This document shows positions 1-39,944 of a stretch of DNA of 39,944 nucleotides, one piece after another. The DNA is taken from the NCBI GenBank assembly GCA_020353355.1, contig CP070694.1, positions 5,215,162-5,255,105 on the forward strand. Direction: 5' to 3'. A program made the position numbers and the translations under genes. Below the pieces are notes generated by a model. The model was not told the DNA's origin, did no database searches, and saw only the letters and a program-made list of their open reading frames with translations. Each line of letters begins with the position of its first letter. Positions within the stretch are counted from its first letter, which is position 1. The DNA comes from Desulfobacterales bacterium. Lineage in GTDB: Bacteria; Desulfobacterota; Desulfobacteria; Desulfobacterales; JAHEIW01.

Positions 1-283
1 CTAACTCGAGCCGCTTCTGGTATATCGCTTGTCGAAGATCTTCGGTGGCTTCAAAAAAAGCGCTGCGTTCTTCTTCAATTTTTTTGACGTCATCGTCGCT
101 CAAATTCCCCCAATAACCATAGCCCGGACACCCATGCTCATGATGGTACCAGCCGGGTCCATGGTGCATGCCCCGGTAATATTGCTGGCCCATTCCCCAC
201 TGGGCAACTGCGGGCGTTCCTATCCCGAAAATCGCAAGTACGGTAATCATCAAAATCTTTTTGTTTATGAATTTTCTGATCAT
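1..283 (-). CDS. Spy/CpxP/ZraP-like periplasmic protein (3' end outside window)
   Basis: Reading leftward from ATG at 283, 94 codons are visible before the window edge, so the C-terminus is missing. A ribosome site (GGAGG, 290-294) lies 6-7 nt before the start. The N-terminus is a signal peptide: basic MIRKFINKK, a hydrophobic stretch, and a likely cleavage after AVA near residue 26. Next comes a His/Gly/Tyr-rich segment (GMHHGP, YHHEHG) that could bind metal, then a charged helix (KKIEEERSAFFEATEDLR) typical of the Spy/CpxP/ZraP family of periplasmic chaperones and metal sensors. Family membership rests on this layout; the metal ligand is not known. It is divergent from the flavin-reductase remnant, and the 70-bp gap between them must hold its promoter. 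Confidence 0.75.
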   Translation of the reverse strand, partial: MIRKFINKKILMITVLAIFGIGTPAVAQWGMGQQYYRGMHHGPGWYHHEHGCPGYGYWGNLSDDDVKKIEEERSAFFEATEDLRQAIYQKRLEL

Positions 284-352
284 CTTCTGCCTCCGATTTA
301 ATTTGATTGTCATCAGATATGGCATATAATAAGCACTACTCATTAAATTGAA

Positions 353-652
353 ATGGTGAAATCAATAAGGAGGATTCTAAAGACCGATAAGTCCGGCGTA
401 TTCGAAATTTTTCACGGTGAATTGAAAAATGCGCCGATGATCAAAGCGTGTCCGCTAAATATGGAATGTAAACCCTACGATACATATGATACCCCAACCC
501 ACGATTTATTCATCGGTGAGATTGTGGAAACCTATGCAGAGGAAGCGGTGCTCACCGACGGAAAAGTTGATATCACCAAAGTGAAACCGCTGCTGTTCGA
601 CTCGTATTGCTCTTTGGTTGACTCAGATGCGTGTTTTAGATATACGCAGTAA
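353..652 (+). pseudogene. Flavin reductase (DIM6/NTAB family) C-terminal remnant
   Basis: The 99 codons match only the C-terminal part of flavin-reductase-like FMN-binding proteins. Recognisable blocks are APMIKACPLNMECK, PTHDLFIGEI and the EAVLTDGKVDITKVKPLLFD tail. Family members are about 180-200 residues, and the N-terminal FMN-binding half is absent. No upstream frame in 284-352 supplies it. The last residues (YCSLVDSDACF) look like an eroded YWSLG-type ending. An AAGGAGG at about 367 lies inside the frame and would serve no good start. This is most likely a decayed or deletion-truncated gene; whether the fragment is still translated cannot be told from sequence. Confidence 0.7.
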
Positions 653-709
653 ATAACAACTCCCCCTGGATATCGAAATCTCAGATAGTTAGCTTAAAAA
701 CGGCTTTAC

Positions 710-1402
710 ATGCAGCTTGAATGTAAAAATCTAAAATATCAGTACCCGGGTGCCAACCTGCATGTGTTTAAAGCGTTAAGCTTACAGTTGCCAGGACCGG
801 GTTTTCATGCATTATTTGGTCCCTCGGGTGTCGGCAAAACAACGCTTGCCAAAATGATTTGTGGTAAAATCAACGGATATACCGGTGAAATTACCTCAAA
901 TGACATGAATCGAATCCTTTATACCTACAATTTAGAACGAATCCCCGGCTGGTCGAGCGTTCGCGAACACTTTGAATTAAACACGCCCGTTGCAAACAGG
1001 CACATCGTTTCCGAGCTGATTCACTCATTCGGACTTCAAACCTTGATGGAATCCCGGTTTGCGCAATTATCTCTTGGGCAGCAAAACCGCACTAACCTGA
1101 CCCGGTATCTCCTGCAGGATTTTGACCTCTTGATCATGGATGAAAGCCTGGCCAACGTGGACGAAGTTACCAAAGAAAAGATCATTTTAAAAATTAAAGA
1201 TATGTTTTCTGAGCGTTGTTTTTTGTACATTTCCCATAATGTGGTGGAGGTTGCCAAATTCTGCGATCAAATTGTGGTCCTGCGCAGCCATCATCAAGTG
1301 CCGCAGGCGGTAATCCTTACCGGAAATAATCATAAAAACGGCCAACCCCTGGATAAACATGCGCTTGAGCATACCATGCTGGAGATCGTTCATGCTTCAT
1401 AG
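710..1402 (+). CDS. ABC transporter ATP-binding protein (nitrate/sulfonate/taurine-type)
   Basis: Cytoplasmic ATPase of an importer, 230 residues. Walker A is GPSGVGKTT (about 37-45), the signature is LSLGQQNR (about 121-128) rather than LSGGQ, Walker B is DLLIMDES, and the switch His lies in YISHNVVEVAK. The Q-loop glutamine expected after the RILY strand is replaced (YTYNLERIPGW), which is unusual. The subfamily call (SsuB/TauB/ThiZ-like) comes mainly from the neighbours: permease overlapping by 11 nt, then an NMT1-type binding protein. No convincing ribosome site precedes the ATG. Substrate unknown; candidates for the family are alkanesulfonates, taurine, nitrate or pyrimidine precursors of thiamine. 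Confidence 0.85.
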   Translation: MQLECKNLKYQYPGANLHVFKALSLQLPGPGFHALFGPSGVGKTTLAKMICGKINGYTGEITSNDMNRILYTYNLERIPGWSSVREHFELNTPVANRHIVSELIHSFGLQTLMESRFAQLSLGQQNRTNLTRYLLQDFDLLIMDESLANVDEVTKEKIILKIKDMFSERCFLYISHNVVEVAKFCDQIVVLRSHHQVPQAVILTGNNHKNGQPLDKHALEHTMLEIVHAS

Positions 1403-2150
1403 GCGTATATATCAATTCTTCATCATCTATTTTTTGGGCCTGGCTGCGCTGATGGTGATCAAATACGGTTTGAGTCTTTCGGATTATGTCATCCCCAGCC
1501 CGGCCGAAATATGGCAAACCGCCCGTCGATTCTTTCCAATCTATTTTGTCGCCGTAATCAACACGCTTTCGGTAGCGATTCTCGGCCATATTCTGTCGAT
1601 CTGCCTGGCGACGATCGTAGGCATTATCGGTCGCTTAACGATCTGGGTGGGTTCATTTATTCGAGTGGCGGCTTATAATATTCAGGCTTATCCCATCGTA
1701 GCGGTGGCGCCGATTATTTTCATTCTTTTGGGCGATGGCCTGTCTTCCCGGCTCTTGATCGCTGCCATGATTTGCTATTTTCCGTTGTTGCTGTCATTTA
1801 TCGGTATATTTTCCGAACCGGTTTACGAAATTGAACATTTTTTCGAATCCACCCTAAAAATGACCTGGTGGTTGCAGGTCAAAATTCGTGCGTTTGAAAA
1901 CATCAATAAATTGATAACCGTCATTGTCGGCAGTGCAACCCTGGCAATGGTCGGCACCATTGTCGCCGAGTTCATCGCAGCCGACGCCGGCATTGGATAC
2001 AGTATCCGCATTGCTTTGTTTCAGAGCGATCTGGCCAAGATTTTGGTTGCGCTTTTTCTGATCGGGGTGTGCACATCATTATACCTTGTATGGTTAGAAT
2101 GGATCGGACATCTGATCCAAAAGCGATGGGAAATTCCCGAAGGAGGTTAA
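1392..2150 (+). CDS. ABC transporter permease (SsuC/TauC/ThiX-like)
   Basis: Inner-membrane permease of 252 residues with about six hydrophobic segments. The conserved cytoplasmic loop that contacts the ATPase is visible as the stretch around ATLAMVGTIVAEFIAADAGIGY, with the EFIAADAGIGY type ending of the EAA motif of this family. The start at 1392 is preferred over one at 1359 because GGAG (1381-1384) sits 7 nt upstream and the protein then begins at its first membrane segment. The start overlaps the end of the ATPase gene by 11 nt, indicating translational coupling. With the ATPase and the following binding protein it forms a complete importer operon. Confidence 0.85.
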   Translation: MLHRRIYQFFIIYFLGLAALMVIKYGLSLSDYVIPSPAEIWQTARRFFPIYFVAVINTLSVAILGHILSICLATIVGIIGRLTIWVGSFIRVAAYNIQAYPIVAVAPIIFILLGDGLSSRLLIAAMICYFPLLLSFIGIFSEPVYEIEHFFESTLKMTWWLQVKIRAFENINKLITVIVGSATLAMVGTIVAEFIAADAGIGYSIRIALFQSDLAKILVALFLIGVCTSLYLVWLEWIGHLIQKRWEIPEGG

Positions 2151-2151
2151 A

Positions 2152-3159
2152 ATGAGACCCCAGCAACGCAAAAAATTAGGATATATATTTCTAGCCGTAC
2201 TGTTTTTCACATGTATTTACAGCTTTAGCGGTGAAGTCCTTGCCCAGGAAAAAGAAGAGGTGGCCTATCGCCTGAAATGGCTGTTTAACGTGAGTGTGGT
2301 TGGCGATCTTTGGGCAGACGTTAACGGAAACTTTGCCGCAAACGGGCTTCAGGTAGCCGTCAAGCCGGGCGGTCCCGAGCGGGATGCGATCAAAGAACTG
2401 GAGCTGGGCCGTGCCCAGTTTGGCGTGGCATCCGCCGATCAGGTTATCCGGGCCGTCTCCAAGGGTTCACCAATTGTGGTGCTGGCCCAACTGTTTCAGA
2501 CCAATCCGCTGCACTGGATCTATCGCCCCGCTAAATCTCATTTCAAAAGCCCTGCTGATTTTAAGGGACAAACCGTCGGCATTACCTACGGCGGAAATGA
2601 CGAAACCATTATGCGGGCCCTGTTGGCCAAATACCATATTAAAGAAAATGAATTAAATCTTTTCAGTGTTCGGTACGACTACACGCCGTTTTATCAGGGA
2701 AAAGTGGATTTTTGGCCGCTATATATCAATGCCCAGGCACCGATAATAGGCGCCAAATTGAAAAAAGCAGGAGAACAGTATAGCTTTGTGAGTCCTGATG
2801 ATTTCGGCATTCGATTTGTGGCCAATTCGGTGGTGACCTCCAGGCAGATGTTCGAATCCCGGCCGGACACCGTCAAACGATTTATCACCGCCCTCATTCA
2901 GGGCTGGCGGGAAGCCTTGGATCCGGCCAACAACGAACGCGCCATCAAGACCATTTTGCAGTCTGACAAAGAGACCCCGGAAGCCATTGTGCGCCAACAA
3001 CTGCCGGTTACCCGCAGCCTCATGATGCCGGCTCCGGATTTTCCGTTTGGCAAAATCGATGCGGCCGCCTGGAAGCAGACCGAAGAAATCATGCTCTCGC
3101 AAAACCTGATTCCAAAACCGGTTAATGTGGAAAAATTATTAAAACCTCCAGTTCCGTAA
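2152..3159 (+). CDS. ABC transporter substrate-binding protein, NMT1/THI5-like
   Basis: Periplasmic binding protein of 335 residues starting 1 nt after the permease stop, with AAGGAGG 5 nt upstream. Residues 1-31 are a signal peptide (RKK, hydrophobic core, cleavage after VLA). The mature part begins VAYRLKWLFN and continues with the early motif NGLQVAVKPGG, then SADQVIRAVSKGSPIVVLAQ, DFKGQTVGITYGGNDE and FQGKVDFWP-type segments typical of the NMT1/SsuA/ThiY fold. Members bind pyrimidines, sulfonates, taurine or riboflavin. An LKW start resembles pyrimidine- and riboflavin-binding members, but that is weak evidence. The ligand cannot be fixed from sequence, and no TPP or FMN riboswitch is seen upstream of the operon. 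Confidence 0.85.
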   Translation: MRPQQRKKLGYIFLAVLFFTCIYSFSGEVLAQEKEEVAYRLKWLFNVSVVGDLWADVNGNFAANGLQVAVKPGGPERDAIKELELGRAQFGVASADQVIRAVSKGSPIVVLAQLFQTNPLHWIYRPAKSHFKSPADFKGQTVGITYGGNDETIMRALLAKYHIKENELNLFSVRYDYTPFYQGKVDFWPLYINAQAPIIGAKLKKAGEQYSFVSPDDFGIRFVANSVVTSRQMFESRPDTVKRFITALIQGWREALDPANNERAIKTILQSDKETPEAIVRQQLPVTRSLMMPAPDFPFGKIDAAAWKQTEEIMLSQNLIPKPVNVEKLLKPPVP

Positions 3160-3192
3160 AGCGTTTAGCTACCAGAAGCTATGCTGCTTGAA

Positions 3193-4353
3193 TTATCGAT
3201 GGTGTAATACATTCCCCAATCGGCGAGCACCCTCTTCTAATTCATCACGCGAAAACATGGTAAAATTGACACGGCAATAGCGCTCCCCCCCACCGTTTGC
3301 AAAAAACAGGGTTCCAGGTATGTACGAAACGCCCGCAGCCTCCGCGGCAGGTAAGAACGAAGCGCTATCTATTTGCGCTGGCAATCGCAACCAGACAAAA
3401 AATCCGCCCTGGGGTGTCACCCAGCGGCAATCTTGGGGCAGATGCTCTTCGAGGGCATTTACCAGTACATCGCGGCGCTCTCGATAGGCATTGCGTAATG
3501 TATAAATTTGTTGATCCAGCAGTCCCAACTCTATGAATGCAGCCGCAACGTGCGCCGTAAAGTGATTCAGACCGCCGCCGCTATCCAATACTCCGCTTTT
3601 CACACAACGCCGAACGATTTCGGGCGAAGCCAACATCCAGCCCAGGCGCAATCCCGGTGCTAGAATCTTGGAAAAAGAACCCAAGCGAATTATCGATCCT
3701 GACGGTGCCAAGCTATAAATCGATGGCGGTGGCGGTCTATCGTACCACAGCTGGTAATACACATCATCCTCGACCACGATCAGTTTAAATTGCTGAGCCA
3801 ACTCTGCCAGGGCTCTGCGTCGCTCAAGCGTTAAGGTAATGCCACTGGGGTTGTTGAACGTCGGCACAAGGTAGAGCAGGCGTGGGGGCCTTCCCCGGCG
3901 TTGAAGCGACGTTAGTGTTTCTTCGAGGGCATCCACATTCAACCCCTCATCGTCGCTGGGCACCGATACTAACTCCAGACGGTGATCGCGCATCACGCGC
4001 AGCGCCAGGTGATATGTTGGGGACTGCACCAATGCCATATCGCCGGGTTCCGTCAACAGCATACACAGCATATCCAGTGCTTGCGACGCGCCTCCCGAAA
4101 TCAAAACCTGCTCCGTGGCTGGTGGTGTTTCGCCTTGCATACGCCCCAACCAAGCACACAATTGATTGATCAAACAACCCGGTCCTTGCTCAGCCCCGTA
4201 AGATAATGCCCGTGAAGCTTCACGTTCGAGTATGACTTGCGTAGCCTGCAGAAACCCAGCGGCTGGCAGCAAAGCCAGATCAGGATGCCCGGCTCTGAAT
4301 TCGATAATCCCAGGACGAAGGTCGTATTGTACGTCGGGTAAGGTTAACATCAT
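3193..4353 (-). CDS. PLP-dependent aminotransferase, class I/II (LysN/2-aminoadipate type)
   Basis: Cytoplasmic fold-type I aminotransferase of 386 residues. Seen: SGGASQALDMLCML (cofactor phosphate region), PTFNNPSG (Asn of the NPSG motif), VVEDDVYYQLWY (Asp contacting the pyridine nitrogen), SFSKILAPGLRLGW with the Schiff-base Lys, and a late Arg in YCRVNF for the substrate carboxylate. There is no N-terminal GntR domain, so it is an enzyme and not a MocR regulator. The start at 4353 (MMLTLPDV) is chosen because the 32 residues upstream look unlike the family; GGAAAG precedes it. It runs convergent to the ABC operon. Substrate (aminoadipate, aromatic or branched-chain amino acid) is not decidable. 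Confidence 0.85.
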   Translation of the reverse strand: MMLTLPDVQYDLRPGIIEFRAGHPDLALLPAAGFLQATQVILEREASRALSYGAEQGPGCLINQLCAWLGRMQGETPPATEQVLISGGASQALDMLCMLLTEPGDMALVQSPTYHLALRVMRDHRLELVSVPSDDEGLNVDALEETLTSLQRRGRPPRLLYLVPTFNNPSGITLTLERRRALAELAQQFKLIVVEDDVYYQLWYDRPPPPSIYSLAPSGSIIRLGSFSKILAPGLRLGWMLASPEIVRRCVKSGVLDSGGGLNHFTAHVAAAFIELGLLDQQIYTLRNAYRERRDVLVNALEEHLPQDCRWVTPQGGFFVWLRLPAQIDSASFLPAAEAAGVSYIPGTLFFANGGGERYCRVNFTMFSRDELEEGARRLGNVLHHR

Positions 4354-4632
4354 CTTTACTTTCCATTCCCTGTTCACAACGGTGATGCAGATATTTGGAA
4401 TTGACACGTTTACACTGGATATCCTTTTATCATCTGTTGCGCAGATCAAACAATAATTTTCTGTCAGTGAAACATCAAACGAACGAACCTAAATTTCTCT
4501 TGACAAATACTGAAGATATTAAAAATATGGGCCAACTCGTTGAGGATAAATAATCAACTCCAAGACACCGAACAGACCGTAATCGTAACGATAACGCTTC
4601 TGAGAAGAATCAAAAACCAAGGAAACTCGCCC

Positions 4633-5068
4633 ATGGATAAGGTAATTGCGGTTGTAACCGGAGGAACACGGGGTATTGGGTTGGCGATCGCCAAATCTTT
4701 AGCTAAACGCGGTGCCTCTGTTGCGGTGACATTTAGCAGCGACTATAAAGCTGCGGATGAGGCTAAACAGCAATTGGAAGGGCTCTTACGGGAAGGCACA
4801 TCAGTTTTAACGCTCAACGGCGATGCCGGCAATTCAGAGGTTGTCGCCGAGCATTATGACCTCGTTCGCGAAAATTTGGGACCGATCAATGTGCTGGTGA
4901 ACAACGCCGGCATTATGCCGATCCAATCGTTTGAAGAAATCACGATCGAAAATTGGGATAACACGATTCGGATCAACCTCAGTGGAGCATTTTACTGGAG
5001 CCGGCAGGTTGTGCCGCAAATGAAAAAACAAAAGTTTGGATGTGAATGGTGGGGCATTCATGATCTAA
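4633..5068 (+). pseudogene. FabG-like short-chain dehydrogenase with internal out-of-frame deletion
   Basis: ATG at 4633 (AAGGAAA upstream) opens an SDR: nucleotide motif GGTRGIG, the NNAG motif (VLVNNAGIMP), and NLSGAFYWSRQ. At KKQKFG (about 5033-5038) homology stops: the catalytic Ser and the YxxxK region are missing. Immediately after, in the +1 frame, 5039-5068 reads D-V-N-G-G-A-F-M-I-stop, the exact style of a FabG C-terminus. About 90-100 codons between these blocks have been lost and the join is out of frame; the original frame runs on to 5082 with unrelated residues. The product cannot be an active reductase. The next gene's ribosome site lies just downstream, so the pair was probably one operon. 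Confidence 0.85.
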
Positions 5069-5096
5069 TTTTGGAGGATTGAATGGAGGAATAACG

Positions 5097-5495
5097 ATGA
5101 TCAAGGGTATCGGCCATTTGGGTATTGTGGTACAAGACATCGAAAAAAGCCTGAAAGCACTATCAAAAATCATTGAATTTGAAATGCCTCTGATTCGCGA
5201 GTTTCCTGAAAAGAAAATGAGGTGTGCCCTTCTGGAATTGAATGGACTCGGATTGGAGTTTATTCAAGATGACAGTGACGATGGATTTCTGGGTCAGTTT
5301 CTAAGGGAAAAAGGAGATGCGATTCATCATTTTTGTTTAATATCCGACAACATCGCCGAAGATGTTACAACGCTGAAGCAGCGCGGGATTGATATGCGGG
5401 ATCAACAGCCCCGAACCGGTTTGCGCGGAAAGCAAATTGCAATGACCATGCCGAATGCCTTGAACGGCATAACGATTGAACTGTCCGAACCTTAA
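5097..5495 (+). CDS. VOC/glyoxalase-fold protein, methylmalonyl-CoA epimerase-like
   Basis: Cytoplasmic protein of 132 residues with two beta-alpha-beta-beta-beta units. Start 5097 is chosen because GGAGG (about 5086-5090) sits 6-7 nt upstream. Metal ligands of the epimerase family can be aligned: His in GIGHLGIVV, His in GDAIHHFCL, and Glu in ITIELSEP. The PRTGLRGKQIAMTMP segment matches the epimerase PRPGAHGK region. Epimerases interconvert (R)- and (S)-methylmalonyl-CoA in the propionate pathway, but no mutase is present here. Its partner gene is a broken FabG-like reductase, so it may act on another acyl or hydroxyacyl compound. Confidence 0.75.
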   Translation: MIKGIGHLGIVVQDIEKSLKALSKIIEFEMPLIREFPEKKMRCALLELNGLGLEFIQDDSDDGFLGQFLREKGDAIHHFCLISDNIAEDVTTLKQRGIDMRDQQPRTGLRGKQIAMTMPNALNGITIELSEP

Positions 5496-5665
5496 TTCGG
5501 ATCTGAATAGCAAATTCCATTTTATGCCGCCGGTTCACCCCGAGTGATGTTGCTGCTCACAGCAGGTGGCTTTTCGCGTTTGACTTCGCTAACGGATTTT
5601 GATTTACAAGTCTTTAAATAACTAATATATCAATAAAACTGCTCAAATTATCATTGGAGACACAA

Positions 5666-7009
5666 ATGCCCTCAACTAAAAAAGACCATATTCTGAGCTT
5701 TGTATTGGACAAAAAAACCCCGGCCATTGTCAAGGCAAGAGGGATCTACCTCTATGATGACCAAGGAAATCGTATCATCGATGCCAGTGGCGGGGCGATT
5801 GTCTGCAGCATCGGCCATGGTGTTGAAGAAATCGCTGAAACGCTTGCCGCTCAGATGAAAAAGGTTTCCTTTGTGTTTCGGCGGGCCTTCCACACACCGG
5901 AGCTCGAAGAGGCTGCAGCCAAGGTCTGCGAGACGACCAATGGGGATATGGACAGGGTCTTCTTCGTTTCCGGTGGTTCTGAAGCCACCGAAACGGCTAT
6001 CAAACTGGCCCGCAAATACCACATCGACAACGGAAATCCTGGCAAGTTCAGGGTCATCTCTCGCTGGCAGAGTTATCACGGCTCGACCATGGGTGCCCTA
6101 TCCTGGACCGGATTCACTTCGCGACGGGCCGATTTCACTCCCTATTTGAAAGACTTCGTGCACCTGCCGGCGACCTTTTGTTATCGCTGCTGGTATGGAA
6201 AATCGCCTGAAACCTGTGACCTGGAATGCGCTGAGGCTCTGGAAAATGAGATCCTTTGTCTGGGTCCGGAGACAGTGTCCGCCTATATCGCCGAACCGGT
6301 TTCCGGCCATTCCCTGGCTGCCGCCTCCCCGCCAAATGCACATTTCAAACGAATTAGAGAAATCTGTGATAAATACGATGTCTTGATGATCTTAGACGAG
6401 GTCATGAGCGGCGTCGGCCGCACCGGCAAATGGTATGCCTATCAACACCACGAAGCTGTCCCCGACATTATTGCGCTGGCAAAAGGCCTGAGCGCCGGCT
6501 ATTTTCCGGTGGGAGCAACCGTCGTTCAAGCCAAGATTCACGCCACCATTGCCGCCAACTCCGGTGTCTTCGGATCCGGTCACACATACTGCGGAAACCC
6601 GCTGGCGGCAGCGGTAGTTTGCCGGGTAATCGACTATTTAAAAGAGCACCACCTGATTAAGCGCTGTGCCCAAATGGGAAACTATTTAGCTGAGAAATTG
6701 GAAAGCCTGCGTTCCCATCCGACCGTGGGGGACATCCGGGGCAAAGGCCTGCAGCGGGGGGTGGAATTTGTCAAAGACAAGCAAACCAAAGAACCCTTAG
6801 ACCCACAAATGCACTTTTCCCAGCAAATCCAAGATGAGGCCTTGCTGCGCGGGGTGCATATCGAGTCCTCTTCCGGATGCGACCGGGGCCAGGCTGGTGA
6901 TACGATTATTTTTGGGCCCCCGTTTATTATAACCAGAAACCAAATCGACGATATGATCGACATCATCGACGAGACCCTGTCCGTGGTTGAGCGCCGCGCA
7001 GGTTTTTGA
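5666..7009 (+). CDS. Class III aminotransferase (omega-aminotransferase family)
   Basis: PLP enzyme of 447 residues. Start 5666 is chosen over a TTG at 5654 because GGAG (5656-5659) is spaced for the ATG. Family blocks: DASGGAIVCSIGHG near the N-terminus, VFFVSGGSEATETAIKLAR (cofactor phosphate), SYHGST, LMILDEVMSGVGRTG with the pyridine-binding Asp, and IIALAKGLSAGYFPVGA with the Schiff-base Lys. A four-cysteine insert (CYRCWYG, CDLEC) is shared with one branch of class III enzymes. It is followed 24 nt later by ilvD, so the two are likely co-transcribed. Amino donor and acceptor are unknown; possible substrates are beta- or omega-amino acids or short amines. Confidence 0.85.
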   Translation: MPSTKKDHILSFVLDKKTPAIVKARGIYLYDDQGNRIIDASGGAIVCSIGHGVEEIAETLAAQMKKVSFVFRRAFHTPELEEAAAKVCETTNGDMDRVFFVSGGSEATETAIKLARKYHIDNGNPGKFRVISRWQSYHGSTMGALSWTGFTSRRADFTPYLKDFVHLPATFCYRCWYGKSPETCDLECAEALENEILCLGPETVSAYIAEPVSGHSLAAASPPNAHFKRIREICDKYDVLMILDEVMSGVGRTGKWYAYQHHEAVPDIIALAKGLSAGYFPVGATVVQAKIHATIAANSGVFGSGHTYCGNPLAAAVVCRVIDYLKEHHLIKRCAQMGNYLAEKLESLRSHPTVGDIRGKGLQRGVEFVKDKQTKEPLDPQMHFSQQIQDEALLRGVHIESSSGCDRGQAGDTIIFGPPFIITRNQIDDMIDIIDETLSVVERRAGF

Positions 7010-7033
7010 ACCTTCGGGTGAAAGGAATGAAAA

Positions 7034-8707
7034 ATGGCTAAGCGAAGTGATTTAATGACCAAAGGACCGGAAAGAGCGCCGCACCGTGCTTTGCTGCGGG
7101 CCGATGGATTGACGGACTGGGAGCTGGAGCGACCGATTATCGGCATCGCCAATTCCTTTAACGAAATCATCCCGGGACATATGCATCTGGACAAACTGGT
7201 GGATGCGGTCAAGGCTGGCGTTTATGCCGCCGGCGGCACACCGCTGGTTTTCAACACCATCGGTGTTTGTGATGGCATCGCCATGAACCATGTTGGCATG
7301 AAATATTCTCTTCCCAGCCGGGAGTTGATTGCCGATTCCCTCGAAATTATGGCCACCTCCCATCCCTTTGATGGTCTGGTTTTGATGGCTTCCTGCGATA
7401 AAATCATTCCCGGCATGCTGATCGCTGCTGCCCGGCTGAACATACCGTCAATTTTCCTCTCCGGGGGACCCATGCTGCCTGGAAAGATTCACGGCAAAGA
7501 CACCGGCCTGGACAAAGTGTTTGAGGCAGTCGGTCGATTTTCAAGTGGTAAAATGACCCAGGAAGAGCTGGATTATTATGAATGTACGGCCTGTCCGGGG
7601 GCCGGCTCCTGCTCGGGAATGTTTACGGCCAATACCATGAACAATTTATCCGAGGCTCTGGGGATGTCCTTGCCCTTTAACGGCAGCGCACCGGCTGTTT
7701 TTGCCGAACGAATCTGGCTGGCAAAGCAAACCGGTTATCAATCCGTAGCGTTGGTCAACCATAACATAACCCCCAGAGATATTATGACCCCAGAAGCATT
7801 TTATAATGCGATTGCAGCCGATATGGCTTTAGGCGGCTCCACCAATACCGCTTTACACATCCCGGCCATTGCCTATTATGCCGAAGTGGATTTAACCCTC
7901 AAAGATTTCGGCAACTTAACGGAGAAAATCCCGCACCTGACCTCCATGGCTCCGGCAGGACCCCATCATGTCGTCGATCTATTCCATGCCGGAGGTATTC
8001 CGGCCATTATGGCCGAATTGCTTAAATCGAATTTAATCCATGCTGAACCGATGACGGTGTGCGGAAAACCGATATCAGAAATGCTGAGTGACATTCATGC
8101 CGGTATCAAAGATGTGTCTGTTATTCGCTCGACTGACAGGCCAGTCCATAAAACCGGTAGCCTGGCGATTTTAAGCGGCAACTTGGCACCGGACGGCGCC
8201 ATTGTCAAACAGGCGGCGGTGGCCGACGAAATGCTTACCCACTCCGGTCCGGCCCGCATATTCGATTCCGAAGACGATGCCTTTCAGGCTATTGTGGATG
8301 CCAAAATCCAGAAAGGTGATGTGATTGTCGTTCGCTACGAAGGCCCCAGAGGCGGTCCGGGAATGCAGGAGATGCTCTCACCGACTTCCGCATTAGCCGG
8401 AATGGGCATGGATAAAGAGGTGGCCTTGATTACCGATGGTCGATTTTCCGGGGCCAGCCGGGGCGCGGCGATCGGGCACATATCTCCGGAGGCTGCCGCC
8501 AAAGGCCCTTTAGCTGCTTTAAGAGACGGAGACATTATTGAAATCGATATTCCGAGAAAATCTCTAAATGTTCGCCTTTCTGAAGACGACATCCAAAAAA
8601 GAATTTCCGCATTGCCGGAATTTGAACCGAAAATAAAAACCGGCTATTTGGCTCGCTATGCTCAAATGGTATCCAGTGCGGATAGAGGAGCGGTATTTCC
8701 CCGCTAA
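7034..8707 (+). CDS. ilvD: Dihydroxy-acid dehydratase
   Basis: Converts 2,3-dihydroxy-isovalerate and -methylvalerate to the 2-oxo acids of valine and isoleucine synthesis. The 557 residues match full family length. Seen: [11 protein letters not shown], the cluster cysteines C121 ([11 protein letters not shown]) and C193 (CPGAGSCSG), MALGGSTNT, and [14 protein letters not shown] near the C-terminus. At the position of the third cysteine of plant-type [2Fe-2S] enzymes there is Gly48 (PGHMHL), as in E. coli IlvD. This suggests an oxygen-labile [4Fe-4S] enzyme and fits an anaerobe. No other ilv genes are nearby; its partner is the class III aminotransferase upstream. Confidence 0.95.
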
Positions 8708-8792
8708 TCTGCTTTTGAGCCGGTCGAAAGGTTCATTAGATTTTATAAAAACAATTTCCATAACTCATTTGTGAAGACTAGGAGATTTTGCA

Positions 8793-10931
8793 ATGAAAAA
8801 TTCGGCAAACGATCTTCATCACCGGTTGCGGACCCTGGCTAAGAACCTGTGGTGGGCCTGGCACCCGGAGGTGATCCGGCTTTTTACCGACCTGGATCCT
8901 CATCTATGGCGCGAGGTGGACCACAATCCCATGGCGTTTTTGAACCGAACCGACCCTGAACAGATCGAACAGCGGGCCTCCGAACTGGTGCTTCACAGCC
9001 GGATCAACCACGCCTTTCGCCGCCTCAATGAATATCTGGAAGCGCCGCAAACATGGGGAACCGCGCATTGCGGAAACCTGTGTAATCGACCGGTGGCATA
9101 CTTCTCGGCCGAATTCGGATTGCACGAATCGCTGCCGATTTACTCTGGCGGATTGGGTATTTTAGCCGGTGATCATCTCAAAAGCGCCTCGGATCTGGGG
9201 ATTCCGTTGATTGGGATCGGTCTTTTGTATCATCAGGGCTATTTTATCCAGCGCCTGAACAAAGAGGGGTGGCAGGAAGAAAGTTATGTTGACCTCGATA
9301 TCAAACAGTTGCCGCTGGAGCCGTTGACCCAGTCGGATGGTCAACCGTTGATCATTCGCGTGGATACCCGAGACGGATTTCTGGCGGCCAGATGCTGGCA
9401 GTTGCAGGTCGGCCGGGTGCGGCTGGTGCTGCTCGACTCAAACGTTGAGGGAAACTCGGATGAGGATCGCATGCTGACCTCCCGCCTTTACGGCGGAAAC
9501 GACCGCACACGTATTCGTCAGGAGCTGTTGCTGGGTATCGGCGGTGCGCGGGTATTGCAGGCGCTGAACGTATTCCCGGGAGTGTTGCATTTAAACGAAG
9601 GACACAGTGCGTTTGCCATTCTGGAGGAAGTCCGTCGAATTGTGCAGGATGACGGCATTTCGTTTGACCGTGCCCTGCGGCGCGTAGCGCTTTACACCAT
9701 ATTTACCACTCACACACCCGTACCGGCCGGGCATGATCGATTCGGCCCGCAATTGGTGGAAGAGCATCTGGGTGTTTTCCGGGAAAAATTGCAGCTTTCC
9801 CATGACGCATTCATGGCATTGGGCCGCGTGAATCCGGAGGATAAAAATGAACCGTTTTGTATGACCGTGCTGGCTCTGAAAAATTCGCGGCAAGCCAACG
9901 CAGTCTCGGCGATTCACTCCGATATCAGCCGCCGCATGTGGCAGGGCCTCTGGCCGAATCGGTCCGAGACCGAGGTTCCCATCGGCCACATCACCAACGG
10001 TGTCCACGTGCTCTCCTGGGTTGCACCTCAAATGCACAAGCTTTTTGAGACACGGCTGGCACACAATTGGCCCACCCGGATGATCCATTCGGATATTTGG
10101 GAAAAGGTGCTTGAAATCGATGACGGCGAGCTGTGGGAGAACCACCAGATCCTGAATATGCGCTTGATTAATTTTGTCCGGCGCCGATTGCTCCGCCGTG
10201 CGGAACGGTTGGGGGATCAGGAAACCATTCAACAGATCGATCATATTCTCGATCCCGATATCCTGACTATCGGTTCTGCCCGACGATTTGCAACCTATAA
10301 ACGCGGAGACCTGATCCTGTCCCGGCCCGAACGATTGGTCAAACTGGTGGCTGATCCAAATCGGCCGCTTCAGATCATCTTTGCCGGCAAAGCTCATCCG
10401 CGCGACGACGAAGGCAAAAAGATCTTGCAGCGCATCATCCGGTACAGCAGCAACCCGGAACTCAAACGACGCATTGTTTTTGTGGAAGACTACGATTACA
10501 ACGTGGCCCGCCATCTGGTGCAGGGCGTGGACGTGTGGCTGAATACGCCCCGGCGTCCCCTGGAAGCGTGCGGAACCAGCGGACAAAAGGTCGTTCTCAA
10601 CGGAGGCTTAAACCTTTCTGTTCTCGACGGCTGGTGGAATGAAGGGTTTAACGGCCGAAACGGTTTTGCCATCGGCCACGGTGGAATGCACAACGACCTT
10701 AATGTGCAAAATCAGAGAGACGCCGAATTTCTTTATCTTGCGCTGGAGCAGGAGGTGATTCCCCTTTACTATGAACGGGATGCCAGCGGCATTCCCCACC
10801 GCTGGGTGCAGCGGGTCAAAGAATCCATGCAAAGTCTGGGGTGGCGTTTCAACGCAGACCGCATGGTCAGGGATTATGCCAATCGTTTTTATCTCCCCGC
10901 AGCCGGAGCCGAATCGGCGGCAACGGTATAG
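8793..10931 (+). CDS. glgP: Alpha-glucan phosphorylase
   Basis: Cytoplasmic PLP-dependent phosphorylase that releases glucose 1-phosphate from glycogen or maltodextrins. Length is 712 residues. The short N-terminus (LAKNLWWAWHPE) is the DUF3417 type found in bacterial and archaeal alpha-glucan phosphorylases, not the glycogen phosphorylases of E. coli type. Then come FSAEFGLHESLPIYSGGLG, TTHTPVPAGHDRF, and near the C-terminus EACGTSGQKVVLNGGLN with the PLP-binding Lys. AGGAG (about 8780-8784) is 8 nt before the ATG. It is preceded by an 85-bp gap after ilvD and may be independently transcribed; no other glycogen genes are in the window. Confidence 0.93.
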   Translation: MKNSANDLHHRLRTLAKNLWWAWHPEVIRLFTDLDPHLWREVDHNPMAFLNRTDPEQIEQRASELVLHSRINHAFRRLNEYLEAPQTWGTAHCGNLCNRPVAYFSAEFGLHESLPIYSGGLGILAGDHLKSASDLGIPLIGIGLLYHQGYFIQRLNKEGWQEESYVDLDIKQLPLEPLTQSDGQPLIIRVDTRDGFLAARCWQLQVGRVRLVLLDSNVEGNSDEDRMLTSRLYGGNDRTRIRQELLLGIGGARVLQALNVFPGVLHLNEGHSAFAILEEVRRIVQDDGISFDRALRRVALYTIFTTHTPVPAGHDRFGPQLVEEHLGVFREKLQLSHDAFMALGRVNPEDKNEPFCMTVLALKNSRQANAVSAIHSDISRRMWQGLWPNRSETEVPIGHITNGVHVLSWVAPQMHKLFETRLAHNWPTRMIHSDIWEKVLEIDDGELWENHQILNMRLINFVRRRLLRRAERLGDQETIQQIDHILDPDILTIGSARRFATYKRGDLILSRPERLVKLVADPNRPLQIIFAGKAHPRDDEGKKILQRIIRYSSNPELKRRIVFVEDYDYNVARHLVQGVDVWLNTPRRPLEACGTSGQKVVLNGGLNLSVLDGWWNEGFNGRNGFAIGHGGMHNDLNVQNQRDAEFLYLALEQEVIPLYYERDASGIPHRWVQRVKESMQSLGWRFNADRMVRDYANRFYLPAAGAESAATV

Positions 10932-10938
10932 TTGTAAT

Positions 10939-11016
10939 GTTGGGTTTCGCAAGCTCAACCCAACCTACTCAATTTCCGTCGCGGTAGTTGACTTTCGACC
11001 AAGGTCTAAACCCAAC
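10939..11016 (+). repeat. REP-like palindromic intergenic element
   Basis: GTTGGGTT at 10939-10946 pairs with AACCCAAC at 10957-10964 around a 10-nt loop. A second AAACCCAAC at 11008-11016 also complements the first arm. The TTGGGTTTCGC...CAACCCAA pattern resembles dispersed palindromic repeats of many proteobacterial genomes (general knowledge, not checked). Only one copy is in the window. It fills most of the gap between the phosphorylase and URO-D-like genes. Confidence 0.5.
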
Positions 11017-11042
11017 ACAACCAGTGCATTAATTCTCCGATA

Positions 11043-12149
11043 ATGAAAAACCATACACGATACCAACAACGCATCGATCGCATTCTGAAAGCCGTGGCTT
11101 TAGAAAAACCTGACCGCATACCGGTCGTTCTGGAATACTCCGGCTTTGCGGCCTACGTTACCAATACCCCGATAGCTGAGTTCCTGCGCTCTCCTGTCAA
11201 AAATCTCGAAACCATGATCCAGGCCTATCATTTCGTCGGTGACGGCGATGCCATTAATTACGGCTCTTTTTGGCCTTATGGCCTGTGTTATGATTTCATG
11301 GCCAAGGTACGCGTTCCGGGGGTGGATTTGCCGGAGAACGAGGTGTGGCAGGTCGTTGAAACCGAACTGATGAAGCCCGCAGATTATGATCAAATCCTCA
11401 AAAAAGGCTGGCCTGCATTTTGTGAAGAATTTATGAAAAACCGGGTGTTCGATGATGCTCCGGAGGAATTTTTTCCTCCCCACAGAAAAACGGTAAATAC
11501 CCTCGAAAAATGGCAGGCCCAAGGCGTCCCGGTGCTTAGCGGCGGAGACATCACGACACCCATCGAAGTGCTGTGCGGCGCCCGTTCGCTAATGGCGTTT
11601 GCCATGGATTTGATCCAGATTCCCGACCGGGTTGGGGCGACCATGGATGAAATTGTTCCACACCTGGCGTATAAGGCCATCGGACGTGCCAAGAAACTGG
11701 GCTATCCCGCAATATGGATCGGCGGCTGGCGATCGGCGCCCTCTCTGCTTTCGCCGGCCATGTGGAATCGTTTCGTCTGGCCTTATTTCCGGCAATTGGT
11801 CATCGAGGTCGTTGATGGGGGATTGATCGCCGTGCTGCATTTAGATTCGGATTGGACTCGAGAACTGGAGCGATTTCGGGAATTGCCCAGGGCAAAATGC
11901 ATTCTGGCACTCGATGGAGAAACCGATATCTTTAAGGCTAAAGAAATTTTGGGCGATCATCTGTGCATTATGGGCGATGTACCGGCATCGATGCTGTATA
12001 TGAAAACACCGGATAATGTCTATGAATACAGCCGCAAGCTGGTACGCGAATTAGGCCCGGAAGGTTTTATTCTTCAGTCGGGTTGCGATATTCCAACCAA
12101 TGCTAAATTGGAAAATGTAAAAGCGATGGTAGCCGCAGTTACTGGATAA
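11043..12149 (+). CDS. Uroporphyrinogen decarboxylase (URO-D) family protein
   Basis: A 368-residue TIM-barrel protein of the URO-D superfamily, probably not the haem enzyme. Seen: an N-terminal EKPDRIPV segment common to the corrinoid-methyltransferase branch, LSGGDITTPIEVLCGARSLM, LHLDSDWTRELERFRELP, CILALDGETDIFKAKEILGD, LCIMGDVPASML, and FILQSGCDIPTNAKLENVKAM. The IMGDVPA and SGCDIP blocks match the C-terminal part of MtaA/CmuA-like proteins that move methyl groups between corrinoid and thiol. No corrinoid protein or methyltransferase partner lies beside it. Such paralogs are abundant in sulfate reducers, and the substrate is undefined. It ends at a perfect bidirectional hairpin. Confidence 0.85.
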   Translation: MKNHTRYQQRIDRILKAVALEKPDRIPVVLEYSGFAAYVTNTPIAEFLRSPVKNLETMIQAYHFVGDGDAINYGSFWPYGLCYDFMAKVRVPGVDLPENEVWQVVETELMKPADYDQILKKGWPAFCEEFMKNRVFDDAPEEFFPPHRKTVNTLEKWQAQGVPVLSGGDITTPIEVLCGARSLMAFAMDLIQIPDRVGATMDEIVPHLAYKAIGRAKKLGYPAIWIGGWRSAPSLLSPAMWNRFVWPYFRQLVIEVVDGGLIAVLHLDSDWTRELERFRELPRAKCILALDGETDIFKAKEILGDHLCIMGDVPASMLYMKTPDNVYEYSRKLVRELGPEGFILQSGCDIPTNAKLENVKAMVAAVTG

Positions 12150-12175
12150 CCCGAATTTTTCTATTAAAATTCGGG
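12150..12175. terminator. Bidirectional hairpin terminator between convergent genes
   Basis: CCCGAATTTT (12150-12159) and AAAATTCGGG (12166-12175) form a perfect 10-bp stem with a 6-nt loop. The stem top is T-rich in both directions. It starts immediately after the TAA of the URO-D-like gene and lies 6 nt before the end of the convergent J-domain gene, so it can stop transcription from both sides. Confidence 0.8.
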
Positions 12176-12181
12176 GTATAG

Positions 12182-12922
12182 TTAAAGGTTCAGCTTAATG
12201 GGCGCTGGTTGGATCCACTTATTGCTGGAACCATAGTAAAACCATTTATCCGGAAATCCGCGGCGCGAAATAAATACGGGATTTTCGGCCCATTGATTGA
12301 GTTGTTGATAGGCCTCGTGCAGTTTTCGAAATACCGTCGCATCACCGCCCTGATCAGGGTGATGTCGTTTCGCCTGTTTCCAGTACGCTTTTTTTATAAT
12401 TTGTCGAAGTTCTGGCGAATTTAAATCCATTTTACTGAGTTTTAAAAACGTTAAGGATTTAGCCGTCCGCACGGGTTCTTTAATTTCAATCGGTTTTATT
12501 GATTTCGGATCGACGTGTTTACTGTTTGCCTTTTGAAGAATATGTTGAGAAGCAAGATAGCGTTTATTGGTGCGTCGTCTTTCAGCCCACCATGCATTGC
12601 CCAAAATATTGCTCAATGTGCAGAAATCTTCCGCTGGTTTTTTACCTGTGGTACGCGGAAAAATAAAACTGAATAATTCGCCCGAGCCATAAGGCAATAC
12701 ATCTAAAATAATAATGAATTCGGTAAAATAAAATGTGGCATATTTTGTATTCAGCGCACACAATAAACCGGTTCTCATATTCAGGTTGTAACGCAATCGC
12801 TGTCGGCATTCTATGGAACAATAGCGGCGTCTGTACATATTTTCAGAGGTACCGCAGGACAAGCAACGGTTCTTGTGGCGGTTTTTTGAAACAGCGATAT
12901 GTTTTGGGTCGTTAGATTTCAT
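12182..12922 (-). CDS. Zinc-ribbon plus C-terminal J-domain protein
   Basis: Predicted cytoplasmic protein of 246 residues. The N-terminus has two CxxC-like pairs (C20, C23, C35, C39; CLSCG, YCSIEC) that form a treble-clef zinc site like those in truncated DNA-binding or FCS-type fingers. A middle region (about 50-160) has no recognised domain. The C-terminal part (about 165-215) is a J-domain with the HPD motif at 188-190 (RHHPDQGGD) and a FRKLHEAYQQL helix, so it should stimulate an Hsp70 (DnaK) ATPase. In most J-proteins this domain is N-terminal. No DnaK is nearby. No good ribosome site is seen before the ATG. Confidence 0.75.
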   Translation of the reverse strand: MKSNDPKHIAVSKNRHKNRCLSCGTSENMYRRRYCSIECRQRLRYNLNMRTGLLCALNTKYATFYFTEFIIILDVLPYGSGELFSFIFPRTTGKKPAEDFCTLSNILGNAWWAERRRTNKRYLASQHILQKANSKHVDPKSIKPIEIKEPVRTAKSLTFLKLSKMDLNSPELRQIIKKAYWKQAKRHHPDQGGDATVFRKLHEAYQQLNQWAENPVFISRRGFPDKWFYYGSSNKWIQPAPIKLNL

Positions 12923-13108
12923 TGGAACCGAATCGCAAATCTAATTAAAATTTCAGATAAGTTATTACCATAGCAAATTCAAAGATACAGGTCAAAGTGC
13001 ATCCCTACTATTTCCGAGAAAAAAATCGATTTCGCGTTGACCATTGAAAAAATATCGGCCTAATTTCGCATTTTTTAAAAAATCTTGGTTTGTTGATATC
13101 CTTTGGGC

Positions 13109-13137
13109 TTGCTAATTTGTAAAACAAAAAATATTAT
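13109..13137 (+). promoter_or_regulatory. Sigma-70-type promoter for the OmpA-like lipoprotein gene
   Basis: TTGCTA (13109-13114), a 17-nt spacer, and TATTAT (13132-13137, 5 of 6 to consensus) lie about 85 nt before the lipoprotein start. This is the only clear element in the 301-bp non-coding gap 12923-13223, which otherwise is AT-rich and featureless to my reading. Confidence 0.5.
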
Positions 13138-13223
13138 ACGTAATTGCAGATAAATGAGCGGGGCGACGAACCTCGTATCGCCATAAAACCATAAACCCAA
13201 ATCATCAGGAGGGCAGCGGAAGG

Positions 13224-14708
13224 ATGAAAAAAATAGTTACCCATCTCAACATTTTTCACGTCGCAATACTTCTGCCGACAGTTTTTTTGCTGTTCGCGTG
13301 TGCCGCACAACAATTGGAGGTGGAGTCCATTGCAAAATCAGAAAACCCTCAAGAAGTTATTAATAAATTAGACAATGGTATAGCTCTGGCCCGCAAGGAT
13401 CAGGTGAATGTGTTGGCACCTACTTGGTTTGCCGATGCGGAAACTTCTTTAAATACCGCCAAGAAAGCGTTGGACCAAGGAGATGAACTCGTAAAAATTT
13501 TTGATAATGTAGCTAACGGGCGTGCTCAGCTCCGCCGTGCTGAAGAAATAAGCAAGCTATCAAAAACCACCATACCAGAAGTAATTAAAAGCCGAAATCT
13601 TGCACGGGATGCCGGCGCAGCGAATTTAGGAAAAGATTATCTTGAAGCCGAAGAACAGTTCCTGAAGCTCACCCGCGCGATTGAAAGAGACAACTTAAAC
13701 TATGCTCAACGCAATCAGGCAAAAGTAAACGATCAGTTCCGCAAATTGGAATTACGGGCAATCAAGATCCGAACCCTTGGCGAAGTTCGTAACCTGTTGA
13801 GAGTTGCGGAAAAAGAGGGTGCTGCTAAAATTGCACCGAAATCGTACGCCTTGGCGCAAAATAAATTAATTGAAACAGACGCCTTTATTACCAAAAATCC
13901 ATATGCACAAGAACAACTGCACAAGATGGCCTCTGAAGCGCTCTTAATGGCGCGGCGTCTTCTTGAAGTGATGAAACAGTGTGAGAACGTGCAACCCATG
14001 CAACCGGAACAGATCACCCTGTGGGTGGAAGGATTTTTGTACCAAACTACCCGCAAGCTTTCGGCCCCCGACATGCGGGATCGGTCATTTGACAAACAAT
14101 TGGAAAATATCCTCGCATCAATTGAGGCGCATCAGGCCGATAACACGTATCTGGCAAAAAAATCAAAGGATCAGGAGGCGGAAATCGATCGCCTTCAAAA
14201 TAGAATCGCCGCCTTAGAGGGGCGAACCCGTAAAGACCAAAAAGAAAAAGAGCGCTTGCTGGCCGAGAAGCGTTTCAACGAGCAACTTAGCAGTGTACAA
14301 AGCTTTTTTGAACCCCGTGAAGCCGAAGTTTACAAAAAGGAAAAACAGGTAATTATTCGCTTAAAGGCCATGCATTTTACGGTTGGTCAAAGTGTCATAA
14401 TGCCTGAAAATTACATGCTACTCAGCAAGTTTCAACGTGCAATTCGCCTTGTTGTAGAACCCGACTTTATTATCGGAGGTAATACCTACAGCACCGGTTC
14501 AGAAGAGCTGAACGAGCTTTTGTCCCAGCAAAGAGCCGAAGCCGTTAGACAGTATTTTGTCGCCAACGCAACGATCCCGTATGATAAAATTATTGCCGTC
14601 GGTTACGGATCCATGCGGCCGCTTGCATCCAACGCTACAGAAGCCGGCAGAGCAATGAACCGACGCATCGATATTACAATTGCACCGAAGTTTCAAACAC
14701 AAAAATAA
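13224..14708 (+). CDS. OmpA-family lipoprotein with long helical N-terminal region
   Basis: 494 residues. The signal peptide ends in lipobox LFAC (Cys26), so the protein is a lipoprotein, probably of the outer membrane. Residues about 35-260 are helical and resemble DUF4398-like repeats. Residues about 300-365 are coiled coil (QEAEIDRLQNRIAAL). The C-terminus (about 375-490) is an OmpA domain that binds peptidoglycan; the late LSQQRAEAVRQYF, VGYGSMRPLASN and NRRIDI segments fit. It would tether the envelope to the wall. The ribosome site is AGGAGG (13208-13213) about 10 nt upstream. Transcription probably starts from the promoter at 13109-13137. Confidence 0.88.
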   Translation: MKKIVTHLNIFHVAILLPTVFLLFACAAQQLEVESIAKSENPQEVINKLDNGIALARKDQVNVLAPTWFADAETSLNTAKKALDQGDELVKIFDNVANGRAQLRRAEEISKLSKTTIPEVIKSRNLARDAGAANLGKDYLEAEEQFLKLTRAIERDNLNYAQRNQAKVNDQFRKLELRAIKIRTLGEVRNLLRVAEKEGAAKIAPKSYALAQNKLIETDAFITKNPYAQEQLHKMASEALLMARRLLEVMKQCENVQPMQPEQITLWVEGFLYQTTRKLSAPDMRDRSFDKQLENILASIEAHQADNTYLAKKSKDQEAEIDRLQNRIAALEGRTRKDQKEKERLLAEKRFNEQLSSVQSFFEPREAEVYKKEKQVIIRLKAMHFTVGQSVIMPENYMLLSKFQRAIRLVVEPDFIIGGNTYSTGSEELNELLSQQRAEAVRQYFVANATIPYDKIIAVGYGSMRPLASNATEAGRAMNRRIDITIAPKFQTQK

Positions 14709-14752
14709 TCTATTGAACGCGAAGATCTGATTATTCGGATACGATTAATGTT

Positions 14753-14766
14753 TTGACTTAAATCAA
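14753..14766 (+). promoter_or_regulatory. FNR/CRP-type operator upstream of cupin gene
   Basis: TTGAC-TTAA-ATCAA departs from the FNR consensus TTGAT-N4-ATCAA by one base. It lies 87 nt before the cupin start in the 144-bp gap after the lipoprotein gene. It suggests control by an Fnr/Crp-family regulator, such as an oxygen or redox sensor. The regulator is not in the window. Confidence 0.5.
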
Positions 14767-14852
14767 TGTGTAACAAACCGTGACGAGATTATACTTGGAG
14801 CTATCTTTGATCCCACAGGAATGCAAGCAAACGAGGTGAATGGAGGTAGCCG

Positions 14853-15170
14853 ATGAAACAATTAAACCTATATGAAGAAAATGATTTCTCCGAAAAGGCA
14901 TTTAAAAAACTGCTGGTGCATGATTCCCCCTATTTTAAAATTTTAAATTTCAACTTCAAGGCGGGCCAGGAACTTCCCGTACACAGCCATGACATCGAGG
15001 GTCAGTTGAGCCTGGTCATTCTTGAAGGCGAAGGTGAGTTCCTTGGGGAAGGCGATACTGCAGTTCCGGCCAAAGCCGGCGATGTCGCTATCAGTGAAAT
15101 TGCCGAACCTCACGGACTGCGCGCTAAAACCGATCTTAGGCTGCTGGTGACGATTGCACCGCCGATTTGA
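14853..15170 (+). CDS. Small cupin-domain protein
   Basis: 105 residues forming a single cupin barrel. The first cupin motif is present in the stretch around PVHSHDIEGQLSLVILEGEGEF, with two His and a downstream Glu-like ligand set. The second is reduced to the GDVAISEIAEPHGLRA region, whose His completes a metal site. Metal and substrate are unknown; such single-domain cupins range from small oxygenases to sensors. GGAGG (14840-14844) precedes the ATG by 8 nt. The FNR-type box upstream suggests its level follows oxygen or redox state. It is followed at once by a palindromic hairpin and the convergent transglycosylase gene. Confidence 0.8.
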   Translation: MKQLNLYEENDFSEKAFKKLLVHDSPYFKILNFNFKAGQELPVHSHDIEGQLSLVILEGEGEFLGEGDTAVPAKAGDVAISEIAEPHGLRAKTDLRLLVTIAPPI

Positions 15171-15188
15171 TTGAGCGTCAGCGCTCAA
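15171..15188. terminator. Hairpin after cupin gene
   Basis: TTGAGCG (15171-15177) and CGCTCAA (15182-15188) form a perfect 7-bp stem with a TCAG loop, directly after the cupin TGA. There is no T-run, so intrinsic termination would be weak; it could also protect the 3' end of the message. Confidence 0.45.
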
Positions 15189-15269
15189 TGGTCGTCGCGC
15201 GTGGCAGTCTATTTCTGATAAAGATAAAAGCCTTACAACGCATCCCGTAGGTTTGACGCCATTTTATAA

Positions 15270-17498
15270 TCAGACATCTTTTTCTACTACCGGGATTAAC
15301 AGCTGCTGGGACGGCATGAGGGCACTAAAATCCAGGTGAGTATTGTAGCGCTTGAGCAGCCACAACGGCACTTCAAATTCGTCTCTTGAAAGCGTCCAGA
15401 TGTTATCGCCCTTTTTGATGTAGTAAATATCTATCTTTTCCACGCGATAGGAAGCAAAAAAATCTTCAGTTAATTCCTTATGATATTCGAAGCGCTTTTC
15501 TTCGAATTCCTCTTTGGATACCCGGTCCAAGGGGATTTTTATTTGCTGATCCAGGCGAATGATTTGCCCATAGGGAAAGCCATTTAGGCGTCGAATCTCC
15601 CAGGCCGTAACCGCCAACCACTCCGCATAGTGACCTAAGGTCTCTTCCACCTCTACCCGGATGGCGCCTACGAATTTTCCGTTTTGATTCCAGACCCGCT
15701 CAACGGCAAGATTTGCTTGAATAATCTCCGGATTGACCTGAGGAATATAAACAGTAGGCTGTTCTTTTGCAAGATCTGTTTCGGTCACTTTCCAGTCTTC
15801 CATATCATATGATTCTATGCTCGCAATCACCCCTGGCGCTTCTTTTTGGCCAGCGCTTTCTTTCGGCACTGATTGGAGGGGTTCGGCCAGGTTCATTTCT
15901 TCATCATCTTCCGGCTTGCGGCTATCAATAAATGAGGGAAAGTCTGATCCAGCCGCGGGCTTTGCTGGCTGAAGCAGTGCAGAATCAGCGACCGGCTTTT
16001 CTTCAGCTCGGGGAGATTCAACCTGGGCGTTCATGGCGATCAGCATATCAACTGTCGGTGTTGTTAGCGGCTGTCCCTCCTGATTCAGTGTTGATTTTGG
16101 CGAGGTTGCAAATTGCCTCTCGTTCTGTTTCCGTTCTTCGAGCTCGGCTAAGATTACCGGTTTTTCATCCGGCAACGGTATGCGCAGATTCTGATTGATA
16201 AAAATGGTGGCGCTTGCATCCAGGTTATTGGCCGCGATAAGGTCACGCAGCTTGACTCCGTGTATTTTGGCAATTTGGCCTGCCGTATCACCGCGGCGAA
16301 CCGTATAGATTCGGCTGCGTTTCTGAAAATGTTTGAATAGCTTGGGGGACAACTCGGCGATCATACCTTTCCAATCATGACCTGTATCTTCCGGCAATCG
16401 CAGCTGATATCCTTTGGGCACATATTTCTGCCCGCGAATAACAGGCTTCCGTAAAGCAGGATTTAATTCGCTGACGGCCCCAATATCCAACTTCAAATAT
16501 CGAGCTATTTCTGGCAGTGAAGCATAACCTTCCAGGATCACCACTGTGGTATTTACCGGCGAATCTAATTTTAAATCGCCGAAATAGCGGTAATAATTTT
16601 TAGCAACATCACGAGCGGCTAAGAATTCAGAATAGAAATTTCTGGAAGCAAACTTAAATATCCGGCTGCGGTATTCTTTAAAGATTGTTTCATAACCGCC
16701 CTTTCTTCTTTTTGCCCGCAGCATACCGGTGCTACCGTGGTTATATGCCGTAATAGCCATTGGCCAATTTTGTAACTTATAGAAATTATCTTTGAGAAGT
16801 TTGGCTGCAGCTCGGGAGGAAATAATCGGATCTCGACGCTCATCAACCGTATAACCAATGCGCATATATCGTCGACCGGTTGAATGCGTAAATTGCCAGA
16901 TGCCGGCCGCCCCGAATTTGCTATAGGCTTTCGGATTAAACGATGATTCCACATGCGGCAGATAGGCGAGGTCTTCGGGCAAATCGAGCTCACGGAAAAT
17001 CTGCTTGATCTCTTCAATATAGGCACCGGAGCGGATAACGCCCTCGCGGAATCGATCTTTTTGGCCCACCTGGCAACGTATATTTTGCATGGCCATTCGA
17101 TAGTCTGCTGCTTGCGCATCCGGGTCGAACAAATCAGCGACATGTTGCTCTTCTGCTCCAGAAGGCGCTTCCCCTCGCATCAATTTTGCCAGAATTTGCC
17201 TGTATTTCTTTTTCGCATCTTTTATGCGATTGTGATTAATTTTCCTTCCACCAGGCTGGTCGGGGTCTTTCAGTTCGATGACCCCATAAATTATATCCAG
17301 ATTGCGCTTATCGTGCATAACTCCCTGATCCGATGAATATCTGGAATATATTGATTTCCAGAAATCAACGTTGGGTTGGATGCAGGAATATACCGGAAAT
17401 AGATCGGATTCGGCGCTGACGTCGGCACGCATGAAAACAAGGGCCACCACCAGAGAAAGGGCAAGAATCGTTGGACTATTTCTTCGCAATCGTTTCAT
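15270..17498 (-). CDS. MltD-like lytic transglycosylase with LysM domains
   Basis: 742 residues, longer than E. coli MltD (about 450). An N-terminal signal peptide (about 1-29, cleavage near VSA) exports it. The SLT catalytic domain lies at about 160-310, with catalytic Glu184 in LPHVESSFNP and the following KFGAAGIWQFTHSTGRRY. A LysM domain (about 398-441, YTVRRGDTAGQIA) and a C-terminal LysM (about 690-738, YYIKKGDNIWTLS) bind peptidoglycan; a third, weaker unit may lie near 605-670. The segment 445-600 is low-complexity linker. It cleaves glycan strands to anhydromuropeptides. No lipobox is present, so unlike MltD it is probably secreted or anchored otherwise. Confidence 0.9.
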   Translation of the reverse strand: MKRLRRNSPTILALSLVVALVFMRADVSAESDLFPVYSCIQPNVDFWKSIYSRYSSDQGVMHDKRNLDIIYGVIELKDPDQPGGRKINHNRIKDAKKKYRQILAKLMRGEAPSGAEEQHVADLFDPDAQAADYRMAMQNIRCQVGQKDRFREGVIRSGAYIEEIKQIFRELDLPEDLAYLPHVESSFNPKAYSKFGAAGIWQFTHSTGRRYMRIGYTVDERRDPIISSRAAAKLLKDNFYKLQNWPMAITAYNHGSTGMLRAKRRKGGYETIFKEYRSRIFKFASRNFYSEFLAARDVAKNYYRYFGDLKLDSPVNTTVVILEGYASLPEIARYLKLDIGAVSELNPALRKPVIRGQKYVPKGYQLRLPEDTGHDWKGMIAELSPKLFKHFQKRSRIYTVRRGDTAGQIAKIHGVKLRDLIAANNLDASATIFINQNLRIPLPDEKPVILAELEERKQNERQFATSPKSTLNQEGQPLTTPTVDMLIAMNAQVESPRAEEKPVADSALLQPAKPAAGSDFPSFIDSRKPEDDEEMNLAEPLQSVPKESAGQKEAPGVIASIESYDMEDWKVTETDLAKEQPTVYIPQVNPEIIQANLAVERVWNQNGKFVGAIRVEVEETLGHYAEWLAVTAWEIRRLNGFPYGQIIRLDQQIKIPLDRVSKEEFEEKRFEYHKELTEDFFASYRVEKIDIYYIKKGDNIWTLSRDEFEVPLWLLKRYNTHLDFSALMPSQQLLIPVVEKDV

Positions 17499-17734
17499 AA
17501 GCGCAAGGCGTCGAAATTAGAATCCTGGATTAATGATTAACCCGCACAATATCATAACGGCGATTGATGTCAGATGTGGGTTTATATGGTTCTATTTTCA
17601 AGCAAAAACTAAGCCAAAAACCAATGGATCTAATTATTTTAATGATTTCAGTTGGTTAAATAAATACCCGGCTTCGGTGGTACCAAAATTATTACAAATT
17701 TTTGACAAAAATGGCGCGCATTGCCCTGAAATTG

Positions 17735-18961
17735 TTACTTTTCCGTGGGCTTCAGCTGTGCCATGGGAACGAGCAAAATCTTGCCGACAAGCTGCATCAT
17801 TTTGTCATCACGTTTCAAACAAAGCGCTTTAATCTGAAACAAAATTCTGGATGCTGCTGTTTCTTTCCAAAACCAGTTATCTAAGGTCGTGCTGTCCGGC
17901 GGTGTTTCACCCGGCTGAGCGGAAACAGCTTCGTAGTAGTAGGCTTTAAGATCATCCACTGCAAAATTCAGCGCTAATCCTAAGGATAAATCGTTATGCG
18001 GATTCGACGGAATACCGTCAAGAAAGGCGCCGATAAAATCAACGATGGTATCCATATCCAAACCGCTGACACCAACGGTGGTTCGGCCACGCAGTTTAAA
18101 TGCCTGATCATACCACGGACGCAGCTCCAGAACCTCCTGCCTCAAGGCAGCACGCAAAAGTTGGTTATCGCTTAGGCCTTCAGTTTTGCGAGTAAGATTC
18201 ACCGGGCAAGCCCAAACGGTTTCCACCATGTCTGATGCCGGTGCATCTTCGGCAAAATCTTCCAGCAGGGGTCCGCTGGTTGCCTCCAAAAGCTTCAAAC
18301 AGGCCAAAAGCACGCGTTTTTGAAACACAGGATTATCAGGAACTCCCAGTGGGCGCCCGAGTTCAAAGGGTACCCACAACGCACGCGGTGGTTTGATGGC
18401 TTCCGTATGCTCGCGAATAAGACTGATCTGGGTGGTAGCAACTCCTTCGTCTTCAAAATAATGTGCCAGCCCGCCCACGGCGCGCGTACAGAGCGGTCAG
18501 ACAGGAACCAGCAACACGGCGTTGACCCGATCCTTTATGAATAAAGTTGCCATTTTCCGTGCAGACGGTTCCATATCCGACGGATCAACGGCTCCCATAA
18601 ATGAATAGTGATAATCAGCCAGACTCCCAATCTTGCCTTCATCGACAAACTCACGCAGTCGATCCAGCGGAAAAACGATATTCCAGTCCTGCTGAAAGCC
18701 GCTGCGATCAAAATTTGTCGAAACATGAGACATAATTAGATCATTGGCATTAATATCACCGGGGATGATGCGATAGTGATCACCGGATTCTAAGGAAAAC
18801 GGGCGATCATCGCGCCGGTGCAACCCTGCTGTAGAGACGATCGCAATACGGCGCAGGTTTAAGGGGGGTCCGGAGACCCAGGGACGGGTATCAAAGCGAG
18901 GCAATTTGGTTTTGGCAATGTGTGAGCGCTGAGGTTCGGGGAGTCGTTCAAGTCGAGCCAT
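17735..18961 (-). CDS. Selenoprotein of glycine/sarcosine/betaine reductase B (GrdB-like) family; UGA read as Sec
   Basis: Read leftward from ATG 18961 (AAAGGAAA just upstream). After 154 codons there is an in-frame TGA at 18497-18499, then 253 more sense codons to TAA at 17735. Sequence continuity across the TGA is clear: VLLVPV-U-PLCTRAVGGLAHYF, where this family has V-C/U-x-x-C followed by VGGLAHxLE. The protein would be 408 residues with Sec155 and Cys158 as a UxxC redox pair. N-terminal family blocks are IVSTAGLHRRDDRPF, MSHVSTNFDRSGFQQD and DYHYSFMGA; after the Sec come SLIREHTEAIKPPRALWVPFELGRPLG. The last about 150 residues are an extra domain I do not recognise. GrdB proteins activate amines or carbonyls by a selenol; no other grd subunits are nearby, so the reaction is unknown. 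Confidence 0.85.
18471..18499 (-). promoter_or_regulatory. Candidate bacterial SECIS hairpin at UGA
   Basis: In the mRNA, right after UGA: CCGCUC (18496-18491) pairs with GGGCGG (18476-18471, one G-U), then a UGU bulge, then ACG pairs with CGU around the loop CGCGC. A G is second in the apical loop and a bulged U lies in the stem, as in bacterial SECIS elements. The loop is nearer to UGA than is typical, so the exact fold is uncertain. Confidence 0.4.
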
Positions 18962-19116
18962 GCGGTTTCCTTTCTTCCATGAACAGTTTAAGAGCGCTGC
19001 TCTGCTCGCTGTATGTCTACACAAGAAAAATCACATTTTCAAGTTTAGCTGAAAAAATCAAGTCTTTTACCTCCAATTCACAAGCTTGATGGTCTCGGAA
19101 AAAGTCAAAAAAAGAT

Positions 19117-19141
19117 TGCGCAACAGGAGGCGCATTTTTTT
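19117..19141 (+). terminator. Hairpin with T-run in long intergenic gap
   Basis: TGCGC (19117-19121) and GCGCA (19130-19134) form a 5-bp stem followed by seven T. No plus-strand gene precedes it in the gap 18962-19384, so it may end a short untranslated RNA or simply be an AT-rich upstream region of the promoter beside it. Besides this and the signal at 19143-19168, I see nothing coding in the 423-bp gap. Confidence 0.25.
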
Positions 19142-19142
19142 A

Positions 19143-19168
19143 TTGACATACATTGACACATCGTGGCA
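19143..19168 (+). promoter_or_regulatory. Shared TTGAC + inverted-repeat signal, copy A
   Basis: TTGACA (19143-19148) is followed by TGACAC-ATC-GTGGCA (19154-19168). It is the weakest of four copies in the window: the right half-site is good and the left half-site is diverged. It lies 217 nt before the universal stress protein gene. Confidence 0.45.
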
Positions 19169-19384
19169 ATTTTATTAATAAACACAGCGGGAAAAACCTC
19201 ACCGGCAAATGCGTGTGGATATTGAGCCGCTCTCGCTTTCCTGACCAACTGAATTTGGTCGAAGTCAACTTATTTCTTCTGCTGCACAATTTAATCTGGT
19301 TGTGCATTCACATCTTCCTGAATTTGCCGCTTGCATGAAACCAGTTCATTGATTAAACCGAACTCAAGCAGAAAGGGGAATACG

Positions 19385-19849
19385 ATGGCCATTCAAAAAA
19401 TTTTACTTCCCTATAATTTTACGCATCTTGACCAAAAGGCCTTGGATTTTGTGATTATTGCTTTCTCACATCTGAACGATACTGAAATAACAATTTTCAA
19501 TGCGTATACACCGGTTCCCGAGATTGAAACAGCGGACACCTCGGTAACGGGAAAGCTTAGAGGTAGTTTAGGGTATTTATCTCAACAAATCATCCAGCGG
19601 GAGGCTGAACTCAATGACGTCAAGCAAAAGTTGATTCTCCAAGGTTTTGAGGAAAATCGTATCAAAACTAGTTTTCGACCCAGGAAAAGAGATATCGCCA
19701 GTGAAATTATTGAGTCGGCAATGAGCGAAAAATTCGATGTGATTGTTCTCAACCGCAAGCATGCAAGGGTTACCCGATTTTTCTCCGGCAGTGTCTCCCA
19801 CAAAGTCATGATGACGCTGAAAGACACGACGGTGTGTATTGTTTCATAA
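19385..19849 (+). CDS. Universal stress protein (UspA) family
   Basis: 154-residue cytoplasmic protein with one Usp alpha/beta domain: MAIQKILLPYNFT at the first strand, then a long helix, and the SGSVSHKVMMTLKDTTVCIV end that carries the nucleotide-binding G-x-x-S type motif. AAAGGGGA lies just upstream of ATG 19385, which is preferred over an upstream in-frame ATG at 19331. It is followed 54 nt later by a GAF protein in the same direction, so the two may form an operon under signal copy A. Usp proteins support survival during growth arrest; the specific stimulus is unknown. Confidence 0.85.
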   Translation: MAIQKILLPYNFTHLDQKALDFVIIAFSHLNDTEITIFNAYTPVPEIETADTSVTGKLRGSLGYLSQQIIQREAELNDVKQKLILQGFEENRIKTSFRPRKRDIASEIIESAMSEKFDVIVLNRKHARVTRFFSGSVSHKVMMTLKDTTVCIVS

Positions 19850-19903
19850 TTCACAGCTAAATTCAGCGCATCCAGCAATGAACATCAGAAGAGGAGGAAT
19901 TTC

Positions 19904-20467
19904 ATGAGCATCCAGGAAAAAATTGATATCAATATATTTAAAGTTGTCTTCCGGGCTATTGCACATTCCGACAATCTTGACATAATGGCCAACCATTTGG
20001 CCCAGCTCTTGGTCGCCGCCCTTGAAATCAAGGGATGTACGATTTTTGTTCTGAATCCGGAATCTGAAGAACTTGAAGTTTTGGCAAGCTTTGGACTGAG
20101 CATGAGTTATGTGAATAAGGGCCCTATTTTGAGCGATAAAAGCATCGCTGAAAACACCAGCGGGAAACCGACGGTCATTCGCGACGTTCATCATACGAAT
20201 CGGCTTCAATATCCGGATGATGCTAAAAAAGAAGGAATCGGTGCCATCGTATCTATTCCCGTCAAGTTTTATGGAAAGGTCATCGGGGCGCTTCGACTCT
20301 ATCACCATGACGTGTGGGATATCTCCAGCGATGATATCGATTCGTTGCTCGTTTTGGCTGAAAACATCGGATTGGCCATGACTTATACGCGCGTACTGAA
20401 GGCTTTGAAGACCATACGGTATACCATCGATGACATTCACGGGCTCTGGATGCTGGAATCGGAGTGA
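19904..20467 (+). CDS. Stand-alone GAF-domain protein
   Basis: 187 residues occupied by a single GAF sensor domain (about 15-170): AALEIKGCTIFVLNPESEELEVLASFGLS, DVHHTNRLQYPDDAKKEGIGAIVSIPV, and GKVIGALRLYHHDVWDISSDDIDSLLVLA. There is no attached kinase, cyclase or DNA-binding domain, so it must act by interaction with another protein or a small ligand. GAGGAGGAA (about 19891-19899) is a strong ribosome site before ATG 19904. The partner may be the Usp protein upstream. Ligand unknown; one Cys (about 45) lies in the domain core. Confidence 0.85.
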   Translation: MSIQEKIDINIFKVVFRAIAHSDNLDIMANHLAQLLVAALEIKGCTIFVLNPESEELEVLASFGLSMSYVNKGPILSDKSIAENTSGKPTVIRDVHHTNRLQYPDDAKKEGIGAIVSIPVKFYGKVIGALRLYHHDVWDISSDDIDSLLVLAENIGLAMTYTRVLKALKTIRYTIDDIHGLWMLESE

Positions 20468-20501
20468 GATCGTTGTGCCAAGGGTGAATTTAAATATTTT
20501 A

Positions 20502-20526
20502 TTGACAAACATACCACGATGTAGCA
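20502..20526 (+). promoter_or_regulatory. Shared TTGAC + inverted-repeat signal, copy B
   Basis: TTGACA (20502-20507) and TACCAC-GAT-GTAGCA (20512-20526). Read on the opposite strand, copy C is TACCAC-AAT-GTAGCA, almost the same 15-mer. It lies 56 nt before the XRE/two-CW gene, so it probably controls that gene. Confidence 0.55.
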
Positions 20527-20581
20527 AACTTACATTCTCGAGCTAAATGCAACCAAAACGATAAGGTAATAGGATTTAACA

Positions 20582-20956
20582 ATGGACAAACATGAATTCA
20601 AATCGTTCCGAAAAAAATTAAGCAAGACCCAAAAGCAGATGGCCCAATTGCTGGGAACATCCTTAAAAGCTGTACACAGCTATGAACAAGGGTGGCGGTC
20701 TGTTCCACCGGCGGTAGAGCGGCAAATTTATTTTCTGGTCTCGCGCTTGAATTCCAAAGGCAAAGCTAAAAAATCTTGCTGGGACATAAAAAAATGTTCT
20801 CCCGAGCTCAAAACTCAGTGCCCGGCATGGGAATTTCGAGCCGGTGATCTCTGTTGGTTTATTAATGGAACAATATGTGACGGGGGTGCAAAGAATAATT
20901 GGCGAGATAAGATGAAAATCTGTCGATCCTGTAAGGTTTTCACGAATTTGCTGTAG
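20582..20956 (+). CDS. XRE-type HTH protein with two-CW cysteine domain
   Basis: 124 residues. The N-terminal part (about 8-55) is a Cro/CI-type helix-turn-helix: LSKTQKQMAQLLGTSLKAVHSYEQGWR. The rest carries eight cysteines in the pattern SCWDIKKC, QCPAWE, LCWF, TICDGG, ICRSC, matching the small two-CW domain seen in Desulfobacterota and likely able to bind Zn or an Fe-S cluster. DNA-binding plus metal or redox sensing makes it a candidate regulator. It is preceded by signal copy B, which could be its own operator. AATAGGA is a weak ribosome site upstream. Function is not established. Confidence 0.75.
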   Translation: MDKHEFKSFRKKLSKTQKQMAQLLGTSLKAVHSYEQGWRSVPPAVERQIYFLVSRLNSKGKAKKSCWDIKKCSPELKTQCPAWEFRAGDLCWFINGTICDGGAKNNWRDKMKICRSCKVFTNLL

Positions 20957-21089
20957 CCTTTCCCTCTTACCATTTCCTGTAACCTACCTATACTATTTAC
21001 ATTTTCCGAAGTCGGCCAAACCGGGAGGGATGGCTTCATGCGCAACACCAGGACGGTTGGGTCGAGGTGCTTCTTTCTATTCATTGATT

Positions 21090-22178
21090 ATGGTAAAAAA
21101 TATTAAAAAAGTTGCCGTGGGGCTCAGCGGGGGAGTTGATTCCTCGGTAGCAGCGGCTCTGTTGCAGCAATCGCGGTACGAGGTGGTTGGCGTGTCCATG
21201 ATGATATTTGACGGCTCGTTGGCTGTGCACGAAGATCATAAACACGCGTGCTACGGACCCGGCGAAAAAGAAGATATCGCAGCGGCTGAATCTGTTTGTA
21301 AAAAACTTGGTATCTCCTTTTTTACGATAGACCTGCGCAAAGAGTATCAACGTCACGTTATTGACCACTTTAGAAACGAATACCTTGCAGGAAAAACTCC
21401 CAATCCGTGCATTGTATGCAATCAACGCTTAAAATTCGGCTTTCTTCTCGAACGCGCGAAGCAATCCGGCCTTACGTTTGAATTCTTCGCAACCGGACAT
21501 TATGCCAGGGTGGAGAAATCAAATGGCCGCTATCTGCTGAAAAAAGCCGCAGACGTATCCAAGGATCAGTCTTATTTTCTTTATACCCTGACTGCGGAGC
21601 AGCTATCTCAAACTCTCTTCCCGCTGGGTAGATTTAAGAAAACCCGGGTCAGAGAAATAGCTAGATCCTTGGGTCTCAAAACTGCCGATCGACCGGAAAG
21701 CCAGGATTTTATCGCCGGAGGTGACTATTCTTTGCTATTTAGCGAAAAAGAGGTAAAAAGAGGTAATATCGTCGATCAAAGTGGAAATGTACTTGGAAAA
21801 CATCATGGAATTGTCCATTATACAATTGGTCAGCGCCGCGGACTTGGTATTGCCGCTCAGCGACCATTATACGTAACCAAAATTGATGCTGCCAACAATA
21901 AGATCGTGGTCAGCGCTGGAGAAAAGCTGACTTCCAAAGGCCTAATTGCCGATGACATTCATTTGATCGCGATAGATAAACTTGACCGCCCCTATCCGGT
22001 AAAGGTAAAAATTCGGTTAAATCAAACGGCGGTTGACGCAACAGTCCTGCCGTATAAAAATGGGAAGATAAAAATTCTTTTTGAGAAACCTCAAACGTCT
22101 GTATGTCCGGGACAACACGCCGTTTTTTATTCGGCCGATACGGTCATCGGAGGTGGGGTTATTCAACACGCGCTTTAG
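21090..22178 (+). CDS. mnmA: tRNA-specific 2-thiouridylase, divergent active site
   Basis: 362 residues. It thiolates C2 of U34 in tRNA for Lys, Glu and Gln, using ATP to adenylate U34 and a persulfide as sulfur source. Seen: PP-loop GLSGGVDSSVA (about 11-21), TGHYAR, SKDQSYFLY, PLGRFKKTRVREIA, and YTIGQRRGLGI. The first catalytic Cys is C110 in NPCIVCNQRLKFG, where C107 replaces the Asp of E. coli. The second catalytic Cys (E. coli C199, G-I-C-F) is absent: the region reads PESQDFIAGGDYS. A CYGPGEKEDI insert is also present. The start at 21090 matches family length; an in-frame ATG at 21030 has poor spacing. It is followed 6 nt later by larE. Confidence 0.9.
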   Translation: MVKNIKKVAVGLSGGVDSSVAAALLQQSRYEVVGVSMMIFDGSLAVHEDHKHACYGPGEKEDIAAAESVCKKLGISFFTIDLRKEYQRHVIDHFRNEYLAGKTPNPCIVCNQRLKFGFLLERAKQSGLTFEFFATGHYARVEKSNGRYLLKKAADVSKDQSYFLYTLTAEQLSQTLFPLGRFKKTRVREIARSLGLKTADRPESQDFIAGGDYSLLFSEKEVKRGNIVDQSGNVLGKHHGIVHYTIGQRRGLGIAAQRPLYVTKIDAANNKIVVSAGEKLTSKGLIADDIHLIAIDKLDRPYPVKVKIRLNQTAVDATVLPYKNGKIKILFEKPQTSVCPGQHAVFYSADTVIGGGVIQHAL

Positions 22179-22184
22179 AAAAGG

Positions 22185-23045
22185 ATGAAAAAGTTGGCAA
22201 ATACTTCAAAAAAACCGGAACGGTTTAGTAAGGCAGAGAATTGCGCTCGAAAATTAGAGGCCTATTTCTTAAATCAAGGCCATGCCATTGTGGCCTACAG
22301 CGGTGGCGTAGACAGCGCACTGCTCGCCTTTGCTGCCCATTTAGCAGTGGACGATAAAATGGTGGCGGCCCTTGCCGACAGCCCTTCGTTGTCGCGGCGA
22401 GAGTATCGCTTTGCCGTGAAATTCGCTCAGCAATACGGCATTCCCCTTCAAATTATTCGCACGGGGGAAATGGAAGACCCCCGTTATCTGGCCAACCCGG
22501 CGAATCGTTGTTATTATTGTAAAAAAGCGCTTTTTGAAAAAATTGCCGAGCTCCGCAAAGAGCTAATGCAATCCGTTCAAAGTTCTGCGTGGCCCATTTT
22601 TTACGGAGTTAATCGTGACGATCTTGGAGATTTCCGGCCTGGCATTCAGGCCGCAGAAGAAGCTGCGATCTTGGCCCCCTATGTGGATTTGGGTTTTGAT
22701 AAAAATACCATTCGTGCGATTTGTGAATATTATGGACTGGAAATTGCTGCAAAACCGGCTATGCCCTGTCTGTCGAGCCGAATTCGCTATGGCCAAGAGG
22801 TAACTGTGGAAAAATTAAATCAGGTGGAGCTGGCTGAAGATTTTCTTTACGACCTTGGTTTCCGTATTTTGCGAGTTCGGCATCATGGAGATACAGCCAG
22901 AATTGAGGTACCGGCCCAAGATTTCGAAAAATTAATGAAACATAAAGATCACATCAGCCAAAAATTTCATGAATTGGGATTCGTTTACGTTTCAATGGAT
23001 TTAGACGGCTTTAAGAGCGGTTCCCTGAATGCTGTTTTGAAATAG
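22185..23045 (+). CDS. larE: LarE-type ATP-dependent sulfur transferase
   Basis: 286 residues. PP-loop VAYSGGVDSALLA (about 36-48) adenylates a pyridinium dicarboxylate, and cysteine-derived sulfur is then inserted to make the nickel-pincer cofactor of lactate racemase. Three cysteines match the Fe-S class: C109 and C112 in NRCYYCK and C195 in PCLSSRIRYG. Lactobacillus LarE lacks the CxxC pair and sacrifices its own Cys; the three-Cys form is thought to use a [4Fe-4S] cluster. No larA, larB or larC is in the window, so it may serve another thiolation. It is probably co-transcribed with mnmA (6-nt gap). Confidence 0.9.
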   Translation: MKKLANTSKKPERFSKAENCARKLEAYFLNQGHAIVAYSGGVDSALLAFAAHLAVDDKMVAALADSPSLSRREYRFAVKFAQQYGIPLQIIRTGEMEDPRYLANPANRCYYCKKALFEKIAELRKELMQSVQSSAWPIFYGVNRDDLGDFRPGIQAAEEAAILAPYVDLGFDKNTIRAICEYYGLEIAAKPAMPCLSSRIRYGQEVTVEKLNQVELAEDFLYDLGFRILRVRHHGDTARIEVPAQDFEKLMKHKDHISQKFHELGFVYVSMDLDGFKSGSLNAVLK

Positions 23046-23078
23046 ATATGCAGTTAAGATGACAAAAGGAGATCGATG

Positions 23079-24371
23079 ATGAGTAATACCTTCAAATTTG
23101 AAACGCTTTGCCTGCATGCCGGACAACAACCCGATCCGGCAACCACATCCCGGGGGGTACCGGTTTACCGTACCTCATCATATGTATTTAAAAGCACCGA
23201 GCATGCGGCAAACCTTTTTGGTTTAAAAGAACTCGGAAATATTTATACGCGCATAATGAACCCCACTCAAGATGTTCTGGAACAGCGCGTTGCGGCACTT
23301 GAGGGCGGCGCTGCCGCTCTAGCATTATCTTCCGGAACCTCAGCGGTGTATTATGCGATCATAAACATCTGTACAGCCGGAGATGAAATCGTATCCGCCA
23401 ATAATCTGTATGGCGGCACCTACACGATGTTTGATTGTATCCTGCCGCAATTTGATATTCATACGAAGTTTGTCGATCCGCGCGATCCCAACAACTTCGA
23501 CGACGCCGTCACCGAAAAAACAAGAGCATTTTTTATAGAAACCATCGGCAACCCTGTACTCGAATTTACTGATATAGGTGATGTATCCGAAATTGCCCGG
23601 AAACATAATCTACCATTAATTGTGGATGCTACATTTACCAGCCCTTATCTACTGAAAAGTATCGAACACGGCGCCGATATAGTGGTTAATTCTCTGACAA
23701 AATGGATGGGAGGCCACGGAACCGGTATCGGCGGGGTGGTCGTAGATTCCGGTAAGTTCAACTGGAAAGATCCCAAATTTTCTTTGTATAATGAGCCTGA
23801 TCCCAGTTACCATGAAATTCGCTATGCCCACGACCTGGGTGATCTCAATCCCGTTGCCTATATTATGAGAATGCGGCTGGTGCCTCTGCGAAACCTTGGC
23901 GCGTGCATTTCTCCGGACAATGCCTGGATGTTTCTGCAAGGCCTGGAAACCTTGCCATTGCGGATGGAGCGGCATTGCGACAATGCTTTGAAAGTTGCTC
24001 GATACCTCAAGACCCATTCAATGGTGGAGTGGGTTCGATATCCCGGATTGGAAGATGATCCCACCTACCCGACTGCCAGTAAATACCTTAAAAAGGGGTT
24101 TGGCGGAATGGTGGTTTTCGGAATCAAAGGCGGATCGGCTGCCGGCAGTAAATTTGTAGAAAGCCTTAAGCTATTTTCGCACCTGGCCAATGTGGGTGAT
24201 GCCAAAAGTCTGGTGCTCCATCCATCGAGCACCTCCCATTCGCAGCTATCCGAAGAGCAGCAAAAAGCGAGCGGCCTTACCCCCGATCTCATTCGCCTGT
24301 CTATCGGCATTGAACATGTGGATGATATTATAGGTGATTTGGAACAGGCGTTTGCACAGGTTTCAAAATAA
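23079..24371 (+). CDS. metY: O-acetylhomoserine aminocarboxypropyltransferase (direct sulfhydrylation)
   Basis: 430 residues of the Cys/Met-metabolism PLP family. It makes homocysteine from O-acetylhomoserine and sulfide. Seen: ETLCLHAGQQPDPATTSRGVPVYRT-type N-terminus, the YTRIMNPTQDVLEQR segment, LSSGTSAVYYAI, and NSLTKWMGGHGTGIGG with the Schiff-base Lys. The long DPSYHEIRYAHD insertion distinguishes MetY from MetB/MetC. AAGGAG (23066-23071) fits the second of two adjacent ATGs (23079). It is followed by metX, whose product makes its substrate; the pair gives methionine from free sulfide, natural in a sulfidogenic anaerobe. Confidence 0.93.
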   Translation: MSNTFKFETLCLHAGQQPDPATTSRGVPVYRTSSYVFKSTEHAANLFGLKELGNIYTRIMNPTQDVLEQRVAALEGGAAALALSSGTSAVYYAIINICTAGDEIVSANNLYGGTYTMFDCILPQFDIHTKFVDPRDPNNFDDAVTEKTRAFFIETIGNPVLEFTDIGDVSEIARKHNLPLIVDATFTSPYLLKSIEHGADIVVNSLTKWMGGHGTGIGGVVVDSGKFNWKDPKFSLYNEPDPSYHEIRYAHDLGDLNPVAYIMRMRLVPLRNLGACISPDNAWMFLQGLETLPLRMERHCDNALKVARYLKTHSMVEWVRYPGLEDDPTYPTASKYLKKGFGGMVVFGIKGGSAAGSKFVESLKLFSHLANVGDAKSLVLHPSSTSHSQLSEEQQKASGLTPDLIRLSIGIEHVDDIIGDLEQAFAQVSK

Positions 24372-24441
24372 GTTTTCTGTATGTAATATGAGCGTTATCA
24401 TTTAAAAAATTCGAAGCACGAAATCAGAAAATTGCGTGAAC

Positions 24442-25614
24442 ATGAGCGAATACATCGAACACGATAAAGATAAAATTTCGGTGGGAATTGTAGAGAAGAA
24501 GTTTTACACCTTTGCAGAGCCCCCGACTGAGCTGGTTTTGGAGAGTGGAGCCAAACTGGGTCCAATTACTATCGCCTATGAGACCTACGGCACATTAAAT
24601 CAAGACAAGAGCAATGTCGTGCTGATCTTGCATGCCCTCTCCGGGGATTCTCATGCGGCCGGTTATTATAAATCGGACGATGAAAAGCCCGGCTGGTGGG
24701 ATAATATGGTCGGACCGGGAAAAGGAATCGATACGAATAAATATTTTGTGGTCTGCTCCAACATTATCGGCAGCTGCATGGGATCCACCGGACCGTGTAC
24801 CATCAATCCCAAGACCGTTTTACCGTATGCCCTTGATTTTCCGGTGGTTACCATCGGCGACATGGTAAAAGCCCAAAAAGCATTGATGGATCATTTAGGG
24901 ATTCGCAAAATTCTATCCGTGACGGGGGGTTCCATTGGCGGTATGCAGGTTCTGGAATGGTGTGTTCGGTACCCGGATATGGTTGTATCGGCGATTCCTT
25001 TGGCAACCACCACCAAACATTCTGCTTTGGCAATTGCGTTTAACGAAGTGGCACGCCAGGCCATCATGGCGGACCCGAAATGGAACAGGGGTAACTACTA
25101 TTTTGGTGAGAAGCCCGACCTCGGGCTTGCGGTCGCCCGTATGATCGGTCATATTACCTACCTTTCCGACGAGTCCATGCGCTTGAAATTCGGACGACGG
25201 CTGCAGGATAAAAGCGACTTTTCCTTTAATTTCGATGCTGATTTCCAGGTGGAAAGCTATCTTCGTTACCAGGGAAAAAAGTTTGTGGATCGGTTCGATG
25301 CCAATTCATTTTTATATATTACCAAAGCAGGGGATTACTATGACTTTGAAAAACTGCACGGTGACGGTTCGGCAGTAAAGGGCTTTTCACATATGAAGGC
25401 GAAATTTTTGGTTGTATCCTTTACTTCCGATTGGCTTTATCCAACGTATCAATCCAGAGAAATGGTTAAGGCCATGAAAAAAAATGGACTGGATGTCAGT
25501 TTTTGTGAAATCGAAGCGGAGTGGGGACACGACGCCTTTTTGATATCCAGTGAACGCTTGACAGCATTAATCAGGGGTTTTTTAGACCGTGTCTACAACG
25601 AAATCCAAACATAA
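24442..25614 (+). CDS. metX: Homoserine O-acetyltransferase
   Basis: 390 residues of the alpha/beta-hydrolase fold. It transfers acetyl from acetyl-CoA to homoserine. The catalytic triad is visible: nucleophile Ser in [12 protein letters not shown], Asp in [15 protein letters not shown], and His in EWGHDAFLI. The [12 protein letters not shown] segment and [17 protein letters not shown] block are family hallmarks. The ATG at 24442 is used; a GTG 6 nt earlier is in frame, and neither has a strong ribosome site. It overlaps metW by 26 nt. Acetyl versus succinyl specificity is inferred from the MetY partner. Confidence 0.93.
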
Positions 25615-26218
25615 AATGCGTTATGATCTTCAAATTATCGCCTCCTGGATAGAGCCGGGATCCCGTGTGCTCGATCTGGGATGCGGTGCGGGAGATTTGC
25701 TGAAGTTCCTGATCACCCATAAACAAGTGACCGGATCCGGAATTGAGCATGACGAAGATAAGGTGGCCGAATGTATTGCAAAAGGTTTGTCGGTGCTCCA
25801 GGGGGACATTAACGACGAAGTTCTGGATTATCCGGACAGCACGTTTGATTATGTTATTTTGAGCCAAACCTTACAACAAGTCTATGAACCGGATACCCTG
25901 ATCCGGTCCATGATGCGGATCGGGAAAAGAGGAATCGTCAGTTTCCCTAACTTCAGCCACTGGGGGATCCGACTGCAGTTGCTTTTAAGCGGTTATGCGC
26001 CAATCTCACGACAACTGCCATATGAATGGTATGACACGCCCAATATCCGGGTTATTACGATAAAGGATTTTCGAAAATTCACCCATGGGGTCGGTTTTAC
26101 CATATTAAAAGAGGTCGCCATCAATACCCAATCCGAAAATAGATTTGGAAAGGTAATCAAGTTTTTGCCGAATCTTCGGGCAACGTATGGAATTTTCCTG
26201 ATCGGCAATGGAAATTAA
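25589..26218 (+). CDS. metW: MetW, methionine-biosynthesis methyltransferase-fold protein
   Basis: 209 residues with a class I SAM-binding fold: [13 protein letters not shown] (about 26-38), an acidic ribose site, and [17 protein letters not shown]. It follows metX with a 26-nt overlap if GTG 25589 is the start; an ATG at 25616, just past the metX stop, is the alternative and gives 200 residues. The metX-metW pair is conserved, and MetW is thought to help MetX act on homoserine. The [21 protein letters not shown] segment is characteristic. Confidence 0.9.
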
Positions 26219-26248
26219 TCTCATACACTACATTGAACACATTTGATC

Positions 26249-26263
26249 GTGGCTGAAAGCCAC
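26249..26263. terminator. Short hairpin after met operon
   Basis: GTGGCT-GAA-AGCCAC is a perfect 6-bp stem with a 3-nt loop, 30 nt after metW. No T-run follows, so termination would be inefficient; it may be an mRNA 3'-end hairpin separating the met operon from the MOSC gene. Confidence 0.35.
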
Positions 26264-26322
26264 TCCCCTAAATCGATTCGTAATAGTAGTTGGACAGTTT
26301 ACGGAATCGTGCATGAGGAAAA

Positions 26323-26763
26323 ATGAAGATTGTATCGATCGCAATAAGCAAGAAAAAAGGAACCCGCAAGACGCCCGTGGACGAGATTTTTATATCCAAA
26401 GACCACGGGCTGGAGGGCGATGCCCATGCCGGCAAATGGCATCGCCAGGTGAGTTTATTGGCATCAGAGAGCATTGAAGACGCTCGTCGACAGGGGCTTG
26501 ACGTCACTTTCGGCGACTTTGCCGAAAATATCGCCACCAGCGGTATTGACTGGAAAGCGATCCCCATCGGTACGCGGGTTAAATTAGGCAGCACCGTATT
26601 GGTCGAAATTACGCAAATCGGAAAAGAATGCCACAACAAATGCGCGATCTATTATAAGGCCGGAGATTGTATCATGCCTCGGGAAGGGGTGTTTGCGCGA
26701 GTGCTGGAAGCGGGTAAGATTCGCCGTGGCGATGAGATCCGAATTGTGCAAGAACATGGTTAA
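26323..26763 (+). CDS. MOSC-domain protein
   Basis: 146 residues forming one MOSC (molybdenum cofactor sulfurase C-terminal) domain. Seen: the GLEGDAHAGKWHRQVSLL stretch with HAG, a FAENIATSGIDW segment, LGSTVLVEITQIGKECHNKC, and GVFARVLEAGKIRRGD. The Cys in GKECHNKC aligns with the conserved Cys of stand-alone MOSC proteins of anaerobes. Such domains bind or carry Mo/W cofactor or sulfur. GAGGAAAA precedes the ATG. It sits 5 nt before moeA, so the two likely share a message; the precise role is not known. Confidence 0.88.
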   Translation: MKIVSIAISKKKGTRKTPVDEIFISKDHGLEGDAHAGKWHRQVSLLASESIEDARRQGLDVTFGDFAENIATSGIDWKAIPIGTRVKLGSTVLVEITQIGKECHNKCAIYYKAGDCIMPREGVFARVLEAGKIRRGDEIRIVQEHG

Positions 26764-26768
26764 TTTGC

Positions 26769-28004
26769 ATGCAAACGTTTATCCGCTTTACCGAGGCACT
26801 TGATCTGACCCTTTCGCATGTGCCTGTCGGTGAGACAGAAATCCTGCCTTTAGATCAATTAACCCGAAAAATTCTATCCGAAAATATTGTTTCAAAAGTT
26901 GATTGCCCGTCTATCAGCACTTCCCGCAAAGATGGGTATGCGGTTGTTTCAGCTGATTTGACAAACGCCTCTGAGCAAAATCCTGTGAAATTAGAAATCG
27001 TCGGCCATCTTGTTGCCGGGGATACTTCTGCTCTGGCCATAACCAGCGGTCGGGCAGTTCGAATCACCACCGGCGCGCCGTTACCACAGGGAGCCGATGC
27101 GGTCATCTCCGAAGAATTCTGTCGTTTATCCGGGAATTTGATTTACGCTCGCAAAACGGCTCATTCCGGAACAAATGTGCTTGAAGAGGGCACGGATATC
27201 CGCCAGGGCGAAGCCGTAGCCGAAAAAGGAGAAAAACTATCTCCGGCGTTGATGGGTCTGCTGGCATCCGCCGGCTTGGATGGTGCCCCCGTGCATAAAT
27301 CTCCGAATGTTGCGGTGATTGCCACCGGAGACGAAGTGCTAGCCCCCGGAAAACCGCTTTCCAAAGGCAAGCTCTATGCCAGCAATATGGTGCAACTTTG
27401 CGCATGGCTTGCCTATCTTGATCTGAGCTACACATCAGAACTGGTAAAGGACCGCAAAGAAGATATCCAGTTAGCCATCACAAATCAATTGTCCACTGCA
27501 GATGTATTCTTAACCAGCGGCGGCGCCTGGGGCAGCGAACGGGATTTGATTCTAGATATCGTTGAGGGGTTGAACTGGCAGGGCATTTACCATCGTGTCC
27601 GCATGGGGCCTGGCAAACCGGTGGGCTTCGGCCTGCTGGAAAAAAAGCTTTTTTTTATTTTACCGGGCGGACCGCCTTCCAATGAAATGGCCTTTTTGCA
27701 GCTGGCGCTGCCGGCCTTACTGAAAATGAAAGGTGAACCGACGCTGAGATTTCCCGTTGCACAGGCCCGATTAGCTGAATCGGTTCGGGGACATAAAAAT
27801 TGGACGGATTTCATGCATGCGCGTCTTGAAAAGAGAGAAGATCAACTCGTGGTTCACCCTGCAAAGCTCAAAAGCCGCTTGCAATCCATGGCCCGCAAAC
27901 AAGCCTTGATCATCATCCCCGAAGATCGTGACCAAATATCTGCCGGAGAAACCATAGTTATTCAACTGGTAATCCCGCCGGGGCAATCTTTTTTCTCAAC
28001 CTGA
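26769..28004 (+). CDS. moeA: Molybdopterin molybdenumtransferase MoeA
   Basis: 411 residues. It inserts molybdate (or tungstate) into adenylated molybdopterin. Domain order matches family: an N-terminal lid and linker (LPLDQLTRKILSENI, STSRKDGYAV), TTGAPLPQGADAVI, the MoCF-like domain with VAVIATGDEVLAPG and LTSGGAWGSERDL in place of the usual SGGVSVG, FFILPGGPPSNEMAF, and a C-terminal beta domain. It runs directly after the MOSC gene. Its presence suggests molybdo- or tungsto-enzymes elsewhere in the genome. The SGGAWGSERD variant is a small departure from classical MoeA. Confidence 0.9.
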   Translation: MQTFIRFTEALDLTLSHVPVGETEILPLDQLTRKILSENIVSKVDCPSISTSRKDGYAVVSADLTNASEQNPVKLEIVGHLVAGDTSALAITSGRAVRITTGAPLPQGADAVISEEFCRLSGNLIYARKTAHSGTNVLEEGTDIRQGEAVAEKGEKLSPALMGLLASAGLDGAPVHKSPNVAVIATGDEVLAPGKPLSKGKLYASNMVQLCAWLAYLDLSYTSELVKDRKEDIQLAITNQLSTADVFLTSGGAWGSERDLILDIVEGLNWQGIYHRVRMGPGKPVGFGLLEKKLFFILPGGPPSNEMAFLQLALPALLKMKGEPTLRFPVAQARLAESVRGHKNWTDFMHARLEKREDQLVVHPAKLKSRLQSMARKQALIIIPEDRDQISAGETIVIQLVIPPGQSFFST

Positions 28005-28153
28005 GCTGCGAGCACAATCATCTCTAAATTTATGAAGCCATTCAGCGTATCTGAAAGCGTTGCCGTTTGCAAAAGGGGTTGTTTCGACCTGTGCAATGGT
28101 TATAATCTGCAATCACCCAAGAATTTATCAGTTTATTCTGAAGGATATATATC

Positions 28154-30514
28154 GTGACGCCGGATATCATTCTGATTATATCAATTCTCACCATGGCCGT
28201 GGTTTTACTGATTACCGAATGGATTCCGATGGAAGCGACCGCGCTGCTGTCACTGGGGGCGGTCGCATTGACCGGTCTGGTAAGCCCAATGGAGGCGCTG
28301 TCCGGTTTCAGCAACCCTGCCGTGGTTACGGTATGGGCCGTTTTTATTCTCAGCGGCGGTTTGACTCGCACCGGCGTTGCCAATGCGATCGGAAGTTTCG
28401 TCTTACGGTTGGCTGGCAGTCGTGAGACAACGATGATCATTGTGATCATGACCACGGCCGGCGTATTGTCGGCCGTCATGAACAACGTGGCTGTAGCGGC
28501 TTTGATGCTGCCGGTGGTCATGGATATTGCGCGCCACACCGCAACCCCGCCTTCCAAGTTATTGATGCCCCTGGCCTACGGATCGCTGCTGGGCGGTTTG
28601 ACCACTCAAATCGGAACCCCGCCGAACATTCTTGTCAGTGATGCCTTGCGCGAAGCCGGACTCAAAGCATTTACGTTTTTTGATTTTACGCCGGTCGGCC
28701 TCACCGTGATGTTTAGCGGAATCGCCTTTATGACCTTCATCGGCCGCCATTTGCTGCCCCAACGAGATGTAGCCAAAGAATCCGCAGCCCGCAGGAAGAT
28801 CGACTGGCAAAGCCAGTTTGATCTGCAGGAAAATTTATTTCAAGTCAGAGTCCCCCGCGATTCGATCCTGGTCAACAAAACTCTGACTCAGATCCGATTG
28901 GGATCGGTGTTGGGCTGGAATGTCATCGGCATTACACGCGGTGACCGAACCCTGCTCGCACCGGGCCGGACCGACATGCTGCGCGCCGAAGACCGCTTGA
29001 TCATTGAAGGCCGGATTGAGAGCTTAAACGAGTTGAACAGCTGGCATCAGTTGATTATTGAGGAAAACGGCATCGATCTTTTGGGGCCGTATTCCGGTAA
29101 AATCAGAATCGGTGAAGTTCTATTGCCGGGCAATTCCCGTTATGTCGGCAGCACACTTAATTCCATCGGTTTTCGGGAAAGATTCGGGGCGAACGTGCTG
29201 GCTCTGCGCCATAACCATCACGTAAAACGCACCAACCTGGCCGACGAACCCTTGCAGCGGGGAGATATGCTTCTCATTGCGGGGCCGGCTGATCGTCTCG
29301 AAGAATTTAAAACACTGGCCGGTTTCGAGCAATTCCGTTATGTTCCGCAATCCGAACTGACCGAGATCTACAATCTGCACGAACGGCTGATGGTGATGCA
29401 GGTGCCGCCGCAATCGGCTTTGGTGGGCAAATCCCTGAAAGAAAGCCGTCTGGGGGATGCTCTTGGCAGCCGGGTATTGGGAATCTTGAGGGGCAGCGAT
29501 CCCATCATTATGCCGGAACCCGACGAAGTCCTGCAGACCGGCGACCGGCTGGTGGTCGAGGGGCGCCTTTCTGATTTTGAAATGTTGTGGGGATTGGAAA
29601 AACTGGAGATTGAACGCAGAGCCCAACCCAGTATCGAAAAAATGGTATCCGCAGATGTTGGTCTGGTGGAAGCCATTCTTTCACCGCAGACGGCGTTGGA
29701 AGGAAAGACCCTGCGGCAGATTAATTTCCGTGAAAAATTCGGACTGAATGTGCTAGCTTTGTGGCGCAGAGGGCAGGCCTATCGCTCCAATCTGCGGGAT
29801 GTGGACCTCCGGTTCGGAGACGCACTGCTTCTGCTCGGCCCGCGCAGCAAATTGCAGTTGTTGGGCCGCGAACCTGATTTTATTGTTCTGACCGAAACCG
29901 CCCAGGAGGAGTTGCGCCTGCCAAAAATGAAACTGGCTCTAGTGATTATGGCCGGCATCCTGTTGCCGGTAATTTTGGGCTGGGTGCCGATTTACATTGC
30001 GGCCGTCGTCGGTGCCGCCCTGATGGTGTTGGCCGGCTGCCTCACCATGGAAGAAGCCTACCGGCAGATCGAATGGAAAGCCGTCTTTCTGATCGCCGGC
30101 ATGCTGCCCCTGGGCACCGCTCTGGATAAAACCGGCGCTGCCAAGCTGATTGCTGAAGGGGTTGTGGCCCTGGTGGGACCGTTGGGTCCGAATGCGGTGA
30201 TGCTCGGCCTTGTCGCCCTGACCTTTCTGGCAACCTGCTTTGTACCGACAGCCGCCCTGGTGGTCCTCATGGCACCGATCGTATTGAGCTCGTCGGCCAA
30301 CTTGGGGCTTTCGCCATACGGCCTGATCATGGCCGTCGCCATGGCAGCCTCCGCCAGTTTTACGACCCCTATATCGCATCCGGCCAACATCCTGGTAATG
30401 GGGCCGGGCGGCTATCGTTTTGTGGATTATTTAAAGGTCGGCGGGCTGTTGACCCTGATGATTCTGGTGGTGTTAATGGTTGTGATGCCGGTGTTCTGGC
30501 CGTTGGTACCTTAA
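28154..30514 (+). CDS. SLC13/DASS-type transporter with four RCK_C (TrkA-C) domains
   Basis: 786-residue inner-membrane carrier starting at GTG 28154 with AAGGA (28141-28145) upstream. Membrane segments flank a central soluble part. The first half has MNNVAVAALMLPVVMD and TTQIGTPPNILVSD; the second repeats the theme with TCFVPTAALVVLMAP and TTPISHPANILVMGPGGYRF. The NxxxNILV and TPPN/HPAN motifs identify the SLC13/ArsB-like superfamily. Between about residues 225 and 595 lie four RCK_C copies (ending in LIIEGR, LLIAGP, LVVEGR, LLLLGP), instead of the usual two. It probably carries dicarboxylate, sulfate or another anion with Na+; the soluble domains may gate it. Confidence 0.88.
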   Translation: MTPDIILIISILTMAVVLLITEWIPMEATALLSLGAVALTGLVSPMEALSGFSNPAVVTVWAVFILSGGLTRTGVANAIGSFVLRLAGSRETTMIIVIMTTAGVLSAVMNNVAVAALMLPVVMDIARHTATPPSKLLMPLAYGSLLGGLTTQIGTPPNILVSDALREAGLKAFTFFDFTPVGLTVMFSGIAFMTFIGRHLLPQRDVAKESAARRKIDWQSQFDLQENLFQVRVPRDSILVNKTLTQIRLGSVLGWNVIGITRGDRTLLAPGRTDMLRAEDRLIIEGRIESLNELNSWHQLIIEENGIDLLGPYSGKIRIGEVLLPGNSRYVGSTLNSIGFRERFGANVLALRHNHHVKRTNLADEPLQRGDMLLIAGPADRLEEFKTLAGFEQFRYVPQSELTEIYNLHERLMVMQVPPQSALVGKSLKESRLGDALGSRVLGILRGSDPIIMPEPDEVLQTGDRLVVEGRLSDFEMLWGLEKLEIERRAQPSIEKMVSADVGLVEAILSPQTALEGKTLRQINFREKFGLNVLALWRRGQAYRSNLRDVDLRFGDALLLLGPRSKLQLLGREPDFIVLTETAQEELRLPKMKLALVIMAGILLPVILGWVPIYIAAVVGAALMVLAGCLTMEEAYRQIEWKAVFLIAGMLPLGTALDKTGAAKLIAEGVVALVGPLGPNAVMLGLVALTFLATCFVPTAALVVLMAPIVLSSSANLGLSPYGLIMAVAMAASASFTTPISHPANILVMGPGGYRFVDYLKVGGLLTLMILVVLMVVMPVFWPLVP

Positions 30515-30593
30515 CTGTGACACATTGATGGGTTGAGCCTGATCGACCTGCAATACGTTGCTGGAATAAATAATAAGTGGAGCCCTGTGAGCC

Positions 30594-31340
30594 ATGAAAT
30601 TAAATCATAAAATTTATGATCTGTTTGTTACCAAAGCCCAAACGGTGTATGTCGAGATACTGAGTCTCGGGCTCGGGTATACGGCCGTAACCACCTCCGA
30701 CGGGGGCATCGGATTATCCTACACCCTTTATGAGAACAAAACGTCTTGCATCGTGCTCAACAAACACATCAATTATGAAGGGCGGCCGGCGGTTGAACTC
30801 CTGGATAAAATTACCAGTGCCAACAGTATTGAACGAAGCATGGCGCTGGCAACGGTTAACGCACTCAATTATGATTTCGCGCTGACCCTGCCCGAAGACA
30901 AAGACAACTCCGTCATGTTGGACGCGTTTGAAATCGGTGAAGGCACAAAGGTGGCCATGGTCGGTTTTATTGGACCGCTGGCTCACATCTTTGAGCAGCG
31001 CAAGGCGGTTTTAGAAATTTTGGATTACTCCCGGGGACTCGGTCAAAAGGACGATTTTTACGCAAAACTTGGTAATTGGGCGGATGTCTTGCTGATAACG
31101 TCGACCTCGGTTTTAAACAATACCACGGAGGAAATCCTGGAAAATGTCCATCAGGACGTAAAAACCGTCATGCTGGGACCCAGCACGCCCATGATCGCCG
31201 AGGCTTTCGACCACCTGCCGGTCCACATGCTGGCCGGAACGGTGCCGCTTGACAAAGAGAACATCCTCGGTGCGATTCGTCACGGGATGGGGACGCCGGT
31301 GCTTCAAAAGTTTAGCCGTAAATCTTTTTTAGCCCTGTAA
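30594..31340 (+). CDS. DUF364 Rossmann-like protein (putative heavy-metal chelation domain)
   Basis: 248 residues. The N-terminal enolase-like part (LSLGLGYTAVTTSDGGIGLSYT) is followed by a DUF364 region: GEGTKVAMVGFIGPLAHIFEQR, DVLLITSTSVLNNTTEEIL, VMLGPSTPMIAEAFDHLPVHMLAGTVPLDKENIL. Family members are assigned to metal chelation on structural grounds only and often sit beside metal or corrinoid genes. Here it is followed by a 4Fe-4S protein and a TauE/SafE permease, so the group may form one function. A GTGGAG stretch precedes the ATG. No substrate can be read from sequence. Confidence 0.75.
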   Translation: MKLNHKIYDLFVTKAQTVYVEILSLGLGYTAVTTSDGGIGLSYTLYENKTSCIVLNKHINYEGRPAVELLDKITSANSIERSMALATVNALNYDFALTLPEDKDNSVMLDAFEIGEGTKVAMVGFIGPLAHIFEQRKAVLEILDYSRGLGQKDDFYAKLGNWADVLLITSTSVLNNTTEEILENVHQDVKTVMLGPSTPMIAEAFDHLPVHMLAGTVPLDKENILGAIRHGMGTPVLQKFSRKSFLAL

Positions 31341-31449
31341 GGCATGTTCGCGGCTTCGCCCCAAACCGAATGGTGGACTTTCGCAAAGACGGGTTCGGCA
31401 AAATCCCCGATAAAGAAGAAATCAAAAACTGGATTCTAAAATAGTAAAT

Positions 31450-31974
31450 ATGCTGTTAAAAGGCTACCGAAAAGAAATATTCAGGCCCGCTTGCAATCCC
31501 GGATTTGAATCCGTGCATTGTATCGCCCACCTGGATCAGGATATCTCCGAGGTGCTGCCCTATCTCAACGCGGTCCTCGGGGGCTTTGAATACGTAAAAG
31601 ACCCACCGGCGGTGATATTTCGCTCCCAGGGCAAGTTGATCACCGTTCATGGCCGCAAAATTGCGATGAACGCCCTCAAGGACGACGCCGAGGCCGACAA
31701 GATCCTCGCGTGGCTTAAACGCGAAATCAACGCGGCCTGGGAAAACCGCGCAAGCATCGAACCCAGCTATGAGGGTGCGCCCAAACCCAAAGTCTTTGAA
31801 ATTCTCAAGCTACTGCCCAAGACCAACTGCCGGGAATGCGGAGAGCCCACCTGCATGGTGTTTGCCGCCCGCATGGCCGAGGGCGCAAAAGGCCCTGAGA
31901 ATTGTCCGCCGTTGGGAGCTGAAAACAATCAGCGGCTGGCAGGATACATGAACCAGTTTAAGTTTGACCTTTAA
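31450..31974 (+). CDS. Fe-S domain protein (CO dehydrogenase/acetyl-CoA synthase subunit-like)
   Basis: 174 residues. Residues about 1-110 have no recognised domain. Residues about 115-155 hold a cysteine motif C127-x2-C130-x4-C135-x16-C152 (TNCRECGEPTCMVFAARM, GPENCPPL), the [4Fe-4S] module at the N-terminus of acetyl-CoA-decarbonylase corrinoid subunits. Here it stands as a C-terminal end without a corrinoid or methyl-binding domain. Three other Cys/His (C15, C24, H23) sit near the N-terminus. It follows the DUF364 gene by 109 nt and precedes the TauE/SafE gene by 47 nt. Electron transfer or metal delivery is likely but not shown. Confidence 0.8.
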   Translation: MLLKGYRKEIFRPACNPGFESVHCIAHLDQDISEVLPYLNAVLGGFEYVKDPPAVIFRSQGKLITVHGRKIAMNALKDDAEADKILAWLKREINAAWENRASIEPSYEGAPKPKVFEILKLLPKTNCRECGEPTCMVFAARMAEGAKGPENCPPLGAENNQRLAGYMNQFKFDL

Positions 31975-32021
31975 TGCGGGAGACAAAAGGGATAATGATA
32001 AATATCTAAGGTAGGTGCGCC

Positions 32022-32981
32022 ATGTTTTTTCCCGTGTCCGGGATTGAAGTCAATCCGTTTATTCCGTTGATGGTAGCCTTTTTTGTATCTTTTTTCACGT
32101 CCATGGGCGGTGTCAGCGGTGCATTTTTGCTGTTGCCGTTTCAGGTCAGCGTGCTGGGATACACCACCCCCTCGGTCAGCGCCACCAACCAGGTCTTCAA
32201 CATCGTGGCCATCCCCAGCGGTGTGTACCGCTATATCAAAGAAGGCCGCATGCTCTGGCCCCTGACCCAGGCCGTGATCATCGGCACCCTGCCCGGGGTG
32301 TTCATCGGCGCCTGGCTTCGAATCAGGTATTTGCCCGATCCCAATAATTTCAAATTTTTCGCCGGCTTGGTGCTGTTATACATCGGCTCGCGGCTGCTGC
32401 TAGATATCGTAAAACATAAAGACAAACCAAAGTCCAAAGATGCTGGGACCGCCTCGGCCCTATCCCATCGGGTGACCGTAACGGCCGCGACCATGCGGAC
32501 GGTCGAGTTTGAATACGACGGCGAGCGATTTCGTTTTTCACCCGCATGGGTTTACGGAATCTGCTTTTTGGTGGGTATTGCCGGCGGCATTTACGGGATC
32601 GGCGGCGGGTCCATCGTGGCGCCTTTTTTTGTGACCATCATCGGTCTGCCGGTCTACACGGTAGCCGGGGCCGCCCTGATGGGAACCTTCATCACATCGG
32701 TGGCCGGGGTGGTTTTCTATCACCTGCTGGCCCTGTTGCATCCGGAGATACGCATTGCGCCGGACTGGCTGTTGGGGATTTTATTCGGTCTGGGAGGATT
32801 TCTCGGCATGTATGTCGGTGCCCGCACCCAGAAGCATGTTCCGGCTCGCCTTATCAAAGGTATCTTGTGTGCGTGTGTGCTGTTTGTGGCTGGAAAATAT
32901 GTTTTTGATTTTTTTTTTAACAGCGTTTCAATTTTAGAATTATTTCCATACATCTCATTTACCGGCAAGCTGATTAAATAA
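32022..32981 (+). CDS. TauE/SafE-family anion permease
   Basis: 319-residue inner-membrane protein with about eight hydrophobic segments in two halves. First half: FFVSFFTSMGGVSGAFLLLPF; second half: CFLVGIAGGIYGIGGGSIVAPFF. The repeated Gly-rich GGxxGxGGG-like stretch is the hallmark of TauE/SafE (sulfite, sulfoacetate and related anion export). The region about 130-180 is a soluble loop. Placement after DUF364 and Fe-S genes, and before a TusA-like gene, suggests handling of reduced sulfur or another oxyanion. Confidence 0.88.
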   Translation: MFFPVSGIEVNPFIPLMVAFFVSFFTSMGGVSGAFLLLPFQVSVLGYTTPSVSATNQVFNIVAIPSGVYRYIKEGRMLWPLTQAVIIGTLPGVFIGAWLRIRYLPDPNNFKFFAGLVLLYIGSRLLLDIVKHKDKPKSKDAGTASALSHRVTVTAATMRTVEFEYDGERFRFSPAWVYGICFLVGIAGGIYGIGGGSIVAPFFVTIIGLPVYTVAGAALMGTFITSVAGVVFYHLLALLHPEIRIAPDWLLGILFGLGGFLGMYVGARTQKHVPARLIKGILCACVLFVAGKYVFDFFFNSVSILELFPYISFTGKLIK

Positions 32982-33005
32982 TCCTGAGCCGCTCTAAGAT
33001 TTAGA

Positions 33006-33034
33006 TTGACTAGATTGCTACATTGTGGTAGCAA
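33006..33034 (+). promoter_or_regulatory. Shared TTGAC + inverted-repeat signal, copy C
   Basis: TTGACT (33006-33011), then TTGCTAC-ATTGTG-GTAGCAA (33015-33034), a perfect 7-bp inverted repeat. The opposite-strand core TACCACAATGTAGCA matches copy B at 14 of 15 bases. It lies about 147 nt before the TusA-DUF3343 gene. Confidence 0.6.
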
Positions 33035-33180
33035 AATCTTTGCAATAATATTTCCGCGTTCAATCAAAGTTGCCGAACGTTTTTAGCTGCCGCAGATCCG
33101 GACTTAATATCTATGCTTGAAGAATATTTCGACCGTAACTAATTTGCCAAATAGCACTTCGGTTAAGAGGGGATAGTAAA

Positions 33181-33771
33181 ATGGAAAAGAACGAAAATAT
33201 CATTGATACCAGCGGATATTCCTGTCCGATTACGCTTGCAATGGTATCCAGAAAATTAAAAAGCCTGGATATCGGTGATACGTTGAAGGTTATTTCCGAT
33301 GATCCAGAGTTCAGAAAGCAGATTAAGACCTGGAGCTATGAAACGGGCAATCAACTTGTGGATTTTAAAAAGGAAGAAGATACCCATATCACTCGAATAC
33401 GAAAAGGTTCGGGCTTTAAGAGTGAATCCTTAATGGAGAATATAAAATTTGTGGCATTAGGAATAAAATTACATCTCATTAAAATACTGCTTCAGATAAT
33501 TCCTTTAAAGAAAATTCAATATCTGGTCACTTTCGTATCGGTTGCCGAGGGACTCAGAGCACAGGGATGGCTGAAAGAAAGAGAAATAAAAAATTACACA
33601 CCGCTTCCCGTGCCGAATAACATAACCCGGCATTGCGGATTGGTATTCGGATTCAATAAGAAGAGTGATGCCATAAAAATATTTAAGCTCTTAGATAAAA
33701 GTAAATTTGCAGTTGAAGACATATATTTCGAAGATAAAGACAAATCATACAAAATTTTGAATTTTATTTAG
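33181..33771 (+). CDS. TusA-DUF3343 fusion (candidate sulfur or selenium carrier)
   Basis: 196 residues. N-terminus (about 7-75): TusA/SirA-like, with the active Cys15 in SGYSCPITLAMV; the usual CPxP is CPIT here. A linker (about 80-110) with a hydrophobic stretch is followed by a DUF3343 domain (about 113-190): QYLVTFVSVAEGLRAQGWL and C152 in RHCGLVFGFNK. TusA proteins relay sulfur as persulfide; DUF3343 is a putative Se/S carrier. The fusion recalls YedF, where TusA is joined to a different domain. Its promoter region carries signal copy C. A selenium link is attractive given the selenoprotein in this window, but not shown. Confidence 0.8.
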   Translation: MEKNENIIDTSGYSCPITLAMVSRKLKSLDIGDTLKVISDDPEFRKQIKTWSYETGNQLVDFKKEEDTHITRIRKGSGFKSESLMENIKFVALGIKLHLIKILLQIIPLKKIQYLVTFVSVAEGLRAQGWLKEREIKNYTPLPVPNNITRHCGLVFGFNKKSDAIKIFKLLDKSKFAVEDIYFEDKDKSYKILNFI

Positions 33772-33818
33772 TTTACAGAACTACATTTCGCTTTTAGCGG
33801 AGTGGTTTAATCGTATGT

Positions 33819-33896
33819 GTCTGTATCGTCTAGTCAGGCCCCGGATCTCCTGTTCTCAGCGGCAAGACCGAGCTTCAAATCCTCTTGGGGACACCA
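33819..33896 (+). pseudogene. Decayed tRNA-Glu(CUC)-like sequence
   Basis: 78 nt fold roughly as a tRNA: acceptor GTCTGTA/TGGGGAC, D arm GTCT/GGAT, anticodon loop TTCTCAG (anticodon CTC, Glu), T loop TTCAAAT, discriminator A and encoded CCA (33894-33896). The TCGTCTAG D-arm start and TTGGGGAC end are typical of tRNA-Glu/Asp. Mismatches: acceptor 5-68, anticodon 28-42, T stem 49-65 and 53-61 (the last normally invariant G-C). It is therefore probably non-functional. Upstream GGAGTGGTTTAATCG (about 33799-33813) resembles a D arm of tRNA-Ser/Leu, suggesting a second fragment. Such tRNA ends are common attachment-site scars, but no integrase is present. Confidence 0.55.
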
Positions 33897-33957
33897 TTGA
33901 AAATGAAAGATCCGCATAAAAAGAAGAAGATCTTGCGCTTTTGTTTGGCGTCTCCTT

Positions 33958-34131
33958 CTAATCCGCTTTAATTCCTTCAGATTCCTGGAAATCAAGCAGC
34001 TCCGGCAGGTAAAATTCCTCATATTTTGCCAGCATGTCTGCCACAACCAGCTGCTTCAAATTTGTCGTCCGGTTTTCAGAAAACTCCAGTTGCTTGAAAT
34101 CAAGAATACTTTTCTCCGTATGGATTAACAT
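33958..34131 (-). CDS. Small unrecognised ORF (57 aa)
   Basis: ATG at 34131 to stop at 33958-33960 gives 57 residues, mostly charged helix (KQLVVADMLAKYEEFYLPELL). There is no ribosome site before the ATG, and I recognise no family. Amino-acid composition looks protein-like, so it may be a remnant of a larger gene rather than random. It sits in a decayed stretch between the tRNA-like sequence and the HD-GYP gene. Confidence 0.25.
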   Translation of the reverse strand: MLIHTEKSILDFKQLEFSENRTTNLKQLVVADMLAKYEEFYLPELLDFQESEGIKAD

Positions 34132-34231
34132 TCGATACTTTATTCGTATTTTGTTATATGTAAATATATGGAGATTTCGATAAAAAATCTTATCTTTAAT
34201 ATTAAATGAGATTCCAAAAGGAGGTATGCCT

Positions 34232-35320
34232 TTGCACCGAAAACAGCCCCGATCGAATATTGAAAAAAAAATCCGGGATCTTGAAAATCAGATCAAAAAG
34301 CTGAAAAAGAGTGAGCAAGCGACCCGCGTAGAGATGCTTGAGTTGGAACAAATCTTTCAATCCATGACCGACGGGGTGATCGTCATTGATACAGAATTCA
34401 ACGTTGTGCGAATCAATGAGACCTTTTCAAAATTATCGGGGACAAGCCAGCAGCAAGCAGTGGGGCGCAAATGTTATAAGATTTTTCCCGGTCTGTTCTG
34501 CGACACTCCGTCCTGCCCGCTGAAGCGGATTCTGTCCGGGGTCGAGCGCCTCGAATACGAGGGGGAGAAGCACCATCCTGACGGCCGGCCGATCCCCTGC
34601 ATAATTACTGCCAGAGCGCTGAGACAGCCCAATGGAGAATTGCTGGGGATCGTTGTGAGTTTTAAAGACATTGCCAGCCTTAAAGCGGCTCAGGCAGAGC
34701 TTCAGCTAAGCTCCGACCGCCTGCGTAAAACCATGGGCGGTATTATCCAGGCCATGTCCTTGACGATTGAAAAGCGAGACCCATATACCGCCGGTCACCA
34801 GCGCCGGGTGACCAAGTTGTGCCGGGCCATCGCCACAGCCATGGAATTTTCCTGGGAGCAGATTCAGGGATTCCGTATGGCTGCAGCCATTCACGACCTT
34901 GGGAAAATCCGGGTGCCCGCCGAAATTTTAAGCAAGCCCGGCCATCTCACCGAAAACGAATTCGGGATCATCAAAACTCATCCTCAGATCGGTTTTGATA
35001 TTTTAAAGGGCATTGAGTTTTCGTGGCCCATTGCTCAAATTGTTTTCCAACATCACGAACGCTTAGACGGTTCCGGCTATCCCCAGGGGCTCTGCGGTCA
35101 AGATATTCTTCTGGAAGCCAGAATTTTGGCGGTGGCCGATGTGGTGGAAGCCATGTCATCCCACCGACCTTATCGCCCGGCTTTAGGCCTTGAAAAAGCC
35201 ATTGAGGAAATCCGTCACCAAAGAGGCCTGTTGTATGATACCGATGTTGTGGATGCCTGTCTGAAGGTTTTGGCCGAAAACAAATTGCTGCTCACACAAA
35301 CGCCGCCGATGAAGAAGTGA
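34232..35320 (+). CDS. PAS-HD-GYP protein (putative cyclic di-GMP phosphodiesterase)
   Basis: 362 residues from TTG 34232; AAAAGGAGG (34216-34224) is spaced 7 nt for this TTG but abuts an ATG at 34226. Order: short coiled coil (about 8-38), PAS domain (about 40-150) with a Cys cluster (C81, C90, C95: RKCYKIFPGLFCDTPSCPL), a linker helix, then HD-GYP (about 170-345) with H221-D222 in AIHDLGKI, HHERLDGSGYP (GYP at 282-284) and ADVVEAMSSHRPYR. The metal ligands are present, so hydrolysis of cyclic di-GMP is likely. The Cys-rich PAS could hold a cofactor or sense redox. It has no receiver domain and precedes the ars genes. Confidence 0.9.
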   Translation: MHRKQPRSNIEKKIRDLENQIKKLKKSEQATRVEMLELEQIFQSMTDGVIVIDTEFNVVRINETFSKLSGTSQQQAVGRKCYKIFPGLFCDTPSCPLKRILSGVERLEYEGEKHHPDGRPIPCIITARALRQPNGELLGIVVSFKDIASLKAAQAELQLSSDRLRKTMGGIIQAMSLTIEKRDPYTAGHQRRVTKLCRAIATAMEFSWEQIQGFRMAAAIHDLGKIRVPAEILSKPGHLTENEFGIIKTHPQIGFDILKGIEFSWPIAQIVFQHHERLDGSGYPQGLCGQDILLEARILAVADVVEAMSSHRPYRPALGLEKAIEEIRHQRGLLYDTDVVDACLKVLAENKLLLTQTPPMKK

Positions 35321-35324
35321 CCCA

Positions 35325-35349
35325 GCAGGAAATCCGCAGACTTTCCTGC
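35325..35349 (+). terminator. Hairpin after HD-GYP gene
   Basis: GCAGGAAA (35325-35332) and TTTCCTGC (35342-35349) form a perfect 8-bp stem with a 9-nt loop starting 5 nt after the stop. No long T-run follows. It probably separates the HD-GYP message from the ars operon. Confidence 0.45.
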
Positions 35350-35468
35350 AATCCGGAGAACATCATCGAAGCGGTGACGACCTTTGAATACACTTTGTTG
35401 CCATCGTAAATCACGGTTGATCCCCGATGGGTGTAATTGGCCATGAAAATGCTTGACCGATAAGGTTT

Positions 35469-35508
35469 TTAATCCTATATTTCGTCATATGGCGAAATAT
35501 AGGATTAA
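35469..35508. promoter_or_regulatory. ArsR operator: 40-bp palindrome
   Basis: Arms of 16 bp (35469-35484 and 35493-35508) are perfectly complementary around an 8-bp centre TCATATGG. The inner ATATTTCG...CGAAATAT matches known ArsR half-site style. The right arm ends 3 nt before the arsR ATG and contains AGGA, its only ribosome-site candidate. Binding would therefore block transcription, and the RNA hairpin could also hide the ribosome site. Confidence 0.8.
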
Positions 35509-35511
35509 TTT

Positions 35512-35871
35512 ATGTTTGAATTTTTAAACATTACCAAGGCATTGGCCGAGGAAAACAGGTTAAGGATCCTGTTGGCGCTGCACGGTCACGAGCTGTGCGT
35601 ATGTCAGATCATCGAGCTCTTACAGTTGGCACCTTCCACGGTTTCCAAGCACATGTCCGTGCTTCGTCAGGCACGTCTGGTGGATGGCCGCAAAGACGGC
35701 CGCTGGACGTATTACCGGCTGACGGGCAATGATGCTTATCCTGAGGCTCGAGATGCCATTGCCTGGGTGCGTAAGTCCCTTTTGAAGGATCCTAAAATTC
35801 AACGAGATGCCGAGCGCTTGGAAGAAATCATGAAAATCGATCGTGAGGAGCTTTGCCAGCAGTACAGTTGA
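35512..35871 (+). CDS. arsR: ArsR-family metalloregulator
   Basis: 119-residue winged-helix repressor. LAEENRLRILLAL (first helices), the metal site ELCVCQIIEL (C29, C31), recognition helix APSTVSKHMSVLRQARLV, and wing GRKDGRWTYYRL. The CxC in the first DNA-contact helix region is the arsenite/antimonite site of classical ArsR; a late Cys115 could be a third ligand. Arsenite binding would release it from the 40-bp palindrome immediately upstream. It is followed 50 nt later by the arsenite pump gene. Confidence 0.93.
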   Translation: MFEFLNITKALAEENRLRILLALHGHELCVCQIIELLQLAPSTVSKHMSVLRQARLVDGRKDGRWTYYRLTGNDAYPEARDAIAWVRKSLLKDPKIQRDAERLEEIMKIDREELCQQYS

Positions 35872-35921
35872 ACACACTGCTTTGCAGGTAGAGAATCACT
35901 AAACCGTTCTGGAGGTTCAAA

Positions 35922-37121
35922 ATGGCAACTGAAGCGGTATTGACGGAAACAGCTGCGGTCAATGAAAAAAAGGGATTAAGTTTTTTTGAAAAGTATCTCT
36001 CCGTGTGGGTGATCTTTTGCATTTTAGCAGGAATCCTACTGGGAAAAGTGGCCCCGGGTGTGGCAAAGTATCTCGACAGCCTGGCCATTTACGTGGGAGA
36101 GGCACCGGTGGTCTCCATTCCCATTGCAGTGTGCCTTTTTTTCATGATGTATCCCATTATGGTGAAAATCGATTTTGCCGAGGTGCTCCGTGCAGGCAAA
36201 AACTTCAAGCCAGTTGGACTGACGCTGTTTGTGAACTGGGCCATCAAGCCTTTTACCATGTACGCTATTTCAGTGTTTTTCCTCGGTATACTATTCTACA
36301 ATTTCATCGGCCCGGATGCCGTGGATCATGTCAAAATACCACTTGGTCTTAATTTGGCTGTTGGGGATATCTATGGGTCCGGCAAAGTGGTTTTGGTAAA
36401 TGGTTTAAAGATGCTCGAGGTACCTCTGTGGCGCAGTTATCTGGCCGGCTGTATTCTCCTGGGAATTGCCCCCTGTACCGCTATGGTGCTGGTGTGGGGG
36501 TTTCTGGCCCGTGGAAATGACGGACACACGCTCGTGATGGTGGCCATTAACTCACTGACCATGCTGATCCTTTACGGTTTTCTTGGCGGCTACTTATTAG
36601 GTGTGGGTAGGCTACCGGTACCCTGGCAGGCGTTGGTGCTCTCCATCGGTATTTATGTGGCTTTGCCTCTGGTGGCCGGCTACATTTCCAGAAAAATGAT
36701 CATTCAGGCCAGGGGTGAAGCGTGGTTCAAAGAAAGATTTCTGCATATCTTGACACCAATTACCATTATCGCCCTTCTGATCACACTGATCCTGCTATTT
36801 TCATTCAAAGGGGAGGTCATCATTTCCAACCCTTTAACCATCCTCTGGATCGCCATCCCGCTTTTCATCCAGACCAACCTGATTTTCTGGCTGGCATACG
36901 TCCTAGCGAAGGTGATTCGGCTGGACTATGAAGATGCGGCTCCATCCGCTATGATCGGCGCATCCAATCATTTTGAAGTGGCCATTGCCACCGCCACCAT
37001 GCTGTTCGGATTGTCATCCGGAGCTGCCCTGGCCACTGTCGTGGGTGTGCTGATCGAGGTACCGGTGATGTTGATGCTGGTAAAAATCTGTCTGAAAACC
37101 ACCCACTGGTTCCGGAAATAA
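35922..37121 (+). CDS. acr3: Arsenite efflux pump Acr3
   Basis: 399-residue inner-membrane carrier with about ten hydrophobic segments and an N-terminal extension of about 20 residues. Family marks are [36 protein letters not shown] with the essential conserved Cys, and [19 protein letters not shown]. It exports arsenite using the proton gradient. TGGAGG (35910-35915) lies just before the ATG. Expression should follow arsR (same direction). No arsenate reductase is visible in the window. Confidence 0.93.
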
Positions 37122-37131
37122 CTTTTCAGTA

Positions 37132-37158
37132 AGTTTGTAATTCCCAGAAACTATTTTT
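37132..37158 (+). terminator. Weak terminator after acr3
   Basis: AGTTT (37132-37136) can pair with AAACT (37148-37152), followed by ATTTTT. The stem is short and AT-rich, so it is a marginal call, but it lies 11 nt after the acr3 stop and before a new promoter region. Confidence 0.3.
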
Positions 37159-37178
37159 AAACTCATGTCATATTTTTA

Positions 37179-37204
37179 TTGACTGAGTCTACCACATAGT
37201 GGTA
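37179..37204 (+). promoter_or_regulatory. Shared TTGAC + inverted-repeat signal, copy D
   Basis: TTGACT (37179-37184) and the perfect palindrome TACCAC-ATA-GTGGTA (37190-37204). It is the most symmetric copy. It lies 92 nt before the PhnD/AioX-like gene. A separate hairpin (37213-37219 with 37229-37235, loop of 9 nt) follows in the leader. Confidence 0.6.
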
Positions 37205-37296
37205 AACAAATAGTGTCTGTACGATTTTCGGACACAATGAAAAATGATAAATCGTTTCCAAATGACATCTAAATTTCCATAAAGGTCTTTCATACC

Positions 37297-38232
37297 ATGA
37301 AAACGAAGGTAAATCTTTTAATCGGATGTCTTCTATTAACTATGCTGATCCTTATTTCAGGCTGTGGGAAAGACAACGATGCCGTTGTGGTTGATTTTGA
37401 AAAAACCGTGGCGGTGGAGCGTCCGATGAATTCGGTTCCTGACTCGGCCCAGTTGAAGGTGGCGGTGGCGGCGATGATCTCGCCCAAAGAAACCTTCGTC
37501 TACCATCGGCAGTTGCTGGATTACATCGGCAAAAAGCTGGGCCGTGAAGTTCAGTTTGTCCAGCGCAAAACCTACGGCGAAATCAATGAATTGCTCGGTA
37601 AGGGCTTGATTGATCTTGCATTTATCTGCTCAGGGCCCTATGTGGACGGTAAAGAAAAATATGGATTTCAGCTAGTGGCCACTCCCCAGGTCCAAAACAG
37701 TCATTTTTATCGGTCCTATTTGATTGTCAACAACATTAGCCAATTTAAAGGCCTTGAAGATCTGAGAGGACGGATCTTTGCGTTTACCGATCCCGACTCT
37801 AATACCGGTAAATTGGTCCCGACATACTGGCTCTCGCTGATGGGTGAAAAGCCGGAAACGTTTTTCAGAAAAACCATCTACACTTATAGCCATGATAACG
37901 CTATTCTGGCGGTCGCCAAAGCACTGGTCGATGGGGCTGCTGTGGACAGTCTGATTTGGGAGTATTACCACCACAAAAATCCCATTTTCACATCCAAAAC
38001 CCGCATTATCCGAGAATCGGAACCCTACGGCATTCCTCCCTTAGTGGCCTCAAGCACGATACCATTTGAACTCATGACGAAAATTCGCGGGCTGCTATTT
38101 TCCATGCACCAGGATCTGCAGGGGCAGACAATTTTAAAAGAATTGATGATCGACAAATTTATCCCGCCCGAAGATAGATGGTACGACAGCATTCGGGAAA
38201 TGAATCTGAAACTTGCAGTGTTGGAGAAATAG
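37297..38232 (+). CDS. PhnD/AioX-like periplasmic binding lipoprotein
   Basis: 311 residues. Signal peptide with lipobox LISGC (Cys23). The mature part is a phosphate/phosphonate-binding-type domain: [70 protein letters not shown], and the [15 protein letters not shown] block. It has a single cysteine beyond the lipid anchor, C111. AioX, the arsenite sensor of this fold, uses one Cys near this position. Location after acr3 and before a membrane sigma-54 activator (4-nt gap) suggests a sensory role rather than transport; no permease follows. The ligand (arsenite, phosphite or another oxyanion) is inferred only. Confidence 0.8.
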
Positions 38233-38236
38233 CCGT

Positions 38237-39944
38237 ATGCGCCTGCATAGCCTTAAAAGCAAATTACTAATGGCTGTATCGTTATTGGTCATCGGCAGCG
38301 GGCTGCTCATCTCGATACTGGTGACCCAGCGTTACAGCAGCAGTCTCTTCGAATCGATGTCCGCCCAGGCTGAAAATCTGGCCCATGCAATCGAACTCGA
38401 TGCCACTGACAAGATTCTGTCCAACGATCTGGTCGCTCTTCAGAAAATGCTTGATCACAATATGGCAAGCAATCCGCATGCAGCATATATTTTTATTGTT
38501 AGAGAAAATCAGGTGCTGGCGCACACTTTTACGCAAGGAATCCCAATCGGGTTAATGGGTGCCAATGACGCTATCTTGGAATATTACGCAAATCATAAAG
38601 AAATCGTATCCACCAAAGGAGAACGATATTTGGATATTGCCTGGCCTATCTTTTCGGGTAAAGCCGGACTACTGCGCCTTGGGGTTTTCGAAAGATCCTA
38701 TCGAGACAAAGTTGCCCAATTGTGGCTTCAAATGAGCTTACTCACATTATCCATTCTTTTGTTAGCCATCGGGGTAAGCCTCTACTTTATCAAACGCGTC
38801 ACCGGGCCGTTAACAGAGCTGGCAAAAGCCGCTGAAAAAATCGATGAAGGCAATCTTGAATTCAATATCACCTCAAGAAGCCGGGACGAAGTCGGAAAAT
38901 TAGCATCTTCTTTTAATCACATGGTCACTCGAATAAAGGACTACACCCAGCGGCTTGAGGAGAAAACCACCGAACTCGACCGCGCCCACCGGCAAACACA
39001 CACATCATTTACCATCGCCCAGGAAATCGGAGCGTTTATTCATCTAAAAGATGTTTGCCGGCATTTAATCAAAAAACTGCAAAGCATCGTCACCTGCAAA
39101 GATATGTGTATGCTGATATTCAGCAGCAATACCGACAACATCTTCCTTCAAACTGAGGAGGAATCCAGGATTTTGGACGTTGGCTCCACCCAAAGGGCAT
39201 TTTCACTTGTCTCCGGTTTAGAGAAAATGAAATTTCTCAAGATCAATCCATCCGACGCCGTATTTTTACCCGTTGAATTTAAAACTTCACAAAACCTGGC
39301 CGTCTTCCCTCTGCGCAGCGAGAATCAACTTCAGGGAGCCATGCTGATCGCCTGCCCCGGGAATTGTGCATGCGTCACCAAAGAACTGGATATTATTGAA
39401 TTGATGCTAAACCAAACGGCAGGGGCGATCCGGCGCTCGGTGATCCATGAAGAAGAAATTCGCGAACTGAGAACCCGGATTGAACATACAGCCGAATTCA
39501 GCGGGATCATCGGCAAAGACCCCCAGATGCAAAATATCTATCGATTGATTGAAAATGTCGCCCCCACCGATGCCACGGTTCTCATTCAGGGAGAGAGCGG
39601 AACCGGTAAGGAGCTGGTCGCTCGCGCCATTCATCAACATAGCCCGAGGAAGAATAAGCCTTTCATAGTCATCAATTGTTCGGCTTATCCGGCAACCCTT
39701 TTGGAAAGTGAGCTTTTTGGTCATGAAAAAGGGGCATTTACCGGAGCCATCCGACGAAAATCTGGACGTTTTGAACAAGCAAACGGCGGTACCGTATTTT
39801 TAGACGAAATTGGCGAAATTGCGCCTTCGGCCCAGATCAAGCTGCTGAGGGTCCTGCAGAGTCAAAAATTCGAACGTGTAGGAGGTGAAGAGACATTAAG
39901 TGTCGAATTGCGCATTCTCGCTGCCACCAATAAGGATCTTATTC
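38237..39944 (+). CDS. Membrane-anchored sensor with sigma-54 activator domain (C-terminus cut by window end)
   Basis: 569 codons are visible. TM1 (about 10-30), periplasmic domain (about 31-160), TM2 (about 161-184), HAMP (about 186-238), a coiled coil, and a GAF-like region (about 260-400). Then a sigma-54 AAA+ domain: Walker A GESGTGKE (452-459), [13 protein letters not shown] with GAFTGA at 499-504, and FLDEIGEI with Walker B D523-E524. The start ATG 38237 has GGAG upstream. Histidine kinase and receiver domains are absent, so sensing and RNA polymerase activation share one chain. It starts 4 nt after the binding lipoprotein gene. The DNA-binding end is outside the window. Confidence 0.92.

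Follow-up and report, generated by a model that had tools for sequence, protein, structure and literature searches.

A predicted stand-alone PrdB-like selenoprotein with a conserved C-terminal helical extension in a Desulfobacterales genome

Introduction

The window analysed here, a stretch of 39,944 nucleotides of contig CP070694.1 from a Desulfobacterales bacterium, contains a locus on its minus strand (positions 17,735–18,961) that mechanical annotation divides into two open reading frames. Are these two short genes, or is the UGA between them a selenocysteine (Sec) codon within a single gene, and what might the product of such a gene do if the reductase that it resembles has no partner subunit nearby? 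PrdB-family selenoproteins are, according to the available text of metagenome surveys, among the most abundant selenoproteins in the sea, yet they are named after an enzyme of clostridial amino-acid fermentation.

Marine bacterial selenoproteins of this family have been known since 2005: the available text of the Sargasso Sea survey gives 42 genes for PrdB-family Sec proteins (PMC1088965), and that of the GOS survey 235 Sec and 110 Cys genes (PMC2398784). Sec proteins of the family are also listed in reviews of 2022 and 2026 (PMC9312934, PMC13188914). Because PrdB-family selenoproteins have long been known from the Sargasso and GOS data, Sec in this family is not itself new, and both sets may include members of the branch described below. 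What is new here is a branch that bears its own C-terminal extension, lacks an adjacent partner gene and is, so far, apparently all-Sec.

One reading frame across an in-frame UGA

Translated with TGA as Sec, the minus strand from 18,961 to 17,735 forms a single frame of 408 codons, interrupted only by the TGA at 18,499–18,497 (codon 155) and ending in a TAA stop. An earlier note, made from the window's sequence, had proposed two halves in one frame separated by nothing but this TGA, and the 408-residue translation agrees with it; its coordinates were right, and the strand, which it left unstated, is minus. The initiator methionine is invariant in 12 of 12 aligned homologs, and AAAGGA, located 6 nt 5′ of the ATG (18,968–18,973, minus strand), is a likely ribosome-binding site. 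The translation likewise contains the proposed U-x-x-C pair, as Sec155-Pro-Leu-Cys158, in which Cys158 (18,488–18,490) is the putative resolving partner. A plus-strand reading of 17,735–18,961 is ruled out by many stop codons.

Six short peptides of the protein were searched for in the DNA of 84,980 species genomes, yielding 12 full-length homologs with 42–68% identity, in metagenome-assembled genomes (MAGs) named as Deltaproteobacteria, Desulfobacteraceae, Thermodesulfobacteriota, Chloroflexi, Alphaproteobacteria and Gammaproteobacteria. The codon aligned with UGA155 is TGA in all 12, and all of them run past it into the same C-terminal domain, so that family sequence is continuous across the UGA, as the earlier note had held, and homologs do not end there. 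In the alignment of these 12 members (A1), neither U155 nor C158 varies. Whole-genome searches of two phyla and of four homolog-bearing genomes added many further homologs, and those that cover the site all have TGA. The question raised earlier, whether homologs carry Cys or Sec at 155, is thus answered by TGA in every site-covering sequence. Samples of two phyla, of 395 and 398 genomes, showed no Cys form of the extension-bearing branch (E ≤ 1e-50; up to four candidates scored per genome), and Cys turned up solely among core-family proteins that lack the extension. Because every site-covering homolog, from several phyla, has TGA and reads on, UGA155 is predicted to be read as Sec within one intact selenoprotein gene.

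A SECIS-like hairpin and the decoding machinery

A hairpin resembling a bacterial SECIS element lies 3′ of the UGA (18,465–18,489, minus strand), occupying nucleotides 11–35 counted from the U of UGA, with core pairs between 15–21 and 25–31 and a GUG loop (18,478–18,476); it was assessed by a synonymous-codon null, a position scan and compensatory pairs. With synonymous codons redrawn from each gene's own usage (2,000 redraws, 46 sequences), 294 pairs were observed versus 196 expected (s.d. 7) and no redraw exceeded 221, corresponding to z ≈ 14, a value that overstates independence because the sequences are related. As a control, the same test was moved along 1,047 positions in 30 full-length genes; the highest score fell at the UGA (z 10.7), and the next four registers all overlapped it.

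Compensatory exchange is evident among the 45 distinct sequences, in all of which pair 19–27 is kept (as G-C, A-U, G-U or U-A), as is pair 18–28 (as C-G, G-C, U-A or A-U). Pair 15–31 is kept in 42 of the 45, and positions 17 and 29 are unpaired (G-G) in 17, including the window sequence. The three-base loop starts with GU in 42 sequences and with GG in the other three. Taken alone, the window hairpin is no more stable than its dinucleotide shuffles, and the SECIS assignment therefore rests on the comparison among homologs; by its place 3′ of UGA155, its GU loop and its fixed distance, the element is a predicted bacterial SECIS.

The source genome (5.31 Mb in one contig, 84.7% complete) encodes SelA (620 bits; cut-off 268) and SelB (379 bits; cut-off 242), together with two full-length selD genes at 4.31 Mb (L032) and 3.25 Mb (L033), each of which has an in-frame TGA. 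All three protein genes of the selenocysteine machinery that were sought are thus present, and the absence named earlier as refuting the selenoprotein does not apply to them. The fourth gene, selC, was not found in this assembly: the best Rfam matches were ordinary tRNAs, two DNA patterns gave nothing tRNA-like, and ARAGORN found only ordinary tRNAs, both in 20-kb regions surrounding selA and selB and at every pattern match. A tRNA-Sec well above threshold occurs in a genome of the same genus (G001), where ARAGORN confirmed it with anticodon TCA, and in most other relatives. The simplest reading is that the tRNA-Sec is missing owing to the incompleteness of the assembly, which nevertheless holds selA, selB, two selD genes and several UGA-containing genes.

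These results bear on the alternative that UGA155 is a genuine stop codon or a sequencing error, the locus being two separate genes or a pseudogene. The undetected tRNA-Sec would fit it, as would the damage to the ortholog in a same-genus genome (L018:7001-7806, CP070746.1), which lacks residues 103–232, including the Sec site, and has its halves in different frames through deletion, decay or assembly error. Set against this are the TGA found at the aligned codon in every site-covering homolog from several phyla, the frame that stays open beyond it and the covariation in the hairpin, which make the alternative extremely improbable at this locus and, on sequence comparison, refute it for the family.

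Placement in the GrdB/PrdB superfamily

Residues 34–236 (18,254–18,862, minus strand) form a core homologous to PrdB and GrdB, modelled as a Rossmann-like α/β domain. Residues 34–152 match the Pfam family GRDB (PF07355) with E 1.1e-8 and 35.2 bits, above the gathering cut-off of 22. The best NCBIfam match is TIGR04483 (PrdB), with E 1.7e-25 and 89.9 bits, below the equivalog cut-off of 300, whereas TIGR01918 (GrdB) gives 42.9 bits, below its cut-off of 65.45, and is covered only at profile positions 224–374 of 431. The description of the protein as GrdB-like therefore holds at the level of the superfamily, although the protein is nearer to PrdB than to GrdB. As the annotated PrdBs of Peptoclostridium and Enterococcus gilvus score 310 and 401 bits and pass the 300-bit cut-off that this protein, at 90 bits, falls far under, the protein is assigned by profile to the GrdB/PrdB superfamily and is not a PrdB as defined.

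PrdB, the 26-kDa selenoprotein subunit of D-proline reductase, shares a homologous core of about 195 residues, in which Sec155 lies opposite the Sec of annotated PrdB, and Cys158 opposite its Cys three positions further along. Identity is about 33% or less, however, and the PrdB motif UGTCHR differs from UPLCTRAV here; the present gene further has no adjoining prdA, and its product carries an additional C-terminal domain of 172 residues that is absent from PrdB. In the selenoprotein B subunits GrdB, GrdH and GrdF of glycine, betaine and sarcosine reductase (PF07355), it is the C-terminal third of the Pfam family that is matched up to the Sec, and the U-x-x-C motif is shared, but the N-terminal half of GrdB, about 200 residues, is missing from the present protein, whose C-terminal domain is in turn absent from GrdB. 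A Roseomonas haemaphysalidis protein (WP_207415257.1), annotated as 'Glycine/sarcosine/betaine reductase selenoprotein B family protein', is likewise a solitary PrdB-like core with no adjacent reductase subunits, but its Sec position is occupied by Cys (CPVC) and it lacks a homologous extension.

The 'Proline reductase PrdB' sets of the Sargasso and GOS surveys resemble the present protein in being marine bacterial UxxC selenoproteins of the PrdB family; the available text of the two papers assigns them D-proline reduction and makes no mention of a C-terminal domain or a solitary subfamily (PMC1088965, PMC2398784). A full-text literature search for PrdB-like and GrdB-like proteins returned matches only on rumen Synergistota and fluoroacetate.

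A conserved C-terminal helical extension

Residues 237–408 (17,738–18,253, minus strand) form an extension that is conserved throughout the branch (alignments A1 and A3). The earlier note had described about 150 unrecognised residues; the extension remains without a Pfam or convincing PDB match, and it is slightly longer than stated, with about 172 residues following the end of the core near residue 236. Residues P253, E276, R293, D337, Y342, E344 and W363 are invariant in alignment A3, and G351 is nearly so. AlphaFold predicts the extension confidently as all-helical, with a pLDDT of 88.8 when modelled alone, compared with 82.1 for the whole protein.

Pfam searches of 31 extension-bearing members gave no common family, and a sequence-profile search of the PDB with the extension returned nothing credible. 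Against PDB structures, the modelled extension gave Foldseek E values above 2 and a best VIA-align Z of 4.7, a weak match that is no proof of a new fold, and a fold search with the whole-protein model gave only generic α/β matches. In a tree built from the core only, the 31 extension-bearing proteins fall on one side of a single branch (support 96/95), apart from PrdB, the Roseomonas Cys homolog and short paralogs, which points to a single origin of the extension. An AU test of this clade was uninformative, as a truncated member, L094, lay outside the constraint.

Gene neighbourhood and the missing partner

No PrdA- or GrdE-type gene lies beside the present gene, in keeping with the earlier statement that no other reductase subunits adjoin it; the adjoining genes encode a LysM transglycosylase and GAF/HTH proteins. 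Their order is partly common to three close relatives (L006, L007 and L018) and not to distant homologs. Among the homologs whose neighbours were inspected, no reductase subunit lay beside the gene, and the distant ones had no partner in common. The profile PF09338, which in a control does match PrdA, has a single match in the source genome, at 3.87 Mb, 1.36 Mb from the gene.

The protein could instead belong, as its B subunit, to a true D-proline, glycine, sarcosine or betaine reductase, with the partner subunits encoded elsewhere in the genome. In line with this, the core is homologous and has its Sec at the equivalent position, and the genome encodes the PF09338 protein and a GrdF-like one (L005, 2.76 Mb). 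The PF09338 gene, however, lies more than 1 Mb from both the present gene and the GrdF-like gene, the score against the PrdB profile is far below that of annotated PrdBs, PrdB has no such extension, and reductase subunits were absent beside the homologs inspected, all of which render a distant-partner reductase improbable.

As neighbours are not conserved among distant homologs, no functional claim is drawn from them. In three alphaproteobacterial MAGs (L011, L012 and L014), a phosphonate-type periplasmic binding protein is encoded directly upstream on the same strand, preceded in L011 and L012 by a TauD-family dioxygenase. In a Chloroflexi MAG the neighbours of the homolog include genes for a flavin reductase and for a ferredoxin-like protein, and in another MAG a DUF3047 gene.

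Proposed mechanism

The reading that we consider reasonably probable is that one intact selenoprotein gene encodes a stand-alone PrdB-like Sec/thiol reductase; the undetected tRNA-Sec, the unexceptional stability of the window hairpin by itself and the lone PF09338 gene as a possible distant partner count against it. SelB and Sec-tRNA would decode UGA155 by way of the hairpin behind it, as the machinery and the covariation suggest. In both glycine reductase and D-proline reductase, a carbonyl group of the enzyme complex, pyruvoyl or other, holds the substrate. The selenolate of these enzymes is believed to become joined to a carbon of the substrate as a selenoether, and a thiol then resolves this to give a selenenylsulfide (PMC10298544). 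By analogy, Sec155 and Cys158 probably act in the same way on an electrophilic small molecule: the Sec155 selenolate would attack an electrophilic atom of the substrate, Cys158 would then resolve the adduct to a selenenylsulfide, and a cellular dithiol, either thioredoxin or a low-molecular-weight thiol, would recharge the enzyme. Because no gene for a PrdA/GrdE-type pyruvoyl subunit lies alongside, the C-terminal helical domain probably fills the partner's role, forming the substrate-binding wall or oligomer interface that the partner provides in D-proline reductase.

A precedent for a Sec-containing GrdB-like protein acting on a compound other than an amino acid is FarB, which is proposed to cleave the C–F bond of fluoroacetate; the far operon, unlike the present locus, has a GrdE-like gene (FarE) and a radical SAM gene, and the available text of the report gives no C-terminal helical domain (PMC10838667). 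More tentatively, the extension-bearing branch may comprise one-protein reductases that carry out Sec-based cleavage of a C–N, C–S, C–halogen or similar bond in a reaction not yet described, with the helical domain replacing PrdA/GrdE and no pyruvoyl partner.

A U-x-x-C motif in a solitary gene, with homologs in MAGs named as Alpha- and Gammaproteobacteria besides those of deltaproteobacteria, would also suit a protein that works on peroxides or on protein partners as a redox switch or thiol-disulfide oxidoreductase, with a UxxC motif as in thioredoxin-like selenoproteins, and does not cleave bonds of small molecules. This seems unlikely, given that the best structural matches to the model include no thioredoxin-like one and that the core is specifically related to PrdB and GrdB, which cleave C–N bonds, with the C–F case proposed in the available text on FarB (PMC10838667).

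A branch with its own conserved domain and no adjoining reductase partner suggests that the PrdB name is wrong for some members of the family, and that a Sec enzyme of this kind serves several phyla. Its single-gene architecture makes the proposal easy to test.

Further family members

Four more genes of the GrdB/PrdB type occur in the source genome, and every one contains an in-frame TGA; three (L002, L003 and L004) are short and PrdB-like, and the fourth is the GrdF-like L005, which has no PF09338 gene nearby. One short PrdB-like paralog (L116:1558-2169) has UPLD in place of U-x-x-C, and thus a Sec with no resolving Cys. Two alphaproteobacterial MAGs contain eight (G420, the source of L012) and five (G422, the source of L010) matches to the family profile, each with one in-frame TGA, and G422 carries a tandem pair of extension-bearing copies (G422:C14:3149-4345 and 4370-5572).
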